DNA from: a virus | DNA: 64,000 bases | Reading direction: 5' to 3' (one strand) | IMG/VR virus record: IMGVR_UViG_3300036770_005354 | Location: 1 to 64,000 of that record | Part shown: positions 1-64,000 of the stretch, piece after piece | Layout: every line of letters starts with the position of its first letter | Numbering within the stretch: position 1 is the first letter of the stretch | Made by a program: the position numbers and the translations under genes | Notes under the pieces: generated by a model | Database searches by the model: none | What the model saw: the letters and a program-made list of their open reading frames with translations, nothing else | What the model was told of the DNA's origin: nothing

Positions 1-74
1 CTGAATCGATACAGCGTAAGAAGGCACTGGAAAAGTTAACATATGAAGAAAAGAAACTGTTGGGGTTGGTATGA
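1..74 (+). CDS. C-terminal end of a gene entering from the left
   Basis: An open frame runs from the window edge (codons in frame with base 3) to a TGA at 72-74 and encodes about 23 basic residues ending in KKLLGLV. Its stop overlaps the next start as ATGA, the usual coupling in this genome. Only the tail is visible, so no function can be given. Confidence 0.6.
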   Translation, partial: ESIQRKKALEKLTYEEKKLLGLV

Positions 75-277
75 ACGAACGAATGTTGGAAATCGCCAAA
101 CAGGCAGGATTAAAAAAAGATCATGCCAGTGACCGTGAATACGTTGGTGATTTTGATTGGCGATTGTTTGGTGATTTGATTGTTCGGGACTGTTCATATG
201 TTGCAAAGGTGAATCAAGCAGAAAACATGGATTGGGACATTAGCGAGATTTTACTAGAACATTTCGGAGTTGAATAA
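71..277 (+). CDS. Small hypothetical protein (68 aa)
   Basis: Starts at an ATG overlapping the preceding stop (ATGA) and begins MNERMLEIAKQAGL, an N-terminus I associate with small conserved phage proteins of unknown role. No membrane segment or metal motif is visible. It heads a run of tightly packed genes up to 2.5 kb. Function is not recognised. Confidence 0.75.
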   Translation: MNERMLEIAKQAGLKKDHASDREYVGDFDWRLFGDLIVRDCSYVAKVNQAENMDWDISEILLEHFGVE

Positions 278-565
278 ATGTACGAATATCGATACACAGT
301 TGACGAAAACAATGATGGCTACGATGATGCGTTTGTCATCCGCAGAATGCGTCAAATTGACTTTGATGATAGATGGCAGATTGAATCATTGGCGAAAGAC
401 TGCGCTAGTGATTATTTTCATGATCATGATGGTTGGGATTATCGTTCATGGGTCAACGGTAATACGCATATTGATCTAACAATCTGGGAAAATGAAGAAA
501 CCAAACATACATTCCAAGTTGATATAGAATTTCATCCAAGTTTCATTGTTAGGAGAAGCCAATGA
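278..565 (+). CDS. Small acidic hypothetical protein (95 aa)
   Basis: The ATG lies directly after the preceding TAA. The product is rich in Asp, Tyr and Trp, and its C-terminal half looks like alternating beta strands (TIWENEETKHTFQVDIEF). The stop overlaps the next ATG as ATGA. I recognise no domain. Confidence 0.75.
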   Translation: MYEYRYTVDENNDGYDDAFVIRRMRQIDFDDRWQIESLAKDCASDYFHDHDGWDYRSWVNGNTHIDLTIWENEETKHTFQVDIEFHPSFIVRRSQ

Positions 566-849
566 GCGAAGAATGGATCTGGGAACGTTATCGTGAACTG
601 GAACGTGACCGCCGAAAAAAGAATCAAGAACTCATGCAAGAGTATGATAGAACTGTTTACTATCCTGCATTGAGACAACTTACACAAGAATGCTTCAAAG
701 AAGGTCATCGTGGCGGAAAGTACCACGATAATGGCTTTGGTTGGTCTTGGTTCTATTGTGCGAAATGCGGTGGTAGATATGATATTACAGGACCAGATGG
801 ACAACGTACAAAGGATGATGGAGATACAACAAATGAACAAACAACATAA
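562..849 (+). CDS. Small protein with a possible zinc knuckle (95 aa)
   Basis: The ATG at 562 overlaps the preceding stop and has AGGAG at 551-555, which fixes the start. The N-terminal half is a charged, helical, Arg/Glu-rich stretch. The C-terminal half contains CAKCGG, a CxxC that could bind metal with histidines upstream, but no second CxxC is present. Function is unknown. The next gene overlaps its 3' end by about 17 bp. Confidence 0.7.
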   Translation: MSEEWIWERYRELERDRRKKNQELMQEYDRTVYYPALRQLTQECFKEGHRGGKYHDNGFGWSWFYCAKCGGRYDITGPDGQRTKDDGDTTNEQTT

Positions 850-1147
850 AGAACAAGTTATAAACAATGTTACAACTGCGCTAGGTGACGTTGGGTCATC
901 GATGCTAAATCGTGTTAGACCCTTGATTGACTTGGCGTATGAAGCAGGTTATAATCAAGCATACAAAGACGCCGCCGAACGTCAATCTACTAATCCTATA
1001 CCAGAACAATGGTGGAATCCACGAATAGTTAAACACGTTGACCTTAATAAAGGTTGCCCATTGTGTGGTATAAGGGAAGATGACAAAGCAAAATATGGGT
1101 ATGTATGTAATCGCAGTGATTGCCCAACAAAGGTAACTTGTGTTTAA
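833..1147 (+). CDS. Small protein with a Cys4 zinc-binding C-terminus (104 aa)
   Basis: The frame is open from 710, but ATG 833 is the better start: GGAG at 820-823 sits nine bases upstream, and the longer version would overlap the previous gene by 140 bp. The N-terminus is helical. The C-terminus has CPLCG, about 13 residues, then C-x4-CP, a four-cysteine zinc-ribbon arrangement. Function is unknown; nucleic-acid binding is only a guess from the zinc motif. Confidence 0.7.
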   Translation: MNKQHKEQVINNVTTALGDVGSSMLNRVRPLIDLAYEAGYNQAYKDAAERQSTNPIPEQWWNPRIVKHVDLNKGCPLCGIREDDKAKYGYVCNRSDCPTKVTCV

Positions 1148-1976
1148 GCTGAAAGAATACCACAAAGACAAAGCATACAGCACCTATGCTTTCAATATCC
1201 GCACGCCTCATGAATACTATGATTCTGGTCACTGTGCGACGAAGTATTGCCTGTTGAATATTTCACTCGGTTCTAGATCGTGGTGGTGGATAATCCCACA
1301 AATCATCAAGCCGCGAAAGAAGTGGGTCGATACTAGTAAGTATGAATGGTCGAAGAATCCAAACGACGGGTATTGGAACTATATTGCACGTGAATATGGC
1401 TTCACAATGACAGAACAAAACCTCCATATCCACTATGGTATCCAACCTGGATGCTGGCATTCTCGTGATAAGAAGAACTCCGATCACACTAAGGTGTTTG
1501 ATATCCCTTGGAGGAATAACACGTTTGTTGGTCAGTTGTTCTTCGCGCCTGATTGGGCGTTCTATGATTTTGTGAAACCAAGAAACAAGCGTGGCGCTCT
1601 TGACTTTGACAAGCTTTATGCTGTCCAAGAATCAGTTCCAAAGTTCAAGATCAAGTTTAACGACTATGATGGTGAAGAGATTATTGCAACATGCTATCTC
1701 ACTATGCGAAAGTACCATCGTGGCACAAGTTGGTGCAAGTGGCTAAAATACTTCACCAAGTCTGTCGAATACTACGCTCTTGAGGTCGAGTACGACAAGG
1801 AAACTGGATACGAGAAGGGATCGTGGAAGGGTGGGACGATAGCACATGGAATCCAACTACAGTACGGTGAAGATCCCGTTGAAGCGTTCAAGCGTTATGG
1901 CTCAGAGAATGACCGCTACAAGAATCACGGAACCAAGCCACGTGGATATAACAATATTTTCATGATAAAGGAATAA
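1140..1976 (+). CDS. Trp/Tyr-rich hypothetical protein (278 aa)
   Basis: Starts at GTG 1140 behind an AAGG, overlapping the previous stop by 8 bp. The product is unusually rich in Trp, Tyr and His and carries a stretch SWWWIIPQ. The gene has clearly higher GC and uses more C-ending codons than its neighbours, which may mark a different origin. I do not recognise a fold. A similarly Trp-rich protein is encoded at 13366-14208. Confidence 0.75.
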   Translation: MFKLKEYHKDKAYSTYAFNIRTPHEYYDSGHCATKYCLLNISLGSRSWWWIIPQIIKPRKKWVDTSKYEWSKNPNDGYWNYIAREYGFTMTEQNLHIHYGIQPGCWHSRDKKNSDHTKVFDIPWRNNTFVGQLFFAPDWAFYDFVKPRNKRGALDFDKLYAVQESVPKFKIKFNDYDGEEIIATCYLTMRKYHRGTSWCKWLKYFTKSVEYYALEVEYDKETGYEKGSWKGGTIAHGIQLQYGEDPVEAFKRYGSENDRYKNHGTKPRGYNNIFMIKE

Positions 1977-1977
1977 A

Positions 1978-2226
1978 ATGGCCAAAATTGATATTATGGA
2001 ATTAACTGAAACTGAATTGCAAAAGCACATGAACTCTGCATTTCTTAATATAGTGGCTGGAATGGTGAAAGAAGGTTTTATAACACCTGACCAGGCTTAT
2101 AAACTACAAACAGAATATTTTGTATCCGTTGAATCTCATTCATGGTTACCAAAATGGTTGACTGACAAACTATCATTTCCAAAAGATAATCTGAAATATG
2201 TTCTTTCTAGGAGAATTTGTGAGTAA
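1978..2226 (+). CDS. Small hypothetical protein (82 aa)
   Basis: The ATG follows the preceding TAA by one base. The product is mostly helical, with no Cys cluster or membrane segment. Its 3' end overlaps the GTG start of the next gene by 8 bp and contains that gene's AGGAG ribosome-binding site. Confidence 0.7.
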   Translation: MAKIDIMELTETELQKHMNSAFLNIVAGMVKEGFITPDQAYKLQTEYFVSVESHSWLPKWLTDKLSFPKDNLKYVLSRRICE

Positions 2227-2536
2227 ACTTTATATTGCGGTTCTAGATGAATTTCCAGACTATATGACACCTACATTGGTTGCTCATGCAGTACTGGGAG
2301 CACATTTAGTATTCAATGGATCACAAGTATACGATGCATGGTTAAAATCTAGTTTCAAGAAATGCGTAGTTAGAGTGAATCGCAAAGAATTTGAAAAGAT
2401 CAAAGAGTTACCAAATGTATATCTTGGTCATGAAAATAATACACTAAACGGTGAAAAGAGCTGCGCTGTAATTTGCGTTGACGCTGATATACCGAATGTG
2501 CTAAAATTTGCCAAACTGTGGAAACCAAGTATTTGA
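2219..2536 (+). CDS. Peptidyl-tRNA hydrolase 2-like protein
   Basis: I chose GTG 2219 because AGGAG at 2209-2213 is correctly spaced, giving a 105-residue product starting MSKLYIAVLDEF. The order of elements fits the PTH2 fold: a first beta strand, a helix with the VAHAV core (compare the Q/A-HA motif of PTH2), a strand KKCVVRV followed by a helix, and a final strand (SCAVICVDAD). PTH2 enzymes release tRNA from stalled peptidyl-tRNA. The catalytic Lys/Asp pattern is not fully preserved, so activity is uncertain. Confidence 0.5.
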   Translation: MSKLYIAVLDEFPDYMTPTLVAHAVLGAHLVFNGSQVYDAWLKSSFKKCVVRVNRKEFEKIKELPNVYLGHENNTLNGEKSCAVICVDADIPNVLKFAKLWKPSI

Positions 2537-2544
2537 ACGATATT

Positions 2545-2694
2545 ATGACAAAGAAAATTCCATATCTTTTATCAAACAAACCATATAAACCAAATCATTC
2601 AACCACACACAATCTTAAAAAGATACCAGTGTTATTTTTGCCAAAATATCAACCAACAAGTAACATTAAAACAAACAATAATACATCTACTTAG
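2545..2694 (+). CDS. Short basic Asn/Lys/Pro-rich peptide (49 aa)
   Basis: A complete ATG-to-TAG frame fills the gap between two clear genes. The product is basic and rich in Asn, Thr, Lys and Pro (starts MTKKIPYLLSNKPYK). There is no convincing Shine-Dalgarno, so this is a candidate only. Confidence 0.4.
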   Translation: MTKKIPYLLSNKPYKPNHSTTHNLKKIPVLFLPKYQPTSNIKTNNNTST

Positions 2695-2709
2695 TTTTTA
2701 ATAATCTAT

Positions 2710-2717
2710 GATAAATA
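2710..2717 (+). promoter_or_regulatory. T4-type late promoter (GATAAATA)
   Basis: Seven of eight bases match the T4 late consensus TATAAATA. With the usual 12-13 base offset, transcription would begin at about 2723, exactly the second in-frame ATG of the next gene. Confidence 0.5.
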
Positions 2718-2722
2718 ATTTT

Positions 2723-3136
2723 ATGGAAGAATTTATTTTAGATTTTAAAAATGAATTTGAAAAAATTCTTAATTTAGTACTTGAGACAAACCCAACTATA
2801 AAATCAGTTTTATGGTCTCAAAACAACAGTATATTAAGCAATTTATATATTTCAAATGCTACAATAGATGATATACATCACATAGATTCAAATTTCCAGT
2901 ATATCGGACCATTAAATACTATATGGATAACACCCATTATAGAAAATCCATCTGAAAATATGATCATAACGGATTCTATATATAATCATATTAGCATTGA
3001 ATTGGATAAAACATATATAGACATCGCATGTTTTATCTATGTATCTAAAACAACTAAAGATTATATTTTTGAAGCATATGGTAATAACAATAAAATTACA
3101 TTCTGTGAAAGTAATATTCTTACTACTCAGCTTTAA
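2723..3136 (+). CDS. Hypothetical late-type protein (137 aa)
   Basis: An upstream ATG exists at 2708, but the late promoter GATAAATA lies between the two ATGs and would start transcription at about 2723, so I prefer the second ATG (MEEFILDFK). The N-terminal 30 residues (helix, NPTI, then VLWSQ) resemble the protein at 4473-4943 (NPDI...FTWTQ), suggesting a shared domain. Function is unknown. Confidence 0.6.
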   Translation: MEEFILDFKNEFEKILNLVLETNPTIKSVLWSQNNSILSNLYISNATIDDIHHIDSNFQYIGPLNTIWITPIIENPSENMIITDSIYNHISIELDKTYIDIACFIYVSKTTKDYIFEAYGNNNKITFCESNILTTQL

Positions 3137-3141
3137 TAAGA

Positions 3142-4002
3142 TTATGGACTTCCGTAAACACCTCTCTTACCTAAAAAATTTCTAAGTCTTAGATTAGTAG
3201 AGGGAAAAGTTCCTGACAATGCTGTTCCTTCATACCATGTGACCCCACGATATGCTGATAAATTAGTACCAAGACCAAACACTGAATTTACGGCTGATAT
3301 AGAAACAGTCGGATATTGATTTAGTGTGTTAAAATTAACAGAACTATTATATCCATTTACGGTAGAGTTAGCAATAATTATTCTTTCAAAACTAGAATTT
3401 GTTAAATGCACCTGTTCATATGTAATACCAGAAGCCGTTGTACGATATATTACATTACCTGTTACACTACTCGTTCCTCTAAATGTCATACCGGATGGTG
3501 TATTAATTGCAATATATGGGGATGTTCCAGTTGGATTATACACTATCGTATTAGATTCCACGGTTGATGTCAATAATCTACCAAAACCATATGATAATAA
3601 ATAGTCTGCTGATACTGCTGGACTGAATGTAGAACTTCTTGAAGAAGTATATATTCCGTACAAGTTCCCAAGTGCTCTATTGCTGTATAAAAATACATGT
3701 GAACCAGTTGCATTTATGTTACCAACATCTATTGTTCCATTACCAACTGATAAAGTTAATGTTCGTTTACTATATGTATTAGTCACTGGATCTGGTATAC
3801 CCGTTCCATTTAAACCATTTGTTCCAGCAACAAGAGTTATATTAGCATTTATAGTACTTATATTGCCGTTTTGACTACTAATTACTGTATCACCACCATT
3901 AAATGTTATATTTCCAGTGAGTATAATATCTCCATACGGCACTCTTATTCTATAGTTAGTATAAGTACCAGGTCCTATAACATAGGTTCCAATCACAGTC
4001 AT
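3142..4002 (-). CDS. Probable beta-rich virion/fibre-like protein (286 aa)
   Basis: One of few minus-strand genes. The product is dominated by Gly, Ser, Thr, Asn, Val and Ile in short strand-turn units (for example GDIILTGNITFNGGDTVI), as in phage beta-helix or tail-appendage proteins. It contains no Cys and ends in a basic tail (RNFLGKRGVYGSP). AAAGGA precedes the start, and an AATAAATA late-promoter match lies on the minus strand at 4029-4036. The role is inferred from composition only. Confidence 0.6.
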   Translation of the reverse strand: MTVIGTYVIGPGTYTNYRIRVPYGDIILTGNITFNGGDTVISSQNGNISTINANITLVAGTNGLNGTGIPDPVTNTYSKRTLTLSVGNGTIDVGNINATGSHVFLYSNRALGNLYGIYTSSRSSTFSPAVSADYLLSYGFGRLLTSTVESNTIVYNPTGTSPYIAINTPSGMTFRGTSSVTGNVIYRTTASGITYEQVHLTNSSFERIIIANSTVNGYNSSVNFNTLNQYPTVSISAVNSVFGLGTNLSAYRGVTWYEGTALSGTFPSTNLRLRNFLGKRGVYGSP

Positions 4003-4028
4003 TTATAAAAATCCTTTACTTTATATTA

Positions 4029-4036
4029 TATTTATT
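4029..4036 (-). promoter_or_regulatory. Late promoter on the minus strand (AATAAATA)
   Basis: The complement reads AATAAATA, 27 bases upstream of the minus-strand ATG at 4002, leaving a short leader with a Shine-Dalgarno. It fits late expression of the fibre-like gene. Confidence 0.45.
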
Positions 4037-4053
4037 TCATTTTTTAAAATATA

Positions 4054-4082
4054 TTGACAGCCTATATCATCCATGATACAAT
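4054..4082 (+). promoter_or_regulatory. Sigma70-like promoter with dyad (TTGACA-N17-TACAAT)
   Basis: A consensus -35 at 4054-4059 and TACAAT at 4077-4082 are 17 bp apart, with TGA just before the -10 as an extended element. A dyad TATCAT-CC-ATGATA (4065-4078) overlaps the spacer and -10. It faces the gene starting at 4105. Confidence 0.8.
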
Positions 4083-4104
4083 ATCTTAAACATGAGAAAT
4101 TTTT

Positions 4105-4470
4105 ATGAAACCATTTCTACACAGTAAAATTCATGCAAAAAAGTATGGCGGGAAACCGGATGATTATGCTGATATAGATGATTTTATTGATAGTTCTAAA
4201 CAAACTATTGCAGATGTGAGACATCGTGCTATACTTCATAGTGCTTTCGGGTGCTATATTGTAGAACGCATCTTTGGCAGAACAAGAATTAATTCAGATG
4301 GCCGTGAATACAGTCCACGTGATATTGCTGAAGATCATCTGTTGCAAGATTTGGGTTTTATTCCAACGGTGGAACAATACCTGAATAACATGACATTACA
4401 AAATTGGATGTCAGGGACCGAGAAAACTCGTAAATCAATCAATCGTAAACATATTAACCTAGAGGACTAA
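4105..4470 (+). CDS. Conserved phage/bacterial protein of unknown function (121 aa)
   Basis: First gene after a strong sigma70-like promoter, preceded by GAGA. The product has the layout of a family I know from phages and bacteria: MKPFLHSK at the N-terminus, KKYGGKPDDY, then VRHRAILHSAFG, VERIFG and RDIAEDHLLQDLGFIP. It may belong to DUF6915. The conserved His and Asp residues hint at metal binding but no activity is known. It leads an apparent operon through 5696. Confidence 0.75.
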   Translation: MKPFLHSKIHAKKYGGKPDDYADIDDFIDSSKQTIADVRHRAILHSAFGCYIVERIFGRTRINSDGREYSPRDIAEDHLLQDLGFIPTVEQYLNNMTLQNWMSGTEKTRKSINRKHINLED

Positions 4471-4472
4471 AA

Positions 4473-4943
4473 ATGAATACATTACAAGAACGTTTCGATC
4501 AACTTATCGCTGAACAACAAAAATTGAAAAAGAAATTTCAAGAAGATGCGCAATCTATCTTCAAAGAAGTAACCAAAGAATTCTTTAACAAGAATCCAGA
4601 TATTACTGCATTTACTTGGACACAATATACTCCATACTTTAATGATGGTGATGAATGTGTGTTTAATGTACACGAAGTTTATTTTACTAATGCCCCAGCT
4701 GATGAACTTGAAAACGTAAGTTCTTGGGGAGAATATGATGGTGACCTTGAGGATGTTTGGGTAGAGTATTTTATCAAAAGAATCCCCAATTCAACTGGAA
4801 TTGATAAAGAAAGTTGCGAACTTATCAGTGATATGATTACTTCAGTTGAGATGAAAGATATTATGCGAGAAATGTTTGGAGATCATACAAAAGTAATTGC
4901 AACCAGAAATGGTTTTGATGCTGACGAATTTGATCATGATTAA
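4473..4943 (+). CDS. Conserved hypothetical phage protein (156 aa)
   Basis: The ATG is two bases after the preceding stop and has GAGGA upstream. The N-terminal 35 residues form a charged coiled coil (ERFDQLIAEQQKLKKKFQED). The middle contains ITAFTWTQYTPYFNDGD, a motif I have seen in phage proteins of unknown function. The C-terminus is acidic. It lies in the operon driven by the 4054 promoter. Confidence 0.75.
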   Translation: MNTLQERFDQLIAEQQKLKKKFQEDAQSIFKEVTKEFFNKNPDITAFTWTQYTPYFNDGDECVFNVHEVYFTNAPADELENVSSWGEYDGDLEDVWVEYFIKRIPNSTGIDKESCELISDMITSVEMKDIMREMFGDHTKVIATRNGFDADEFDHD

Positions 4944-4956
4944 ACGGAAATAATAA

Positions 4957-5457
4957 ATGAGCAATCTTAAATTTCATGCACAGAATGAATTTATAGCAGC
5001 AGGTTGGTGCAACGAAAATGGCGTTTTTAAAGACGAAATGCAACAAGCGATATGTGAGCATGTCTTGAAACTATTGGAAGTATTTTCTGAAGAAGGTCAT
5101 TCGGGCAGTAGTGCACCATATGCTATTAATTTATTTTCTACATTAGCCAAGTTTAAGCCAATCGCTCCTCTAACAGGAGAAGATTGGGAGTGGAATAATG
5201 TAGCAGAATACAATGGCAGTCCCTTGTGGCAAAATAAACGGTGTAGCAGTGTATTCAAAGATGAAACTGGCGCATATGACATAGATGGACGTGTTTTTTG
5301 GGAATGGTACAAAGATACTGAAACTGGTGAAGTTTTCAAAACATATTTCACTAATAGAAATAGTCGAGTATATATCACTTTCCCGTATACCAAACCCGAA
5401 CATCCAGAATATGTATTTTCATCTACAGATGAATTCCCCAATGAAGTATTAGAATAA
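4957..5457 (+). CDS. Conserved hypothetical phage protein (166 aa)
   Basis: A widely occurring phage family of unknown function. Visible hallmarks are INLFSTLAKFKPIAPLTGED in the centre, then NKRCSSVFK, AYDIDG and a beta-rich C-terminus with FTNRNSR and ITFPY. No catalytic motif is known to me. It follows the previous gene after 13 bases and is probably cotranscribed from 4054. Confidence 0.75.
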   Translation: MSNLKFHAQNEFIAAGWCNENGVFKDEMQQAICEHVLKLLEVFSEEGHSGSSAPYAINLFSTLAKFKPIAPLTGEDWEWNNVAEYNGSPLWQNKRCSSVFKDETGAYDIDGRVFWEWYKDTETGEVFKTYFTNRNSRVYITFPYTKPEHPEYVFSSTDEFPNEVLE

Positions 5458-5460
5458 ATA
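5453..5460 (+). promoter_or_regulatory. Possible late promoter overlapping a stop codon (AATAAATA)
   Basis: The late-type octamer overlaps the TAA of the previous gene and lies 13 bases from the next ATG (5466), so +1 would fall on the start codon. Because the match includes a stop codon it may be chance. Confidence 0.3.
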
Positions 5461-5465
5461 TTGTT

Positions 5466-5696
5466 ATGAGATATTTTTCATACAACGAATATGATCCCAA
5501 TAGTTTATTTGCTGATGAAACTGGTGGGTATATAGTTACGGTCAGTGAAGATGATATTAAACGAAAATATTGGCCCTATTGGTATAATCGTATGTGTGAA
5601 AAATATGAACAATCTTATGTAGACGAAAACTATACATTTGAAGATTGTTTAGAGGATTGGATTGTCGTCAATTGGGCTTGGGAGTCTAAACAATAA
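5466..5696 (+). CDS. Small Trp/Tyr/Asp-rich hypothetical protein (76 aa)
   Basis: ATG nine bases after the preceding stop. The acidic product is rich in Trp and Tyr (RKYWPYWYNRMCEKY, DWIVVNWAWESK) and carries no recognised motif. No strong Shine-Dalgarno is present; it is read from the 4054 operon or from the late-type sequence at 5453. Confidence 0.65.
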   Translation: MRYFSYNEYDPNSLFADETGGYIVTVSEDDIKRKYWPYWYNRMCEKYEQSYVDENYTFEDCLEDWIVVNWAWESKQ

Positions 5697-5710
5697 CACA
5701 AGTTTAGTAC

Positions 5711-5739
5711 TTGACTTGGAATAATATCTACACTATAAT
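5711..5739 (+). promoter_or_regulatory. Sigma70-like promoter (TTGACT-N17-TATAAT)
   Basis: -35 at 5711-5716 and a perfect -10 at 5734-5739 are separated by 17 bp. The 14 bases 5703-5716 (TTTAGTACTTGACT) are identical to 16741-16754 at another promoter. It drives the two RNA ligase genes. Confidence 0.85.
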
Positions 5740-5761
5740 ACAAAAAATAGTGAGGATCATC

Positions 5762-6391
5762 ATGACTACTTATATCAAGTACCCTAGCACATCTCATCTA
5801 CCATTCAGTCCCGGTATGCAGCGGGATGATACTCGTATATCTTCACTAAATAGCCTTGAAGGTCGTGAGGTCGTCATTACGGAGAAAATGGATGGAGAAA
5901 ATACCACCATGTATACAGATCATATTCATGCTAGGAGTGTTGATTCCCGTCATCATCCTAGTCGTGATTGGGTTAAAAATTTTTGGAATAGCATTCGATT
6001 GGATATACCAAGTAATTTTCGAATTTGCGGTGAAAATGTATATGCGAGGCACTCCGTAAGTTACGACAGTTTGGAAACGTATTTCTACGGTTTCAGCGTG
6101 TGGGATGGTGATCGTTGCTTGTCTTGGGACGATACTCTTGAGTTCTTTGAACTGTTGGGTGTCACTCCTGTACCAGTGATTTATCGTGGTGTTTTCGACG
6201 TCAAAACTGTAGAACATATCGCAAACAACTTTGATGTAGAAAATAAAGAAGGTTTTGTTGTTCGGATTGCTGAAGATTTCAGTTATAATCAATTTGACAC
6301 ACACGTTGCTAAATGGGTTCGTGCAGGACATGTGCAAACCGACAAGCATTGGATGCATAGTAAAATTATCCCCAATCAATTGAAAGTCTAA
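5762..6391 (+). CDS. RNA ligase (nucleotidyltransferase superfamily)
   Basis: ATG 5762 with GAGGA at 5752-5756 gives 209 residues. Motifs of covalent nucleotidyltransferases are in order: motif I EKMDGEN with the predicted adenylated Lys42, motif III RICGENVYARHS, motif IIIa YFYGFSVWD, motif IV EGFVVRI and motif V VAKWVR. It is a compact ligase without a long C-terminal domain, in the Rnl2/RNA_ligase group, expected to seal nicked or cleaved RNA using ATP. A second, Rnl1-like ligase follows immediately; together they suggest repair of host-cleaved tRNA. Expression is from the promoter at 5711. Confidence 0.88.
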   Translation: MTTYIKYPSTSHLPFSPGMQRDDTRISSLNSLEGREVVITEKMDGENTTMYTDHIHARSVDSRHHPSRDWVKNFWNSIRLDIPSNFRICGENVYARHSVSYDSLETYFYGFSVWDGDRCLSWDDTLEFFELLGVTPVPVIYRGVFDVKTVEHIANNFDVENKEGFVVRIAEDFSYNQFDTHVAKWVRAGHVQTDKHWMHSKIIPNQLKV

Positions 6392-6392
6392 A

Positions 6393-7310
6393 ATGTTTCG
6401 TGATGAATTGCGTGAATATGTACGGCAGAATTCCCAGTCTGTAAAGATGCGGGAATCTGCTATATATCCTAGTTTGTATGTGCTGAAGTACAACAAGAAG
6501 GTCTTTTACAAGAATTCCTGGGATCAATATCTGGAAGAATGTCGTGGTGCGGTCGTTGATCAGGATTTCAATCTGGTTGCTTATCCGTTTAAAAAAATTT
6601 ATAACTTCGGTATCGAAAGCCGTGCGCCTGCGATTGATGTTGATACCAAGGTAACTGCTTTCCGTAAAATTAACGGATTTATGGCGTCCGTTACCTGGTA
6701 TCGTGGTGATTTGTTGATCAGCACTACTGGTTCATTGGATAGTGATTATGTTAACATGGTTCGTAAAATGATCCGTGAACAATATAATTACGAAGATTGG
6801 TGTTTGGTTTTCAGCCGCAGCGATATGCAGGGTGTGACCTTTATGTTTGAATGTTGCCATGTAGATGATCCGCACATTGTTCCTGAACGTCCTGGCATGT
6901 ATTTGTTGGGTTTTCGGGAAAATGTGTGGGGTTCTCGGGTACAGTATGATAGTTTTACTCTGCGTGATCTAGCGAAAGAGTTGGGTTGTTATACGCCTGA
7001 ATGTACTGTTACCAATATGGGTAGAATTCAAGAGTTGACTAAGGAGTGTCGTCACGAAGGTTATGTTGTATACACCGATGATGGTCGGTCTACCAAGATC
7101 AAGAGCCCGTATTACTTGGTAAACAAGTGGGTAGCGAGAAACCCAAATACTGACAAGCTAGTGGACTTAAATAGGGACATCAAGCGTAGCATTGATGAAG
7201 AATATCATGGGTTAATTGACTACATTCGTGAAAACATTGTAGAATATACTGATATGACCGAACAACAACGGTTGGAGTGGGTTAGAACCTATATGGAGAA
7301 TACTGTATGA
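6393..7310 (+). CDS. T4 Rnl1-like RNA ligase
   Basis: 305 residues with the order of T4 RNA ligase 1: EECRGAVVDQDFNLVAYPFKK upstream, motif I RKINGF with predicted adenylated Lys92, motif III FMFECCHVDDPHIV, motif IV HEGYVVYTDDG and motif V STKIKSPYYLVNKW. The motif I variant KxNG replaces the commoner KxDG. Rnl1 joins 3'-OH and 5'-phosphate RNA ends, classically restoring tRNA cut by host anticodon nucleases. No polynucleotide kinase partner is in this window. The stop overlaps the next gene as ATGA, linking it to the Ala-rich array. Confidence 0.9.
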   Translation: MFRDELREYVRQNSQSVKMRESAIYPSLYVLKYNKKVFYKNSWDQYLEECRGAVVDQDFNLVAYPFKKIYNFGIESRAPAIDVDTKVTAFRKINGFMASVTWYRGDLLISTTGSLDSDYVNMVRKMIREQYNYEDWCLVFSRSDMQGVTFMFECCHVDDPHIVPERPGMYLLGFRENVWGSRVQYDSFTLRDLAKELGCYTPECTVTNMGRIQELTKECRHEGYVVYTDDGRSTKIKSPYYLVNKWVARNPNTDKLVDLNRDIKRSIDEEYHGLIDYIRENIVEYTDMTEQQRLEWVRTYMENTV

Positions 7311-7696
7311 ACGCATGGAGTCGTTTGCCTAATGCCTGTCATATTGATAGGGTACTTGAGTCTGTAAAGTCGCATACTGAAATTTGGGATGCGATTTGGG
7401 ATGAGGCTAGGCTTTCGTCTAGGTATGCGGCTTTGGGTGCGGCTCGGCTTTCGGATAGGTATGCGGCTAGGTATGCGGCTTTGGGTGCGGCTTTGGGTGC
7501 GGCTAGGTATGCGGCTTGGAATGCGGCTTGGGGTGCGATAACAGCCCTAATCGCATATGATGACGCTAGCAAATATCTATACATACCCAGCGATCAACTA
7601 CGTGTTTGGGCTATTCTTAGTGAAGACCCGGCATCGGTTTTATTACTACCAGCAGTGGTTGCTTTTGAACGAATTCGTGAATTGGAGTGTGTATGA
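7307..7696 (+). CDS. Ala-rich tetrapeptide-repeat paralogue 1
   Basis: First of five tandem paralogues (129 aa). An N-terminal segment (NAWSRLPNACHIDRVLESVKSH) and a C-terminal segment (ALIAYDDASKYL, then LRVWAILSEDPAS and AFERIRELE) flank a core of tetrapeptides of the form [R/L/W]-[Y/G/N]-A-A, encoded by 12-nt repeats with many GCG codons. Such cores are expected to be helical. Function is unknown. The start overlaps the RNA ligase stop (ATGA), so the array is translationally coupled to the ligases. Confidence 0.85.
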   Translation: MNAWSRLPNACHIDRVLESVKSHTEIWDAIWDEARLSSRYAALGAARLSDRYAARYAALGAALGAARYAAWNAAWGAITALIAYDDASKYLYIPSDQLRVWAILSEDPASVLLLPAVVAFERIRELECV

Positions 7697-8091
7697 ATGC
7701 ATGGAGTCATTTACCAAATGCCCATCATATTGATCGGGTACTTGAGTCAGCGAAATCGCATCCTGAAATTTGGGGTGCGACTTGGGATAAGGCTTGGGAT
7801 GCGGCTACAAATGCGGCCACAAATGCGGCTAGGGATACAGATCATAATGAGGCTTGGGATGCGGCTTTGGGTGCTAGGCTTACGGCTCGGGGTGCGGATT
7901 GGCTTGCGGCTCGGGATGCGGCGTGGAATGCGATAATCGCCCTAATCGCATATGACGACGCCAGTAAATATCTAGACATGCCTAGTGATCATCTACGTAT
8001 CTGGGCTATTCTCAGTGAAATACCAGCAGCAATTCTATTGATTCCAGCAGTAATTGCTTTTGAACGAATTAATGAATTGGAGTGTGTATGA
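7693..8091 (+). CDS. Ala-rich tetrapeptide-repeat paralogue 2
   Basis: 132 residues with the same conserved ends as its neighbours. The core is shorter on perfect units and out of register in places (WDKAWDAATNAATNAARD, then HNEAWDAALGAR), showing repeat slippage. ATG 7693 overlaps the preceding stop as ATGA; the GTG six bases upstream is not needed. Function unknown. Confidence 0.85.
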   Translation: MNAWSHLPNAHHIDRVLESAKSHPEIWGATWDKAWDAATNAATNAARDTDHNEAWDAALGARLTARGADWLAARDAAWNAIIALIAYDDASKYLDMPSDHLRIWAILSEIPAAILLIPAVIAFERINELECV

Positions 8092-8477
8092 GTGCCTGGA
8101 GTAATTTGCCTAATGCCCATCATATTGATCGGGTAATTAAGTCAGTGAAATCACATCCTGAAATTTGGGATGCGGCTTGGCTTGTGGCTAGGAATACGGC
8201 TCCGAGTGCGGTGTGGGATGCGATTTGGCTTGCGGCACGGAATACGGCTCCGAGTGCGGCGTGGGATGCGATTTGGCTTGCGGCACGGAATGCGGCTCGG
8301 GGTGCGGCTTGGGGTCCGATAGCAGCCCTAATCGTATATGATGATTCCAGTAAATATCTAGACATGCCTGTCGAACAACTACGTGTTTGGGCTATACTTA
8401 GTGAAGACCCAGCAGCAGTTCTATTGATTCCAGCAGTGGTTGCTTTTGAACGAATTCGTGAATTAGAGTGTGTATGA
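8088..8477 (+). CDS. Ala-rich tetrapeptide-repeat paralogue 3
   Basis: 129 residues. The core contains a larger duplication: a 16-residue block beginning WDAIWLAARNTAPSA occurs twice in near-identical form at the DNA level, which points to recent unequal recombination. The N- and C-terminal segments match the other paralogues. Coupled to both neighbours by ATGA overlaps. Function unknown. Confidence 0.85.
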   Translation: MSAWSNLPNAHHIDRVIKSVKSHPEIWDAAWLVARNTAPSAVWDAIWLAARNTAPSAAWDAIWLAARNAARGAAWGPIAALIVYDDSSKYLDMPVEQLRVWAILSEDPAAVLLIPAVVAFERIRELECV

Positions 8478-8875
8478 ACGCATGGAGTCATTTACCAAAT
8501 GCCTGTCATATTGATAGGGTACTTGAGTCAGCGAAATCGCATCCTGAAATTTGGGATGCGGCTTTGAATACTAGACTTGCGGCTCATGGTGCGGCTTTGG
8601 ATGCGTCTAGGTTTGCGGCTTTGAATGCGTCTAGGGTTACGGCTTTGAATGCGTCTTGGGTTACGGCTTGGAATGTAGCTTGGGTTGCGGCTACGCTTGC
8701 GACTATGGATGCGACAGCAGCACTAATTGCATTTGATGATGCCAGTAAATACCTAGATATACCCAGTGATAAACTACGTGTTTTGGCCATTATCAGTGAA
8801 AACCCGGCAGCAATTCTATTGCTGCCAGCAGTGATTGCGTTTGAACGAATTAATAAATTGGAGAATGCTATATGA
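8474..8875 (+). CDS. Ala-rich tetrapeptide-repeat paralogue 4
   Basis: 133 residues. The core mixes Ala-rich units with Ser/Thr variants (LDASRFAALNASRVTALNAS). Its end (LATMDATAALI) is shared with paralogue 5, so these two are the closest pair. The frame begins at ATG 8474 within an ATGA overlap. Function unknown. Confidence 0.85.
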   Translation: MNAWSHLPNACHIDRVLESAKSHPEIWDAALNTRLAAHGAALDASRFAALNASRVTALNASWVTAWNVAWVAATLATMDATAALIAFDDASKYLDIPSDKLRVLAIISENPAAILLLPAVIAFERINKLENAI

Positions 8876-9273
8876 GTGTCTGGAGCCACTTACCAAATGC
8901 CTATCATATTGATCGGGTACTTGAGTCTGTAAAGTCACATCCTGAAATTTGGGATGCAGCTAGGGATACGGCTTGGAGTGCGGCTCATGGTGCGGCTTTG
9001 GATGCGGCACATAGTGCGGCTTTGGATGCGTCTAGAATTGCGGCTTTGGATGCGTCTAAGGTTGCGGCTTGGAATACAGCTTGGGGTGCGGCTAAGCTTG
9101 CGACTATGGATGCGACAGCAGCACTAATCGCATATGATGACGCCAGTAAATACCTAGATATACCCAGTGATAAACTACGTGTTTTGGCTATTCTCAGTGA
9201 AACCCCAGCGGCAGTTCTATTACTTCCAGCAGTGGTTGCTTTTGAACGAATTAATGAATCGGAGTTGGTATGA
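8872..9273 (+). CDS. Ala-rich tetrapeptide-repeat paralogue 5
   Basis: 133 residues; begins MSVWSHLPNAYHIDRV, has a regular four-residue core (WSAAHGAALDAAHSAALDAS) and the conserved LIAYDDASKYLD and PAVVAFERI end. Nearest relative of paralogue 4. Its stop overlaps the start of the zinc-binding protein at 9270. Function unknown. Confidence 0.85.
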   Translation: MSVWSHLPNAYHIDRVLESVKSHPEIWDAARDTAWSAAHGAALDAAHSAALDASRIAALDASKVAAWNTAWGAAKLATMDATAALIAYDDASKYLDIPSDKLRVLAILSETPAAVLLLPAVVAFERINESELV

Positions 9274-9626
9274 AACATCAATGGCGCAATGACGAATCCG
9301 CATTTGGTATGCCCGATCTAACCTATTGTAAGGTTTGTAATACGGTAGAAACCGTGTATAATACCAAAGAAGAATGTCCGGGAGTCAAATGTATCAAATG
9401 TTTAAGCTCAACTGAATGTGATGGTGTAAACTGTTTACAACGACTTCCAACCGAAAGCCAACCACTGATTTATCGTTTACGTAAACGTGCAGAGATTCGT
9501 AGACAAATCCCAGGTAGAAAAAGTGTAGAAGAGGGTGAACCCGATCGTATTGCTGACTTGTTAGAAGAAGCAGCCAATGAAATTGAAAACAATAAAAAAT
9601 TATCATTGACAAAAAAACTCACATGA
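9270..9626 (+). CDS. Cys-rich zinc-binding protein with conserved phage C-terminus (118 aa)
   Basis: The N-terminal half has four paired cysteines (CKVCN, then CPGVKCIKC, then C and C) consistent with one or two zinc sites. The C-terminal half, RLRKRAEIRRQIPGRKSV then PDRIADLLEEAANEIE, is a helical module found in many phage proteins whose role is unknown to me. It ends the operon that starts with the RNA ligases (ATGA overlap upstream); a new promoter follows at 9606, beginning inside its last codons. Confidence 0.75.
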   Translation: MKHQWRNDESAFGMPDLTYCKVCNTVETVYNTKEECPGVKCIKCLSSTECDGVNCLQRLPTESQPLIYRLRKRAEIRRQIPGRKSVEEGEPDRIADLLEEAANEIENNKKLSLTKKLT

Positions 9627-9634
9627 CTTATAAT
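9606..9634 (+). promoter_or_regulatory. Consensus sigma70 promoter (TTGACA-N17-TATAAT)
   Basis: Both hexamers match consensus exactly with a 17-bp spacer. The -35 lies inside the last codons of the upstream gene. The predicted start near 9641 gives an 18-base leader to the ATG at 9659, with AGGAA as ribosome-binding site. Confidence 0.9.
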
Positions 9635-9658
9635 TAAAGTATAACAATAGGAACCATC

Positions 9659-9841
9659 ATGGATAAAAAATTTAAGAAATTTGAACCTATGTCAAATGTC
9701 GCAAATCAAAAAATTGATGAGCTAATTAAAAGAGGCGGTAAAATAGTTTCTGAATATAGAGAATATGTCCTAGTTCAAAGACTGGAAAGTATAGCAAAAA
9801 TTGACCAGTTTGGTCGTGTGGTATGGAACGAACTAGAATAA
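9659..9841 (+). CDS. Small hypothetical protein (60 aa)
   Basis: First gene behind the consensus promoter at 9606. The product is basic at the N-terminus (MDKKFKKFEP) and likely alpha-beta (helix, then SEYREYVLVQRL). The stop overlaps the dCMP deaminase start as TAATG, implying coupled translation. Not recognised. Confidence 0.7.
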   Translation: MDKKFKKFEPMSNVANQKIDELIKRGGKIVSEYREYVLVQRLESIAKIDQFGRVVWNELE

Positions 9842-10332
9842 TGAACGATAGAATGAAAAAATTTTACTCAGACGTTGCAATTCAATGTGCAAAAATGAGT
9901 AGAGCGATAAGACTTCAGGTGGGCTGTGTCATTGTTAAAGATGATAACATCCTTTCATTTTCATGGAATGGAACTCCAGCTGGATGGGATAATAATTGTG
10001 AAGATAAATTAGTCACATATGATGTAAGAGAAACCGTTTCAGAAAAGGCGGCATGGTCCTACAATGTAGACACTAAGCAATATACAAGGCTTAAAACTAA
10101 ACCTGAAGTTTTACATGCTGAACGGAACGCAATTGATAAATTAGCAAAAAAAGGAAATGCAGGGGGCGACGGTGCATATTTATTTTGCACTCATGCCCCA
10201 TGCATGGAATGCGCCAAAAGTATATATGGTGCAGGTATAAGAAAATTATTTTATTTAAATGAATATCGATCAACTGATGGCATAGAGTTTTTGAAAAAAT
10301 GCGGGGTTGATATTGAAAAGCTAGATACTTAA
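9841..10332 (+). CDS. Deoxycytidylate (dCMP) deaminase
   Basis: 163 residues from ATG 9841 (TAATG overlap); an ATG 18 bases upstream is less likely. The zinc-dependent deaminase signature is complete: HAE (His92, Glu94) and PCMEC (Cys121, Cys124), with the early VGCVIVKD strand and NGTPAGWDN substrate loop typical of dCMP/ComE deaminases. It converts dCMP to dUMP, the substrate of the thymidylate synthase at the right end of the window; with DHFR this forms a dTMP pathway. Confidence 0.93.
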   Translation: MNDRMKKFYSDVAIQCAKMSRAIRLQVGCVIVKDDNILSFSWNGTPAGWDNNCEDKLVTYDVRETVSEKAAWSYNVDTKQYTRLKTKPEVLHAERNAIDKLAKKGNAGGDGAYLFCTHAPCMECAKSIYGAGIRKLFYLNEYRSTDGIEFLKKCGVDIEKLDT

Positions 10333-10373
10333 TTCTCTAAAGTATAGAATACTCGTTGCGTGATTTATTAAAA

Positions 10374-10381
10374 AATAAATA
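10374..10381 (+). promoter_or_regulatory. Late promoter (AATAAATA)
   Basis: T4-late-type octamer in the 81-bp gap between the deaminase and the glycosyltransferase-like gene, 33 bases upstream of the next ATG, leaving room for the AAGGAT ribosome-binding site. Confidence 0.5.
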
Positions 10382-10413
10382 TAAAAATAGAAAAATAATA
10401 TATAAGGATAATA

Positions 10414-11136
10414 ATGAAAAAAGGTAAATTAAATATTCCAACTAAAAAAGTTCTTGCCCCACCTCCACCAGTTGCTACAGCACAACCCGCTGCACCAGTA
10501 AATAGAACACAACCACCAAGCATAATGATAGCAGTACCATCAATGGAAATGGTAAATGCAGAATTTGCACAACACTTAGCAATGGCATCAGCCAATTTGG
10601 TGGCAAATGGAATAAAAATAAATTGTGCATTTAATATAGGAAGTGTTATCACAATTGCTCGTAGAAATTTAGTAGATATTTTTATGAAAAGCAATTTTGA
10701 TTATATATGGTGGGTCGATAGTGATATGAAATTTCCAATTGACACACCAATGAGGTTGCTTGCTAGAAATAAACCAATAGTTGGTGCAAATTATCGTAGA
10801 CGTAGATTCCCAAATCCAAGTTTTACTGGTATGACCGGATCAGCCGGATCTTTTAGAGAGTTTCAAACAACTGATAACAGTCCAGCAATGGAAATGTGTG
10901 ATGTACTACCACATGGATTATGCTTAATAAAAAGAGAAGTATATGAAAAAGTAGCACAACCTCACTATCTTCAAGAATACATTCCCCATCTTAATTTAGA
11001 AGTAGGTGAAGACATTTACTTTTTCCAAAAGTGTAAGCAAGAAGGATATGAAATCTGGTGCGATCAAGAGTTAAGCAGAGAAATTGCACATATTGGAATA
11101 TTCCATTTCAATTACAACTTAAGCGTACAAAGGTAA
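10414..11136 (+). CDS. GT-A type glycosyltransferase-like protein
   Basis: 240 residues. About 35 N-terminal residues are a Pro/Ala-rich linker. A Rossmann-like domain follows: strand IMIAVPSMEMVNAEF, then RRNLVDIF and YIWWVDSDMKFP, whose DSD (Asp102, Asp104) is the metal/nucleotide-sugar DxD motif. Later motifs include GANYRRRRFP and EVGEDIYFFQKC. It could modify DNA, capsid or host surface glycans; the substrate cannot be told. The late promoter at 10374 suggests late expression. Confidence 0.72.
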   Translation: MKKGKLNIPTKKVLAPPPPVATAQPAAPVNRTQPPSIMIAVPSMEMVNAEFAQHLAMASANLVANGIKINCAFNIGSVITIARRNLVDIFMKSNFDYIWWVDSDMKFPIDTPMRLLARNKPIVGANYRRRRFPNPSFTGMTGSAGSFREFQTTDNSPAMEMCDVLPHGLCLIKREVYEKVAQPHYLQEYIPHLNLEVGEDIYFFQKCKQEGYEIWCDQELSREIAHIGIFHFNYNLSVQR

Positions 11137-11139
11137 AAT

Positions 11140-11292
11140 ATGATTGATTCTATTGAATTAAGAAAAGTAAAAAATGGATATGTTGTAACTGTAAGATCCG
11201 ATGAGGAAGATTCTGAATATATTTTTACTACTATCCGCCAAGCATTAAAATTTATGAAAGATAACTTACAAAGTAAAGTTGGATCGGATTGA
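11140..11292 (+). CDS. Small conserved phage protein (50 aa)
   Basis: ATG 11140 lies behind the AAAGG that ends the previous gene. The product MIDSIELRKVKNGYVVTV... ends with a helix containing IRQALKFMKDN, a pattern I associate with short phage proteins that carry a beta hairpin followed by a helix. Function unknown. Confidence 0.65.
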   Translation: MIDSIELRKVKNGYVVTVRSDEEDSEYIFTTIRQALKFMKDNLQSKVGSD

Positions 11293-11294
11293 TT

Positions 11295-11765
11295 ATGAAT
11301 ATAGTAAAAGAATATAAATTAAATGATACTGTTTGGATTTATGGCATATCATCAGGAAAAAATAGATTAACAAAAGGGAAAATAATTAAAATCCTCAACC
11401 TTGAAGAAGAAGGATACGATAAAAATCAAAAATTTTATATAATTTCAATCCCTACTGAAATTGAACCACTTCTTGAACTAAGAACATGGGAAACAATTAG
11501 TCAAGATGAATTTGGACCTGTTGGATGTTTAAGAGAAAATTTTGTTAATGCAGATGCAAATAACAAAAAAATAAGTCAAGCTGGATATACATATAGTCAA
11601 AATTATGACGTTAATGATGATGGTCCCAGTCCAGAAGAAATTATGGCAGCATTAGAAAATAGTGCAAGCAATCTAGTTCATCAAAACATTAATTTTAATA
11701 AAAAACCTGAATTTAAACCAAAATTCAAATCAAAGAAGAAAACATTTGTAAAAAATAAAATATGA
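11295..11765 (+). CDS. Conserved hypothetical phage protein (156 aa)
   Basis: ATG 11295 follows the previous TGA by two bases. The N-terminal 85 residues look like a small beta barrel with conserved VWIYGISSGKNRLTKGKI and PTEIEPLLELRTWETISQDE, seen in other T4-like phages. The C-terminal tail is Asn/Lys-rich and probably disordered (FKPKFKSKKKTFVKNK), suggesting nucleic-acid contact. Function unknown. Confidence 0.7.
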   Translation: MNIVKEYKLNDTVWIYGISSGKNRLTKGKIIKILNLEEEGYDKNQKFYIISIPTEIEPLLELRTWETISQDEFGPVGCLRENFVNADANNKKISQAGYTYSQNYDVNDDGPSPEEIMAALENSASNLVHQNINFNKKPEFKPKFKSKKKTFVKNKI

Positions 11766-11986
11766 ATATTTTTGGAAATAGACTCTTTATTAGAAAAAGT
11801 AATGAATTAGAAATAAGTGTTTTTTGTACAGATAGTAATATTTGGAATTGGATTGAAAACACAGTTAATAACAATTTTAATTTTAAATTAATAAACTCAA
11901 ATACCTTTCGATTTGAAAATGAAAACGAATTATCAAAGTTTTTAACTATTTTTAATTTAAAATGGGGACATAAATTAACAGGATAA
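11762..11986 (+). CDS. LRWS-family small protein (outlying member, 74 aa)
   Basis: The C-terminus reads FRFENENELSKFLTIFNLKWG, matching the F-x-F-x2-E-x-(D/E) ... F-x-L-(R/K)-W signature of the array at 19-23 kb, with seven extra residues after it. The N-terminal half includes IWNWIENTVNNNF, like the W-C/I-x2-N-F segment of other members. Start overlaps the previous stop as ATGA. Function unknown. Confidence 0.7.
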   Translation: MNIFGNRLFIRKSNELEISVFCTDSNIWNWIENTVNNNFNFKLINSNTFRFENENELSKFLTIFNLKWGHKLTG

Positions 11987-11994
11987 TTAAAAAT

Positions 11995-12285
11995 ATGTTT
12001 TACAAAACAATAATTGATAAAGACAAATCTATTAAAGAAATCCACAAAATAGTCGTTCACAGGTTTAGTTTATATGATTTCTATTGTACAGATGAAGCAG
12101 TGTCTGAACATATAAATATTTGGAAAAAAACTAAACCTGGACATTTTATTGTAACATCATCATATGAAAAACCAGAAGTGCATAAATTTATCAATGCGCA
12201 AAATGCTACATATGATTTTGCAATTGTTGCATTTATTGACAGTAAAAAGCTTACAGAATACTACCTAAAGTACCAAAATATATAA
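11995..12285 (+). CDS. Conserved hypothetical T4-like phage protein (96 aa)
   Basis: Begins MFYKTIIDKDKSIKEIHKIVVHRF, a start shared with small proteins of unknown function in other large myoviruses. The C-terminal AIVAFIDSKKLTEYYLKY is reminiscent of the LRWS signature (charged turn, then aromatic strand), so it may be a distant relative. No enzymatic motif. Confidence 0.65.
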   Translation: MFYKTIIDKDKSIKEIHKIVVHRFSLYDFYCTDEAVSEHINIWKKTKPGHFIVTSSYEKPEVHKFINAQNATYDFAIVAFIDSKKLTEYYLKYQNI

Positions 12286-12294
12286 GGAAATAAA

Positions 12295-12666
12295 ATGCCA
12301 AATGTTTTTAAAGATCAAGAAAAATTTATGAAATCTTGTGATCAATCAGTAGACAAATTCAATCAATCACAATTCAACTTATATCTTAAATTAATTGAAG
12401 AAGAAGTTGGAGAATTAAAAGTTGCGATAGATAACAATAATAACCTAGAAGTGTTTGATGCTCTTTTAGATATTATGGTTGTAACAGCAGGTGCAATCCA
12501 CTCAGCGGGATTTAACGGCGAAGAAGGATGGAAGGAGGTGATGCGATCCAACTTTGCAAAAATTGACACACAGACTGGAAAAGTTAGAAAAAGAGAAGAT
12601 GGAAAAGTCCTAAAGCCTTTAGGTTGGACTCCACCAGATTTAAAAAATTATTTAATAAAGGAGTAA
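12295..12666 (+). CDS. MazG-like nucleotide pyrophosphohydrolase
   Basis: 123 residues, all-alpha. The metal-binding motifs EEEVGEL and ALLDIM...AGAI match the MazG/phosphoribosyl-ATP pyrophosphohydrolase superfamily, which hydrolyses NTPs or dNTPs to monophosphates. The C-terminal KIDTQTGKVRKREDGKVLKP stretch is typical of phage copies. AAGGA ribosome-binding site. It may adjust nucleotide pools or alarmones during infection. Confidence 0.78.
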   Translation: MPNVFKDQEKFMKSCDQSVDKFNQSQFNLYLKLIEEEVGELKVAIDNNNNLEVFDALLDIMVVTAGAIHSAGFNGEEGWKEVMRSNFAKIDTQTGKVRKREDGKVLKPLGWTPPDLKNYLIKE

Positions 12667-12670
12667 AATA

Positions 12671-13366
12671 ATGTTCGGTTCAAGTATGGGTTTACCACAA
12701 ACAGGGTATCGTACTGCAAGTGATATAAATTCTGCTATGGGTAGAGTTTATGGAATTATGGCTATGGCCCTTGTAACATCAATGGTCGTTAGTATGTTAG
12801 TTGCCAGTAGCACTGCATTAATGGCATTTCTATTCACTGGATTTATGAAATGGATAGTTATTTTCTCACCACTAGTGGCAGTATTTGTAATCTCTATCGC
12901 ACTTAATGCAGATCCACCTAAATTAATTTCCCATCTTATGCTTCATGGCTTTGCAGCATTGATGGGATTATGTTTTTCAAGTATTTTTATAGTGTATAAT
13001 TTAGGTTCTATCATATCAGCATTCATGAGTGCAGCTGTTCTATTTTGTGTAATGAGTTTTTATGGATATTTTACAAAGAAAAATTTAGATAACTTAGGTA
13101 AGTGGTTATTTGTTGGCTTGATCTCAATTATCATTGCTGCTATAATCAACCTGTTCATCGGAAGTACAGTTGCAGAAATGGTCATCAGTACATTAGCAAT
13201 TGTAATATTCATGGGATTAACCGCATGGGATACCCAACGAATTAGAGAAGAACTTAGTTATAGTACCACTGCTTCTGCTGAAGTAAGAGGGGCATTGAGT
13301 TTATATATGAACTATATAAACATTTTCTTAAACCTGTTAAATTTATTTGGAAGTAAAAACGAATAA
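12671..13366 (+). CDS. Bax inhibitor-1 (BI-1/YccA) family membrane protein
   Basis: 231 residues with about seven hydrophobic segments and the family signature AWDTQRIREE after the sixth segment. Bacterial members are inner-membrane proteins (YccA restrains FtsH; BsYetJ is a calcium leak channel). In a phage, a role in protecting proteins from FtsH or in ion balance is plausible but inferred. GGAG precedes the ATG; the stop overlaps the next gene as TAATG. Confidence 0.93.
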   Translation: MFGSSMGLPQTGYRTASDINSAMGRVYGIMAMALVTSMVVSMLVASSTALMAFLFTGFMKWIVIFSPLVAVFVISIALNADPPKLISHLMLHGFAALMGLCFSSIFIVYNLGSIISAFMSAAVLFCVMSFYGYFTKKNLDNLGKWLFVGLISIIIAAIINLFIGSTVAEMVISTLAIVIFMGLTAWDTQRIREELSYSTTASAEVRGALSLYMNYINIFLNLLNLFGSKNE

Positions 13367-14208
13367 TGAGAAAACATTATTGGAGTTGCAGCACTTTCGC
13401 AGATTGGCTTCGCGGGACACCGAAAAACGGAGCCAAGACTGCTGAAGGTTGGCGAGATTGGCGAAAGGATGCAGAAACAAAGTATCCTTTCCGCTATTGG
13501 CTTGCAGAAGAAGGACTAGATAAAATTCAGAATTTTATCTGGTGGCCAATAGATAAATTATACGATCTAAAATATTACATAAACAATCGTTATATTACCA
13601 AATCTCATTGCCTTACGGCTCATCCTAGAGACATTAAACCAGGGCAGTGGTGCGACGTTGGTAATCGTTTTTTGCCCTGCTTGTTCAATGAATTGGTAGA
13701 TTTTGTCGAAATTGAACAGGCATGGTGGAATATTGCTTGGGACAAAGAAGCCCGAGCTAAGTATCATGCACCATTTTGGTCCAGTGGTTGGTTTCGTTGG
13801 AGAACTTGGCGTAGTCCTGAAGCAGGACTTGACGGTCTTAAATGGCAAAGCGAACTTGTTTGGACGGAAGATGATGTAGGCGAAAAGACTGACATGATAG
13901 GTAAACCTACTTATCAGGCAGAAAAAGCCCGCGAAATTTTAGCACTATACAAGTGGTGGACCGAAGTTTATCCAAATCGCCCAGATGTACACGACGCCAG
14001 TGGGTGGACAAAGTATTGTGATCTAAAACGTGATCTATATGGAAATGAAGACCTCGATTGGTTTTGTGATGATAAAACACCAACATCATTAAAAGAATTT
14101 GGCAGTGAAGCTCTAAAGAAGAGCCAGGAAATCGAAGAAGCTTATGAAAAAGAAGATGAAGAAATGATGATTCGTCTTATCAAAATTAGAAATTCACTAT
14201 GGACTTAA
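13366..14208 (+). CDS. Trp-rich conserved hypothetical protein (280 aa)
   Basis: A soluble protein very rich in Trp, Asp and Lys (FIWWPIDKLYDLKYY, WSSGWFRWRTWRSPEAG). It resembles proteins of unknown function in large phages. GC is higher than in adjoining genes, as for 1140-1976. The C-terminus is an acidic helix (KKSQEIEEAYEKEDEEMM). I cannot assign a fold. Confidence 0.75.
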   Translation: MRKHYWSCSTFADWLRGTPKNGAKTAEGWRDWRKDAETKYPFRYWLAEEGLDKIQNFIWWPIDKLYDLKYYINNRYITKSHCLTAHPRDIKPGQWCDVGNRFLPCLFNELVDFVEIEQAWWNIAWDKEARAKYHAPFWSSGWFRWRTWRSPEAGLDGLKWQSELVWTEDDVGEKTDMIGKPTYQAEKAREILALYKWWTEVYPNRPDVHDASGWTKYCDLKRDLYGNEDLDWFCDDKTPTSLKEFGSEALKKSQEIEEAYEKEDEEMMIRLIKIRNSLWT

Positions 14209-14435
14209 ACAACATGAACCAAGAATTAGATATTATTTTTACAGAAAATTTTCTTAACGCATTTACCGGAACACAGGAGGATCTTGATGAAATTATCAGG
14301 CAAGTATATGAAGATTTCCCAGATGCATATGGAAAGTTTGTTATTGGGACTCAAGATGAAGATTATGAATCATTAGAAGATATTCTAGACGATGATGACG
14401 ATTACGACGCTATTCCTAAACATAAATTAAATTAA
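14199..14435 (+). CDS. Small acidic hypothetical protein (78 aa)
   Basis: Begins MDLNNMNQELDIIF; ATG 14199 overlaps the previous gene by 10 bp, and ATG 14214 is an alternative. Strongly acidic, with a run of Asp near the end. No recognised motif. It could mimic nucleic acid by charge, but nothing specific supports that. Confidence 0.6.
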   Translation: MDLNNMNQELDIIFTENFLNAFTGTQEDLDEIIRQVYEDFPDAYGKFVIGTQDEDYESLEDILDDDDDYDAIPKHKLN

Positions 14436-14437
14436 AT

Positions 14438-14821
14438 ATGCAATATCAAGAACCAGCCGAAGGCATTTGTTTAGATAAGAATTTTGACACCGCTAAGTTT
14501 TATACAGTTTTTTGTGACTGCGGTGATGAAAATCATCGTATAAAATTGATTGTTGAAGTTGATGAATCTTGTAACCAAGTCATTGTAACACAATATACAA
14601 ATGTAAAATCTTGCTGGTGGAATCAACAGCCAACACGGTTTGATTTTATTAACAGAATTGCACATGTGCTATATACTACTTGGAAACTATGGACCAAAGG
14701 ATATATTGAGTGCGAATCCTCTGTAATTTTAAATGAACAAGTTGCTCTAAATTTTAGTGAAATTTTAAAAAAATCAATATCTGATTTAAAAAACATTAAA
14801 GAGAAAAAATCTATTATTTGA
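14438..14821 (+). CDS. Hypothetical protein (127 aa)
   Basis: ATG two bases after the preceding TAA. The centre reads CDCGDENHRIKLIVEVDE, a CxC followed by beta strands, then KSCWWNQQPTRFDFINRI and a C-terminal helix. Possibly a small beta sandwich. No family recognised. Confidence 0.65.
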   Translation: MQYQEPAEGICLDKNFDTAKFYTVFCDCGDENHRIKLIVEVDESCNQVIVTQYTNVKSCWWNQQPTRFDFINRIAHVLYTTWKLWTKGYIECESSVILNEQVALNFSEILKKSISDLKNIKEKKSII

Positions 14822-14850
14822 AATTATAATTTACCTGCACAACATTTTAT

Positions 14851-15243
14851 ATGATTATATTAACTTCTAATATAGATTATCCTTTAGAAAAAAATTCCCT
14901 TGAGGCTGATCTGAAAAATACCCCATGGATATGTAACAAAGTTAAATCTAGTTTTATATATTCACAAAATTTATATGCAGCGCTATGCAATAATGATTTT
15001 CTAAAATTAGATGTTTTAGACATTCTAAAAAACAAAATGTGGCACTGCTCATGGAGACATGCTGGTAGCATAATAGCAGACATCCATGAAGAAGGCGATT
15101 ACATGGATTGGTATTGTAGTGGTATGCATAATGAACAAGACATGAATGGAAGTATATATAATCACTATGTAAGTGAAGGTACTATAACAGAAGAAATAGA
15201 AAAAGATCTGAAGGCTATCAAATGGATTCCAGTCAAAGAATGA
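14851..15243 (+). CDS. Hypothetical protein (130 aa)
   Basis: A complete frame with no obvious Shine-Dalgarno. The centre has WHCSWRHAGSIIADIHEEGDYMDWYCSG, rich in Trp, His and Asp; similar stretches occur in small phage proteins of unknown role. The stop overlaps the next gene as ATGA. Confidence 0.65.
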   Translation: MIILTSNIDYPLEKNSLEADLKNTPWICNKVKSSFIYSQNLYAALCNNDFLKLDVLDILKNKMWHCSWRHAGSIIADIHEEGDYMDWYCSGMHNEQDMNGSIYNHYVSEGTITEEIEKDLKAIKWIPVKE

Positions 15244-15482
15244 AATCGATAAAAGTAAAAGAGAAAGATTGGATAAAAATTCTTGAAAAAATTAAAAAAG
15301 AATATCCACCAAGTTATTATCTGATACGGGCAAATTCAAGAGAAAAACTAGGTTTTACTCAGAGAACCAATATATATGACTATACGTATACTTGGTTAGA
15401 TTTCTATAATGAACATAAAAAAACACTATTTTTATTAAAATATGGTGATTTAATATCTTCAATTGATAGTGAAAATAGATAA
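15240..15482 (+). CDS. LRWS-family-like small protein (80 aa)
   Basis: ATG 15240 overlaps the previous stop (ATGA). The segment DFYNEHKKTLFLLKYGD matches the family's charged turn followed by LFLL-(R/K)-(W/Y), here followed by ten extra residues. It is a probable divergent relative of the 19-23 kb array. Function unknown. Confidence 0.6.
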   Translation: MKSIKVKEKDWIKILEKIKKEYPPSYYLIRANSREKLGFTQRTNIYDYTYTWLDFYNEHKKTLFLLKYGDLISSIDSENR

Positions 15483-15502
15483 TGTCTTAATATAGGACCA
15501 TG

Positions 15503-15531
15503 TTGACATAACCTTGCATAGTTTGTAAAAT
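15503..15531 (+). promoter_or_regulatory. Sigma70-like promoter placing +1 at the start codon (TTGACA-N17-TAAAAT)
   Basis: Consensus -35 at 15503-15508, 17-bp spacer, TAAAAT at 15526-15531. The next ATG is at 15538, twelve bases from the first base of the -10, so the transcript should begin at or next to the start codon. Confidence 0.8.
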
Positions 15532-15537
15532 ACTCTA

Positions 15538-16734
15538 ATGACTACTACTACCATAAAATCAAGAAATACCCAGCTTAACAAAATTAGAGCACAAGCAAAA
15601 AAAGACCCTAGTCCGAATTGGGAGGGTCACGAATCATGGACACATGAAAAATTTGTTTCATATTTTAGAGAATCTTTACGATATTACCAATTAGAAGTTG
15701 CCAGTAAAGACTTAAAACTAAAAGTGATTCAGTGGATGTCAAATAATGACTACACTAATGAACAAATTAAAAAATTCAAAAATTCACCAGATTGGAAATG
15801 TTCTTCTACAATTGGAGCAATAGCAGCTAATTTACTAAGAGGAATGCCGGTTGTTAGAGAAAATTTTAACAATGGAAAAAATTCAGCAGAGTGGCTTACT
15901 AAAGAAATAGACAAAATAATTGTAGGTGAAAAGTATACCGTAGAAAAACCCACAGAAACTCAGGTAAAACAACCAGTCGCAGATTCAGGATTTAATATTC
16001 AAGAAAAAATTAAAGAATCTGCTGGGCAAATGTGTGAAGATATAGATTATAACATTGATACTTTTATTGAGAATCCAAATGAATTCAATCCGTCTTCCAT
16101 CAAAGTTCTAAATGTTTTACGAGGAAAAAATGTAAAAGCAGCACATGCTAGATATATAAAAACTTTTTATCAAAAACAGTTTGATGAACTTCTAGAATTA
16201 TCTAGTGGGAAAGCTGAAGAACAACTTAGAGAAGCATATAGGCATCACCCAAGAAAAAATATCAAAAAATTGATTGAGTTTTATGAAAACGTTTATAAAG
16301 CATGTGATCAGTTAATTGAAGAAGGTAAAGTAAATAAAAAACCAAGAACTAAAAAAGCCAAATCTTCAGAAGAATTAGTTAAAAGTTTTAAGTATTGTAT
16401 AAGGGATGATAAATTAAATCTAGTTTCTTTAAATCCAACCAACCTAATTGGTGCACAGATGGCATTAGTATATAATGTTAAAACAAGAAAAGTTGGAATT
16501 TACAGAAGTACAAGCATCAATGGATTTGAGGTAAAAGGTTCATCTATTAAAGGATTTACAGATACTAGTTGTCAAAAAACATTAAGAACTCCCGTCGCTC
16601 AACTTAAAGAGTTAAAAGATCAGAATACTCAAAAAAAGATAGAAACATGGTTTGATAAAAATGTAAGAACTATTGATACCAAGCTTACTGGAAAATTTAA
16701 TGAAGATGTTTTGATTCTAAAAACATTTAAGTAA
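15538..16734 (+). CDS. Conserved large-phage protein of unknown function (398 aa)
   Basis: Mostly helical, Lys-rich. The N-terminal half has WEGHESWTHEKFVSYFRESLRYYQ, and the central part has HARYIKTFYQKQFDEL and YRHHPRKNIKKLIEFYENV. The C-terminal 110 residues look beta-rich (LVYNVKTRKVGIYRSTS, then GFEVKGSSIKGF). I recall similar proteins in aquatic T4-like phages without assigned function. It is directly behind a strong promoter and likely leaderless. Confidence 0.75.
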   Translation: MTTTTIKSRNTQLNKIRAQAKKDPSPNWEGHESWTHEKFVSYFRESLRYYQLEVASKDLKLKVIQWMSNNDYTNEQIKKFKNSPDWKCSSTIGAIAANLLRGMPVVRENFNNGKNSAEWLTKEIDKIIVGEKYTVEKPTETQVKQPVADSGFNIQEKIKESAGQMCEDIDYNIDTFIENPNEFNPSSIKVLNVLRGKNVKAAHARYIKTFYQKQFDELLELSSGKAEEQLREAYRHHPRKNIKKLIEFYENVYKACDQLIEEGKVNKKPRTKKAKSSEELVKSFKYCIRDDKLNLVSLNPTNLIGAQMALVYNVKTRKVGIYRSTSINGFEVKGSSIKGFTDTSCQKTLRTPVAQLKELKDQNTQKKIETWFDKNVRTIDTKLTGKFNEDVLILKTFK

Positions 16735-16748
16735 CAATAATTTAGTAC

Positions 16749-16777
16749 TTGACTAGATCGAGCTTGTATGCAATAAT
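16749..16777 (+). promoter_or_regulatory. Sigma70-like promoter (TTGACT-N17-AATAAT)
   Basis: -35 at 16749-16754, 17-bp spacer, AATAAT at 16772-16777 with TGC before it (extended -10). The upstream 14 bases equal those of the promoter at 5711. Confidence 0.75.
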
Positions 16778-16785
16778 ACAAGCTC
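16760..16785. promoter_or_regulatory. Operator-like 10-bp inverted repeat over the -10 element
   Basis: GAGCTTGTAT (16760-16769) and ATACAAGCTC (16776-16785) are perfect complements separated by six bases. The repeat covers the 3' spacer, the -10 and the start site of the 16749 promoter, the position expected for a repressor operator. There is no T-tract, so it is not a terminator. Confidence 0.6.
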
Positions 16786-16811
16786 TATAAACTATAAACC
16801 ACAAGGCTTAT

Positions 16812-17084
16812 ATGAACATTAATATTGATTTGTCAAAGTTCGATAATATCAAGCTTGAAGAAAAGTCCAACTTTATGAAAACCGGCAAATCCAAAAGTTG
16901 GCTCGGTGAATATCATTGGGTTAAAATTGAAAATACCGAAGATAAACAGCTAGACATTGAGAAAGCTAAAAAATGGTGTAATAAAAATTTCGGTTCATCA
17001 GCATCCGTGTGGTACGAGCATAAAAGTGTATTTTTCTTTAAAGAAGAAAAAAATATGACTATGTTTATTTTAAAATGGTCTTAA
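16812..17084 (+). CDS. LRWS-family small protein (90 aa)
   Basis: A full member: KKWCNKNFGSS in the middle, then VFFFKEEKNMTMFILKWS at the exact C-terminus. It has its own promoter with a 10-bp dyad and lies 2 kb upstream of the main array, which also starts behind a dyad-bearing promoter. Function unknown. Confidence 0.8.
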   Translation: MNINIDLSKFDNIKLEEKSNFMKTGKSKSWLGEYHWVKIENTEDKQLDIEKAKKWCNKNFGSSASVWYEHKSVFFFKEEKNMTMFILKWS

Positions 17085-17098
17085 TATAATAATTCGTT

Positions 17099-17296
17099 AT
17101 GTCTAATTTATCTCAAGAAAATAATTTTCCAATCAATGATATTGAGTTAAGATGGGTAACAGTTGACAATGTAAAACAACTTCAATATAGAAAAAAGTAC
17201 ATACACACAGACTACAGTGCATTTGATGAAACAACATCTAGTTTTTTAAATGTACCAAAATGGTCTGAATGGATTACACTTAACGAAACTCATTAA
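17099..17296 (+). CDS. Small hypothetical protein (65 aa)
   Basis: ATG 14 bases after the preceding stop. No motif recognised; ends VPKWSEWITLNETH. Short, with weak ribosome-binding site, so modest confidence. Confidence 0.55.
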   Translation: MSNLSQENNFPINDIELRWVTVDNVKQLQYRKKYIHTDYSAFDETTSSFLNVPKWSEWITLNETH

Positions 17297-17315
17297 TAAA
17301 TTTTTGAAAGATCAT

Positions 17316-17567
17316 ATGAAAGAACTTCTGCATTTTCTTGTTTGGTTTGCTAAAAAAGTAGATCCTTTTTATTTTTTATGTATTTTGTCTGTTAGTGTCA
17401 CAATAACTGGGTTAATGATTCAATCAATAAGCACCGTGACAACCGGGATTATGATTATGGTCGGCGTATTTTTAAAAATAACTATATATGACACTGTTAT
17501 TGACAATTGGAAAATATATAAAGAAGAAAAAAATAGTTTACTCACCAAAATCAAGAATTCAAATTAA
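17316..17567 (+). CDS. Small two-helix membrane protein (83 aa)
   Basis: I prefer ATG 17316 (after GAAAG) over the longer frame, which would overlap the previous gene. Two hydrophobic segments are visible (FYFLCILSVSVTITGLMI and VTTGIMIMVGVFLKI), followed by a charged cytoplasmic tail (YKEEKNSLLTKIK). Function unknown. Confidence 0.65.
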   Translation: MKELLHFLVWFAKKVDPFYFLCILSVSVTITGLMIQSISTVTTGIMIMVGVFLKITIYDTVIDNWKIYKEEKNSLLTKIKNSN

Positions 17568-17569
17568 AC

Positions 17570-17917
17570 ATGACAAAAAATGCATTTATTTTTAGTTGGG
17601 ATTACAACGGAATCGAAGCAATCATTCCTATTTCTATATATGAAAATCAAGATAAAGAAAACCTTATTAAACTACTTAAAGGAGAAGAATCTATACCTAA
17701 TCCTTTGAATAGTATTATTCGTAACTTAATTATAAGGGCAAGATTTAATCATCAAAGATTCTATGAAATTTATGCAGTAGATTGTGATGAAAGTCTTGAT
17801 GAAAATTTTTGGAAAAATCAATGGCAAGAACACCCACAACTTACTGCTGATTTAATTAGAGAACGTGGTCACAAAATTTATAGTGATCGACAAACTAAAA
17901 CCGCAGTTATAATTTAA
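17570..17917 (+). CDS. Hypothetical protein (115 aa)
   Basis: Alpha-beta protein starting MTKNAFIFSWDYNGIEAIIPI, with ARFNHQRFYEIYAVDCDE in the centre. ATG two bases after the preceding TAA; immediately upstream of clpP and probably cotranscribed. Not recognised. Confidence 0.65.
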   Translation: MTKNAFIFSWDYNGIEAIIPISIYENQDKENLIKLLKGEESIPNPLNSIIRNLIIRARFNHQRFYEIYAVDCDESLDENFWKNQWQEHPQLTADLIRERGHKIYSDRQTKTAVII

Positions 17918-17926
17918 AGGAAAAAT

Positions 17927-18508
17927 ATGTTAGTACCAATGGTAGTTGAAAAGACAAGTCAGGGAGAAAGAGCATTTGACATTTACAGCCGTTTATTGAA
18001 TGAAAGAATCGTTTTTCTGAATGGCCCAGTTAATGATCATAGTGCAAACTTAGTTATTGCACAAATTCTTCATCTTGAAAGTATGGATTCTAATAAAGAT
18101 ATTAATTTGTATATTAATAGTCCAGGAGGATCGGTAGTTTCAGGATTGGGAATTTTAGATGTAATGGATTTTGTAAAACCAGATATTGCAACATATGTTA
18201 TTGGACAAGCTGCTAGTATGGGATCACTACTTGCTTCATCCGGTAAAAAAGGAAAAAGATTTATGTTGCCACATTCACGACATTTAATTCATCAGCCTTT
18301 AGGTGGAGCAAGTGGTCAAGCATCCGACATGGAAATTCAGGTTAACGAAATTCTACGAATGAAAAAAGATTTAACTAATATCTATGTAAAAAATACGGGA
18401 AAATCTTTTAGTCAGTTGACTAAAGATATGGACCGTGATAATATCATGGACGCACAAGCTTCAATTAATTACGGATTAGCAGATAAAGTTATTGAAAAAA
18501 GGTCATAA
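17927..18508 (+). CDS. clpP: ClpP protease subunit
   Basis: 193 residues, the full length of mature bacterial ClpP plus a short start. The catalytic triad is present at E. coli-like numbers: Ser97 in GQAASMGS, His122 in HLIHQPLGG, and Asp171 in the MDRD segment. [10 protein letters not shown] forms the substrate-groove strand. ClpP assembles two heptameric rings and needs an AAA+ unfoldase; a ClpA-like protein is encoded at 42158. Strong AAAGGA upstream. Confidence 0.95.
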
Positions 18509-18670
18509 ATGTTTTACTTAGATAAAGATATGTTAAATAAAGTATCATTAGCTTATGAAGTTTATTCAAAAAAAGTAAGACCAGATTTACATATTGAAAA
18601 CTTCATTAGTTGGATGTATAAGCAATATGGAATAGTCGAGTTAAAAAAAGAGGAACATCATGGAAACTAA
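18509..18670 (+). CDS. Small helical hypothetical protein (53 aa)
   Basis: ATG directly after the clpP stop. Product MFYLDKDMLNKVSLAYEVYS..., ending LKKEEHHGN, is likely two helices. The next gene overlaps it by 11 bp and its ribosome-binding site (AGAGGA) lies within it. Function unknown; could be an adaptor of ClpP only by position. Confidence 0.55.
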   Translation: MFYLDKDMLNKVSLAYEVYSKKVRPDLHIENFISWMYKQYGIVELKKEEHHGN

Positions 18671-18836
18671 ATGGATTTTAGAAACTAAAGAAGATCCAGA
18701 AACTGGAGACATATTGTTAGAATTCCCCCCTGAATTACTAGATCAGGTAGGTTGGAATGAAGGTGATACTCTTAATTTCTCCGATAATGGCGATGGTTCA
18801 TGGTCTATCACTAAAGCTGACCCTAAAAATACATAA
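18660..18836 (+). CDS. AbrB/MazE-like small protein (58 aa)
   Basis: Product METKWILETKEDPETGDILL, then FPPELLDQVGWNEGDTL and GSWSITKAD. The FPPELL-x3-GW-x2-GD-x-L segment is typical of the AbrB/MazE swapped-hairpin barrel used by small DNA-binding transition regulators and antitoxins. No toxin partner is adjacent. AGAGGA ribosome-binding site. Confidence 0.7.
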   Translation: METKWILETKEDPETGDILLEFPPELLDQVGWNEGDTLNFSDNGDGSWSITKADPKNT

Positions 18837-18850
18837 TATTTTATCAATCA

Positions 18851-19006
18851 ATGATTAGGGTATTAGATATTATAGCAGTAAATTTTTTACTGCTATTTTT
18901 TAATATTGATAAAAAGTCATTTATTGATGAACTTGGAATTAACTTTATAAGACTTATTTTTATTAGTATAGTAATTATATCATTAATTATATTTTTATTG
19001 TACTAA
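18851..19006 (+). CDS. Small membrane protein candidate (51 aa)
   Basis: Frame from ATG 18851 to TAA 19004-19006 encodes two hydrophobic segments (VLDIIAVNFLLLFF and FIRLIFISIVIISLIIFLLY) separated by NIDKKSFIDELG. No clear Shine-Dalgarno is present and its 5' part contains a terminator-like hairpin, so expression is uncertain. Confidence 0.4.
   Translation: MIRVLDIIAVNFLLLFFNIDKKSFIDELGINFIRLIFISIVIISLIIFLLY
18872..18901 (+). terminator. Probable rho-independent terminator
   Basis: ATAGCAGTAAA and TTTACTGCTAT form an 11-bp stem with a three-base loop, followed by a T run. It lies after the clpP-AbrB operon and before the array promoter at 19042. It is AT-rich, and it also lies inside a small open frame. 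Confidence 0.55.
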
Positions 19007-19041
19007 TGCTGTATTATTGATTTTTTCAGTCAACTATATGG

Positions 19042-19070
19042 TTGACAAGAAATAGTTGCAGTGTTAAAAT
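19042..19070 (+). promoter_or_regulatory. Sigma70-like promoter of the LRWS array (TTGACA-N17-TAAAAT)
   Basis: Consensus -35 at 19042-19047, TAAAAT at 19065-19070, TGT extended -10. An inverted repeat GTCAAC-tatatg-GTTGAC (19029-19034, 19041-19046) has its right arm on the -35, an operator-like arrangement. It is the only clear promoter for the 19097-23598 gene string. Confidence 0.8.
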
Positions 19071-19096
19071 GGTAGTACACTGTAAAAATTTCACGC

Positions 19097-19315
19097 ATGA
19101 CTACTGAAATAAAGTTAAAGCAAGCACTAACTTATCAACAAGAATGTTGGTTAGAGCATCATGTTGGTCCGATACTTTATTATCTTAATAATAAGTATGG
19201 TGGCCAACAATGGTCTGTCGTAAAAGTATATGAAGCTGAGTATCATCAGTTTATCAACTATCTAAAATTTACAGATGATCGTGTGGCTATGCTTTACATG
19301 TTGAGGTGGTCATGA
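19097..19315 (+). CDS. LRWS-family array member 1 (72 aa)
   Basis: First array gene after the promoter at 19042. Ends VAMLYMLRWS; an internal segment WLEHHVGPILYYLNNKYGGQQW corresponds to the family's W-x3-N-x-G region. Its last codons TTGAGGTGGTCATGA also supply the Shine-Dalgarno and start of the next gene. Function unknown. Confidence 0.8.
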   Translation: MTTEIKLKQALTYQQECWLEHHVGPILYYLNNKYGGQQWSVVKVYEAEYHQFINYLKFTDDRVAMLYMLRWS

Positions 19316-19587
19316 AAAAAGACTGTATAGGTGATTTTGTTCAAGCATGGGGAGATTGGGATAATACTCGACCTCGTAGTCTCGCCCATAACTGGGACTC
19401 TAGATTTGCCGACGCAGGCTATTATCGTGTAAATGTATCTGTCGTCAATATAGAATATAATTGGCTTGACATAAACGAATGGTGTAAGGAACAATTCGGG
19501 AAAACACACTATTTTTGGTCAAGAATAGATACCGTTTGGTTTGAATCTGAAAAACACGCAACGTTGTTTATTTTGAGGTGGTTATGA
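19312..19587 (+). CDS. LRWS-family array member 2 (91 aa)
   Basis: ATG 19312 lies in the ATGA overlap; the in-frame GTG six bases earlier is part of the upstream Shine-Dalgarno. Canonical motifs: INEWCKEQFGKT and VWFESEKHATLFILRWL at the C-terminus. The N-terminal half (AWGDWDNTRPRS) is unique to this member. Confidence 0.8.
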   Translation: MKKDCIGDFVQAWGDWDNTRPRSLAHNWDSRFADAGYYRVNVSVVNIEYNWLDINEWCKEQFGKTHYFWSRIDTVWFESEKHATLFILRWL

Positions 19588-19904
19588 ACCCGATTGATAA
19601 AATCACTATTGATGCTACAAATATAATTTGTGAAGAGATTGACAGAGCCGTAATATTTGACACAATAACAGAAGGCTGGCACAAAATGGAGATTACATTC
19701 GACAAAGATCGCTACCACGAACAGAAAGATATGGAAGAATGGTGCTATAACAACATAGGACCCGGTGGTTGGACTTACGGTACTCCTCTAACATGGAAAG
19801 GAATGGGTGACAATTTGTGGGTGGTGCATAACATATTTGGCAGTACTACTTTTGCCTTCAAGAACCCAAAGGATCTGACTTTGTTTATTTTGAGGTGGTC
19901 ATGA
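19584..19904 (+). CDS. LRWS-family array member 3 (106 aa)
   Basis: Contains MEEWCYNNIGPGGW and ends TTFAFKNPKDLTLFILRWS. The insertion between the two conserved segments is longer than in most members. The RWS codons again form the GAGGTGG of the next gene. Confidence 0.8.
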   Translation: MNPIDKITIDATNIICEEIDRAVIFDTITEGWHKMEITFDKDRYHEQKDMEEWCYNNIGPGGWTYGTPLTWKGMGDNLWVVHNIFGSTTFAFKNPKDLTLFILRWS

Positions 19905-20065
19905 TGTTCAAAATCAATGTTGCGTATAGAGACATGTTCTGGGAATGGTGTCAGAATCAAAATATTGTTTGTGAATATATGGGAACTAATAGTTATAGTA
20001 AGTTTGATACCTGGTATATTGGCAATGAAAAAGATAAATTATTTGCCATATTGAGATGGACATGA
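19901..20065 (+). CDS. LRWS-family array member 4 (54 aa)
   Basis: The shortest intact member; starts MMFKINVAYRD (ATG 19901 in the overlap, ATG 19904 also possible), has FWEWCQNQNI, and ends WYIGNEKDKLFAILRWT. It is close to the minimal domain: one helix, a strand, a charged turn and the C-terminal strand. Confidence 0.75.
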   Translation: MMFKINVAYRDMFWEWCQNQNIVCEYMGTNSYSKFDTWYIGNEKDKLFAILRWT

Positions 20066-20256
20066 GTTATACTTTTTGTTTTAGATATGATAAACATCCT
20101 TTCGTAGAAACACAAAAAATACTAGAATGGACAATAAAACATTGCTCAAGTTATATTACAAATGACGCATTTAAACACGAAAACGGTGAGTGGTACTATC
20201 GTTTTTATTTTTATGATAAAAAAGATTATATATTATTCATGTTAAAATGGGCATAA
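20062..20256 (+). CDS. LRWS-family array member 5 (64 aa)
   Basis: ATG 20062 in the ATGA overlap; ATG 20056 is in frame. Contains ILEWTIKHCSSY and ends YRFYFYDKKDYILFMLKWA. Unlike the others its stop is TAA and it is not overlapped by the next gene, which is not a family member. Confidence 0.75.
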   Translation: MSYTFCFRYDKHPFVETQKILEWTIKHCSSYITNDAFKHENGEWYYRFYFYDKKDYILFMLKWA

Positions 20257-20257
20257 A

Positions 20258-20629
20258 ATGAAAACTTCAATTTGGTATAATACTAAAGATAAACAACCTG
20301 ATACATCTGGATACTATCTCGGTTATAGAGGTTGGGGCGTTGGTGGAAAGGCTGACGGTGATCATGATTATAATTATTTTTATTATCATAAAAAAACTAA
20401 TGAGTGGTATACATACGAAAATCAAATTCGGGCCACGTTTCCCGATATCGCTATTGTTTATTACTGGACAGACGCAAACCCATATGCTTGGGTTAATAAT
20501 GATGTATTTAATAAGGCATTCAGACAAACTCATGAAACACAAAAAAATAATCCAGCATTAGAAATTGCTTGGAAAAGAGTAGAAGAAGCAATTCGTCAAT
20601 ATGAAATTATAAAAAGTATGGTGATATGA
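20258..20629 (+). CDS. Hypothetical protein, DUF551-like layout (123 aa)
   Basis: Not an LRWS member, though embedded in the array. Begins MKTSIWYNTKDKQPDTSGYYLGY and later has NEWYTYEN and AIVYYWTDANPYAW, the W..xxxxxPxxxGxYL ... xxxYWxD pattern of short phage proteins near DUF551. A C-terminal helix follows. Function unknown. Confidence 0.6.
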   Translation: MKTSIWYNTKDKQPDTSGYYLGYRGWGVGGKADGDHDYNYFYYHKKTNEWYTYENQIRATFPDIAIVYYWTDANPYAWVNNDVFNKAFRQTHETQKNNPALEIAWKRVEEAIRQYEIIKSMVI

Positions 20630-20648
20630 GATCACTTAAAAAACAACT

Positions 20649-20696
20649 TTGGCCATATATGATTACTATATGTTATTTGTGCTGAGGTGGCCATGA
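20649..20696 (+). pseudogene. Remnant of an LRWS-family gene
   Basis: In one frame, after an in-frame TAA, the sequence reads TLAIYDYYMLFVLRWP and stops at TGA 20694-20696, exactly the family's last strand. The upstream two thirds of a member are missing. The kept part still provides the GAGGTGG and ATGA for the next gene, which may be why it survived. Confidence 0.65.
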
Positions 20697-21013
20697 CTAT
20701 TACAGTACCAAAACTCAAAAAACATAAGCCTATCCTTGTGGCACCTTCTATCCGAATATATTATCCAAAACAATGGACTTGGCAGGATCATCTACAAGAG
20801 TTAGAACTACAATATAACAATTCGATTAGTACTTACAACACCCAAGAAATAACTATGAAGGACATGAAACATGTAAATGAAGTCATGCAGGCTCTGTATC
20901 CTGGACCATATCGTGTTGTAGAAAAGTATCTAACAGATAGAATGGTTTTTGGATTTAGTTTAGAATTTGACGATCCGCATGAAAAGATAATTTGGTTGTT
21001 GAAAAACTCATGA
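20693..21013 (+). CDS. LRWS-family array member 6, degenerate C-terminus (106 aa)
   Basis: ATG 20693 is used rather than GTG 20687. The C-terminus FSLEFDDPHEKIIWLLKNS keeps the turn and strand but has lost the R/K-W pair, and with it the GAGGTGG, so the next gene lacks a good ribosome-binding site. A Pro/Lys-rich N-terminus precedes. Confidence 0.7.
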   Translation: MTITVPKLKKHKPILVAPSIRIYYPKQWTWQDHLQELELQYNNSISTYNTQEITMKDMKHVNEVMQALYPGPYRVVEKYLTDRMVFGFSLEFDDPHEKIIWLLKNS

Positions 21014-21189
21014 CTACAGTAACAATAAAATGTCCAATTACATGGTATGAACAATGCGATTGGATCTATGCTAATTGTAAAAATTGGGTAGATCGAACCT
21101 ACTGGGCAGATTGGCAGATTGGTCATGACGACATTTATTTTGAATTAGAAGATTGTGATGCTATAATGTTTTTGTTGAGGTGGTCATGA
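21010..21189 (+). CDS. LRWS-family array member 7 (59 aa)
   Basis: ATG 21010 in the overlap. Compact member: YEQCDWIYANCKNW, then IYFELEDCDAIMFLLRWS. The C-terminus is canonical and its codons give GAGGTGG for the next gene. Confidence 0.8.
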   Translation: MTTVTIKCPITWYEQCDWIYANCKNWVDRTYWADWQIGHDDIYFELEDCDAIMFLLRWS

Positions 21190-21437
21190 CAGTAACTTAT
21201 AAACCAGTGCCTGGCTTTCCAGAAATCAAGACGCCGGTTCTTCATCTTGTAAAGTATACTGACGAATCAGAATTAACTGGTTTTTATCTGTATTCTCATA
21301 AGGATCTTTTAATAAGTGAATGGTTGAAGGAAAATTGTCAGGGCAATTACTATCATAGTCCAGATTATCTCCCTGAAAAGTTCATTCAATTTGAGGATGA
21401 TCATGATGCCTTATTGTTTGCGTTGAGGTGGTCATGA
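21186..21437 (+). CDS. LRWS-family array member 8 (83 aa)
   Basis: Contains LISEWLKENCQGNY and ends FIQFEDDHDALLFALRWS. The Asp-Ala pair before the last strand (DDHDALLF) is also seen in members 7 and 10. ATGA overlaps on both sides. Confidence 0.8.
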   Translation: MTVTYKPVPGFPEIKTPVLHLVKYTDESELTGFYLYSHKDLLISEWLKENCQGNYYHSPDYLPEKFIQFEDDHDALLFALRWS

Positions 21438-21706
21438 TCGTAAAAACAATAGAAGTGGAAAAAATTTACTCGTCCCTACACAAAAAAATTCTAAATTTTG
21501 GTGTAAATAATCTTCGTTATACTGGTGCTTTTGAAGCTACAGAGTATATTAAAAAGAATTTCCCAAGTGTTTCATATCCCGAATTGGGACCTGAAATGTT
21601 AGTATGGTGTGAAAAAAACTTTGGAAATGACTGGATTTGGAATTGGTCCACTATCTATTTCAAACATGAAAAAGATAAAATGTTATTTTTACTGAGATGG
21701 TCATGA
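21434..21706 (+). CDS. LRWS-family array member 9 (90 aa)
   Basis: The clearest example of the domain: MLVWCEKNFGNDWIWNW, IYFKHEKDKMLFLLRWS. The N-terminal 50 residues are unique. The junction uses CTGAGATGG instead of TTGAGGTGG, keeping Leu-Arg-Trp while weakening the Shine-Dalgarno. Confidence 0.8.
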   Translation: MIVKTIEVEKIYSSLHKKILNFGVNNLRYTGAFEATEYIKKNFPSVSYPELGPEMLVWCEKNFGNDWIWNWSTIYFKHEKDKMLFLLRWS

Positions 21707-21957
21707 TATTCCTAGATACCAATCCACTACATTACAATACTAGATTTTACTTCAAAGAAAATATCATGCCTAACTTACCAAACAATTTTGATGCGTGGTA
21801 CGAAGGTTATCGGTCATGGTTAGCCGAACAAGGTTGTGAAATCATTAAGCACGAACCTAAGTCACTAGGTGATGCATTAGGAGTTAGTACTGGTTATGAT
21901 TGGTTTGGATTTGTTAACGATCAAGATGCTACTTTGTTTTTGCTGAAGTGGTCATGA
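21703..21957 (+). CDS. LRWS-family array member 10 (84 aa)
   Basis: Contains YRSWLAEQGCE and ends FGFVNDQDATLFLLKWS. The junction CTGAAGTGG codes Leu-Lys-Trp. ATGA overlaps on both sides. Confidence 0.8.
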   Translation: MIFLDTNPLHYNTRFYFKENIMPNLPNNFDAWYEGYRSWLAEQGCEIIKHEPKSLGDALGVSTGYDWFGFVNDQDATLFLLKWS

Positions 21958-22193
21958 AAACAGACAACGTAATTTCATTAAAAGGTGTTCAAATAAAGAA
22001 ATCACGATACTATCATGGTAGATATGAGTGTGGATTTTGGGGAAAGCATGGCAGAGAGATGAAACAATGGTTACGTGATACATTCGGCGAAAATGACGAT
22101 ATGATCTATGCCAGTAATGATGACCTAGAAAACAGTTATGATGCTATGATTAATAAAGAACAACTAACTATTCTATTATTGAAATGGTCATGA
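21954..22193 (+). CDS. LRWS-family array member 11 (79 aa)
   Basis: Contains MKQWLRDTFGEND and ends INKEQLTILLLKWS. A Gly/His/Tyr-rich N-terminal segment (YYHGRYECGFWGKHG) is unique. The junction TTGAAATGG has no G-rich Shine-Dalgarno, so coupling to the next gene rests on the overlap alone. Confidence 0.8.
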   Translation: MKTDNVISLKGVQIKKSRYYHGRYECGFWGKHGREMKQWLRDTFGENDDMIYASNDDLENSYDAMINKEQLTILLLKWS

Positions 22194-22393
22194 AAAAATT
22201 ATTAATACAGTTCAACAAAACTACTTTTAACGAATTGATATCATGGTTTGAGTCTCTAGGACACCCTTGTTTAAGTATAGGTATAGTAGAGATCAGCGGC
22301 GCATATTGGAGAGTTAATATCATATATCAGCACTTTGAAGTTAAAATATCTGATGAAAAATTATATACGATGGTATGTTTGAGGTGGTCATGA
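22190..22393 (+). CDS. LRWS-family array member 12 (67 aa)
   Basis: Contains FNELISWFESLGHP and ends VKISDEKLYTMVCLRWS. The Trp-Cys position of the helix is Trp-Phe here. Canonical TTGAGGTGGTCATGA junction to the next gene. Confidence 0.8.
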   Translation: MKKLLIQFNKTTFNELISWFESLGHPCLSIGIVEISGAYWRVNIIYQHFEVKISDEKLYTMVCLRWS

Positions 22394-22587
22394 AAATTTA
22401 TCAACTTAGGGGTTATCCTAGAAATAATTATTTTGTTAAAGATTTTTCTGAGTTTTTAGAAATCATGAATTGGATGAAAGAAAATAAAGTAAAACACTTA
22501 CACGAATCTTCTAGCATTCATGGCTATGAATTTAGTGTAATACCATCTGGGCCTGGATATTCACTATTTGTCTTGAAGTGGTTATAA
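22390..22587 (+). CDS. LRWS-family array member 13 (65 aa)
   Basis: ATG 22390 in the overlap; the ATG at 22375 in frame is an artefact of the junction. Contains IMNWMKENKVKH and ends SVIPSGPGYSLFVLKWL, where the usual charged turn is replaced by PSGPGY. Stop overlaps as TAATG. Confidence 0.75.
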   Translation: MKIYQLRGYPRNNYFVKDFSEFLEIMNWMKENKVKHLHESSSIHGYEFSVIPSGPGYSLFVLKWL

Positions 22588-22985
22588 TGTTAAAACTAAT
22601 ACAAAAACGATATCTTGAATGGCGAGAACGTCGTTTTCTAGCAGCACATGGTTGCGAAACTAGAGAACAATACGATCACATGTACGATCTAGATATCAAT
22701 CGTCCTGCTAGTAGAGTAAAAGATTTTTATCGTGGGTATCCATATGTTTACTGTTTTGAAAATCGTGGCCACAATGTTTATTACTGGGATGTAGCAATAG
22801 ACGGAATATATGTGCTTAGTCAATGGTGTAAGGAAAACTGTACAGATAAATTTAGATTTGATTTCCATCGTGCATCAAGTACATCAAATGGATGGGAAAT
22901 AGATGAACTTGGTGGAGGAGATTATATTTTCTTCGCCTGTAAAAATCCAAAAGATTACACATTGTTTTTGTTGAGGTGGTCATGA
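22587..22985 (+). CDS. LRWS-family array member 14, long form (132 aa)
   Basis: The longest array member. A basic N-terminal extension of about 60 residues (KRYLEWRERRFLAAHGCETR) precedes a canonical domain: LSQWCKENCTDKF and FFACKNPKDYTLFLLRWS. The extension has no recognised motif; its Arg-rich helix could bind nucleic acid. Confidence 0.8.
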   Translation: MLKLIQKRYLEWRERRFLAAHGCETREQYDHMYDLDINRPASRVKDFYRGYPYVYCFENRGHNVYYWDVAIDGIYVLSQWCKENCTDKFRFDFHRASSTSNGWEIDELGGGDYIFFACKNPKDYTLFLLRWS

Positions 22986-23188
22986 CAAATCTTATTGATG
23001 ATAATATGGTCTGGCGCGCTATCAATAAATGGGAAGAAAATGCTCCTATTAGTTTGTTACTTAATATTCATGCGCTTAAGGAACATATGGTTAAAGAATA
23101 CGGAATCCAATTGTCATCCGCTATTGGCGGGCGTATTGAAGTAGTTGATGAAAAAAAATATACAATGTTTATTTTGAGGTATTCATGA
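22982..23188 (+). CDS. LRWS-family array member 15 (68 aa)
   Basis: Last tandem member: AINKWEENAPIS and IEVVDEKKYTMFILRYS, with Tyr replacing the Trp. The junction TTGAGGTATTCATGA still couples to the following non-family gene. Confidence 0.8.
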   Translation: MTNLIDDNMVWRAINKWEENAPISLLLNIHALKEHMVKEYGIQLSSAIGGRIEVVDEKKYTMFILRYS

Positions 23189-23598
23189 AACATATTGAAA
23201 AATCAAAATCAGTTAAATCATTTTTAAATCGTTATTACGGTTCCGTCAAATATGATAAGAGGATGTACGTGCATAACAATCCATCATTAGTTCCTAACAC
23301 CTACAATCCTTACGAAGATTATTTGTCTACCTACGCCATTACAAAGATTGACAGTGTTGAAGCAGTGGAGATTACCATGCCAATAGTGGAGTTTGAACAG
23401 TTGGCAGACGAACATGTTGATCTCGAAAATCTAAAGAATTTCACAGGACTAAACTCAGTTGAGATGATCATACATGACTATGGGCAATTAAGAGAACTAT
23501 ATTTTGTGAATTTAAACGAAAAACGTATTAGAGACAGTAACGAATCTGTACGAAAAGCATATGAACATTATAAAACATTGCTAAATTTAGCAAAATAA
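23185..23598 (+). CDS. Hypothetical phage protein downstream of the array (137 aa)
   Basis: ATG in an ATGA overlap. The centre VEAVEITMPIVEFEQLADEHVD and the C-terminal VRKAYEHYKTLLNLA match small phage proteins of unknown function that have a strand followed by two helices. Probably the last gene of the array transcript. Confidence 0.65.
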   Translation: MKHIEKSKSVKSFLNRYYGSVKYDKRMYVHNNPSLVPNTYNPYEDYLSTYAITKIDSVEAVEITMPIVEFEQLADEHVDLENLKNFTGLNSVEMIIHDYGQLRELYFVNLNEKRIRDSNESVRKAYEHYKTLLNLAK

Positions 23599-23605
23599 AA
23601 ATATC

Positions 23606-24184
23606 ATGTCAATAAATTTATTAACAATTCATTCGACCGATCGAGAATTAATAAGAAGTCTTAATTTAGAAAATTATAATGCAATTGTTGCAGGAGGAGC
23701 AGCATTAAGATGGTTTCAGGATTACGCAGTAGAAGAGCATGATATAGATATTTGGTTTCCAACTGTAGAATCCATGAATAAATTTAGAATGAATATTGGT
23801 TATCATCCAAAATTTGATACAGTATATGCATCTACCTACTTAATTTCAAATATAAAAGTTCAAATTATTAAAAAACCATATCGTACAAACATTGATGAAA
23901 GCGATGAAAAAAATGTGTTAAATTTATTAGATAATTTTGACATAACTGTTTGTCAAATTGCAACTGATGGTGACACATGGTATTATTCTGATAATTTCAT
24001 AAATGATTTAAAAAACAAATATTTAAGAATGACAAAAATCAATGAAAATAGTATTAAAAGATTATTTAAATACTGGTCATATGGATATCAACCAGACGAT
24101 GAACTAATAAAAAACATCATTGCTAATCCTAAAACAATATGGGATTATACTAAATTAACAGAAGAGGATTACGGTAATGCATGA
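23606..24184 (+). CDS. Nucleotidyltransferase-fold protein
   Basis: 192 residues. VAGGAALRWFQDY followed by EEHDIDIWFP is the G-G-x-A ... D-x-D core of the Pol-beta-type nucleotidyltransferase fold, with a later Asp (NFDITVCQ) as a possible third carboxylate. Such minimal enzymes include toxins of the AbiEii/MenT type and tRNA-modifying enzymes; the substrate cannot be inferred. The C-terminus is helical (LFKYWSYGYQPDDE). The next gene overlaps by 8 bp. Confidence 0.6.
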   Translation: MSINLLTIHSTDRELIRSLNLENYNAIVAGGAALRWFQDYAVEEHDIDIWFPTVESMNKFRMNIGYHPKFDTVYASTYLISNIKVQIIKKPYRTNIDESDEKNVLNLLDNFDITVCQIATDGDTWYYSDNFINDLKNKYLRMTKINENSIKRLFKYWSYGYQPDDELIKNIIANPKTIWDYTKLTEEDYGNA

Positions 24185-24569
24185 TGCAGCGGCTTGGAGT
24201 TTTATTAGTCCTGTCCCATTTAATATGTATATAAAAAAACATGATGCTCATATAACATATTGGAATGGTGTTGCAATGACACAAACATGTGCTAGAATGA
24301 TAGTAGGCACATTATGGCTTAATATATATTATGCAGAAACTACTAAAATATCAGCATTTCGAGAATATAATAAAATTTATCGGGCAGGTGTTTTCAATAC
24401 AAGAGCATGGGATTATATTATAGATGAAAAATCATCAGATAATATGGTTAATATGTTTATTAAATTTATTAATAAAAAAGATGCAGATTTTTTTCTTAAA
24501 TTAATAGAAAAATATAGTCCACAAGAAACACTTGAATGGTTTTTACCTTCAAAAGAATATGTATGCTAG
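24177..24569 (+). CDS. Hypothetical partner of the nucleotidyltransferase-like gene (130 aa)
   Basis: Overlaps the upstream gene by 8 bp and the next by 7 bp. The centre has AMTQTCARMIVGTLWLNIYY; the end FIKFINKKDADFFLKLIEKYS echoes the LRWS turn-strand pattern, so it may contain a diverged copy. No catalytic motif recognised. Confidence 0.6.
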   Translation: MHDAAAWSFISPVPFNMYIKKHDAHITYWNGVAMTQTCARMIVGTLWLNIYYAETTKISAFREYNKIYRAGVFNTRAWDYIIDEKSSDNMVNMFIKFINKKDADFFLKLIEKYSPQETLEWFLPSKEYVC

Positions 24570-24799
24570 ACAAATTTCCTCATAAATCAATTTTAAAAGC
24601 TATGTCTGCATCTAAAATGCTAGATATAGTTAATGAATTGAAACTTACAGGTTTAGTAGTTGACAAAGATTTCAGTTTCGCTTATACTCCATCTTCGTCT
24701 TATTATATGTATGGCCTCAAGAGTGGAACTGAATCACATGTAACTTTTTCTTTTAGTGAAGGAAAAAAACTTACTTGGTTTATTCTAAAGTATTCATAA
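24563..24799 (+). CDS. LRWS-family small protein (78 aa)
   Basis: ATG 24563 (the longer frame would sit within the upstream gene). Ends VTFSFSEGKKLTWFILKYS, a family C-terminus with Tyr for Trp. It lies 1 kb past the tandem array, just before uvsE. Function unknown. Confidence 0.7.
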   Translation: MLDKFPHKSILKAMSASKMLDIVNELKLTGLVVDKDFSFAYTPSSSYYMYGLKSGTESHVTFSFSEGKKLTWFILKYS

Positions 24800-24815
24800 A
24801 CCCTAAGGATTTTAA

Positions 24816-25841
24816 ATGATCAAACGTATTGGATTTGCTTGCAAATGGATTGATAACCCCAATCAAACTGATGGAATTAAATCATCAGATGATTGTAAAA
24901 AATACAATACTGGTACTACTACAGTAGCATGGCTTAATAGACAATCTAAGTCTAAGGCAGAAGAAAAATTATGGGATTTGATGAAAGGTAACATCGAATC
25001 TGTTAAAAAACTTGTAACCCGTGTTGGAAATTTAAATCAACACCTTAGAATGGTCCGCCTCTCAAGTGATATTTTACCTGTATACACTGAATCTAATTGG
25101 CGGTATTTTTGGAAGCTCCCTGACGTACAACAATATGCGGAAAGACATTTTGCTGAAGTCGGGCGCATTGCCCGTGATCGTAATGTTAGACTGTCTTTCC
25201 ATCCAGGTCAGTTTACTGTTCTTGCTAGTGATAATCCTGATATTGTAAATAAGAGTATAGAGGAGTTTGAGTATCATGCAGATATGGCCCGGTGGATGGG
25301 GTTTGGTAAACAATTTCAAGACATCAAGATCAACGTGCACATCTCGGGTAAAGAAGGTCCAGAAGGTATCAGGAGAGCCTATAAAAGACTCTCACCAGAA
25401 GCCCGTAATTCAATCACCATTGAAAATGAAGAAAACTCATGGGGATTAGATGAATGCCTAACACTAGGCGATCTACTGCCCATTGTTTTAGATATACATC
25501 ATAATTATTGTCGTGAAGGAGAATATATTTCATCAAATGATCCGCGTATCAAAATGATTATTAATAGTTGGCGTGGTTTACGGCCTGTTATGCATTATAG
25601 CCAATCCAGAGAAGAATTTCTTTCTGATCATCCAACCGACATACTTCCCTCCCGTGATGTGCTAATTGATAGAGGCATCAATAAACAAAAATTAAGAGCC
25701 CATAGTGATTACATGCATAATCTTGCTATGAACTTATGGGCCAAAACACATTGGGAATGGGCAGACGTAATGGTAGAGGCAAAGGCTAAAAATCTAGCAA
25801 GTTTCAAATTGTTTGAGTATTGGGAAAGCCTCAAAATGTAA
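24816..25841 (+). CDS. uvsE: UV damage endonuclease UvsE
   Basis: 341 residues, TIM-barrel fold. Family motifs: IGFACKW at the N-terminus, LRMVRLSSDILP, LSFHPGQFTVLAS, INVHISGKEG, SITIENEENSWG, VLDIHHNYC, PVMHYSQSRE and HSDYMHNLAM, giving the His/Glu/Asp metal ligands. UvsE nicks 5' of pyrimidine dimers. The last part of the gene overlaps a GIY-YIG endonuclease gene on the other strand, and a second copy of its terminal codons lies 700 bp downstream, so the present C-terminus (EYWESLKM) is probably a substituted one. Confidence 0.93.
   Translation: MIKRIGFACKWIDNPNQTDGIKSSDDCKKYNTGTTTVAWLNRQSKSKAEEKLWDLMKGNIESVKKLVTRVGNLNQHLRMVRLSSDILPVYTESNWRYFWKLPDVQQYAERHFAEVGRIARDRNVRLSFHPGQFTVLASDNPDIVNKSIEEFEYHADMARWMGFGKQFQDIKINVHISGKEGPEGIRRAYKRLSPEARNSITIENEENSWGLDECLTLGDLLPIVLDIHHNYCREGEYISSNDPRIKMIINSWRGLRPVMHYSQSREEFLSDHPTDILPSRDVLIDRGINKQKLRAHSDYMHNLAMNLWAKTHWEWADVMVEAKAKNLASFKLFEYWESLKM
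25788..25817 (+). repeat. uvsE 3'-end repeat, copy 1 (in the gene)
   Basis: Thirty bases encoding KNLASFKLFE. Copy 2 at 26534-26563 encodes the identical peptide but differs at six positions, all synonymous. This copy overlaps the 3' end of the GIY-YIG gene on the minus strand. Confidence 0.85.
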
Positions 25842-26459
25842 TTTAGGATTTTTCTTTATAGAACAAACCGTTGATGTAGAGAATTCTGTAGATTTAGAGA
25901 TATTGCGAATAGATTCACCTGCATTCAATAGTTTAAAAAGTAAAATTAAGTTATCTATTTTGTTTTTATTCTTTGTTTGGATAATTAATATTTTTCTTGA
26001 ATCGAGACATGGTATTTTTTTCCCATACATCCCATTTTTTGGGCCTTGCTTTGCCAAAGAAAGATTATTACACCATTCTTCTGTTCTAGGTATTCCTTTA
26101 AGACTGTTGCTACGTTTAGATAAAGTTTCTTTTGTAGGTTTCCAGCCTATTTTAGAAGGGGGTTTAAATCCTCCTTTTGCAGCATTCCATGCTATATTTT
26201 TATTTGGACGAAATTCTTCTTCTAGTAGATAACAAGACTCTTCAGTACCTTGATATAATAAAGTTTGAACAAGAATATTAGAATATTTTTGTAAAATTCG
26301 GGTGAAAAATGGATTTTTCTCGTTCATGAATTTTGTAACATTGAGATGTTCTCTAAATCTACGTTTTGGGTTGTTAGAAACACCTATATACCCCTGAGAA
26401 TAATGGTCGTTATGTTCTGGTAAATGTATCCAATAAACGTAATGTGTATAAATAGTCAT
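25794..26459 (-). CDS. GIY-YIG homing endonuclease
   Basis: 221 residues on the minus strand. N-terminal GIY-YIG domain: YVYWIHLPEH...GYIGVSNNPKRRFREHL, with catalytic Arg in KRRFREH and Glu in LLEEEF. A NUMOD3-like segment (KGIPRTEEWCNNLSLAKQG, MYGKK) and a C-terminal NUMOD1/HTH-like segment (AGESIRNISKSTEFSTSTVCSI) follow, which bind DNA. Its last codons are antisense to the uvsE terminus. Such genes spread by cutting an allele that lacks them. AAAGGGG ribosome-binding site on the minus strand. Confidence 0.92.
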   Translation of the reverse strand: MTIYTHYVYWIHLPEHNDHYSQGYIGVSNNPKRRFREHLNVTKFMNEKNPFFTRILQKYSNILVQTLLYQGTEESCYLLEEEFRPNKNIAWNAAKGGFKPPSKIGWKPTKETLSKRSNSLKGIPRTEEWCNNLSLAKQGPKNGMYGKKIPCLDSRKILIIQTKNKNKIDNLILLFKLLNAGESIRNISKSTEFSTSTVCSIKKNPKLHFEAFPILKQFETC

Positions 26460-26492
26460 GCTGATGCCCCTTTATTTAAATCTAGCATTAGA

Positions 26493-26522
26493 GTGGGTAG
26501 AGATGGCAGTCTCGTGACCCAC
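26493..26522. other. Hairpin between the endonuclease and the old uvsE end
   Basis: GTGGGT/ACCCAC with inner GAGA/TCTC and loop TGGCAG forms a two-part stem. It lacks a T-tract on either strand. It may be a boundary element of the mobile insert or a structured RNA. Confidence 0.45.
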
Positions 26523-26533
26523 ACTTATTTATC

Positions 26534-26599
26534 AAAAACTTAGCAAGCTTTAAACTGTTTGAAACATATCTATCCAAAAAGGAAAAATTATATGACTAA
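26534..26599 (+). pseudogene. Displaced original 3' end of uvsE
   Basis: In one frame the sequence reads KNLASFKLFETYLSKKEKLYD then TAA at 26597-26599. The first ten residues repeat the uvsE terminus exactly. The stop overlaps the next gene's ATG (26592) by 8 bp, the arrangement typical of this genome, so this appears to be the ancestral uvsE end cut off by the insertion. Confidence 0.75.
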
Positions 26600-26804
26600 T
26601 AAAATTTTATTAAACGAATTAAAAAATAATATTAAATCATGCGAACATATAATTGATGATCTAAAAACTTTCAGTAGAGTTTTTGATACTGATTACGATG
26701 AAGATCAAATTTTAAATATTCTAATTGGGTTAGAAACATTATATACGCATAAATTCAATGAACTCAACCAAGCTTTTGAAAAATTAAATTCAAGACTTCT
26801 TTGA
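26592..26804 (+). CDS. Small helical hypothetical protein (70 aa)
   Basis: ATG 26592 after AAAAGGA, overlapping the displaced uvsE end. Mostly helical and charged (LLNELKNNIKSCEHIIDDLK, then LETLYTHKFNELNQAFEKL), probably a coiled coil. Converges on the minus-strand gene with a 15-bp overlap. Function unknown. Confidence 0.65.
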   Translation: MTNKILLNELKNNIKSCEHIIDDLKTFSRVFDTDYDEDQILNILIGLETLYTHKFNELNQAFEKLNSRLL

Positions 26805-27194
26805 CCTAGATTTTTTTGCAACCTTAGGGGTAGATTTTTCTACCCCTTTTTCTTTTTCAGCAACCGTTTTTTCAACCACTTCTTTTTTTACTTTTTTAGT
26901 TTTTGGTTTAGCTTTTACTTCTTCTTTTAAGGTGGGAACTTCTACCTCTTTAGGTAATTCAACGATTACGGGTTCTTCTTTTTTTACTGGCTCAACAAAT
27001 TTAACTACAACTTCTTCAGTTACTAATGGCTGAACAATAACTTTTGGAACATCTACAGTGTCTCCCGATTTGTTATTAATTACAGGAGTAACAGGTGCTT
27101 CTACTTTATAAGGAACAGCCGATTTTGCTTCTTCAGCAAGTCTTTTTTCTTCTTCAGTTGGTAACCCCAACAGTTTTTTTATAAATGAAAACAT
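26790..27194 (-). CDS. Lys/Glu/Val/Pro-rich low-complexity protein (134 aa)
   Basis: Starts MFSFIKKLLGLPTEEEK, an amphipathic helix, followed by a repetitive Val/Pro/Glu/Lys stretch (VEAPVTPV, VEPVKKEEPVIVELP) and a very basic tail (KKVKKEVVEKTVAEKEKG...KKSRSKKS). Probably extended and DNA- or membrane-associated. A late-type promoter at 27227-27234 on the minus strand suggests a virion or late role. Confidence 0.6.
   Translation of the reverse strand: MFSFIKKLLGLPTEEEKRLAEEAKSAVPYKVEAPVTPVINNKSGDTVDVPKVIVQPLVTEEVVVKFVEPVKKEEPVIVELPKEVEVPTLKEEVKAKPKTKKVKKEVVEKTVAEKEKGVEKSTPKVAKKSRSKKS
26827..26857 (+). terminator. Rho-independent terminator inside an antisense gene
   Basis: GGGGTAG and CTACCCC (26827-26833, 26840-26846) with a six-base loop, then TTTTTCTTTTT. 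It terminates + strand transcription after 26804 while lying within the coding sequence of the minus-strand gene 26790-27194. Confidence 0.8.
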
Positions 27195-27226
27195 ATTATA
27201 AATCCTTTATATAAGTTATATAAAAA

Positions 27227-27242
27227 TATTTATCACTAAATA
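27227..27242. promoter_or_regulatory. Back-to-back late promoters (minus GATAAATA, plus ACTAAATA)
   Basis: The minus strand of 27227-27234 reads GATAAATA, facing the gene ending upstream. The plus strand of 27235-27242 reads ACTAAATA, facing 27314. Two late-type octamers directly abutting in opposite directions would form a divergent late promoter pair. Confidence 0.45.
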
Positions 27243-27264
27243 AACATATAGAAATTATTTTTAA

Positions 27265-27275
27265 AAGGAGGTGAT
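27265..27275 (+). promoter_or_regulatory. Eleven-base perfect anti-Shine-Dalgarno complement without a gene
   Basis: AAGGAGGTGAT is fully complementary to the 3' end of bacterial 16S rRNA. It is 38 bases from the nearest gene start (27314), too far for normal initiation; the only nearby frame is GTG-ATT-CGT-TAA. The next gene has its own weaker GGAG. Confidence 0.7.
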
Positions 27276-27313
27276 TCGTTAATCTATTTCTAAATACTTT
27301 ATGGAGTACAAAA

Positions 27314-27535
27314 ATGTCAAATAACATGCCAAATGTAGACGAAACTACATACGATGAAAACGAAGAAACATACGATCCAAATGATTATGGATTTATAATA
27401 GGCCCAGATGGTGAATTAAAAAGTATAATGTATCCACCCGACTTAATGGAGGACCCACCTGAAGAAATAAAAATGATATTGGAAATATTCGGAATAGATA
27501 ATTTTGAGACGCTAGATCACAGAGTACTTCATTAA
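27314..27535 (+). CDS. Small acidic conserved phage protein (73 aa)
   Basis: Very acidic N-terminus, then DPNDYGFIIGPDGELKSIMYP and PPEEIKMILEIFGIDNF, a combination I know from small proteins in the structural region of T4-like phages. Read from the divergent late promoter at 27235, with GGAG near the start. Function unknown. Confidence 0.7.
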   Translation: MSNNMPNVDETTYDENEETYDPNDYGFIIGPDGELKSIMYPPDLMEDPPEEIKMILEIFGIDNFETLDHRVLH

Positions 27536-27547
27536 TTTTAAAAATAT

Positions 27548-27555
27548 GGTAAATA
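27548..27555 (+). promoter_or_regulatory. Late promoter variant (GGTAAATA)
   Basis: Keeps the TAAATA core of the late consensus, 28 bases upstream of the ATG at 27576. Weaker match than other late sites. Confidence 0.35.
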
Positions 27556-27575
27556 ATTAAAAATACTTATTTATC

Positions 27576-29657
27576 ATGACCTCACCTATTTGGATTACAC
27601 CATCGGGATTTTTATTTACTGCTACAGAATTAGTATCAACTTCAACTACATTAGTAGCCTCTGGTACTAATATAACCTATTCTATTTTAAGTGGTAAATT
27701 ACCTGATGGTTTGTCACTAACAACAACCACAGGTATTATTAGTGGCACACCTGAAGTAGTTTCAAATTTAAAAACAAATAAGTTTGTAGTAAGAGCTACC
27801 AATACTTCTGGAATAAGAGATAGAACTTTTATTCTAGATGTCGAAGGTATAAATTCCCCAACGTGGGAAACACAAACAATCATAACGGGTACATCTTTTA
27901 CCCTAACATATAGTACAATTGAAGGTTATCTATCTATAGATGGCGTAAAACCCTATGTGTTTAATAAACAATATATAAACTATCAATTAGAAGCAACAAC
28001 TACCAAATCACCTGACTCTAAAATATCTTATTATGTAGATGGTTTAAGCGATGCGCTGCCCCCAAACTTGGTATTATCTGATTCTGGAGTACTAAGCGGA
28101 ATAATTGATTGTTTTACCGATCTAGACTTAAACACAACTGTAACTACTGCAACAGTATATAATCCAAAAACATATCAATTTTATGTATCTGCATCTGATG
28201 GAATATCAGAATCTAAAAGATTATTCAAATTACTGGTTTTAGATTCTGAAATGTTAAGGTATCATCCTTTAACAACAAGTACTGGTATTGCTATTTTAGA
28301 TGTAAGTTTGAATACACAACCAAAAAGCTACTTGCTACCACCACAATTTATTAATGGTAATAGCTTAGGAACAATAAGAGCAGAAAATTATCAAATATTA
28401 GATGCATCTGCTTATGATCCATCACCCTTTGTAGGAACAATAACATATAATTTGGTAACTGGTACTACAATTACTACTAGATTGCCGCAAAATTTAAATT
28501 TAGATAGAAATACTGGATTTTTATATGGTTATATACCGTATCAACCAGCATATACAATTAACTATAATCTAAATATTAACGCAACAAAATTTGATAGCTT
28601 AACAGGGGTGTCCGTAACCGCATCAAATACATTTACACTAGCTATAAAAGGTCTTGTAGAAAGTTCTATAGAATGGGTTACAACAAGTTCATTCTTAGGC
28701 ACAGTTACTACTGGAGAATTAAGTCATTTATATGTGCAAGCAAAACAGACAATTTCAAATTATGATATAAAATACAGTAAAAAATCTGGAAATTTGCCCG
28801 ATGGTTTAACATTATTATCAGATGGGTCAATAACTGGAAAAGTAAACACTGGGACTTCTGGAACATTTAATTTTGAAGCAGAAGCTAAAGATATATACGA
28901 ATTAAGCGCAATAAATAAAAGTTTCAGTATAAATGTAACAGAAGCATCTAAAAATTATACATCATTATATTTTAAACCATTTTTATCCAAGTCTACAAAA
29001 GATTATTACAGTAATTTTATTAATGATGAGCAAATTTTTGATCCAAAATTACTCTACAGAAATTTAGATCCAGAATTTGGTGTTCAACGAGATATAAAAA
29101 TAATTTTAGAATTTGCCATTGAAAAAGTTGATATAGAAAAATATGCAGAATCATTTGTTAGAAATTTCTATAGAAGAACATTTTATTTTGGTAATATAAA
29201 AACTGCAAGAGCAGAAGATTCAAATGGAAATTATATTTACGATATAGTATATGCTGATGTAATTGACAATTTAGTAAATCAATATAACACAAGTGTTAGT
29301 AGTATAGTATATTTTGATAATATCCAATATTATCCAGCAAGTATCGATAATATGAGAGAACAATTATCAAACATAACTTTAGAAGATTCTGAAAAAATTT
29401 CTATTAATAAAAGTTTCTATCCTAAATTTTTACAGACTTCACAGGATTCAAGCTATAAATCTATAAATTATATGAGATTTATACCATTATGTTATACCTT
29501 ACCAAATGAAGGACAACGAATCGTAAGTAGAATAAAATTGAAAAATTTTGATTTCAAAAAAATTCATCTAGATATAGATAGAGTTATAGTAAAAGAAGAC
29601 AACATCACCAATAAAGAACGGTATTTATTTTTTGGTAAAAGAGATATAAAAAATTAA
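27576..29657 (+). CDS. Large virion protein with Ig-like (putative Ig/cadherin) domains
   Basis: 693 residues. The first 470 or so contain at least three units of the type TYSILSGKLPDGLSL..TGIISGTP, then ..NLVLSDSGVLSGII and SGNLPDGLTLLSDGSITGKV, matching the He_PIG/Ig-like repeat used in adhesion. The C-terminal 220 residues are different and less repetitive (FNFEAEAK, YFKPFLSKSTKDYYSNFIN, AESFVRNFYRRTFYFG). Likely a tail or baseplate appendage; upstream of the collagen-like fibre and read late. Confidence 0.78.
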   Translation: MTSPIWITPSGFLFTATELVSTSTTLVASGTNITYSILSGKLPDGLSLTTTTGIISGTPEVVSNLKTNKFVVRATNTSGIRDRTFILDVEGINSPTWETQTIITGTSFTLTYSTIEGYLSIDGVKPYVFNKQYINYQLEATTTKSPDSKISYYVDGLSDALPPNLVLSDSGVLSGIIDCFTDLDLNTTVTTATVYNPKTYQFYVSASDGISESKRLFKLLVLDSEMLRYHPLTTSTGIAILDVSLNTQPKSYLLPPQFINGNSLGTIRAENYQILDASAYDPSPFVGTITYNLVTGTTITTRLPQNLNLDRNTGFLYGYIPYQPAYTINYNLNINATKFDSLTGVSVTASNTFTLAIKGLVESSIEWVTTSSFLGTVTTGELSHLYVQAKQTISNYDIKYSKKSGNLPDGLTLLSDGSITGKVNTGTSGTFNFEAEAKDIYELSAINKSFSINVTEASKNYTSLYFKPFLSKSTKDYYSNFINDEQIFDPKLLYRNLDPEFGVQRDIKIILEFAIEKVDIEKYAESFVRNFYRRTFYFGNIKTARAEDSNGNYIYDIVYADVIDNLVNQYNTSVSSIVYFDNIQYYPASIDNMREQLSNITLEDSEKISINKSFYPKFLQTSQDSSYKSINYMRFIPLCYTLPNEGQRIVSRIKLKNFDFKKIHLDIDRVIVKEDNITNKERYLFFGKRDIKN

Positions 29658-29668
29658 ATACCAAATCA

Positions 29669-29676
29669 AATAAATA
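29669..29676 (+). promoter_or_regulatory. Late promoter of the collagen-like fibre (AATAAATA)
   Basis: Seven of eight bases match the T4 late octamer; it lies in the short gap after 29657 and 35 bases before the ATG at 29704. Confidence 0.55.
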
Positions 29677-29703
29677 CATGTAAATTTATGGATATTTAAT
29701 TTT

Positions 29704-32700
29704 ATGACAACAAGAGCCCCATTATCGCAAGTTCTACAAGATCCAGGTTTAACCAATCCAACTGAAGGAGAAACCCTTTTTATTGTTGCAGATTCTGGAG
29801 TTGAACAAAAACTAACGGTTTCACGCGCCAGATTATTGTTAGATACAGTTGGTCCTGCTGGTCCACAAGGTATCCAAGGAAGTCAGGGAGTCCAAGGAGC
29901 ACAAGGGGTTCAAGGTCATCAAGGAGTTCAAGGCCATCAAGGAGTTCAAGGAGAAACTGGATCAAGTGGAGGACCGGGTTCACAGGGTGTTCAAGGGGCA
30001 CAAGGTGTTCAGGGAACACAAGGCGTACAAGGAGCACAAGGTGTTCAGGGAACATCGGGTGTACAAGGAACACAAGGCGTACAAGGAGCACAAGGTGTTC
30101 AAGGTTCTCAAGGTGTAGCTGGGGTACAAGGATCACAAGGTCCAACGGCTACAGTATTTCCAAATATTCAAGGTGGTTCGCAAGGCTCCATTCCAATACA
30201 AGTAGATACTGATGTAACTGCATTCATTAATATAGGTCCACAAAATTATATATTAAAATCAGAAGGTAATACTGCTACATGGGTGTCAACTTCTACGATT
30301 TTTGTTGGAAGAGCAGATAAATCAGACAAATCATTTATAACTTCTTCGGATAATATTTCAGAATATTATCCAACAATGGCTATTGGAATCAATGATTATG
30401 TAACCCCAGTCTCAGATTCTTCTTTAATATTTCAAAGCGATTCAAAAACATTATTAACACCCATATTAAAAGTAACAACTTCAACCAATGCAATAAGTAC
30501 TACTACTGGAGGATTAATTGTAACAGGTGGGGTTGGTATAGGCAAAGATATCCATATAGGTGGAGACATCTATAAAAATGGAGAGCTATACGTCGTAGGT
30601 GGTGGTTCCGGAACACAAGGTGCGCAAGGATTCCAAGGAACACAGGGGCATCAAGGACTTGAAGGAGCACAAGGTTTACCTGCCGAAACAGGAATACAAG
30701 GAGCGCAAGGCTTCCAAGGAGCACAAGGATTTCAAGGAACACAGGGTATAGGTGGTGGACCTGGATCAGATGGAATTCAAGGTGCGCAAGGTTTTCAAGG
30801 GGCGCAAGGATTTCGAGGTGCAACTGGCATTCAAGGGGATCAAGGTTTAGCAGGAATTCAAGGGGCACAAGGATTCCAAGGTACACAAGGGGCTGGGGGA
30901 CAAGGACCACAGGGCGCACAAGGTTTAGAAGGTTTTCAGGGACATCAAGGATTCCAAGGAAATCAAGGATCACAGGGAGAATTAGGATTTACTGGTATTC
31001 AAGGCGCACAAGGATTCCAAGGAAATCAAGGTCATCAGGGATTTCAGGGAACACAAGGTGTAGAAGGTATTCAAGGAGCGCAAGGATTCCAAGGACATCA
31101 GGGATTCCAAGGAGCACAAGGAATAGAAGGCATTCAAGGGGCGCAAGGATTCCAAGGAAATCAAGGCCACCAAGGATTCCAAGGAACACAAGGTGCTGGA
31201 GGCGAAGGACCACAAGGCGCACAAGGAGTAGATGGAGTTCAAGGAGCACAAGGATTCCAAGGACATCAAGGTCATCAGGGTTTCCAAGGAACACAAGGAC
31301 ATGATGGTATTCAAGGAGCACAAGGATTCCAAGGAGCACAGGGATTCCAAGGAGCACAAGGATTCCAAGGTCATGATGGAATCCAAGGAGCACAAGGATT
31401 CCAAGGAACACAGGGCGCTGGAGGACAGGGAGCGCAAGGATTCCAAGGACATCAAGGTTTCCAAGGGACACAAGGATTCCAAGGACATCAAGGTTTTCAA
31501 GGACATCAAGGTTTTCAAGGACATCAAGGTTTCCAAGGGGCGCAAGGATTTCAAGGAAACCAAGGCTTCCAAGGACACCAAGGCTTCCAAGGACATGATG
31601 GAATTCAAGGAGCACAAGGATTTCAAGGAACTCAGGGTGCTGGGGGCGATGGGCCACAAGGCGCACAAGGTTTTCAAGGTCACCAAGGATTCCAAGGTCA
31701 CCAAGGTTTTCAAGGAACTCAGGGTCATCAAGGTTTCCAAGGTCATCAAGGTTTCCAAGGAGCACAAGGACTTAGAGGTGCACCCGGGTTACAAGGTGCT
31801 CAAGGTTTTAATGGCGTACAAGGATCACAAGGTTTTCAAGGAAATCAAGGACATCAGGGATTCCAAGGTGCACAGGGATTCCAAGGAACACAAGGTGCAC
31901 CGAGCGAAGGAGGATTCCAAGGTGCACAGGGATTCCAAGGACATCAAGGATTCCAAGGAAATCAGGGTTTCCAAGGAGCACAAGGATTCCAAGGAACACA
32001 AGGTGCTGGTGGCGAAGGCCCACAAGGCGCACAGGGATTCCAGGGACACCAAGGTTTCCAAGGAAATCAAGGACATCAGGGTTTTCAAGGATCAACTGGA
32101 ATTCAAGGACAACAAGGTATATTAGGAGGAGATGGTCCACCAGGATTACAAGGTGCACAGGGTTCACGTGGATTACCAGGATTTCAAGGAAGTCAAGGAG
32201 CACAAGGATTCCAAGGAACTCAAGGTGATAGTGGGGTAGGCGTTCAAGGTGTTCAGGGTGCAGAAGGGTTCCAAGGAAGTCAAGGAGCACAAGGATTCCA
32301 AGGAGCCGAAGGTAGTCAAGGCCCATCGGGATCAGGGGCACAAGGTCCAGCAGGTTTTCAAGGAAGTCAGGGCGCAGAGGGACTTCAAGGAGCACAAGGC
32401 CCACGTGGATTTCAGGGAAATCAAGGTCATCAAGGATTCCAAGGAAATCAAGGTCATCAAGGATTTCAGGGTGATCGTGGGGCACAAGGATTCCAGGGAC
32501 ATCAAGGATTCCAAGGAAATCAAGGATTCCAAGGGGCACAGGGTCATCAAGGATTTAGAGGACCACAAGGATTACAAGGTCCAGAAGGATTGCAAGGAAG
32601 CCAAGGACATCAAGGATTCCAAGGACGACAGGGACATCAAGGGTTTCAAGGAGCAACCGGCGCAGAAGGTATCCAAGGAGCACAAGGGTTCACTGGTTCT

Positions 32701-33240
32701 GGTTCACCAGGTTCCCCAGGTTCCCAAGGAGCACAGGGATTCCAAGGAGCACAAGGATTCCAAGGACCATCAGGTGCACAAGGACCAAACGGCGCACCAG
32801 GAATACCAGGAACCGCTGGTTCATCTGGACAAGTATTATATAATAGCGGTGGAACTGTAACAAGTTCTTCAAATTTACAATTCAATGGATCAGACCTATA
32901 TGCATCAGGTGAGATTCGAGCAGGTGGAGACATAGTTGCATATTATTCATCAGATAAGAGATTAAAAACCAATATAGAAACAATTTCAAATGCAAAAGAA
33001 AAAATAAAACAAATTTCCGGAATTTTATATAATTGGAATCAGTATGCTGTAAATAAAGATACAAGAACTAGGCAAGCAGGTGTAATTGCCCAAGAAATAG
33101 TTAATGTGTTGCCAGAAGCAGTTATTACAAGAACTGATGGTTACTTAGCAGTTAATTATGAGCAAATAATACCTTTATTAATAGAAGCATTAAAAACATT
33201 AATAAATGAAGTTGAAAATTTAAAAAATAAATCGGAGTAA
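29704..33240 (+). CDS. Collagen-like tail fibre with S74 intramolecular chaperone
   Basis: 1178 residues in five parts: an N-terminal head (LFIVADSGVEQKLTVSRARLLL); a first G-x-y collagen block (about residues 53-150); a globular insert with VTGGVGIGKDIHIGGDIYKNG; a long collagen block (about 303-1040) dominated by GFQGxQG triplets; and a C-terminal Peptidase_S74 domain. SSDKRLKTNIE holds the Ser1083/Lys1085 pair at which S74 chaperones self-cleave after guiding trimerisation. Gln replaces the usual Pro in the Y position of most triplets. Expected to form a trimeric host-contact fibre. Late promoter at 29669. Confidence 0.92.
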   Translation: MTTRAPLSQVLQDPGLTNPTEGETLFIVADSGVEQKLTVSRARLLLDTVGPAGPQGIQGSQGVQGAQGVQGHQGVQGHQGVQGETGSSGGPGSQGVQGAQGVQGTQGVQGAQGVQGTSGVQGTQGVQGAQGVQGSQGVAGVQGSQGPTATVFPNIQGGSQGSIPIQVDTDVTAFINIGPQNYILKSEGNTATWVSTSTIFVGRADKSDKSFITSSDNISEYYPTMAIGINDYVTPVSDSSLIFQSDSKTLLTPILKVTTSTNAISTTTGGLIVTGGVGIGKDIHIGGDIYKNGELYVVGGGSGTQGAQGFQGTQGHQGLEGAQGLPAETGIQGAQGFQGAQGFQGTQGIGGGPGSDGIQGAQGFQGAQGFRGATGIQGDQGLAGIQGAQGFQGTQGAGGQGPQGAQGLEGFQGHQGFQGNQGSQGELGFTGIQGAQGFQGNQGHQGFQGTQGVEGIQGAQGFQGHQGFQGAQGIEGIQGAQGFQGNQGHQGFQGTQGAGGEGPQGAQGVDGVQGAQGFQGHQGHQGFQGTQGHDGIQGAQGFQGAQGFQGAQGFQGHDGIQGAQGFQGTQGAGGQGAQGFQGHQGFQGTQGFQGHQGFQGHQGFQGHQGFQGAQGFQGNQGFQGHQGFQGHDGIQGAQGFQGTQGAGGDGPQGAQGFQGHQGFQGHQGFQGTQGHQGFQGHQGFQGAQGLRGAPGLQGAQGFNGVQGSQGFQGNQGHQGFQGAQGFQGTQGAPSEGGFQGAQGFQGHQGFQGNQGFQGAQGFQGTQGAGGEGPQGAQGFQGHQGFQGNQGHQGFQGSTGIQGQQGILGGDGPPGLQGAQGSRGLPGFQGSQGAQGFQGTQGDSGVGVQGVQGAEGFQGSQGAQGFQGAEGSQGPSGSGAQGPAGFQGSQGAEGLQGAQGPRGFQGNQGHQGFQGNQGHQGFQGDRGAQGFQGHQGFQGNQGFQGAQGHQGFRGPQGLQGPEGLQGSQGHQGFQGRQGHQGFQGATGAEGIQGAQGFTGSGSPGSPGSQGAQGFQGAQGFQGPSGAQGPNGAPGIPGTAGSSGQVLYNSGGTVTSSSNLQFNGSDLYASGEIRAGGDIVAYYSSDKRLKTNIETISNAKEKIKQISGILYNWNQYAVNKDTRTRQAGVIAQEIVNVLPEAVITRTDGYLAVNYEQIIPLLIEALKTLINEVENLKNKSE
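29863..32830 (+). repeat. Collagen triplet-coding repeat region
   Basis: Two blocks (about 29863-30150 and 30610-32830) of near-identical 18-nt or multiple-of-9 units such as GGATTCCAAGGAACACAA encode Gly-Phe-Gln-Gly-x-Gln. Antisense and +1 frames stay open across it, giving spurious ORFs. Such DNA is prone to length change by slippage. Confidence 0.9.
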
Positions 33241-33243
33241 AAA

Positions 33244-33798
33244 GTGTCAACATTAAATACAGCAAGTGTTTTTATTAACAAAATAAATCAAAATTTTCCA
33301 GTATCAGGAAGAGATAATGACACACAAGGATTTAGAGATAATTTCAAAAATATAAGACAAGCATTAATATATACAGATGAAGATGTAGAATATTTAAAAA
33401 TAAATGCGGTTAAATTATCTGAAACTAATAATTTTGGCGATAATATAATAGAACGTGCTTCTTTTAAAGATTGCTCTGATATTGTTTATGATGAAACCGA
33501 AACTATCCAAACTGGTGATGTTGAATTAGATTATTCTAATGGTGGTTTTCAGAAATATAAAATTAGTAGTGGTACACATTCTTTTAGTGTTATAAATTTA
33601 CCCCCAACAAATCGTTCAGGCACAATGATGTTAGCAATTTCAACTGCTAGTACATTTGCAACAACTGTAACATTTTCAGCAGTAAATTTATACAATTATG
33701 GCGCATCTCTACCCGTTACCATCACTGGGCCAAACCCTGCATTATTTCAATTATGGTCCGATGGAGATTCAGACAATCTTTATTTAAAGCAAATATAA
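33244..33798 (+). CDS. Conserved structural/fibre-associated phage protein (184 aa)
   Basis: GTG start after GGAG. The N-terminus SVFINKINQNFPVSGRDNDTQ, then GFRDNFKNIRQAL, is a signature I know from tail-fibre-region proteins of aquatic phages, where it often caps multidomain appendages. The C-terminal 80 residues are beta-rich (FSVINLPPTNRSGTMMLAIS, TVTFSAVNLYNYG). Directly downstream of the collagen fibre, probably cotranscribed. Confidence 0.75.
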   Translation: MSTLNTASVFINKINQNFPVSGRDNDTQGFRDNFKNIRQALIYTDEDVEYLKINAVKLSETNNFGDNIIERASFKDCSDIVYDETETIQTGDVELDYSNGGFQKYKISSGTHSFSVINLPPTNRSGTMMLAISTASTFATTVTFSAVNLYNYGASLPVTITGPNPALFQLWSDGDSDNLYLKQI

Positions 33799-34040
33799 TG
33801 TTTAATCCATTAATTGACAATTTGCATAAACTTAAAGATGATGATATTGAATTAAAAATTCAAGATTTAACTAAAAAATATCATATAGCCGCAAAATGTG
33901 GGCAAGGACAATTGTGTTTACAAATATCTTCTATATTAAATATGTTAAATGATGAGCTAAAAACTAGATATCGTAAACGTATGGAAGATTTAGAAAAAAA
34001 TAAAGACAAAAATCTAGATGGTTTGATTAACATTGATTGA
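33798..34040 (+). CDS. Small conserved phage protein (80 aa)
   Basis: ATG 33798 in a TAATG overlap. FNPLIDNLHKLKDDDIELKI then DLTKKYHIAAKCGQGQLCLQ is a two-helix pattern found widely in T4-like phages near structural genes. C-terminus charged and probably a coiled coil. Function unknown. Confidence 0.72.
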   Translation: MFNPLIDNLHKLKDDDIELKIQDLTKKYHIAAKCGQGQLCLQISSILNMLNDELKTRYRKRMEDLEKNKDKNLDGLINID

Positions 34041-34066
34041 CAAGATATACCAACATGTGGTATCAT
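34037..34066 (+). promoter_or_regulatory. Sigma70-like promoter with dyad over the -10 (TTGACA-N18-TATCAT)
   Basis: -35 at 34037-34042 and TATCAT at 34061-34066 with an 18-bp spacer and TGG extended -10. The dyad ATACCA-acatg-TGGTAT (34047-34063) overlaps the -10. The next ATG is at 34073, 12 bases from the -10 start, so the mRNA is probably leaderless. Confidence 0.75.
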
Positions 34067-34072
34067 GTTTGA

Positions 34073-34591
34073 ATGAAGATAAACTCATATGGTCAAGTAT
34101 CGTTAACTGAAAAAGAAATTTTTGAAGCTATATATACCAAAACTTTAGATTCATTATCAGACGTATATGTTGATGACAAATTCATAAGTGAGTTATTTAA
34201 TAAAAGTAATAAAGACAATTACAACGAGTTTGACGATTTAAATTTTTTTGTTGAATCATCTATATCTCAAGAAGAGTTTGATAAACTTAACCAAAAAAAT
34301 TGGTTTATTCCACCGGATTATAAAGATTTTGATATTATAGAACATTTATATAATATTTGTCCAAAAGAAAATATAAATCGTCTGTCCAAAGAATTAAAGT
34401 TATATGAACAATATAATTTAATAGACTTATTAAAATTTCTTAAATACTTAGTGGATATGATGAAAACTCACAAAATTCCATGGGGAATTGGTAGAGGCAG
34501 TAGTGTATCAAGTTATGTATTATTTTTATTGGAAATACATAAAATAGATTCTGTAAAACACAGGCTTGACATATCCGAATTCTTAAATTAA
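34073..34591 (+). CDS. Protein with a DNA polymerase III alpha-like segment (172 aa)
   Basis: The C-terminal 40 residues (HKIPWGIGRGSSVSSYVLFLL, HKIDSVKHRLDISEFLN) match the GRGSA-x-S-x-V-x-Y-x-L-G-I motif and downstream 'DPLKY..FERF' of bacterial DnaE, the start of its catalytic region. The N-terminal 110 residues do not match the PHP domain. It is far too short to polymerise; a captured fragment or a regulator is possible. Similar small proteins occur in other phages. Confidence 0.6.
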   Translation: MKINSYGQVSLTEKEIFEAIYTKTLDSLSDVYVDDKFISELFNKSNKDNYNEFDDLNFFVESSISQEEFDKLNQKNWFIPPDYKDFDIIEHLYNICPKENINRLSKELKLYEQYNLIDLLKFLKYLVDMMKTHKIPWGIGRGSSVSSYVLFLLEIHKIDSVKHRLDISEFLN

Positions 34592-34601
34592 AGGAACAAT
34601 T

Positions 34602-34802
34602 ATGAAATATAGAACTATGCAAGGTAAAGAAATTGATTTAGAAAAATTAATGAAAAAGAATGAATTAATGCCAGCTATTGGAAATATGCGGGTAAATGCT
34701 AGAGGCGATGAATTAGGCCCTGGTGGGAAAATCGTAAAAAAGCGTGATGAAATCATGAATGATTATTACGAAACAAATCCAAAGGCTTCACCAAAAAAAT
34801 AA
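34602..34802 (+). CDS. Small conserved T4-like phage protein (66 aa)
   Basis: AAAGGA upstream. The segment MRVNARGDELGPGGKIVKKRDEIM is highly recognisable from T4-like phages of aquatic bacteria. Basic C-terminus. Function unknown; located just before the co-chaperonin gene. Confidence 0.75.
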   Translation: MKYRTMQGKEIDLEKLMKKNELMPAIGNMRVNARGDELGPGGKIVKKRDEIMNDYYETNPKASPKK

Positions 34803-34814
34803 AACGGAGTTATT

Positions 34815-35153
34815 ATGAAAGTTAAAGGAACAATTTTGCCATTAAAAGATAAAGTTTTAGTTTCAGATATGGATTTCGGAATCGAAAGAACATCTTCTGG
34901 ATTATATATCCCGAGCGATAATGGAAAAAATCAAGGAATCCACCCTAGATGGGGTAAAGTATGGGCAATTGGTCCAGATCAACAAGATGTGAAAATCGGT
35001 GAATGGGTTTTAGTTGAACATGGTAGATGGACTAGAACTATAGAATATGAGGATTCAAACGGCTCAGTTATAGAATTGCGAATGATAGATAATAATGCAA
35101 TAATGATGACCGCTGACAGTAAACCATCTGATATCTATAGATCAGAAAATTAA
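34815..35153 (+). CDS. GroES/gp31-like co-chaperonin
   Basis: 112 residues with the Cpn10 layout: ILPLKDKVLVSDMDFG near the start, a mobile-loop region (GIERTSSGLYIPSDNGKN) with the hydrophobic GroEL-contact part GLYIP, then GKVWAIGP, VKIGEWVLVEHGRW and a final strand IMMTAD. Phage versions such as gp31 replace GroES to fold the capsid protein. ACGGAG ribosome-binding site. Confidence 0.85.
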   Translation: MKVKGTILPLKDKVLVSDMDFGIERTSSGLYIPSDNGKNQGIHPRWGKVWAIGPDQQDVKIGEWVLVEHGRWTRTIEYEDSNGSVIELRMIDNNAIMMTADSKPSDIYRSEN

Positions 35154-35155
35154 AA

Positions 35156-35431
35156 ATGAGTTTAATTAAAAGTATATTATACAAACTGTATAAAAAGTTA
35201 GATAAATCATTTAATGAGATCGGTCCAGAGCCTGCTGACCTTTCATTAGCCCGTTCATCACAAAGAAATTTAGGGTTCAATATTTATATAGCAAAAGGTG
35301 GTATTATAGTTGAATCATTAAGATATGATACTAAAAAACATGAAGAAATATCCTGTCTACATATTGTAAATTCCGAATCAGATTTAGGTGAGACAATTGG
35401 AAAAATTATCACTATGGAATTTTTAAAATAA
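35156..35431 (+). CDS. Small conserved phage protein (91 aa)
   Basis: Begins MSLIKSILYKLYKKL; the core NLGFNIYIAKGGIIVESLRYD then SDLGETIGKIITMEFL is a beta-sheet/helix pattern known from other T4-like phages. Between the co-chaperonin and the clamp loader. Function unknown. Confidence 0.7.
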   Translation: MSLIKSILYKLYKKLDKSFNEIGPEPADLSLARSSQRNLGFNIYIAKGGIIVESLRYDTKKHEEISCLHIVNSESDLGETIGKIITMEFLK

Positions 35432-35435
35432 TTAT

Positions 35436-36356
35436 ATGATAAAAAAACTTTGGTGTGAAAAATATCGCCCAACAAAACTTTCAGAATATGTTTTTCGTGA
35501 TTCTGCGCAACAACAACAGATTGAAGCATGGGTTAAAGAAAAATATATTCCACACCTTTTGTTCAGTGGTTCACCGGGAGTAGGTAAAACAACTCTGGCA
35601 AAAATTCTAGTCAATGAATTAGAAATAGACAATTTTGATTTTTTAGAACTGAATGCAAGTAGAGAAAATAGTGTAGATACTATAAGAGATAAAATTGTAA
35701 ATTTTGTTGAAAGTATTCCATTTGGTCCATTTAAAGTAGTATTACTAGATGAAGCTGATTTTTTAACTCCAAATGCACAAGCAATTTTACGTGGAGTTAT
35801 GGAAAATTATAGTAATTACAGTAGATTTATTCTAACATGTAATTATTCTAACAAGATAATCCCTGCTATTCATAGTAGATGTCAAGGGTTTCATATCGAA
35901 AAAACTGACCAGACGGAATTTACTGCTAGGGTTGCCACTATTCTAGTTGAAGAACATACAGAATTTAATTTGGATGTGTTAGATACATATGTAAAAGCAA
36001 CTTACCCAGATCTAAGAAAATGTATCAACTTTGTACAACAAAATGTTATAGATAATGTATTATATCTACCAAACAGCAGTGACAAATTTGCAGATGACTA
36101 TAAAATTAAAATGGTAGAACTTTTTAAAAACGGATTAATAAAAGATGCCAGAAAACTATTATGTCAAAATGCTAAACCAGAAGAAATGGAAGATATTTAC
36201 AAATGGATGTATAGAAATATAGATCTATTTGGTGATACCGAAGAGAAAAAAGATTCTGCCATTTTAATCATAAAAGATGGATTAGTAGATCATGCAATCT
36301 GCGCTGATTCAGAACTGAATTTATCAGCAACTTTGATTAAATTATCTAGACTGTAA
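35436..36356 (+). CDS. Clamp-loader ATPase subunit (T4 gp44/RFC-small-like)
   Basis: 306 residues. LWCEKYRPTKLSEYV is the clamp-loader box II start; Walker A GSPGVGKT at 45-52; Walker B LLDEADFL; sensor 1 FILTCNY; SRC arginine finger. The C-terminal helical collar follows (LFKNGLIKDARKLL). It loads the sliding clamp (54765) for the polymerase (52062). The small gp62-like partner is not recognised here. The gene ends at a bidirectional terminator. Confidence 0.93.
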   Translation: MIKKLWCEKYRPTKLSEYVFRDSAQQQQIEAWVKEKYIPHLLFSGSPGVGKTTLAKILVNELEIDNFDFLELNASRENSVDTIRDKIVNFVESIPFGPFKVVLLDEADFLTPNAQAILRGVMENYSNYSRFILTCNYSNKIIPAIHSRCQGFHIEKTDQTEFTARVATILVEEHTEFNLDVLDTYVKATYPDLRKCINFVQQNVIDNVLYLPNSSDKFADDYKIKMVELFKNGLIKDARKLLCQNAKPEEMEDIYKWMYRNIDLFGDTEEKKDSAILIIKDGLVDHAICADSELNLSATLIKLSRL

Positions 36357-36388
36357 AAAGCGGCACAGCAGGTCAATGGCCGCTTTTT
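36355..36388. terminator. Bidirectional rho-independent terminator
   Basis: AAAAAGCGGC and GCCGCTTTTT (36355-36364, 36379-36388) form a perfect stem with a 14-base loop and T-tracts in both directions, between the convergent clamp-loader and phoH genes. Confidence 0.9.
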
Positions 36389-36393
36389 ACTTT

Positions 36394-37152
36394 TTAGACG
36401 TCTTCTTTATAAATTTTTAGAATTTCTTTGACTACGGGATGTCTTTCAACGTCTTTTACGTCAAATTTTACCATTCCAATCATTTTATAATTTGTAGCTT
36501 TCGCATATAAATTACAAAATTCTAATAGACCATTTTCTTTTGGTCTATCAGCTTGGTTTAGATCCCCTGTTACAACCATTCTAGAATTTTCCCCAATTCT
36601 AGTTAGTAACATTTTCATTTGACTAGTAGACGTATTTTGACATTCATCTGCTATTATAAATGCATTTTTGAATGTTCTACCTCGCATCATTGCTAATGGT
36701 GCAATTTCAATGATCCCATCTTCGATCATTGCTTGAATTTCTCTAGGGTGATAGTATTCCTCAAATACATCAAAAATTGGGCGAGTCCACGGCTCCATTT
36801 TTTGATTTAATGTCCCCGGCAAAAATCCATGTTCCTCATCAACACTGACAGCTGGGCGTGTTACAATTATTTTTTTAATTGAACCTTCTTTAAGCTGTTT
36901 TATAGCCATTTGTACCGCCAACATAGTTTTTCCGGTTCCTGCTGGCCCTATTGCAAAAACTATGTATAATTTTTGATTTTTAAGTAACTCAATATAAGTT
37001 TCTTGATTTATACTCCTCGGAATTATTAAAACTTCTTGATTTCTTTTTACGTAAGATTTAATTTGTATTAAATTATCTTTTGGCTCTTTTTTTATGAATC
37101 TTGGGTCTTTTTCTAAGAAAAATTCCCTGTCTTTTCTTTTGGCTCTAGGCAA
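36394..37152 (-). CDS. phoH: PhoH-like ATPase
   Basis: 252 residues on the minus strand. Walker A GPAGTGKT (69-76), Walker B FIIADECQN, sensor VVTGDLNQ and the GFLPGTLNQKMEPW loop are all PhoH-family hallmarks. The start is TTG 37152, supported by AGGAGG eight bases upstream. PhoH is common in aquatic phages; an RNA-binding ATPase/helicase role is likely but not settled. It is separated from flanking + strand genes by terminators and late promoters. Confidence 0.92.
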   Translation of the reverse strand: MPRAKRKDREFFLEKDPRFIKKEPKDNLIQIKSYVKRNQEVLIIPRSINQETYIELLKNQKLYIVFAIGPAGTGKTMLAVQMAIKQLKEGSIKKIIVTRPAVSVDEEHGFLPGTLNQKMEPWTRPIFDVFEEYYHPREIQAMIEDGIIEIAPLAMMRGRTFKNAFIIADECQNTSTSQMKMLLTRIGENSRMVVTGDLNQADRPKENGLLEFCNLYAKATNYKMIGMVKFDVKDVERHPVVKEILKIYKEDV

Positions 37153-37249
37153 TTGTAACCTCCTAATTGAATCGACCTACATTTTTATTTAAACATAAAC
37201 AATAAAAAGTATATCAAAACAGTAGAAAAATCGCAAGAATACTTTTTAG

Positions 37250-37257
37250 GATAAATA
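37250..37257 (+). promoter_or_regulatory. Late promoter (GATAAATA)
   Basis: Seven of eight match to the T4 late octamer, 27 bases upstream of ATG 37277 in the divergent region after phoH. Confidence 0.6.
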
Positions 37258-37276
37258 TTTAATAAAAGAGACCACC

Positions 37277-37828
37277 ATGAAAGACATTATAGATATAATT
37301 AAAAATGTTCAATACATAAATGAAAACAATAATTCACTAAAAATACTTTTAGATTTTGAGAAAGTATTAGATGAATTAAATTTATATGCATTTGATAACT
37401 GGATTGATGGTGAATTGGTAGAAGGTCCAAAAGTATCTAGATACATGATTTCTTGTACTTTTATGTGGCCGACAAAAAAATCACCAGATTCTCACGGATT
37501 GAAAATACTCAGAATGTATGGATGTAAAGTATCATATGAAAAAAATAATATTTTAATTCCTAGAAAAATAAAAGATCCAGATGATTTTAGACCAGGTACA
37601 AAAAAAGGAAAAATAGAAGCACATCCAATATGGTTGGTAACAATTGAAATGCCGAAAAAATTAATTCATGATATTTCAATTGGAAAAGAAAACAAAGAGA
37701 AAGCAAGGATGTCAGAATTCTTAAAATATAATAGTATAGAAACCACAGCCGAAACGATGCAACAAGGACCGGAAGCAAATGAAATCCCACAAACTCCAGC
37801 ACCAGCAGCCCCACCAGCAAATATTTGA
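37277..37828 (+). CDS. Conserved virion-region protein (183 aa)
   Basis: The central part, GELVEGPKVSRYMISCTFMW then DSHGLKILRMYGCKVSYEK and DPDDFRPGTKKGKIEAHPIW, is conserved among aquatic T4-like phages next to structural genes. The C-terminal 30 residues are a Pro/Ala/Gln-rich tail. Late promoter upstream. Exact role not known to me. Confidence 0.72.
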   Translation: MKDIIDIIKNVQYINENNNSLKILLDFEKVLDELNLYAFDNWIDGELVEGPKVSRYMISCTFMWPTKKSPDSHGLKILRMYGCKVSYEKNNILIPRKIKDPDDFRPGTKKGKIEAHPIWLVTIEMPKKLIHDISIGKENKEKARMSEFLKYNSIETTAETMQQGPEANEIPQTPAPAAPPANI

Positions 37829-37847
37829 AAGCCTTAGAAGTAAGGAC

Positions 37848-38552
37848 ATGGAACATTTTATTAATACAAAATTTTCCATTGATCGATTTAAAAGCAAAAT
37901 GGGTGAAGACGAAGATATCGTCGTTTTAGGATTTAAACTAAAAGAAAAACAGCCAGCTATAGATTTGATGGAGTTTTTTGAAAAAAGTTATGATTTTATT
38001 CTTGATTCTGATATGAGTGCAGGTGAAGAATTTGATGGAAATTATCATGTATTTGTAGAGTTGGAAAGAAATAAAAATTTACCAAATAATTTAAATGAAT
38101 TATTCTATGGTTTGAAAAAATTAACAAACAATTCAAACTGGAAATTTTCATATCAAAAATCAAAAGAATATTATGACTTAAATGAAGATAATTTAAAAAA
38201 ATATGTTCCATTAAATGTGGATTCTTATAAAAAATTTATGTTTGAATCAAAAAGTAATGATATCAAAAAATTCTTTAACAAAGGAATAGTTGATGTTATT
38301 TTGTCAGAAAATAATACTTTAATATTTAAAAAACCATATTTTCATGATTTAACCGCTAAATTTATTGCTATAGGTAAGTCTGATAAAGTATTTGATACAA
38401 CACCTGGACCATTCGACATAACAGAAAGTGGTCAAAGTAAAGTATTATTTTTAAATAAATTTTTAGGAAATTATGATATTCAAAAAATTGGTGACAAATA
38501 CATTATACGTAATGAAAAAGACGCAATAATTATTGAAAAGGATAGGTGGTAA
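37848..38552 (+). CDS. Conserved virion-region protein (234 aa)
   Basis: ATG 37848 avoids overlapping the previous gene; an in-frame ATG at 37779 also exists. Segments such as SIDRFKSKMGEDEDIVVLGFK, PAIDLMEFFEKSYDFILDSD and NYHVFVELERN match the usual partner of the preceding family in other phages. The C-terminus is beta-rich. Role unknown, late expression likely. Confidence 0.7.
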   Translation: MEHFINTKFSIDRFKSKMGEDEDIVVLGFKLKEKQPAIDLMEFFEKSYDFILDSDMSAGEEFDGNYHVFVELERNKNLPNNLNELFYGLKKLTNNSNWKFSYQKSKEYYDLNEDNLKKYVPLNVDSYKKFMFESKSNDIKKFFNKGIVDVILSENNTLIFKKPYFHDLTAKFIAIGKSDKVFDTTPGPFDITESGQSKVLFLNKFLGNYDIQKIGDKYIIRNEKDAIIIEKDRW

Positions 38553-38554
38553 TC

Positions 38555-39031
38555 ATGTGGCAAATTGGTGCTTTATTAGGATTAATACCAACTTGGTTCT
38601 GGACCATTGTGTTGCTAACAGGACTAGGATGTTTAGTATTTTCATGGTTTACTAGGATATATAAAGTACCATTAAAAGCTGCTGGGATAATATGTATAGT
38701 AATAGGTTCATGGTTTTTAGGAATTGCCGCAAATGAAGCTAAATGGGAACAAAGAGTAAAAGATTTAGAAAAACAATTAGAAAACGCAAAAGTTGAGAGT
38801 CAAACTGAAAATGTAAGAATTGAAGAGAAAATAGTATATAAAGATAGAATAATAAAACAAAAAGCCGATACTAGAATAGAATATGTAGATCGTGTAATAA
38901 AAGAAAAAGAAGAAGTTGTAAAATATGTTGAAAATTGTCCAGTTCCACAAATAATTTTGGAAGAACATAATAAAGCTGCATTAAATCAACTGAATGAAGC
39001 TGCAAAAAATCCTAACGGAGATAAGAAATGA
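38555..39031 (+). CDS. Inner-membrane spanin-like protein
   Basis: 158 residues from ATG 38555 (AGGTGG upstream). Two N-terminal hydrophobic segments (FWTIVLLTGLGCLVFSWF and AAGIICIVIGSWFLGIA) are followed by a long charged coiled coil (residues about 68-130), the layout of i-spanins and Rz-like proteins. It overlaps the lipoprotein gene (ATGA), just as Rz and Rz1 are linked. It would help fuse inner and outer membranes at lysis. Confidence 0.72.
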   Translation: MWQIGALLGLIPTWFWTIVLLTGLGCLVFSWFTRIYKVPLKAAGIICIVIGSWFLGIAANEAKWEQRVKDLEKQLENAKVESQTENVRIEEKIVYKDRIIKQKADTRIEYVDRVIKEKEEVVKYVENCPVPQIILEEHNKAALNQLNEAAKNPNGDKK

Positions 39032-39300
39032 AAATTTTTTTTATACTATTAACAAGCATTTTTTTATCAGCATGCACTACAGTTGTTCCAGTAAAACAAA
39101 AATTTCCAGAAGCTCCTAAAGCTTTACTTGAAAAATGTCCCGATTTATTACAAGCAAATGATAATGCCACTGACATTAGTGAATTTTTAAAGGTAATAAT
39201 ACGCAATTATCAATTATATTATGAATGCTCTAATAAAAATGATGGTTGGATAGATTGGTATTCAACCCAAAAGAAAATTATGGATAAATCAAACAAATAA
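39028..39300 (+). CDS. Outer-membrane spanin lipoprotein (Rz1-like)
   Basis: 90 residues with a signal peptide and lipobox LSAC at residues 13-16, so mature lipid-anchored at Cys16. The mature part FPEAPKALLEKCPDLLQAND and ECSNKNDGWIDWYSTQKKIM is the typical phage o-spanin. Partner of the upstream i-spanin. Confidence 0.85.
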   Translation: MKIFFILLTSIFLSACTTVVPVKQKFPEAPKALLEKCPDLLQANDNATDISEFLKVIIRNYQLYYECSNKNDGWIDWYSTQKKIMDKSNK

Positions 39301-39314
39301 AAATTACGAAATTT

Positions 39315-39322
39315 AGTAAATA
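39315..39322 (+). promoter_or_regulatory. Late promoter variant (AGTAAATA)
   Basis: TAAATA-core octamer upstream of the endolysin ATG (39338), six of eight to the T4 consensus. Confidence 0.3.
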
Positions 39323-39337
39323 ACATTGGAGGGTAAA

Positions 39338-39970
39338 ATGCAAAAATTCATTCTTACAGCAGAACAACTAGCACTAATTATAAAAAAGAACCCATATGTT
39401 GAACAATGGCATAATGCAATGGAAAGATTATTACCCGATTATGATATTAATACTCCACAAAGAGTAGCTGCATTTGTTGCACAATGTGCACACGAATCTG
39501 CAAATTTCAAGTTCTTAAAAGAAAATCTAAATTATAGATCATCCACTCTTAGAAAAATATTTCCAAAATATTTTCCAACAGATGAGTTAGCTCAAAAATA
39601 TGCATCACTTCCAAATAAACAAGAAGCTATAGCTAATAGAGTTTATGCTAATAGAATGGGAAATGGTGATGAAAATAGTGGAGATGGGTATCGTTACTGC
39701 GGTAGAGGTTTAATTCAATTAACTGGAAAAAATAATTATCAAGCATTTGCCGATAGTATTGAAACACCAGTTGAAGAAATACCAGAATATCTAGCTACAT
39801 TTGAAGGAGCAGTACAGAGTGCCTGTTGGTTTTGGGAAACAAATAGTTTAAACAAATGGGCAGATACTGGTGATATTAGAGAATTAACTAGAAGGATAAA
39901 TGGCGGTTATATTGGTTTAGAGGATAGAATAAATCATTATAAACATGCATTACATGTGCTAGGAGTGTAA
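39338..39970 (+). CDS. Endolysin, GH19 chitinase/lysozyme family
   Basis: 210 residues from ATG 39338 after GGAGGG. GH19 motifs: AQCAHESANFKFLKENLNY with the catalytic Glu in HES, YRYCGRGLIQLTGKNNYQAF, and TRRINGGYIGLEDR. Cuts peptidoglycan glycan strands at lysis. No signal peptide, so it needs the holin encoded at 40096. Confidence 0.93.
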   Translation: MQKFILTAEQLALIIKKNPYVEQWHNAMERLLPDYDINTPQRVAAFVAQCAHESANFKFLKENLNYRSSTLRKIFPKYFPTDELAQKYASLPNKQEAIANRVYANRMGNGDENSGDGYRYCGRGLIQLTGKNNYQAFADSIETPVEEIPEYLATFEGAVQSACWFWETNSLNKWADTGDIRELTRRINGGYIGLEDRINHYKHALHVLGV

Positions 39971-39971
39971 A

Positions 39972-40109
39972 ATGGAAATAATTTTATGGTTATTAATTGG
40001 AATGTTCATAGGATGGAATTTACCACAACCAGCATGGGCAACAAATTTACAAACTAAGGTAAAGGAAATTATATTAAACTTAAAGGATAAAAACCATGAC
40101 GGAAAATAA
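39972..40109 (+). CDS. Small membrane-anchored peptide in the lysis cassette (45 aa)
   Basis: ATG 39972 just after the endolysin stop; one hydrophobic segment (IILWLLIGMFIGW) and a Lys-rich tail. The 3' end overlaps the holin gene by 14 bp. Possibly a lysis accessory. Confidence 0.5.
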   Translation: MEIILWLLIGMFIGWNLPQPAWATNLQTKVKEIILNLKDKNHDGK

Positions 40110-40581
40110 AGAAGATTGGATGCAGAAAAAATGGCGGCCCATGATGGCAATAATGTACATGTCAGTCTGTGCTTTTGATTTTATAGTATTTCCAATATTA
40201 TGGGCAGTTGTTCAATTTTGGGAAGTAATGCCAGAAAATGATGCTTTTCGTCAATGGGAACCTTTGACCTTACAAGGAGCAGGATTATTTCATATGGCAA
40301 TGGGTGCAGTATTAGGTGTAACTGCATGGAGTAGAGGACAAGAAAAGCTAGCTGGAATTAATAATCAAAGTGGTAATCAACCAGCATTGCCAGCACCTCA
40401 ACCAACACAAAGTTTTTCAGCACCAGTTTCACAATCTTTCAGTGCGCAACCACAACCTGTTAATTCAATGGGAGGTTCTTCGCAGTTTCAATCATTTGAT
40501 AGACCACAAACATCTAATCAAGTGTTGACTGACTCTAAGGGAAGAGCCATGCCGGTACAGCCAGAAAGAGAGGAATTATAA
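40096..40581 (+). CDS. Holin-like three-helix membrane protein
   Basis: 161 residues. KWRPMMAIMYMSVCAFDFIV then FPILWAVVQF and GLFHMAMGAVLGVTAWSRGQEK follow the pattern of the 3TM holin family. The C-terminal 70 residues are a Gln/Ser/Pro-rich, disordered cytoplasmic tail. AAAGGA ribosome-binding site. Between the endolysin and small lipoprotein genes. Confidence 0.8.
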   Translation: MTENKEDWMQKKWRPMMAIMYMSVCAFDFIVFPILWAVVQFWEVMPENDAFRQWEPLTLQGAGLFHMAMGAVLGVTAWSRGQEKLAGINNQSGNQPALPAPQPTQSFSAPVSQSFSAQPQPVNSMGGSSQFQSFDRPQTSNQVLTDSKGRAMPVQPEREEL

Positions 40582-40604
40582 TAAATTATTTTTAGGAGAT
40601 AAAC

Positions 40605-40784
40605 ATGAATACAGTCGCTAAAATTTTAATACTATCATCAATTTTTATGTTGTATTCATGTGATGTCAGGTATAGATATCCATGTCAAGATCCAAAAAAC
40701 ATTAATAATGTAGAGTGTCAAAAAGAAACATGCGAAATATCGAGAGAATGTCCAGAAATTAAAGAAGGTAGAAACCATGAATGA
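40605..40784 (+). CDS. Small Cys-rich lipoprotein (59 aa)
   Basis: AGGAGA precedes the ATG. N-terminal hydrophobic segment with lipobox LYSC (Cys19), then four more Cys. Likely a periplasm-facing lipoprotein in the lysis region; could act in superinfection exclusion, but nothing proves it. Confidence 0.65.
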   Translation: MNTVAKILILSSIFMLYSCDVRYRYPCQDPKNINNVECQKETCEISRECPEIKEGRNHE

Positions 40785-41061
40785 AAGAATGACTTCTGAA
40801 GAATTGTTTGCTAGACTTAAAGTATTCGTCGGAGTATGTTTAGCATTAACCCTTATGGGGATTGTATTTGTAGTTTTATATAGTATTATTTTCGTAACAC
40901 AGCCGTTAGATGCTATAAGCCCAATTGATACAAAATTCTTTGAATTAATTATTCCAATAGCTACATTTTTAACTGGAACCTTATCAGGAATAATGTTAGG
41001 GTCTTCCAATGATAAAAAATGTAATAAAAATGAAGATTCAGATAAAAAGGAAGATGTATGA
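40777..41061 (+). CDS. Two-helix membrane protein of the lysis region (94 aa)
   Basis: Overlaps the previous gene by 8 bp. Two hydrophobic segments (LALTLMGIVFVVLYSIIF; LIIPIATFLTGTLSGIMLG) with a periplasmic VTQPLDAISPIDTKFFE loop and acidic tail. The same protein type recurs near lysis genes of aquatic phages; perhaps a second holin/antiholin. Confidence 0.7.
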   Translation: MNERMTSEELFARLKVFVGVCLALTLMGIVFVVLYSIIFVTQPLDAISPIDTKFFELIIPIATFLTGTLSGIMLGSSNDKKCNKNEDSDKKEDV

Positions 41062-41291
41062 AAAATATTTTATTATCAATAATAACAAGCCTATTTCTTT
41101 TAAGCCCATCTTTTGCAGATGAACCAAAAACAGATACTGCCGGAAAAGGTGAAATTAAAGAAGTATGTCATCCAAAAAAAGACAAATCTGGTAAAGAATT
41201 AAAAGATAAAAATGGTAAAGTAATCGAAGAATGTAAAAAGATAAAAGTTAGAAGAAAACTTGAAGGAACAGAAGTTCCAGTAAAAAAATAA
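41058..41291 (+). CDS. Small secreted Lys-rich protein (77 aa)
   Basis: A Sec signal peptide (ILLSIITSLFLLSPSFADE, predicted cleavage after SFA) precedes a Lys/Glu-rich mature part with two Cys. Overlaps upstream as ATGA. Function unknown. Confidence 0.65.
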   Translation: MKNILLSIITSLFLLSPSFADEPKTDTAGKGEIKEVCHPKKDKSGKELKDKNGKVIEECKKIKVRRKLEGTEVPVKK

Positions 41292-41294
41292 GTA

Positions 41295-41323
41295 TTGACT
41301 ATTTTTCAAAAACATAGTATGAT
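41295..41323 (+). promoter_or_regulatory. Sigma70-like promoter (TTGACT-N17-TATGAT)
   Basis: -35 at 41295-41300, -10 TATGAT at 41318-41323, 17 bp apart. The palindrome ATGATCAT (41319-41326) overlaps the -10. Drives dnaJ and the ClpA-like gene. Confidence 0.75.
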
Positions 41324-41346
41324 CATGTATACCATTACATGAATAT

Positions 41347-42144
41347 ATGCCCGATTATTATACTATATTAGGAATAGAAAAGTCAGCATCTAAAGAAGAG
41401 ATAAAATCTGCTTATAGAAAATTAGCAAGTCTACACCACCCTGATCGGGGTGGCGACACTAAGACATTTCAAGAAATACAAGCAGCGTATGCAACTTTAA
41501 GCGATCCTGATAAAAAACTTCAATACGATAATTACCAAAATCAGACTACAAACAACCATTTTCAAGATATATCTGATATTTTTAGAGACTTTTTTAATTT
41601 TGAAAATAACAACGTATTTCGTAGAGAATTTAGAAATAAAAATTTAAATCTTAAAGTAGAAATAACTTTAGAAGAAGCTTTTAACGGCAAAGATATTATA
41701 AGTAATGTTAAACTACCATCCGGCAGAGATCAATTAATAGATATTAAAATACCAAAAGGTATTCAACATAATACTACCTTACGAATTTATAATATCGGAG
41801 ATGATAGTATTAAAAATATCCCAAGAGGAGATATTTTTTTAACAGTAGATATTAAACCACATCCTATATTTAAACGACTTGATGATGACCTAGAGACTGT
41901 GGTACAATTGTCATGCTTTGAAGCAATCTTGGGGAAAGAGTTAACAATTAACACAATAGATAATAAAACTCTAGCAATTAACATTCCTCCAGGTGCACAA
42001 AATAACCAAATTTTTGGTGTACCAAATTTTGGAATGTTTAATAACTCGACAAATACAAGAGGTAGACTGTTTATAAAAATAAACATAACAATACCAACAA
42101 ATTTAACAGATGAACAAAAAGCAATTTTGAAAAACTTTATATAA
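41347..42144 (+). CDS. DnaJ-type J-domain chaperone (CbpA-like)
   Basis: 265 residues. J domain at 1-65 with HPD in LHHPDRGG, then a short linker without CxxC zinc repeats, then the substrate-binding C-terminal domains (LKVEITLEEAFNGKD, VTVDIKPHPIF-like VDIKPHPIFKRLDDDL, LAINIPPG). A type B J protein. It may recruit host DnaK to phage proteins. Followed after 13 bases by the ClpA-like gene. Confidence 0.9.
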   Translation: MPDYYTILGIEKSASKEEIKSAYRKLASLHHPDRGGDTKTFQEIQAAYATLSDPDKKLQYDNYQNQTTNNHFQDISDIFRDFFNFENNNVFRREFRNKNLNLKVEITLEEAFNGKDIISNVKLPSGRDQLIDIKIPKGIQHNTTLRIYNIGDDSIKNIPRGDIFLTVDIKPHPIFKRLDDDLETVVQLSCFEAILGKELTINTIDNKTLAINIPPGAQNNQIFGVPNFGMFNNSTNTRGRLFIKINITIPTNLTDEQKAILKNFI

Positions 42145-42157
42145 AAGGAAAAACTAA

Positions 42158-44404
42158 ATGATAGATACTGATAAAGATTTAGAAGAAATTTTTGAAAATG
42201 CAATAATGATTGCTATAAAAAATAAGCATGAATATATTACGTTGGAACATTTTCTTTTAAGTATAGTATCAAATGAAGAATTCTGTTCACTTTTAACTGA
42301 TTTTGGAACAGACGTCGAGGTTTTAAAAGATGATATTCAACACTATATTGAGTATGATTTAAAAGATATTATAAACCCCGATATTAATAAACCTAAAAAA
42401 ACAAACGTTTTAGATAAGGTTATCAATAGAGCATTCACCAATGTTCTACTAGTTGGTAAGCATATTATCGAGCCCATAGACTGTTTTTTAAGTATTTTAT
42501 CAGAAAAAAATACTCACGCTGTATATTTGCTTAAAAAAGCAAATATTGATAAAGAAAAATTCTTAAAATTCTTGAATAAAGAAGATAAGTCCAATAAATC
42601 TTCAAATAATAGTACTAAATATGAAAATATTATTAATCAATTTTGTACTAATTTAAATGAAAAAGCAAAAAATAAAAATATTGATCCAGTAGTTGGACGT
42701 GATAAAGAAATCGAAGATATTGAACTGATTCTAGCTAGAAGAGTTAAATCAAATGCTATTTTAGTAGGTGACCCCGGAGTTGGAAAAACTGCGATTGCTG
42801 AAGGGCTAGCTAAAAAAATCGTGGATAAGTCAGTTCCAAAATTTTTAGAAAACTATACTATCTACAATTTAGATATTAGTGCAATGTTAGCTGGATCTAA
42901 ATATCGTGGAGATTTTGAAGAAAGACTGAAAGCAGTAATTAATGCCTCTGAAAAATTAGGTAATTGCATATTATTCATTGATGAAGCCCATATGATGAAC
43001 GGCGCTGGCACTAGTAATGGTGGAAGCAATGATATGAGCAATATGCTAAAATCTGCCTTATCTAAAGGTAATATCAAGGTAATTGCAAGTACCACATGGG
43101 AAGAGTATAGGAAATTCTTTGAAAAAGATAGAGCATTAATGCGACGTTTTCATAAAGTTGTAATTGATGAACCTTCAGAAGAAGATACTGTAAAAATCCT
43201 AAAAGGGTTGAAAAAGTACTATGAAAAACATCATGGTGTAAAAATCACAAATCAAGCAATTGTTGATGCTGTAAAATATAGTATCAAATATATTACTGAT
43301 AAAAAACTACCAGACAAGGCAATTGACTTAATTGATTGTGCATGTGCTAGATTTAAACTCAATAATTCATCAGAAAAAACAGTAGACCATGACCAAATTA
43401 TTTTTGAAGTTTCAAAAATGGTAAAGATGCCTATTGAAAATCTAAATGAAAAAGAGAGTAAAAATCTTCAAAATTTAGAAAAGCATATGAAGCAAAGCGT
43501 TTTTGGACAAGAAAAGTCCATCGATGTTTTATTAGATAAAATATTTATTGCTCAAGCTGGACTTAAAAATGGAAATAAACCAGTAGGAAACTTCTTGTTC
43601 GTAGGACCAACTGGAGTCGGAAAAACTGAAGTTGCAAAACAATTATCAATCAATATGGGCACAAAGCTTGTCAGATTTGATATGAGTGAATTTCAAGAAA
43701 AACATAGTGTCAGTAAATTCATTGGTAGCCCACCGGGATATATTGGGTTTGATGATAATGCTGGTCAACTGGTTACAAGCCTACAAGAAAATCCAAATGG
43801 TATTTTTCTTTTTGACGAAATTGAAAAAGCGCACCCAGATGTCTTTACAGTTTTGCTTCAGCTAATGGATAATGCAGTAATTACTGGAAGTAATGGTAAA
43901 AAGGCAGATGGTAAAAATGCTATAATTATCATGACTAGTAATTTAGGTGCAGCTGATGCAGAAAAAAATAGTGTTGGATTTGGAAATATCGAAAGAGATT
44001 TTGACCCCACTAATGCAGTAAATACTTTCTTTGCACCAGAATTTAGAAATAGATTAGATGGTGTAATTAAATTTAATAAATTAGACCAAGAATCCATGAC
44101 AAAGATCGTCAAGAAATTTATTGATGAAATTAATAGTTTGATGAAAGATAAAAATATATCTATCAAAATTCTACCAGAAGCAATTAAATTCTTGATTAAT
44201 AAAGGTTTTGACAGTAAAATGGGTGCTAGACCACTACAGAGAACTATTGATGAATTTATTAAAAAGCCTCTAAGTAAAGAAATTCTTTTTGGTAAACTTA
44301 AAAATGGTGGAACAGTTGAAGTTAATGCATCAAATGATGAAATAATTTTTGATTATATTAAGCTGGTACAGCCTAAAACAGATATTGCTTTAGAAAAAGT
44401 ATAA
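42158..44404 (+). CDS. ClpA-like AAA+ unfoldase
   Basis: 748 residues: Clp-N domain (two repeats, about 1-145), first AAA+ with Walker A GDPGVGKT (204-211), pore loop KYRGDFEER and FIDEAH; second AAA+ with Walker A GPTGVGKT (483-490), pore loop GSPPGYIGFDD and LFDEIEKAH. There is no ClpB-type middle domain, and the NSVGFGN loop near residue 605 fits the IGL/F loop that docks into ClpP. With ClpP at 17927 the phage can encode a complete ClpAP-like protease. Confidence 0.9.
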   Translation: MIDTDKDLEEIFENAIMIAIKNKHEYITLEHFLLSIVSNEEFCSLLTDFGTDVEVLKDDIQHYIEYDLKDIINPDINKPKKTNVLDKVINRAFTNVLLVGKHIIEPIDCFLSILSEKNTHAVYLLKKANIDKEKFLKFLNKEDKSNKSSNNSTKYENIINQFCTNLNEKAKNKNIDPVVGRDKEIEDIELILARRVKSNAILVGDPGVGKTAIAEGLAKKIVDKSVPKFLENYTIYNLDISAMLAGSKYRGDFEERLKAVINASEKLGNCILFIDEAHMMNGAGTSNGGSNDMSNMLKSALSKGNIKVIASTTWEEYRKFFEKDRALMRRFHKVVIDEPSEEDTVKILKGLKKYYEKHHGVKITNQAIVDAVKYSIKYITDKKLPDKAIDLIDCACARFKLNNSSEKTVDHDQIIFEVSKMVKMPIENLNEKESKNLQNLEKHMKQSVFGQEKSIDVLLDKIFIAQAGLKNGNKPVGNFLFVGPTGVGKTEVAKQLSINMGTKLVRFDMSEFQEKHSVSKFIGSPPGYIGFDDNAGQLVTSLQENPNGIFLFDEIEKAHPDVFTVLLQLMDNAVITGSNGKKADGKNAIIIMTSNLGAADAEKNSVGFGNIERDFDPTNAVNTFFAPEFRNRLDGVIKFNKLDQESMTKIVKKFIDEINSLMKDKNISIKILPEAIKFLINKGFDSKMGARPLQRTIDEFIKKPLSKEILFGKLKNGGTVEVNASNDEIIFDYIKLVQPKTDIALEKV

Positions 44405-44407
44405 ATA
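44400..44407 (+). promoter_or_regulatory. Perfect T4 late promoter (TATAAATA)
   Basis: Exact consensus, overlapping the end of the clpA-like gene. The next ATG (44415) is 15 bases from its first base, so the leader is at most a few bases. Confidence 0.75.
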
Positions 44408-44414
44408 CTATACT

Positions 44415-44819
44415 ATGCCAGCATTAAGTCAAACTCTAAACTTTGTACCGTTAAATACTCCTTCTAGTACCAGCACAACAGCTGTGGTATATCCAAATTC
44501 TGGTACTGAAGCTATAGTTTTTATTAGCGATAAAGTCAAAGGTGATGGCTATTTTGGTGGCAGCGATGGCTTGCATACCGTGATGTACACTGCAACACAA
44601 GACTTTTCAGGTACTATTACAATGCAAGCCACTCTAGCAACAGTACCGACCAATTCAGATTGGTTCAACGTCAGTAATTCAAGTGTGGCATACACTGAGT
44701 TAAATGTAAGAAATACATCTACTGTAGATATAATAAACTTTACCGGAAACTTTGTTTGGGTAAGAGGACATGTTTATATCAATGATGGTTCAGTTGAGTC
44801 AATATTGTATAATCATTAA
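44415..44819 (+). CDS. Late virion-type protein (134 aa)
   Basis: Beta-rich, Thr/Ser/Val-rich product without Cys: YPNSGTEAIVFISDKVKGDG, LHTVMYTATQDFSG, NFTGNFVWVRGHVYIND. Similar small decoration or tail proteins occur in aquatic T4-like phages. Directly behind a perfect late promoter. Confidence 0.7.
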   Translation: MPALSQTLNFVPLNTPSSTSTTAVVYPNSGTEAIVFISDKVKGDGYFGGSDGLHTVMYTATQDFSGTITMQATLATVPTNSDWFNVSNSSVAYTELNVRNTSTVDIINFTGNFVWVRGHVYINDGSVESILYNH

Positions 44820-44833
44820 AAAATATTAAAATC

Positions 44834-44841
44834 ACTAAATA
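44834..44841 (+). promoter_or_regulatory. Late promoter variant (ACTAAATA)
   Basis: Same variant octamer and same preceding ATC as at 27235. Upstream of the ATG at 44863. Confidence 0.4.
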
Positions 44842-44862
44842 ATTGTAATAGGGTATACAATT

Positions 44863-45288
44863 ATGAAAATTAGTGATTTAGTACTTGATCCATCCTCCTT
44901 AGAGGAATCTATGTCTATAGGTGATGTATTTCATCTTGAATTAGACAATATTCTCATAGAAACATCCATCATAGATTTCACTACTGATGGAGTTGTCATT
45001 TCTATTGACGATACTGGGTTATCATACCTCCCATTGGAAACTATTAACGAAGCCGAGTACCAAGGAAGAAAAGTACCTTTAGGTAAACCAATGAAAGGTG
45101 ACGTTAAGAAAAGCAAAGTTTACGTCAAGGGACCAAAAGGAAATGTGGTAAAAGTAAATTTCGGTGACAAAAAAATGAGGATTAAAAAATCTAATCCTAA
45201 ACGCCGTAAGAGTTTTAGAGCAAGACATAATTGTGCTAACCCGGGTCCAAGATGGAAAGCCAAATTTTGGTCATGTCGAGCATGGTGA
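44863..45288 (+). CDS. Conserved basic structural phage protein (141 aa)
   Basis: C-terminal half EAEYQGRKVPLGKPMKGDVK, KSKVYVKGPKGNV, MRIKKSNPKRRKSFRARHNC, ARYWSCRAW-like FWSCRAW is a very widespread phage module, strongly basic with two Cys. Often fused to or adjacent to capsid genes. The N-terminal MKISDLVLDP is of the short hydrophobic/acidic type discussed under findings. Confidence 0.8.
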   Translation: MKISDLVLDPSSLEESMSIGDVFHLELDNILIETSIIDFTTDGVVISIDDTGLSYLPLETINEAEYQGRKVPLGKPMKGDVKKSKVYVKGPKGNVVKVNFGDKKMRIKKSNPKRRKSFRARHNCANPGPRWKAKFWSCRAW

Positions 45289-45292
45289 AATC

Positions 45293-45646
45293 ATGAAATT
45301 AATGGAATTTTTTGGTAGTCATTCATTAGATTCAAAAAAGGAAGAAAGTAATTCAAGTATTCCAATAGATGAATTGTTTGAGTTCATTTTAAACAGTGAT
45401 CAAACTTTTAAAAATCACTATTTTAATATAGCAGAAACTTTTAATGAAAAAAAATCTTTTTCTAATGAAGAAATTATAGAATACTTTATGCCTATGGTTA
45501 AACAGGGATGTAAAGAATTTTACGATAAAAATAAACTAAATGGGAAATTAGGAAAAGTCTTTAATAAAGATTTAAGAGAAAAACTGTGTAATAAATTATA
45601 TGATCATTACCATAATGATTTGAAAAAATATTCATATTTTAATTAA
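45293..45646 (+). CDS. Conserved late-region protein (117 aa)
   Basis: ATG 45293 (the upstream frame overlaps the previous gene). Starts MKLMEFFGSHSLDSKKEESN, then a helical domain (DELFEFILNSDQTFKNHYF, LREKLCNKLYDHYHNDLKK). A frequent neighbour of the preceding gene in other phages. Function unknown. Confidence 0.68.
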   Translation: MKLMEFFGSHSLDSKKEESNSSIPIDELFEFILNSDQTFKNHYFNIAETFNEKKSFSNEEIIEYFMPMVKQGCKEFYDKNKLNGKLGKVFNKDLREKLCNKLYDHYHNDLKKYSYFN

Positions 45647-45648
45647 TT

Positions 45649-45849
45649 ATGGATGATATTAATAATTTAAAAAAACTAGCAGGTATAACTACTACAAAAA
45701 CAAATATTAACTTCGGCGAACCTAATATCAGTTATACTGGTATGGAAAAAGCAGAATTAATGAAAAAACATAACATAAAACCTGGGACGGAAGAATGGTT
45801 TCGGTTATTTTTTGCTAAGCCGTGGTTAACGGGCGAGACCCCGATATGA
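45649..45849 (+). CDS. Small conserved phage protein (66 aa)
   Basis: Contains MEKAELMKKHNIKPGTEEWF then AKPWLTGETP, a signature found in many phage structural-region proteins of unknown function. Overlaps the next frame as ATGA. Confidence 0.72.
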   Translation: MDDINNLKKLAGITTTKTNINFGEPNISYTGMEKAELMKKHNIKPGTEEWFRLFFAKPWLTGETPI

Positions 45850-45989
45850 GTAAAAAGCATAAAAAAGCAAAAGTCAATTACAGAAAAATATGGGAAGATC
45901 ATTACAGTAGTATACCGAAAGATGAAAATGAAATAAGTTATCATATTCATCATATTGATGGAAATCCAGAAAATAATTCTAATAAATAA
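45846..45989 (+). pseudogene. Truncated HNH endonuclease (47 aa)
   Basis: ATGA overlap with the previous gene. The product has KVNYRKIWEDHYSSIPKDEN then YHIHHIDGNPENNSNK, which matches the start of HNH homing endonucleases through the HH of the ββα-metal core, then stops where the helix and final His should follow. A late promoter octamer begins in the last codons. Confidence 0.7.
45981..45988 (+). promoter_or_regulatory. Late promoter (AATAAATA)
   Basis: Lies 14 bases before the ATG of the kinase-like gene, so +1 would be next to the start codon. Overlaps the end of the HNH remnant. Confidence 0.5.
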
Positions 45990-45994
45990 TTTCT

Positions 45995-46618
45995 ATGAAA
46001 ATATTAGAAATTATCAATGAAGATGACATTAGAGATATTAAATCTGCATTGTCAGTAAATGACAAGTCTAAATTTTTAAAAAAAATAAACAATAATTCCT
46101 CTAGTGGAGGAACAAAAGTTTATCATATTAAAAAAAATAATAAAATATTAAAAATTTGGAAGATACATAATCCAAAATTTGATTCCTATTTAGAATGGAC
46201 CAATAAGATAAAAAATTTATCTTCATCAAATTCATATTTACCAAAAATAGAATCTGTTAAAGTATTCTCTTTTCCTAATCCAAAATTTGAAGACACTATT
46301 TCATATCAAGGATTGGCTGTTATGGAAAAGCTTGATCCGATAAGTAAATACCCAGATAGTATATTATTACCATTATTCAGAAATACCGGAATAAATCTAA
46401 AAAGTAGAATTAGATTTTTAAAAACTTTATGGACTAAAGAAAATTTAGATATATTAAAATCGGAAGTTCATGATGAAAAACTACTTCAAGCCTTAAATTT
46501 AGTATCAGAAATATTGGATGAATTGCCTAATTCAAGAGGTGATTTACATACTGGTAACTGGATGATACGTAAAGACGGAAATTCATTACAGTTAGTACTA
46601 ACTGATCCTGTAACTTAA
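45995..46618 (+). CDS. Kinase-fold-like protein, possibly head-packaged (207 aa)
   Basis: Starts MKILEIINEDD. The C-terminal region DELPNSRGDLHTGNWMIRKDG then LVLTDP resembles the catalytic loop (D-x-H-x2-N) and DxD-type metal motif of protein-kinase-like enzymes; upstream VYHIKKNNKILKIWKIH could be the Lys strand. The full kinase set is not clear, so this is a fold suggestion. Late promoter upstream and a short CTS-like N-terminus. Confidence 0.5.
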   Translation: MKILEIINEDDIRDIKSALSVNDKSKFLKKINNNSSSGGTKVYHIKKNNKILKIWKIHNPKFDSYLEWTNKIKNLSSSNSYLPKIESVKVFSFPNPKFEDTISYQGLAVMEKLDPISKYPDSILLPLFRNTGINLKSRIRFLKTLWTKENLDILKSEVHDEKLLQALNLVSEILDELPNSRGDLHTGNWMIRKDGNSLQLVLTDPVT

Positions 46619-46629
46619 AATCATTATCA

Positions 46630-46637
46630 GATAAATA
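46630..46637 (+). promoter_or_regulatory. Late promoter (GATAAATA)
   Basis: Seven of eight match to the late octamer in the gap before the Dps gene, 44 bases from its ATG. Confidence 0.5.
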
Positions 46638-46673
46638 AAATATATAAAATATCTAAAAAGATAGGATACTTTC

Positions 46674-47114
46674 ATGGATGATTTACAAAAACTGGCGAAG
46701 ATAGCATTTTCAAGTGAATTTAGTTTTTATTTAAAAGCTCATTTTTTTCATTGGAACGTTGAAGGGCCGGATTTTTATCAATATCATAAACTTCTTGGTA
46801 AAATTTATGAAGAAGTCCAAGACAGTATAGACGAGTTTGCTGAAAAAATCAGATCATTAAATACTTATATGCCAGGTAGTTATACTAGATTTAGTATGTT
46901 ATCACAAATTGAAGATGAAACCAAAATATTATCTTCAAGAGAAATGATAGAAGAATTAATTAAAGACAATGAAAAAATGAAAATAATTTTTACTAAATTA
47001 TTTAAACTTTCTGAATCTTTAAATGAGCATGGGTTTAGCGATTTTATTGCAGCTAGAATAGATGCACATGATAAGCATGGTTGGATGTTACGTTCTAGTT
47101 TAAAGAGAGATTAA
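46674..47114 (+). CDS. Dps/ferritin-like protein
   Basis: 146 residues in a four-helix pattern. Ferroxidase-type residues of Dps are present: AHFFHWNVEGPDFYQYH, then DSIDEFAEKIRSL, and a last helix with RIDAHDKHGWMLRSSL. Dps dodecamers store iron and protect DNA. In phages it is found in structural regions and may protect DNA. GATAAATA late promoter upstream. Confidence 0.88.
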   Translation: MDDLQKLAKIAFSSEFSFYLKAHFFHWNVEGPDFYQYHKLLGKIYEEVQDSIDEFAEKIRSLNTYMPGSYTRFSMLSQIEDETKILSSREMIEELIKDNEKMKIIFTKLFKLSESLNEHGFSDFIAARIDAHDKHGWMLRSSLKRD

Positions 47115-47121
47115 TTATAAA

Positions 47122-47874
47122 ATGAAAATATTAGAATTATTTGAACAAACTAATCCTACACTTAGAATAGGTAGCAGAGGTCCAGCAGTTGGTCAAGTAC
47201 AAACATTATTAAAAATAAAATCTGATAACATTTTTGGAAATAATACTAGACAAGCAGTTATAAATTTTCAAAAAAGCAATAACTTAACAGCAGATGGTAT
47301 AGTTGGACCTAATACATGGAGGGCATTATTAACAAGCGGATCAGCGGCACAAGCCCCAGCTACTCAACAACCAGCACAAGAAAAAGAAATTGATAGAATT
47401 GTAAAAAGTGGTCCTGGGTTTATTGATGTAGAAACAGTTGATGGGGATATTCAACGAAGACAAGGAAACGTTAACTGGAGGATGAATAACCCTGGAAACC
47501 TAAGAGATTTTCCGTGGACAAAAAAACAACCTGGATATGTCGGATCAGGAAATGCTGGTGCTAGTGGAACTTTTGCAGTATTTGCTACACCGGAAGATGG
47601 TTTTAATGCTAAGAAACAATTGCTATTTAGTCCATCATCTAAATATGTAAATATGACCATTAAGGATGCTATAACAAGATATGCTCCACCTACAGAAAAC
47701 AATACATTAGCATACATTGATGCAGTAGTAAAAGCAACCAATACCAGCCAAAATACTCCCTTAAATAGATTAACACCACAGCAGCAAAATTTAATGCTTG
47801 ATGCAATTAATCGAATGGAAGGATATAAAGTAGGATCAATTAAAACAATTCAAAAATCTACTGGAACAGCTTAA
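47122..47874 (+). CDS. Peptidoglycan-binding virion-type protein (250 aa)
   Basis: N-terminal MKILELFEQTNPTLRIGS; residues about 15-70 form a PG_binding_1 domain (GQVQTLLKIKSDNIFGNNT, AVINFQKSNNLTADGIVGP). A Pro/Ala/Gln linker follows, then a C-terminal domain (WRMNNPGNLRDFPWTKKQPG, GTFAVFATPEDGFNAKK, AITRYAPPTENNTLAYID) often found with phage lytic proteins. It could act on the wall at entry. Late gene block. Confidence 0.78.
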   Translation: MKILELFEQTNPTLRIGSRGPAVGQVQTLLKIKSDNIFGNNTRQAVINFQKSNNLTADGIVGPNTWRALLTSGSAAQAPATQQPAQEKEIDRIVKSGPGFIDVETVDGDIQRRQGNVNWRMNNPGNLRDFPWTKKQPGYVGSGNAGASGTFAVFATPEDGFNAKKQLLFSPSSKYVNMTIKDAITRYAPPTENNTLAYIDAVVKATNTSQNTPLNRLTPQQQNLMLDAINRMEGYKVGSIKTIQKSTGTA

Positions 47875-47880
47875 TATATT

Positions 47881-48249
47881 ATGAGATTAAAAGAATTCAT
47901 CACAGAAAAAAAGATTGGTAAAATAAAAAAACGCCAACAAAAATCTTCTAGAGGAATACATGTTTATTCTGATGGTGAACGAGCCAGCGGTGATTACACA
48001 GAATATAGATTGGGACTAGCTGTAGCAGGAGCCAATGGAAAAGATCCATTAAAGATTGATTCAAAAAGCTGGTTTGGTAAGAAAAAAGTGACCTTTCCAT
48101 ATTCTGAAGAAGAACAAGAAATGCTAAAACAAGCATATAAAGCTGTTGGAGCGAAATGGAAAGATATTAATCACGGTGATTTAAATAGTGAAGAGTTAGA
48201 TAACACCAACACTGTAAGTCCCGTTTCAAATTGGATGGGTAAAAAATGA
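47881..48249 (+). CDS. Conserved structural-region protein (122 aa)
   Basis: MRLKEFITEKKIGKIKKRQQ, then GIHVYSDGERASGDYTEYRL, DPLKIDSKSWFGKKK and EMLKQAYKAVGAKWKDIN and DNTNTVSPV: a well conserved aquatic T4-like phage family of unknown function with a CTS-like N-terminus. Overlaps downstream as ATGA. Confidence 0.75.
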   Translation: MRLKEFITEKKIGKIKKRQQKSSRGIHVYSDGERASGDYTEYRLGLAVAGANGKDPLKIDSKSWFGKKKVTFPYSEEEQEMLKQAYKAVGAKWKDINHGDLNSEELDNTNTVSPVSNWMGKK

Positions 48250-49715
48250 ACAAAGAATTTAAAAAAGTATCTGGAAAATCTGAAACAAGATATATCCTTG
48301 AAACAGCATCCGCTGGCGGCACATCTTCTGGTGATGTGGGATCAGTTGCGTCTAATTTAGGAATGATTAAACGCAGAGTACAAGAATTAAAAAAAACTGT
48401 AAAAGTTCCAACAAAACCTCCTAGAAATCCAGTTGGCATGGGGTCTACTCCCGGTAGAGGAACACAGAAACATACTAGGTCAGATAGAAAAAACGAAAAA
48501 GATTCTAAAAAAATTTTTGAATTAGATGATGATAATAGTAAAATTTTCATTAAATTCAGACTATCCGAAATGCCAAATGAAGAAACTAGAATAATAATGT
48601 TTGGTGGCCCTGGTAATAAGCCTAAAGATATAAAACGTCAAGATTCTATTTTTAGTCCAGTTAATATAGATTATAAAGATACAGATGATTCCATTCTTAA
48701 AATTAAAAATGTATTATCTGAACTTGAAATTGGCGAGAAATCAAAAATTTTTATAGATATACCATCATACTTAAGTGATATTTTAGAAGACATTAAAGAT
48801 GCGATTGAAACCGAAATTATAGACGATAATAAAAATATAGAACTATTCAGAAAACCTAATATAGATAATGGTCTGAAAAAAGATGATGAAGAAGATAGTT
48901 TACATTATTTAATGACTCATCCAAAAAGTCAGATTGATATCGGTAGTAAAGATAAAAAATCACCGGACACAACTACTGATACTGATAATGATGTCACCAC
49001 TCAAGAGTTACCAAAAACTGATGGTAATAATTTAATTATACCAACTACAATACAAGGAAATAGATTTATTAAACAATTAGTTAGTGACGGAATATTAAAT
49101 TCAAATGATATAAAACTTATAGGTAATACTTTATATATTTCTAAAAATGATTTTAATACTGTTAAACAAGAACTTAAAAACAGAAATTTAAAAGATATTG
49201 AAATACATAAATTTTTTCCAGTTAAAAAATTTATGAGAGAGAACAAAGAACAAGACCATGAAATAAGTATGGCTTCAAGTGAATTGAAAAGTATAATGGC
49301 TGATGCCAAAAAAATATTAGCTAAAATAAAAAAATATAAAGAATCTGAAGGTATAATGGCATGGCAGCAAAGTAAAATAACAAAATCTGCCGATTATATG
49401 AATAGTGTAAATCAAAGTCTTGATGAAAATACATCTTCAATTTTAAAAAAAAAAGTAGAAAATGAAATAAAAGAAGATCTTCGTAAATGGTTTAAAGAAA
49501 AATGGGTTCGTTTTGGACCAGATGGTAAAATACGAGGAGATTGTGCAAGAGGATCAAGTAGTGAAGGTAAACCAAAGTGTTTACCACAAAGTAAAGCACA
49601 TTCTTTAGGCAAAAAAGGCAGAGCAAGTTCTGCTTCTAGAAAAAGAAGAGAAGATCCCAATCCAGAACGCAAAGGTTCTGCGATAAATGTTGCAACAAAA
49701 AAGAAAACAAGTTAA
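48246..49715 (+). CDS. Large late-region protein with a basic conserved C-terminus (489 aa)
   Basis: The N-terminal 90 residues are Ser/Gly/Lys-rich; the middle is acidic and probably disordered, with a linker of Asp/Thr repeats. A helical segment (SSELKSIMADAKKILAKIKK) precedes a conserved basic tail: LRKWFKEKWVRFGPDGKIRG, DCARGSSSEGKPKCLPQSK and KRREDPNPERKGSAINVATK. That tail module occurs on several phage virion proteins. Not an enzyme as far as visible. Confidence 0.7.
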   Translation: MNKEFKKVSGKSETRYILETASAGGTSSGDVGSVASNLGMIKRRVQELKKTVKVPTKPPRNPVGMGSTPGRGTQKHTRSDRKNEKDSKKIFELDDDNSKIFIKFRLSEMPNEETRIIMFGGPGNKPKDIKRQDSIFSPVNIDYKDTDDSILKIKNVLSELEIGEKSKIFIDIPSYLSDILEDIKDAIETEIIDDNKNIELFRKPNIDNGLKKDDEEDSLHYLMTHPKSQIDIGSKDKKSPDTTTDTDNDVTTQELPKTDGNNLIIPTTIQGNRFIKQLVSDGILNSNDIKLIGNTLYISKNDFNTVKQELKNRNLKDIEIHKFFPVKKFMRENKEQDHEISMASSELKSIMADAKKILAKIKKYKESEGIMAWQQSKITKSADYMNSVNQSLDENTSSILKKKVENEIKEDLRKWFKEKWVRFGPDGKIRGDCARGSSSEGKPKCLPQSKAHSLGKKGRASSASRKRREDPNPERKGSAINVATKKKTS

Positions 49716-49741
49716 AATACATCACCTGCCAAGGAACAAAT

Positions 49742-51070
49742 ATGAAAAATAATCAATCTTTAAAAAGCAGAAAATGCCCAGAATGTGGCGGTCCATTATT
49801 TTCAGAGTCAGTAATGATGGAAAAAAAGGATGCATGTTATTATAAAGTAAAAAGTAGATATAAAGTGTGGCCAAGCGCATATGCTTGTGTTCCAGAAGAA
49901 ACATCAAAAGCGTTAACTAAAGAAGGATGGAAAAAAGTAGACGAATTAAATATAGGCGATAACATTTTAACTTATAATATGCAAAAAGATGTTATGGAAT
50001 TTAAACCAATAACAAATTTGCATCGTTACAAAAATGCCGAAACCAATGTAATTAGAAGCGGTAATACTGGATTTGTTTTTGAATGTACCCCGAATCATAA
50101 ATGGGTAATAAAATTTCCTGAACAAAAAACTTCTAAAATAGGAAAATATGAAAAAACTAATAATATGGCATTATTAGAATCTACTGACATGATTGATTTC
50201 AAGCATAAAAAACATTTAGTAGTTACTGCACCATATGAAGGTGGGGAATCGATACGAAAAGATAAAATATTTAAATATGGTGATAATTGGATAAAATATA
50301 TTTTAGATATATCACCAGAACAACGTCAAAGTTGGTTATTTAGCGCAATTGTTTATGATGGAAACCAATGTAAAGCTAGACGTCTTACTGAAAATAATAA
50401 CAGTATAAGTAATCTGGATTGGGAATATAGTGGAAATTATGGCAAGCAATCTTTTAATTTTAAGCAAAAAGATGTAGAACATCGTAATGCTTTTATTTTA
50501 GCTGCATTTTTAAACGGTGGAACTGTTACTTGGAAAGAATATTATAATCATGAGATTTATTCATGTTATTATGTAAGCAATAAAAGATATAAAAATTTAA
50601 CTAACTTCAAGATTATTAAAGAAAATAAAACTGACGTATGGTGCCCAGAAACAGAAAATGGTACTTGGGTAATGATGCAAGAAACTGATGGATGTGGAAT
50701 TATTACAATTACTGGAAATAGTGGAGCATTAGTTAAATGCAGGAAAAAAGGATCTAAAAACTGGGGAGCTAAAAAAGAAAATATGAACTACACTAATATA
50801 CAAGAAAATGAAACAGTTGATCAAGAAGCTCTTGATAAAAAGAATCTAAATTTTATTAAAAAATTAGCTGGTGCAGATTATAAACCCGATAATACTTTAT
50901 CAGATTCTGATAAACAACAAATGTTAGCTACAGCTTTGCAACAACCTGAAATGACGGCAGATCCAAAAAATATTATAAAGTTTGTACTAAGTATTGGTTA
51001 CGATATTGAATCAGTTTTAGCTTCTATACCTCCGGGAATGGATTTATCTAAAGACTTGCCAAAAAAATAA
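49742..51070 (+). CDS. Cys-rich conserved virion-region protein carrying an intein
   Basis: 442 residues before splicing. The N-extein (1-48) has CPECGG and KDACYYKVKSRYKVWPSAYA; the C-extein resumes at Ser327 with SGALVKCRKKGSKNWG. Joined, these give the YKVWPSAYA-SGALVKCRK core of a widespread phage protein, so the intein removes itself to restore it. The C-terminal part of the extein is helical (LDKKNLNFIKKLAGADY, ALQQPEMTADPKN). AAGGA ribosome-binding site. Confidence 0.88.
   Translation: MKNNQSLKSRKCPECGGPLFSESVMMEKKDACYYKVKSRYKVWPSAYACVPEETSKALTKEGWKKVDELNIGDNILTYNMQKDVMEFKPITNLHRYKNAETNVIRSGNTGFVFECTPNHKWVIKFPEQKTSKIGKYEKTNNMALLESTDMIDFKHKKHLVVTAPYEGGESIRKDKIFKYGDNWIKYILDISPEQRQSWLFSAIVYDGNQCKARRLTENNNSISNLDWEYSGNYGKQSFNFKQKDVEHRNAFILAAFLNGGTVTWKEYYNHEIYSCYYVSNKRYKNLTNFKIIKENKTDVWCPETENGTWVMMQETDGCGIITITGNSGALVKCRKKGSKNWGAKKENMNYTNIQENETVDQEALDKKNLNFIKKLAGADYKPDNTLSDSDKQQMLATALQQPEMTADPKNIIKFVLSIGYDIESVLASIPPGMDLSKDLPKK
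49886..50719 (+). mobile_element. Intein inside the Cys-rich protein (278 aa)
   Basis: Runs from Cys49 (block A: CVPEETSKALTKEGWKKVDE, LNIGDNILTYN) through block B (CTPNHKW, with Thr116 and His119) to block F/G (VWCPETENGTWV, GIITITGN), ending at Asn326 with Ser327 as +1. The penultimate residue is Gly, not the usual His. A segment of about 150 residues between blocks B and F may be a degenerate or atypical endonuclease domain; LAGLIDADG motifs are not visible. Confidence 0.88.
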
Positions 51071-51102
51071 TTTAATAGAATTCATCAACATTTTTATAAT
51101 GT

Positions 51103-51135
51103 GAGAAGCTACGAGTACTTGTATCATAGCTTCTC
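51103..51135. promoter_or_regulatory. 9-bp inverted repeat flanking the dsbA -35
   Basis: GAGAAGCTA (51103-51111) and TAGCTTCTC (51127-51135) with a 15-base gap. The arms flank the -35 (51119-51124) and fall in the spacer. No T-tract follows, so an operator is more likely than a terminator. Confidence 0.5.
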
Positions 51136-51147
51136 ATGTAGTATAAT
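51119..51147 (+). promoter_or_regulatory. Sigma70-like promoter (TTGTAT-N17-TATAAT)
   Basis: Perfect -10 at 51142-51147, 17 bp after a partial -35. The leader to ATG 51167 is about 13 bases with AAAGGAG. Confidence 0.7.
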
Positions 51148-51166
51148 ATTTGGCAAAGGAGTTTTT

Positions 51167-51439
51167 ATGAGCAAAGCATATGGCGCACCAGAACAAGCAA
51201 AAATCAAACAAATAATCGCAGAAGGCGTAACTGTCATGCGAGAAATTCAGGATTTAACTGAAGGGCTAAATGAAACAATTAAAGCAGTTTCAGAAGAACT
51301 GGAAGTAAAACCAAGTATAATTAGAAAAGCGATAAGAATTGCATTGAAAGATCAATGGGATCAAGTATTTCGTGAATTTGATGATTTGGAGACTATCGTT
51401 GATATTAGTGGTCATGCGCATATTAGAAAAGAAGATTGA
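51167..51439 (+). CDS. dsbA: DsbA-like double-stranded DNA-binding protein
   Basis: 90 residues, helical: MSKAYGAPEQAKIKQIIAEG, LNETIKAVSEELEVKPSII, RKAIRIALKDQWDQVF. It matches T4-like DsbA, which binds DNA near late promoters. AAAGGAG before ATG 51167, promoter at 51119. Ends four bases before the methyltransferase-like ATG. Confidence 0.82.
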   Translation: MSKAYGAPEQAKIKQIIAEGVTVMREIQDLTEGLNETIKAVSEELEVKPSIIRKAIRIALKDQWDQVFREFDDLETIVDISGHAHIRKED

Positions 51440-51441
51440 AT

Positions 51442-52059
51442 ATGCCTACATCCCTTTCAGCTTTTAATAAAGAAGTTATAGACCATATAACAGCATTAAA
51501 ACCAAAAACTGTATTAGACGTAGGTCCAGGCCAAGGTAAATATAAAAATATAATTAATTCAGTAAGTTCTGAAATTGTATGTGATGCAGTTGAACCTGTT
51601 GAAAAATATATTACTGATTATGATTTAAAATCAAAATATAGAAATGTTTTTTATCAAGATATAATTGATTTTGTTAAAACAGATAGAACACATCATTATG
51701 ATTTATGTATCATGGGTGATATATTAGAACATTTGTTTTTAAACGAAGCTATGAATGTAATTGATGCACTTGCATATAAATGTAAACATTTAATTATTAT
51801 CTGGCCAACAAACTTACCACAAGATGTTGAGTTTGACTCTTATTACGAAATGCATAAAAGTAATTTCACGTTAAGTGATATTGCTAGATTCAATATTCAA
51901 GTTTATAAAAAAACTTTTGGATTCTATCGAAATAGATTACCAGTTGAACTTCATTATGCTTTAATAGCGGGTCACACAACTGCACACGATGAAATTTTAA
52001 GAAAATTAATTATAAACAACGACGGATATGTCATTGGTGTCGAAAACGAAAACTGTTAA
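51442..52059 (+). CDS. SAM-dependent methyltransferase-like protein
   Basis: 205 residues from ATG 51442. Motif I VLDVGPGQGKY, an acidic strand end (CDAVEPVEKY), and motif IV YDLCIMGDILEHL fit the Rossmann-like class I methyltransferase fold. The substrate is unknown. Sits between dsbA and DNA polymerase, two bases before the polymerase ATG. Confidence 0.78.
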   Translation: MPTSLSAFNKEVIDHITALKPKTVLDVGPGQGKYKNIINSVSSEIVCDAVEPVEKYITDYDLKSKYRNVFYQDIIDFVKTDRTHHYDLCIMGDILEHLFLNEAMNVIDALAYKCKHLIIIWPTNLPQDVEFDSYYEMHKSNFTLSDIARFNIQVYKKTFGFYRNRLPVELHYALIAGHTTAHDEILRKLIINNDGYVIGVENENC

Positions 52060-52061
52060 CT

Positions 52062-54761
52062 ATGAGTTATGTTGATGCAATTTGGGATAAGCAAAAAGAT
52101 TTAGTCCATGTAGTAGAAAGAGATCCCAAAAAAGGAAGAGTTTATAATACTTATCCAGCAAAATACTGTTTTTATTATGAAAATGACAAAGGTAAGTATA
52201 GATCCATTTTTGGAAAAAAGTTAGATAAAGTATCAACTACTTCCTATAAGGATTTCAAAAAAGAAGAAAGAATAAAAAATAATTATAAACTATACGAGAG
52301 TGATCTATCTGCAATTTCAAGATGTTTAGAAGAAAATTATTTAGGTAAAGAACCACCAAACCTTAATGTATGTTTTTTTGACATTGAGGTTGACTTTGAT
52401 CCAGATCGGGGTTATGCATCACCTGAAGATGCATTTATGCCAATAAATGCAATATCTTTATATATGCAACATTTAGATGCATTAATAACATTGGCAATTC
52501 CACCTAAAACATTGACACTTGAACAAGCAGTTGAATTAACCAAAGATTTTCCAAATACTTATATATTTGAAGAAGAAAGGGATCTTATTGATACTTTTCT
52601 TCAGTTAATCGAAGATGTAGATGTATTAAGTGGATGGAATAGCACAGGTTTTGATATCCCTTATACAGTACATAGAACTATTAAATCTCTAGGTAAAGAT
52701 TATACTAGAAAATTTTGCTTATGGGATTATTATCCCGTAAAAAAAGAATATGAAAAGTATGGAAAACATGCGGTTACCTATACGTTAGTTGGTAGAGTCC
52801 ATCTAGATAGTCTAGAACTATACAGAAAATATACGTATGAAGAAAGACCTAGTTTTAGTCTAGATTCAATTGCTGAATTTGAATTGGGAGAACGAAAGAC
52901 TGAATATGAAGGTTCTTTGGATCAGTTATATAACAACGATTTCAAAAAATTTATTGAATATAATAGACAAGACGTAACTCTTCTAAACAAGTTGGATAAA
53001 AAGTTGAAATTTTTAAGCTTAGCTAATTCAATTGCTCATGAAAATACAGTATTGTTACCGAAGGTACTTGGTGCAGTAGCAGTAACTGAACAAGCAATTA
53101 TCAATGAAGCGCATTATAGAGGATTAATTGTACCATCAAGAATTAGAACAAATGATCAAGAGGTAGATGATGAAGATAAAGAAGATGACATCGAAGATAA
53201 AGCCGCAGGAGCGTATGTAGCATATCCTAAAAAAGGATTACATGATTGGATTGGTTCTGTTGATATTAATAGTCTATACCCAAGTGTTATTAGAGCATTA
53301 AACATGGGTCCTGAAACTATTGTTGGTCAGCTAAATCAAGAAAAAACTGAAGCATATATAAAATTTCAAATGAGAGAGGGTAAAAAATTCGCCGCCGCAT
53401 GGGAAGGATTATTTGGCAGTTTTGAATATGAATCAGTTATGAATAAAGAAATAGGAACTGAAATTGAAATAAATTGGGAGAATGGATCAAGTCAAACATT
53501 TTCAGCTGCTGAAGTATATCAAATAATATTTGAAAGTAACAAACCGTGGATGTTATCTGCCAACGGTACTATATTTTCTTATGAGAACGAAGGAGTTATC
53601 CCGGGACTTCTAAAAAAATGGTACGTTGAAAGAAAGGAACTACAAGCTAAACTTAAAATTTCAAAAGAGAATGGAAACTCTCAAGAAGAGGAATATTGGG
53701 ATAAAAGACAATTAGTAAAAAAAATTAACTTGAACTCATTATATGGAGCTATTCTTAATGCAGGATGTCGTTTTTATGATAAGAGAATTGGTCAATCAAC
53801 TACACTTACTGGTAGACAAATTGTCAAACACATGAATTCAAAAATTAATGAAATTATATGTGGAGATTATGATCATACTGGAAAATCAGTAATTTATTCT
53901 GACACTGATAGTTGTTATTTTTCAGCATATCCAATTTTAAAAGATGATATCAATAGTAAAAAAATAGAATGGGATGGTGAAATTGCAATTAAGTTGTATA
54001 ATGCTGTTGCAGATAATGTAAATTCCTCATTTTCTGATTTTATGTTAAATCAATTCCATTGTCCACCAAGTAGAGGAGAAGTTATTAAAGCTGGCCGGGA
54101 AATAGTGGCATCAAAAGGTCTGTTCATAACCAAAAAAAGATACGCTGTTCTTTATTATGATAAAGATGGCAAACGTTATGATATTGACGGTTCTCCCGGT
54201 AAAATTAAAGCAATGGGCCTAGATCTAAAAAGAAGTGATACTCCTGATTACATGCAGAATTTTTTAAGCTCAATTTTGAAAAAAATTCTTACTGGCAGTA
54301 AAGAGCATGAAATTGTAGAACTTATAAAAAGCTTCAGAGCAGAATTTAGAAAAAAACCAGGTTGGGAGAAAGGAACTCCAAAAAGAGTTAATAATATCAC
54401 TGCATTAGCAAAAAAAGAGAGTGACTTAGGAAAAGCAAATTTACCTGGTCATGTTAGAGCATCTTTAAATTGGAATACCCTAAAAAAATTAAACAATGAT
54501 AGATACTCATTAAATATTACTGATGGTTCAAAAATTATAGTTTGCAAAATAAAAGATAATCAGTTAGGATACACATCAGTAGCATATCCTATAGATGATT
54601 TGAGATTACCAGAGTGGTTTAAGAAACTACCATTTGACCATGAAGCTATGGAAGAAGCCATCATTGATAAAAAATTAGACAATTTGATAGGTATATTAAA
54701 TTGGTCGATAAAAAATACACAAGAAAATAACACATTTAGCAACATTTTTGAATTTGTATAA
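52062..54761 (+). CDS. Family B DNA polymerase (T4 gp43-like)
   Basis: 899 residues. 3'-5' exonuclease motifs: FFDIEVDFD (Exo I near residue 107), SGWNSTGFDIPY (Exo II) and IEYNRQDV (Exo III). Polymerase motifs: DINSLYPSVIR (A, near 401), KKINLNSLYGAILN (B), YSDTDSCYFS (C, near 612). Length matches T4 gp43, and no intein is present. Replicative polymerase working with the sliding clamp immediately downstream. Confidence 0.97.
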   Translation: MSYVDAIWDKQKDLVHVVERDPKKGRVYNTYPAKYCFYYENDKGKYRSIFGKKLDKVSTTSYKDFKKEERIKNNYKLYESDLSAISRCLEENYLGKEPPNLNVCFFDIEVDFDPDRGYASPEDAFMPINAISLYMQHLDALITLAIPPKTLTLEQAVELTKDFPNTYIFEEERDLIDTFLQLIEDVDVLSGWNSTGFDIPYTVHRTIKSLGKDYTRKFCLWDYYPVKKEYEKYGKHAVTYTLVGRVHLDSLELYRKYTYEERPSFSLDSIAEFELGERKTEYEGSLDQLYNNDFKKFIEYNRQDVTLLNKLDKKLKFLSLANSIAHENTVLLPKVLGAVAVTEQAIINEAHYRGLIVPSRIRTNDQEVDDEDKEDDIEDKAAGAYVAYPKKGLHDWIGSVDINSLYPSVIRALNMGPETIVGQLNQEKTEAYIKFQMREGKKFAAAWEGLFGSFEYESVMNKEIGTEIEINWENGSSQTFSAAEVYQIIFESNKPWMLSANGTIFSYENEGVIPGLLKKWYVERKELQAKLKISKENGNSQEEEYWDKRQLVKKINLNSLYGAILNAGCRFYDKRIGQSTTLTGRQIVKHMNSKINEIICGDYDHTGKSVIYSDTDSCYFSAYPILKDDINSKKIEWDGEIAIKLYNAVADNVNSSFSDFMLNQFHCPPSRGEVIKAGREIVASKGLFITKKRYAVLYYDKDGKRYDIDGSPGKIKAMGLDLKRSDTPDYMQNFLSSILKKILTGSKEHEIVELIKSFRAEFRKKPGWEKGTPKRVNNITALAKKESDLGKANLPGHVRASLNWNTLKKLNNDRYSLNITDGSKIIVCKIKDNQLGYTSVAYPIDDLRLPEWFKKLPFDHEAMEEAIIDKKLDNLIGILNWSIKNTQENNTFSNIFEFV

Positions 54762-54764
54762 TTT

Positions 54765-55496
54765 ATGAAACAAATATTAGACGATATAGTACAGCACACG
54801 CATTTAATGGGTTTATTTCCTGCCTTAAAAATTCACACCAATGAAAATAATGAAACTATTATTGAATCAATGGCGGAAGATAAAAGTGTAGTATTACAAG
54901 CAATTACCAATTCACCCATTCCAGATTTTAACTATACATTTGGAATGGGTAATATAGAAAAATTAAATACATTACTTAAGTGCCCAGAATATAAAGACGA
55001 TCCAATAATAAAAGTTATCAAATCTGACAAAGATGATCAAAAATTACCAATAGCAATTGAATTTAATAATAAAAATAATGATTTTAAAAATCATTATAGA
55101 TTAATGAATACTGAAATAATTAATGAAAAATTAAAATCAATAAGATTAAAACAAATATATTGGGAAATTGATTTTGAACCATCCGATACAAGTATGCAAA
55201 AATTCAAATATCAAGTAGCGTTGAATAATCAAGAAAAGAATTTTAGTGTTACAACCACAGCAGGAAATTTAATATTTAATTTTGGTGATCAAGGTTCTTA
55301 CTACGGCTCATACATTTTTGAAAAAAATGTTAGTAAAAAATTAAGAAACAAATTTTCATGGCCAATTTCACAAACTTTATCTTTGTTTAACTTACCAGGA
55401 AGTAAAAAAATAAAATTTTCCAATGAAGGCGCAATGATGATCACTGTAACAAGTAATCATGCAGTTTATAATTATATATTGCCAGCGAGAGCTTGA
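54765..55496 (+). CDS. Sliding clamp (T4 gp45-like)
   Basis: 243 residues. Clamp-type repeat structure with FGMGNIEKLNTLLK in the first half and the later GNLIFNFGDQGSYYGSYIF strands, ending in VTSNHAVYNYILPA. T4 gp45 also couples replication to late transcription through the gp33/gp55 system, consistent with the late-promoter motif here. Three bases after the polymerase stop. Confidence 0.88.
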   Translation: MKQILDDIVQHTHLMGLFPALKIHTNENNETIIESMAEDKSVVLQAITNSPIPDFNYTFGMGNIEKLNTLLKCPEYKDDPIIKVIKSDKDDQKLPIAIEFNNKNNDFKNHYRLMNTEIINEKLKSIRLKQIYWEIDFEPSDTSMQKFKYQVALNNQEKNFSVTTTAGNLIFNFGDQGSYYGSYIFEKNVSKKLRNKFSWPISQTLSLFNLPGSKKIKFSNEGAMMITVTSNHAVYNYILPARA

Positions 55497-55521
55497 CATC
55501 TATAACAAGCAGTGCTAAAAT
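55493..55521 (+). promoter_or_regulatory. Sigma70-like promoter (TTGACA-N17-TAAAAT)
   Basis: -35 at 55493-55498 (overlapping the clamp stop) and -10 at 55516-55521 with TGC extended -10. A dyad TGCTA-AAA-TAGCA (55513-55525) covers the -10. Confidence 0.8.
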
Positions 55522-55525
55522 AGCA

Positions 55526-55542
55526 TCACCTACGCAAGGTGA
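55526..55542 (+). promoter_or_regulatory. 5'-terminal leader hairpin
   Basis: TCACCT and AGGTGA form a 6-bp stem with loop ACGCA; the predicted start near 55528 places it at the extreme 5' end of the transcript, before a 58-base leader. Confidence 0.45.
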
Positions 55543-55585
55543 AATTTTTAAAATTCTAAACAACATTTAAAGGAAATATTCAAAC

Positions 55586-55765
55586 ATGGCACAGCCAAAA
55601 TTCATTGAAAAGCATCTTCGTATGAAGCCCGAAGTTTCTAAAATTTTTGATGACATTGAAAATTATAAAGAATATTGTAGAGACAATATGCTCAAGTTCG
55701 ATGAGCGAGATCTATACAAGTCAGAACAATATAAAAAGTTTGAAAAAGAACTTAGGAATAGATAA
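55586..55765 (+). CDS. Small helical protein behind its own promoter (59 aa)
   Basis: ATG 55586 with AAAGGA upstream. Product MAQPKFIEKHLRMKPEVSKI then charged helices (YCRDNMLKFDERDLYKSEQY) ending RNR. Its stop abuts the next ATG. No family recognised, but promoter and leader suggest a specifically regulated early gene. Confidence 0.7.
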   Translation: MAQPKFIEKHLRMKPEVSKIFDDIENYKEYCRDNMLKFDERDLYKSEQYKKFEKELRNR

Positions 55766-56743
55766 ATGCGGCTTGTTTTTAATTTAATGGGTCACTTTAA
55801 CCCCAACTCTGGGGGTGTAAATGTCCTGTTATCTCACATGAAACTGTTACGTGAACTTAATTTTAATGTTTGTGTATATGTTTATTGGAGAGAAGAACAA
55901 CAATCAATAGTAAAATTAGTAGAAAACGATTATGAAATTTTAGATTTAAATCATCTTACCAAAGATGATCTAGTAATAGTATGTGAAGAATTTATTTGGG
56001 TTGCAAATGATTTACTTGCACCATTAGGAATTCCTTATATTATTATTAATCAGGGAATTCATGGAACATTTTATTCATATAATCCATATGAGTTACACAA
56101 GAAAACGTATGATAATGCTGTTGCTATCTTAAGTAATTCACTACATACTACTACAGGTTTGAAAAAGATATTTAATTTACCAAACGATAAGATATATAAT
56201 TTTCGTATTGGAGTAGATAGCAATTTATATTACAATGAAAATGTAAAAAATAAAAAAAATATAGCATGCTATTTAAACTATAAAAATGGCAACTTTGCAA
56301 GATTTATTGACGTATATTTTCGAGGAAAATATCCAAATTGGCAATTAATTAAAATAGAAAACTTACCAAAAGAAGAAACTGCTACAGTATTCAGAAAATC
56401 AAAATTATTTTTTTCTTTTGGTGGTCCAGAGGGTTTTGGATTACCACCATTAGAATCCGCACTGTGTGGATGCAAGGTATTAGGATTTGATGGATATGCT
56501 GGTTCAGAATATTTTAAAGAATCAATATTTACAAAAGTCCAATTTATGGATTACATAGATTTCATTGATAAAATCCCATCTGTAATAGAAAATATAGATA
56601 ATTTTTCATCAGATGATTTAGAATATATAGACTATTTAAAAAATTTTTATAGTTTAGAAAAAACAAAAGATAGTTTATTTAAAATTTTCAATGAATTAAT
56701 AGATAAACAACAAACCAAATCAATCAACTTCATTTTATCATAA
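55766..56743 (+). CDS. Glycosyltransferase family 4-like protein
   Basis: 325 residues, GT-B fold. FNLMGHFNPNSGGVNVLLSH is the acceptor-side GGV loop, SFGGPEGFGLPPLESALCGCKV is the C-terminal E-x7-E nucleotide-sugar motif. Likely glycosylates phage DNA, virion or host surface. Reads from the promoter at 55493. Confidence 0.85.
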   Translation: MRLVFNLMGHFNPNSGGVNVLLSHMKLLRELNFNVCVYVYWREEQQSIVKLVENDYEILDLNHLTKDDLVIVCEEFIWVANDLLAPLGIPYIIINQGIHGTFYSYNPYELHKKTYDNAVAILSNSLHTTTGLKKIFNLPNDKIYNFRIGVDSNLYYNENVKNKKNIACYLNYKNGNFARFIDVYFRGKYPNWQLIKIENLPKEETATVFRKSKLFFSFGGPEGFGLPPLESALCGCKVLGFDGYAGSEYFKESIFTKVQFMDYIDFIDKIPSVIENIDNFSSDDLEYIDYLKNFYSLEKTKDSLFKIFNELIDKQQTKSINFILS

Positions 56744-56747
56744 AAGT

Positions 56748-57083
56748 ATGTTCAAAAACCTTTTTAAAAGATCGAATACCGCTGAAAAATTATCCCCAAA
56801 AGAAGAAGCAACAAAGTTAAAACAACCGTGGGTCACTGTAATCAATACAGAAATCAATAAAGAAAATATTAAAAATGGGTTTTTTGAGCTTGATTGGAAT
56901 GAATATTTTATTCTAGAATTAAGAAAAAATGGATATAATGGACCATCTGAAGAGGATATAGTTGATCAGTGGTTCACTGAAATGTGTAAAAACATTGGCA
57001 GTGAAGTGGGGATCAATATGAACAATAGAAACAGCGGATCTTTAAACAAAGCACTAAGAATTGATGATGACAAATATGAATAA
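56748..57083 (+). CDS. Conserved phage protein of unknown function (111 aa)
   Basis: AEKLSPKEEATKLKQPWVTV, then NGFFELDWNEYFILELRKNG and DIVDQWFTEMCKNIG are strongly conserved in aquatic T4-like phages next to replication genes. Overlaps the nuclease gene by 8 bp. Function unknown. Confidence 0.75.
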   Translation: MFKNLFKRSNTAEKLSPKEEATKLKQPWVTVINTEINKENIKNGFFELDWNEYFILELRKNGYNGPSEEDIVDQWFTEMCKNIGSEVGINMNNRNSGSLNKALRIDDDKYE

Positions 57084-58059
57084 ATGTTTTATTTTAGTTG
57101 ATACTGCTAATATCTTCTATAGAAATAGATATGGTATTAAAGCACCACTAGAAGAAAAGATGGCTCTTTGTGTAAACTCTATTTTTTATAGTATTAATAA
57201 AGCATGGAAAATGTTCAAAGCAACCCATGTTGTATTCTTCTTTGAAGGAAAAAGTTGGCGTAAAGACATTTATAAACAATATAAGCAAAACAGAGATAAG
57301 GGAGAGATGAGTCCCGATGAAGAGTTAGAAGAAAATCTATTTTGGGAAACATATGAATCTTTTAAGAAGTATGTTGCAGAAAATACCAATTGTACCACTC
57401 TTGAAAATTCTGTACTAGAAGCAGATGATTTAATCAGTGGGTGGATTGAAAAACACCCCGATGATAATCATGTTATTTGTTCATCAGATGAAGATTTTGC
57501 ACAATTAATTTCTAATAATGTCACCATATATAATGGTCTATCTGACACCACTATTAAAATTAATGGGTATTTTGATGATAAAAACAGACCTGTAATTGAT
57601 TCAAAAACAAAAAAAATTAAAGATCCACCAAATCCAGAATGGCTTTTATTTAAAAAATGCATTCGTGGAGACAAAAGCGATAATGTGTTTTCCGCTTACC
57701 CCGGTGTGAGAGAAAAAGGTTCAAAAAATAAAGCTGGATTAGTTCAAGTATTCGAAGATCGTCATACAAAAGGTTTTACATGGAATAACTTTATGTTACA
57801 AACGTGGATTGATCACGAGGGTGTCACACATACTGTAGGTAAAGATTATGAAAGAAACCTACTACTGTGTGGATTAAAAAATCAACCAGAAAATATCAAA
57901 AAAATCATCTCTGAAACAATCGATGAAGAGATTAGCCTTAATAAAAATATATCAATGGTTGGTGTTAGATTCTTAAAGTTTTGTGGGAAACATGAATTAC
58001 TAAAACTAGCAGAAAATCCAAATCCATATGTGGAAGTATTAAATGCAAAATACAATTAA
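57076..58059 (+). CDS. RNase H / 5'-3' exonuclease (T4 Rnh-like)
   Basis: 327 residues from ATG 57076 (three more upstream ATGs at 57061-57066 are in frame). FEN-family motifs: FILVDTANIFYRN with the first Asp, VVFFFEGKSWRKD, LEADDLISGWI, CSSDEDFAQLI, and CIRGDKSDNVFSAYPGV. Removes RNA primers and flaps on the lagging strand. Close to polymerase and clamp genes. Confidence 0.92.
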   Translation: MNKCFILVDTANIFYRNRYGIKAPLEEKMALCVNSIFYSINKAWKMFKATHVVFFFEGKSWRKDIYKQYKQNRDKGEMSPDEELEENLFWETYESFKKYVAENTNCTTLENSVLEADDLISGWIEKHPDDNHVICSSDEDFAQLISNNVTIYNGLSDTTIKINGYFDDKNRPVIDSKTKKIKDPPNPEWLLFKKCIRGDKSDNVFSAYPGVREKGSKNKAGLVQVFEDRHTKGFTWNNFMLQTWIDHEGVTHTVGKDYERNLLLCGLKNQPENIKKIISETIDEEISLNKNISMVGVRFLKFCGKHELLKLAENPNPYVEVLNAKYN

Positions 58060-58558
58060 TAATATAAAAATAGAAACAAAGGCCTTATTAAAAAATAAAG
58101 AATGGCTTTTATACCAAAATGAATATAAAATAGGCTCCATTTGTAAAGAAAAAAACAAATATTTTTTTCTAAAAAATGGCAAAAAAGTAGAAATTAAAAA
58201 TTTATTAGATTTTGAGAAAAATTTTGGTATTAAATTAGCATCTGACACAAAACTTCATCAATCTAAATACGATATCAAACAAATATATGGATATCCATGT
58301 AAAAATAAGCCAATAGCTCCAGTATATGATATAAAGAAAAAGCTACCATTATATCTAAAAAGAGCAAATAGTAAAAGTTATTACTGTGCAGGATATTATC
58401 TTATAAAGATAAAAAAGGGTTGGGTTAAAAATTATTGTCCAAAACTAATAACATTAGATAATAACTTATATCATGGACCATTTAAATCCGATTATGATTT
58501 AAAACAAAAATTAATTGAGTTAAACAATTATGAAAAGCATCAACACCTTGCCGATTGA
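58043..58558 (+). CDS. Conserved T4-like phage protein (171 aa)
   Basis: Overlaps rnh by 17 bp. Basic, alpha-beta, with KQIYGYPCKNKPIAPVYDIK, KKLPLYLKRANSKSYYCAGY, and YCPKLITLDNNLYHGPFKS. Seen downstream of rnh in other aquatic myoviruses; function unknown. Confidence 0.72.
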   Translation: MQNTINNIKIETKALLKNKEWLLYQNEYKIGSICKEKNKYFFLKNGKKVEIKNLLDFEKNFGIKLASDTKLHQSKYDIKQIYGYPCKNKPIAPVYDIKKKLPLYLKRANSKSYYCAGYYLIKIKKGWVKNYCPKLITLDNNLYHGPFKSDYDLKQKLIELNNYEKHQHLAD

Positions 58559-58751
58559 AGATTTTCTAGATAAAGCAAGGGTTGCAATTCGTTCCAATCA
58601 GAAAAATTTAGTTCTTTCTTTAAAAGAAGTAAGCGATTTGCAAAATAGTTTATCTATAGTTATGACTAGATTAGCAGGAAATCTAGACAAACAGGTGTCC
58701 GAAAAAGCAAATGATAACATAACTGTAACATTTAATGGTGGTAAATTTTAA
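58530..58751 (+). CDS. Small conserved phage protein (73 aa)
   Basis: ATG overlaps the previous gene by 29 bp. MKSINTLPIEDFLDKARVAI then QKNLVLSLKEVSDLQNSLSI and TVTFNGGKF. Helical; recurs in T4-like phages. Function unknown. Confidence 0.7.
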   Translation: MKSINTLPIEDFLDKARVAIRSNQKNLVLSLKEVSDLQNSLSIVMTRLAGNLDKQVSEKANDNITVTFNGGKF

Positions 58752-58757
58752 TAAATA
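58750..58757 (+). promoter_or_regulatory. Late promoter (AATAAATA)
   Basis: Overlaps the previous stop; 38 bases to the GTG at 58788, leaving room for GGAG. Confidence 0.5.
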
Positions 58758-58787
58758 CTACGATAATTAATTTATTGGAGTATTATT

Positions 58788-59090
58788 GTGAGCCGCCCAA
58801 AACCAAAAGTTTTACTTGAACTAATAGATAAAAAAACTTTTAAACTAGAAGAAGTCCTAGAAGCAGAAGCTATTTGGGCTGTTTATTACAAAGATAAACC
58901 TATAAATATAAAAATTTCAAATTATCTGACTAATAAAATAAGTCCAAAATATAAAAAAATTTCTTTTTCAAACTCAGGGCATGCTTTTAATTTAGCTGAA
59001 AAACTTAATAAAGTATACAAGTGTAATGATTTTTCAGTATATAAATTGACTACTGGCGAAAAAGTTCATGAAATAAAATCAGAGGAATAA
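58788..59090 (+). CDS. Conserved phage protein (100 aa)
   Basis: GTG start with GGAG ten bases upstream. SRPKPKVLLELIDKKTFKLE, then AEAIWAVYYKDKPINIKISN, KYKKISFSNSGHAFNLAEKL are conserved in T4-like phages. Alpha-beta, no enzymatic motif. Confidence 0.72.
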   Translation: MSRPKPKVLLELIDKKTFKLEEVLEAEAIWAVYYKDKPINIKISNYLTNKISPKYKKISFSNSGHAFNLAEKLNKVYKCNDFSVYKLTTGEKVHEIKSEE

Positions 59091-59096
59091 AAATAC

Positions 59097-59104
59097 AATA
59101 AATA
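59097..59104 (+). promoter_or_regulatory. Late promoter 13 bases from a start codon (AATAAATA)
   Basis: Octamer 13 bases before ATG 59110, so +1 coincides with the start codon. Confidence 0.5.
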
Positions 59105-59109
59105 CAGCA

Positions 59110-59487
59110 ATGAATCAAAAGTTAGCTATAACTAAATTTATTATAGATCATTTGTCATTGCCCTCTGATGAAAAAAATTTTAAAAAATACTTATTTCTTT
59201 GGTGGAGAAGCATTAGAGTAAAAGATTCAGGTGGATTGGGTCTTTCTGAAGAAGGCTTTAATGCTCTATGCAAATGTGATATAAAAAAATATAAAATTAA
59301 TTTTCCAAAAAATATCATTTGCAACAACAATCTAATACTAATATTAGATCAAAATCTAAAATCCCCATATTTTATAACAAAAAACCATATTTACGTTTTT
59401 AATGAAACTACTGCAATACATCTAATTTTATTAGATGGCGATTTACACAAGTTTACAACACACGTAAAAAAGTTGCTTGATTCCTAA
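59110..59487 (+). CDS. Conserved phage protein (125 aa)
   Basis: LFLWWRSIRVKDSGGLGLSE, EGFNALCKCDIKKYKINFPK, LILILDQNLKSPYFITKNHI and ATTAIHLILLDGDLHKF-like segments form a family widespread in aquatic phages. Function unknown. Possibly a leaderless late transcript. Confidence 0.72.
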   Translation: MNQKLAITKFIIDHLSLPSDEKNFKKYLFLWWRSIRVKDSGGLGLSEEGFNALCKCDIKKYKINFPKNIICNNNLILILDQNLKSPYFITKNHIYVFNETTAIHLILLDGDLHKFTTHVKKLLDS

Positions 59488-59505
59488 TCCTAGTAGTGCT
59501 ACAAT
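59477..59505 (+). promoter_or_regulatory. Sigma70-like promoter (TTGATT-N17-TACAAT)
   Basis: -35 at 59477-59482, -10 at 59500-59505 with TGC before it. Drives the MoxR-VWA pair. The -35 overlaps the previous stop region. Confidence 0.8.
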
Positions 59506-59509
59506 AACC

Positions 59510-59526
59510 TTGTTGCACGACAACAA
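59510..59526 (+). promoter_or_regulatory. 5'-terminal leader hairpin of the moxR transcript
   Basis: TTGTTG and CAACAA with loop CACGA, at the predicted 5' end (about 59512). Same geometry as at 55526: 6-bp stem, 5-base loop. Confidence 0.45.
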
Positions 59527-59557
59527 TCCTTAACTAACTATTGAAAGAGAGTACATC

Positions 59558-60640
59558 ATGGCAGAAAAAAACATTGTTTCCCGCACCCTTGGCCCAAATG
59601 AAGCTAAAACAGCAATTACAAAGTGTATGAAAAGTAGCCGTCCTGTTTTTATGTGGGGGCCTCCTGGTATCGGTAAGAGTGATATCGTAAAGCAGATTGG
59701 CAACGAACAAAATCGTAAAGTAATCGATGTTCGTTTGTCTCTATGGGAACCAACTGATATCAAGGGAATTCCATATTATAATTCATTAAGCAATACTATG
59801 GCGTGGGCTCCACCACTTGAGTTTCCAACTGACCCTGAAGACAACAGCATCCTATTTCTTGACGAGCTAAATTCTGCTGCACCCGCTACCCAAGCTGCCG
59901 CATATCAGCTTATTCTGAATCGTAGAGTCGGAACATATGAACTTCCACGTAATGTAAGTATTATTGCAGCTGGAAATCGAGAAACAGATAAGGGTGTAAC
60001 TTATAGAATGCCTGCTCCTTTGGCAAACCGTTTTATTCATATTGAACTACGTGTTGATTATGATGATTGGCACAAGTGGGCTGTTACTAACAATGTCCAT
60101 GAACAAGTCGTGGGATATATTGGGTTTGCAAAACAAGATCTTTATGACTTTGATCCAAAGTCACCCAGCAAGAGCTTTGCAACACCCCGTTCATGGAGCT
60201 TCGTAAGTGAACTTCTAAACGATGATGATATTTCAGATAAAACACTAAATGATCTAGTGTCAGGTGCAGTAGGCGAAGGACTAGCTGTTAAGTTTATGGC
60301 TCACCGAAAGGTTGCTAAACAAATGCCAAATCCAGAACTAGTGCTTTCTGGTAAGATCAAAAAGTGTGATATCAAGGAAATTTCAGCAATGTATTCTTTG
60401 ACTATCAGCCTGTGTTATGAACTAAAGTCAGCTAACCTTAAAAAGGTTAAGAACTGGGATGAAATGGCCGATAATTTCTTTGGGTTCATGATGAAAAATT
60501 TCCCAACCGAGCTAGTAGTTATGGGGGCAAAAACTGCACTAAGTACTTACGAACTTCCATTCGACGCCGGTAAACTTACTAATTTTGATGAATTCCATTC
60601 AAAATACGGTAAGTTCATCGTCCAAGCAATGGAAAATTGA
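59558..60640 (+). CDS. MoxR-family AAA+ ATPase
   Basis: 360 residues. Walker A GPPGIGKS (34-41), Walker B ILFLDELNSA, sensor 1 IIAAGNRETD, arginine finger region MPAPLANRFIHIEL. C-terminal helical lid. MoxR ATPases act with VWA proteins to activate or remodel complexes; the VWA protein is encoded next. GAAAGAGAG ribosome-binding site. Terminated by the hairpin at 60644. Confidence 0.92.
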   Translation: MAEKNIVSRTLGPNEAKTAITKCMKSSRPVFMWGPPGIGKSDIVKQIGNEQNRKVIDVRLSLWEPTDIKGIPYYNSLSNTMAWAPPLEFPTDPEDNSILFLDELNSAAPATQAAAYQLILNRRVGTYELPRNVSIIAAGNRETDKGVTYRMPAPLANRFIHIELRVDYDDWHKWAVTNNVHEQVVGYIGFAKQDLYDFDPKSPSKSFATPRSWSFVSELLNDDDISDKTLNDLVSGAVGEGLAVKFMAHRKVAKQMPNPELVLSGKIKKCDIKEISAMYSLTISLCYELKSANLKKVKNWDEMADNFFGFMMKNFPTELVVMGAKTALSTYELPFDAGKLTNFDEFHSKYGKFIVQAMEN

Positions 60641-60643
60641 TAC

Positions 60644-60664
60644 AAGGCCCGTAAGGGCCTTTAT
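60644..60664 (+). terminator. Hairpin after moxR (AAGGCCC-gtaa-GGGCCTT)
   Basis: Perfect 7-bp G/C-rich stem with tetraloop, followed by only a short T stretch. Likely partial termination, setting the moxR:VWA ratio. Confidence 0.65.
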
Positions 60665-60687
60665 GCTTAAACTAATAAAGGATTAAT

Positions 60688-61941
60688 ATGACAGCTAAAA
60701 ATACTAGTACAAAGCAATCAAAAGATGATTGGTCAAAGAAGCAATTTTCAAATTCTGAAAAAAACAAGCTTGTTGAAAAGCTAACAACTGCACGTGTTGG
60801 TCTGCTATTAAAGCATCCATTTTTTGGTAATATGGCAACTCGTCTAACTTTAGTAGACGCCAGTGATTGGTGCACAACTTTAGCAACTGATGGTAGAAAA
60901 TTTTATTACAACAACGGTTTTGTTGACAAACTTAGTGCTAAAGAATGTGAGTTTGGATTTGCCCACGAAGTTCTACACAATGTATTTGATCATCTAGGAA
61001 GAAAAGAATCCCGTGATGCTATGTTAAGTAATGTAGCAGCAGATTATGCGGTAAATCAAATATTGGTTGATGAAAAGATTGGTGCTGTACCGAAATTCTT
61101 AAAAATTTTTCAAGATAACAAGTATCGCGATAAAAGTTTTGAAGAAATTTACGATGAACTTTTTTCAAAAGCAAAAAAGATTAATATTCAAGACCTAGGT
61201 GATATGTTTGATGAACATCTTGACGGAGATGATGGAAATGGTGATGAAAATAATGACCAGAATAATCCAAAAAAACCCCGTCTAACTAAAGAGGAAAGAG
61301 ATGCCATTCGTGAAGAAATTAAAGAAGCAATGATTTCTTCTGCACAAAGTGTAGGTGCTGGTAAAATTCCAGCAGGAATTCAAAGAATGATCAAGGATTT
61401 CACTGAACCAAAAATGGATTGGAGAGAATTACTTAGAATGAACATTCAAAGTATTCTAAAAAGCAATTTTAGTTTCAGTAGACCGAATAGAAAAAGTCAA
61501 CATAGTGGAGCAATTTTACCAGGTCTACTAAATGAAGATACAATTGATGTAAGTATCGCCATTGACATGAGTGGAAGTATTAGTGACACACAAGCCAAAG
61601 ATTTCCTATCTGAAATTAAAGGAATCATGGATGAATATCAAGATTTTAAAATTAAACTTTGGTGTTTTGATACCGCAGTCTATAACTATGAAACTTTTAC
61701 TTCCGATAATGCTGACGAAATTTTGTCTTATAAAGTAAAAGGCGGTGGTGGAACTGCATTTGAAGCTAACTGGAAATTTATGCAAGAGAATGATATTCAA
61801 CCCAAGAAATTTATTATGTTCACTGATGGATATCCGGGTGGAAGTTGGGGTGATGAGGATTATTGTGATACATTGTTTATTATCCACGGAAATGATTCTA
61901 TTGTTCCACCATTTGGCGAACATGCATATTATGATGAGTAA
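60688..61941 (+). CDS. VWA-domain metallopeptidase-like partner of MoxR
   Basis: 417 residues. N-terminal half has a zincin-type HEVLHNVFDHLGR (His93-Glu94...His97, with His102), then an acidic Asn/Asp-rich linker (about 178-200). C-terminal half is a von Willebrand A domain with MIDAS SIAIDMSGSIS (Asp293), and FIMFTDGYPGG. Such DUF2201-type proteins pair with MoxR ATPases. Target unknown. Confidence 0.88.
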   Translation: MTAKNTSTKQSKDDWSKKQFSNSEKNKLVEKLTTARVGLLLKHPFFGNMATRLTLVDASDWCTTLATDGRKFYYNNGFVDKLSAKECEFGFAHEVLHNVFDHLGRKESRDAMLSNVAADYAVNQILVDEKIGAVPKFLKIFQDNKYRDKSFEEIYDELFSKAKKINIQDLGDMFDEHLDGDDGNGDENNDQNNPKKPRLTKEERDAIREEIKEAMISSAQSVGAGKIPAGIQRMIKDFTEPKMDWRELLRMNIQSILKSNFSFSRPNRKSQHSGAILPGLLNEDTIDVSIAIDMSGSISDTQAKDFLSEIKGIMDEYQDFKIKLWCFDTAVYNYETFTSDNADEILSYKVKGGGGTAFEANWKFMQENDIQPKKFIMFTDGYPGGSWGDEDYCDTLFIIHGNDSIVPPFGEHAYYDE

Positions 61942-61943
61942 TC

Positions 61944-62225
61944 ATGTCATTGGCTAATGGAACAATTAATCCATTGAATGTGTTGGGTATAAGAAAAATA
62001 AATTTTATGCCCGACACTTTTCATAAAATTCAGATGCCAGAAAACTATATAACTACTGAATTTTTAGAACACTGGATTGAATATAACTTAAATAGTAGGT
62101 ATTCAATTACACGAATAACCGTATTAGATACATATGGTTTGTGCGAAAAAGTAGTAGTTGGATTCGAAGATGAAAAAGATTTAACAGTTTTTTGTATATC
62201 ATATCCAAATTTTTTGAAAGGCTAA
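61944..62225 (+). CDS. LRWS-family-like small protein (93 aa)
   Basis: The segment VVVGFEDEKDLTVFCISYPNF resembles the family turn and strand (F-x2-E-K-D-x-x-x-F) but lacks R/K-W. It is 38 kb from the array. Assignment is tentative. Confidence 0.5.
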   Translation: MSLANGTINPLNVLGIRKINFMPDTFHKIQMPENYITTEFLEHWIEYNLNSRYSITRITVLDTYGLCEKVVVGFEDEKDLTVFCISYPNFLKG

Positions 62226-62227
62226 AC

Positions 62228-62413
62228 ATGGAAAATACACAAGATCAACAACCAAACAATACGACAGAACTTTCTGTTTCCGATTTACAAGCACTAAAAA
62301 CATTAGTTGAAACTGCGGTTCGTAGAGGTGCATTCCAAGCAAATGAATTAACGGCTGTTGGAACAGTATACGACAGAGTTAACACATTTTTAAGCTCAAT
62401 TTCTACAAAATAA
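62228..62413 (+). CDS. Small conserved phage protein (61 aa)
   Basis: From ATG 62228 after AAAGG. ELSVSDLQALKTLVETAVRR, GAFQANELTAVGTVYDRVN: a helix-rich small protein common in aquatic T4-like phages. Function unknown. Confidence 0.75.
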   Translation: MENTQDQQPNNTTELSVSDLQALKTLVETAVRRGAFQANELTAVGTVYDRVNTFLSSISTK

Positions 62414-62424
62414 TAGGATAAACA

Positions 62425-63039
62425 ATGAAACACGTTGGAAAAATGAAAAATAATAACGCAAAAATAGTTATTGTTTATAGAACTTTACCGGGAGATCCAA
62501 ATAGTGCACTAGTAGTAGGAACATCTAATTTAGGTGATGCTTATCACAATGCATTAATGAATTTGATTCAAGATCCTAGCGGTCAACAAGCTAATGAATT
62601 TGCAGACATATTATCTGTAAGAAGTTTTCCAGATGGAAATAATATGTTAGCATGGTTACATAATCGTAATCAACTAAAAAAAGTACCAACTAGTGAAGTA
62701 TTGGTAACTCCTAATCCACAGACATCTGTACCATTAGATGAATTAAATAGATTAATTGCTGAACAAAAAGGTGTAAGCATTGAAGATTTGGCTATTTCTG
62801 AGGGTAAAAAGCAATCAGTAGCAGAAAAACAAACACAAGTAGTTGAATCCAGTAAAGTTACAGAAAAGGCTGCTATGACATTAACAGAAGACACATCTAT
62901 TGATATTTCAAAGTTGTCAGCTACTGAATTGAGGTCAAAAGCAGACGCATTGTTTAAACAGGCACAACAACTACGAAAAAAAGCTGAAGAACTTGATCCT
63001 ATAAAAAAAAGACAAAAAGTTGAAACGGTCAGTGAATGA
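62425..63039 (+). CDS. Conserved T4-like phage protein (204 aa)
   Basis: N-terminal 90 residues (MKHVGKMKNNNAKIVIVYRT, LPGDPNSALVVGTSNLGDAY, SGQQANEFADILSVRSFPDG) are strongly conserved in aquatic T4-like phages; the rest is a linker and a Lys/Glu coiled coil (ELRSKADALFKQAQQLRKKA). Role unknown. Overlaps the DHFR gene as ATGA. Confidence 0.78.
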   Translation: MKHVGKMKNNNAKIVIVYRTLPGDPNSALVVGTSNLGDAYHNALMNLIQDPSGQQANEFADILSVRSFPDGNNMLAWLHNRNQLKKVPTSEVLVTPNPQTSVPLDELNRLIAEQKGVSIEDLAISEGKKQSVAEKQTQVVESSKVTEKAAMTLTEDTSIDISKLSATELRSKADALFKQAQQLRKKAEELDPIKKRQKVETVSE

Positions 63040-63515
63040 TAAATTCAATAGTAGCAGTAGACAAACAATCTGGAATTGGATTTTTGGGAAAATTGCCATG
63101 GCCCCATTTAAAAAATGACATGAAATTTTTTAAATCACAAACTGAAAACAATTTTGTGATAATGGGGTCAACTACTTGGAGAAGCTTACCGAATAAACTG
63201 CCCAATAGAATCAATTGTGTGATTTCAAGATTCAAACATGACGCAGATTTATGCTTTTCAGCATTAGAAGCATCTATATTTTTTGCAAAAAAACATCACC
63301 CAGAAAAAGAAATATTCATAATTGGAGGGGAAAAACTCTATAATTCTAGTATGGATATTATAGATAATTTTTACGTTACTGAAATAGATCAATCTTTTGA
63401 TTGTGATAGGTTTTTTAATTTAGATTTTGTAAAAAATAATTACAAAAATACATCAATTATATCATCTCATATTGATAGTGATATATCTTACACTATAAAA
63501 AAATACTCAAAATGA
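63036..63515 (+). CDS. Dihydrofolate reductase
   Basis: 159 residues. IVAVDKQSGIGFLGKLPWPH is the substrate/NADPH loop, LKNDMKFFK then FVIMGSTTWRSLP, and IFIIGGEKLYN are DHFR hallmarks. Regenerates tetrahydrofolate for the thymidylate synthase encoded next (ATGA overlap). Confidence 0.93.
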   Translation: MINSIVAVDKQSGIGFLGKLPWPHLKNDMKFFKSQTENNFVIMGSTTWRSLPNKLPNRINCVISRFKHDADLCFSALEASIFFAKKHHPEKEIFIIGGEKLYNSSMDIIDNFYVTEIDQSFDCDRFFNLDFVKNNYKNTSIISSHIDSDISYTIKKYSK

Positions 63516-64000
63516 ATCATCAAGAATATACTTATCTCAATGCGTTAGAAAATGTGTTATATAATGGAAATAATAGAAATGATCGTACTGGAGTTGGAAC
63601 TAAAAGTTTATTCGGGTTACAATTAACTTTTGATTTAAAAGAAGAATTTCCAGCAATTACTACCAAAAAACTAGCATGGAAAGCCATGGTTAGTGAACTT
63701 CTATGGTTTATAGAAGGAAGTAATGACGAATTTAGACTAAAAGAAATATTACACGGGGAAAGATATATTGATAAAAAAACAATATGGACTGATAATGCAC
63801 AAGCACCATATTGGGTCAATCGTAAACTTCAAAGACATCCTGGTGATTTAGGTAGAATTTATGGAGTTCAATGGAGACGTTGGCGCAAACCATTGATTAG
63901 AATCAATAAAGTTGTATTACAAAATCATGATCAACTTCTAGAATTAGTTGAAAATTTAAAAAATGATCCTTACAGTAGACGGCATATATTAACTGCATGG
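63512..64000 (+). CDS. thyA: Thymidylate synthase, N-terminal part (runs off the window)
   Basis: 163 residues are visible. NDRTGVGTKSLFGLQ binds dUMP phosphate, then FPAITTKKLAWKAMVSELLW and GDLGRIYGVQWRRW follow the ThyA pattern; the catalytic Pro-Cys is beyond the edge. Makes dTMP from dUMP using the folate recycled by DHFR; dCMP deaminase at 9841 supplies dUMP. Confidence 0.93.
   Translation, partial: MNHQEYTYLNALENVLYNGNNRNDRTGVGTKSLFGLQLTFDLKEEFPAITTKKLAWKAMVSELLWFIEGSNDEFRLKEILHGERYIDKKTIWTDNAQAPYWVNRKLQRHPGDLGRIYGVQWRRWRKPLIRINKVVLQNHDQLLELVENLKNDPYSRRHILTAW

Follow-up and report, generated by a model that had tools for sequence, protein, structure and literature searches.

What might five consecutive viral genes do whose products share constant ends but differ in an alanine-rich core, and how do such cores change? 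The question is raised by a locus of an uncultured bacterial virus (IMG/VR record IMGVR_UViG_3300036770_005354), whose record comprises 75.8 kb and whose positions 1-64,000, hereafter referred to as the window, form the whole stretch of DNA analyzed here. A preliminary description of this locus took the combination of conserved ends and a slippage-prone core to suggest a helical rod that is varied in length or surface.

Results

Five coupled genes with constant ends and a tetrad-based core

The five genes (Table 1) are coupled by an ATGA overlap at each junction, as described before, and comprise 129-133 codons each. They were also thought to follow two RNA ligase genes by such overlaps, which is correct for the ligase gene ending at position 7310, whereas the two ligase genes do not overlap each other (6391/6393). 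Antisense open reading frames over the array were attributed to its codon composition and set aside.

Table 1. Paralogous genes of the array and adjacent genes in the window.
Feature	Coordinates	Strand	Core	Remarks	Basis
Paralog 1, 129 aa	7307..7696	+	7388-7543		ORF, alignment
Paralog 2, 132 aa	7693..8091	+	7774-7938		ORF, alignment
Paralog 3, 129 aa	8088..8477	+	8169-8324	48-nt tandem duplication, 8166-8320	ORF, alignment
Paralog 4, 133 aa	8474..8875	+	8555-8719		ORF, alignment
Paralog 5, 133 aa	8872..9273	+	8953-9120		ORF, alignment; AlphaFold2 model m20bc3a89c616
T4 Rnl1-like RNA ligase (phrog_562)	6393..7310	+		Immediately 5' of paralog 1, ATGA overlap	
Second RNA ligase (PF09414)	5753..6391	+		Neighborhood gene, outside the paralog family	
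Partner gene 3' of the array, 118 aa	9270..9626	+		Cys-rich N-terminus and KRAEIRR...DRIADLLEEAA motif; ATGA overlap with paralog 5	

The constant ends of the paralogs comprise ~27 residues on the N-terminal and ~47 residues on the C-terminal side. All five proteins contain the N-terminal motif WSxLPNAxHIDRV, and the C-terminal motif LIAYDDASKYL is kept overall, with the slight variants LIVYDDSSKYL and LIAFDDASKYL in paralogs 3 and 4, respectively. Between these ends lies an alanine-rich run of (W/R)(D/N/G/S)AA tetrads, which is 52-56 residues long and contains 35-41% alanine. Across the whole family, the agreement of alanine positions at a lag of four residues reaches 0.80, compared with 0.59 in shuffled sequences, which corresponds to a four-residue period; at the two remaining places of the tetrad, R/W and D/G/N/S stand out. 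The contrast between GC-rich units and an AT-rich genome is borne out by a G+C content of 53-64% in the cores, as opposed to 40-43% in the ends and 33% in the window as a whole. The 48-nt duplication reported for paralog 3 is likewise present, in 3.2 copies, and a comparable repeat that had escaped notice is found in paralog 1 (7419-7537).

An undescribed family in environmental viruses

Three scans of IMG/VR retrieved 109 distinct full-length relatives after the removal of identical copies. When four members and one C-terminal end were compared with 50,697 records of cultured phages, tblastn returned no match even at an E-value of 10, although low-complexity masking may hide some; the same collection yielded 635 matching records for the neighboring ligase. 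Two scans of GTDB species genomes, which use exact peptide patterns, retrieved no relative. Neither Pfam (searched with the window paralogs) nor NCBIfam (with the members tested) contained a family scoring above its curated cut-off, the PADLOC profiles of anti-phage defense systems gave no match to five members at an E-value of 0.1, and a search of the literature for the family, its peptides or its description revealed nothing relevant. Three PHROG families of unknown function, 8332, 18326 and 15773, matched the core, with E-values of ~1e-6 to 1e-14 for PHROG 8332. However, this match does not extend over the whole protein, as it aligns residues ~21-105, essentially the core, with positions ~147-239 of the 248 positions in the profile, and the C-terminal end by itself gave no PHROG hit. 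No known enzymatic family thus covered the full protein in the Pfam, NCBIfam and PHROG searches. Judging from these comparisons, the family belongs to none described and occurs in many environmental viruses. The DNA polymerase of the window record shows at best 48% identity to a counterpart from a cultured phage.

The number of copies per contig ranges from one to ~25, with one to five in most cases; the relative L001/L026, for instance, has three copies, compared with five in the window. At least 12 distinct members are present on the contig of L114/L148, and a single 103-kb contig (L053/L058) carries ~25 copies in three arrays with intact reading frames. Several cores on this contig and those of some relatives of L053 and L071 lack the tetrad pattern, while the ends persist. 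Many matches stop at contig edges, as expected if the copies break assemblies, so that these numbers may be underestimates. The first copy in L001 (942-1337) lacks the usual WSxLPNA start and appears to have a frame-shifted N-terminus (VIYQMPNHID), which may reflect a frameshift or a sequencing error.

Cores change by whole 12-nt units

Comparisons between close relatives strongly support the proposal of a slippage-prone core between conserved ends, since the ends are identical or nearly so in pairs whose cores differ by 36 or 12 nt. The two relatives L012 and L013, which come from different samples, do not show a single nucleotide difference in their ends, yet the core of L013 is longer by 36 nt, and the several substitutions that distinguish the two cores are all amino-acid-changing. 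A second pair, L009 and L010 (with the longer versions L046 and L047), is 99.8% identical over 8.3 kb and differs there by a single 12-nt unit. Cores thus differ between relatives rather than being identical in all copies. Copy number varies as well, with four copies in L046 and two in L063 between flanks that are 99-100% identical, a difference that may also result from assembly collapse. Among the core pairs of the L114/L148 contig whose longest shared block spans at least 24 nt, all 39 keep it in 12-nt register, and 34 of them show it at a shifted position. In line with this unit structure, core lengths fall into one residue class modulo 4 in 45 of 70 members (p ~7e-13), a value that does not represent an independent-sample test, because the members are related. 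Taken together, the core grows, shrinks and re-assorts by whole 12-nt units while the reading frame is kept. The window cores share little with each other, and their array is therefore probably older. In one pair, formed by window paralog 4 and L001, the core is better kept than the ends (97% versus 89% conserved).

The regular-core lineages mainly use one Ala-Ala codon pair each, whereas their ends contain ordinary codon mixtures. The pair GCGGCT is found in the window and many relatives, and others use GCTGCT (L054), GCAGCA (L057), GCCGCC (L017), GCGGCA (L085) or GCTGCG (L065). Accordingly, GCG accounts for 51 of the 99 alanine codons in the window cores, but for only 23 of 221 in the other genes sampled. 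The combination of lineage-specific codon pairs with a common tetrad indicates that the units were amplified separately in each lineage, with the protein pattern being kept. Since the codon pair differs between lineages, constraint on one fixed DNA motif can be ruled out.

Selection on ends and units

The ends of the five paralogs evolve under purifying selection, with a pooled pN of 0.095, a pS of 0.351 and a pN/pS ratio of 0.27. A tree of the family ends was set aside, because the ends are partly misregistered. Across 30 window units, the variable bases cluster at positions 1 and 2 of two codons, and the T that follows and GCGGC are invariant. At these positions of the two variable codons, the units differ by 0.66, compared with 0.18 at the third bases of the alanine codons, and pN/pS over all four codons is 1.31. 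These values have to be read with the recent common ancestry of the units in mind, and with the presence of Ala-Ala as the criterion by which they were picked. Across the family, piN at tetrad positions 1-2 was compared with piS at the alanine third bases in 18 groups and then in nine further ones; it was higher in all 18 and in eight of the nine (26 of 27 in all), the order being reversed in L125. Of these groups, L058 shares a contig with L053 and hence does not count as independent, and relatedness is possible for some others. When all four codons of the unit are included, about half of the groups show a pN/pS of less than 1, with 0.47 in L053.

As a control, we used a collagen-like G-X-Q repeat in the window, which was conditioned in a similar way. 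Here, the corresponding difference is 0.13, much smaller than the 0.46 (interval 0.34 to 0.57) of the tetrad units and with an interval that includes zero (-0.01 to 0.32), and pN/pS is 0.32, as opposed to 1.31. Together, these comparisons point to, but do not prove, diversifying selection that acts on two of the four tetrad residues. The control repeat belongs to a 1178-residue protein (29704-33240) with a C-terminal Peptidase_S74 chaperone domain, which is probably a tail fiber.

Predicted structure

With 23 sequences, AlphaFold2 returned a single long helix of low confidence (pLDDT 65). By contrast, an alignment of 71 sequences gave a compact domain of eight helices (pLDDT 90, pTM 0.86), with three of the five models scoring 87 or higher. 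The rod envisaged earlier is thus retained in its helical character, which is common to both runs, but not in its shape, as the better-supported model is compact; the suggestion of a varied surface finds indirect support in the unit statistics. The exact topology is uncertain, because alanine-rich repeats can mislead AlphaFold and the two runs disagree on the core. Structure searches with the model yielded best values of E 4.6 (Foldseek), Z 2.5 (VIA-align) and E 0.13 with a TM-score of 0.45 (BFVD), the last for an uncharacterized phage protein, and a profile search of PDB sequences gave no match below an E-value of 0.26. As far as the predicted model can tell, no solved structure convincingly resembles it, and the missing match does not demonstrate a new fold. 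Over all searches (Pfam, NCBIfam, PHROG, PADLOC, PDB and structure databases), no family or fold match named a function for any member.

Genomic neighborhood

The order of an Rnl1-like ligase followed by the family recurs in ~18 contigs of related lineages, making the ligase a conserved neighbor in one set of lineages only; in most others, the family occurs with no ligase nearby. The closest relative of the ligase in a cultured phage is that of Acidovorax phage ACP17 (45% identity), and the family is absent at that place. Other neighbors include NAMPT-like and NMNAT-NUDIX genes (L062), a NAMPT-like gene (L085), a DNA ligase and, in various lineages, a kinase-like AAA_33 protein or HD_4. RNA ligases and the AAA_33 kinase-like, HD_4, NAMPT-like and NMNAT-NUDIX proteins are of the kind used by phages to undo defense damage. 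Overall, however, the neighborhoods are mixed, and some contain only small unknown genes.

A small protein with the motif KRAEIRR...DRIADLLEEAA and changing N-termini is encoded downstream of the family, overlapping the last copy by 4 nt in the window, L030, L036 and L041 and lying less than 800 nt away in others. In L065-L067 (8697-9383), it shares a reading frame with a member of the family. The motif is also present in cultured phages of Caulobacter, Rhodobacter, Myxococcus and Limnohabitans. As a lead to a functional linkage, this downstream partner is at least as good as the ligase. A very common family of small phage proteins, represented in the window at positions 71-277 and at many other loci, often lies beside the alanine-rich family (127 members at 40 loci, as obtained by clustering that is possibly chained).

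Discussion

Conserved caps around a remade middle are, in viral proteins, commonly the result of a conflict with a changing host factor, and for this reason we favor a role in counter-defense or host take-over. The family may comprise small, acidic, helical accessory binding proteins that diversify and most likely serve one of these purposes, a reading whose chance of being correct we place just short of even. The constant caps would hold a helical middle of tetrads, in which two alanines are mostly fixed and two residues, mostly W/R and D/N/G/S, vary. New cores could then arise through slippage during replication and through recombination, unequal or ectopic, of units that match each other, and selection may retain those with new putative surfaces that bind a fast-changing host partner. 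Amplification of the gene could provide a second adaptive route. Neighbors of the kind that undo defense damage agree with this reading, whereas the mixed composition of the neighborhoods, the lack of a family or fold match that names a function, the whole-unit pN/pS values below 1, the reversed order in L125, the well-kept core of window paralog 4 and L001 and the possible assembly collapse in L046/L063 weigh against it. In its most far-reaching form, this reading would make the family a phage repertoire of repeat-built binders, whose putative surfaces are diversified against host defenses by 12-nt exchange within and between tandem copies in the absence of a dedicated enzyme, which is conceivable but doubtful.

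The main rivals to the counter-defense reading are a non-functional minisatellite and a part of the virion. Slippage of a 12-nt coding minisatellite in genes of little importance would produce variation without function, and both the amplification of an own unit in each lineage and the loss of the tetrad pattern from some cores of the L053 and L071 relatives, whose ends are kept, are what it would lead one to expect. Yet the purifying selection on the ends, the large arrays with intact frames, the retention of the protein tetrad despite lineage-specific codons and the excess of variation at amino-acid over silent positions all speak against it, and we consider it unlikely. The same excess is beyond the reach of neutral length change, as assumed for a helical spacer of the virion or a scaffold, a notion close to the rod of the preliminary description. 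Such a spacer would fit the alanine-rich, predicted helical sequence and the changes in length by whole units, but the better-supported model is not a rod, no recognized structural gene lies beside the family among the identified neighbors, and ~25 diverged copies on one contig would be unusual, making this role rather unlikely.

The genomic context could instead suggest a partner in an RNA-repair cassette that assists in repair and has RNA, tRNA or the ligase as its binding target. The direct succession of ligase and array in the window, with its ATGA overlap, and the recurrence of this order in the related contigs agree with this notion. Nevertheless, the link to RNA or tRNA is weak, because numerous relatives, including those of most other lineages, have no ligase nearby, and because the proteins are acidic, with a median charge of ~-6 in the family and a pI of 4.9-5.7 in the window; given also the ACP17 ligase locus, which lacks the family, a role in repair appears improbable. 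Finally, the concentration of the window variation at the first and second positions of two codons resembles the template-directed pattern of a diversity-generating retroelement, which would mutate the variable codons. However, the 75.8-kb record, possibly a fragment, contains no match to a reverse transcriptase (PF00078), the window has no second GCGGCT-N6-GCGGCT array on either strand that might serve as a template, and the cores differ by unit insertions, which are atypical of such elements, so that a retroelement is highly improbable.

As a diversifying protein family, the one described here nevertheless shares with phage diversity-generating retroelements a constant scaffold and a part that is hypervariable at certain codon positions, differing from them in its unit indels and in that no reverse transcriptase or template was detected in the record or window, respectively. 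TAL effectors similarly combine constant ends with near-identical repeats that have few variable residues and are re-assorted by recombination. However, their repeats comprise ~34 residues with a two-residue code, whereas the unit of the family has four residues and is unrelated in sequence and size, with no DNA-reading code implied. For the mode of amplification, a likeness is found in phage T4, which amplifies the inhibitor gene tifA under ToxIN pressure, a gene-accordion case of tandem, recombination-driven amplification of a small accessory gene with rapid changes in copy number (PMC9391042). While the T4 copies are identical and arose under laboratory selection (PMC9391042), those of the family are diverged and have a core built of units. 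By analogy, tifA may provide a precedent for the tandem amplification of a counter-defense gene (PMC9391042).

If the repertoire reading is correct, phages would own diversifying proteins that need only repeat exchange, rather than a reverse transcriptase or another dedicated enzyme, and the family would represent a library of binding proteins made by nature, whose presence marks host targets yet to be discovered. Whatever its role, it is worth annotating, as it is undescribed, occurs in many environmental phages, has a confidently predicted fold and often has copies at contig edges. In one contig, it takes up about one tenth of the sequence.

Elsewhere in the window (49742-51070), a Hint-like (intein-type) stretch, whose Pfam Hint match lies under the cut-off and whose best PHROG stretch spans only the N-terminal flank, appears to interrupt a small, conserved phage protein (KVWPSAYA/SGALVKCRKKG).
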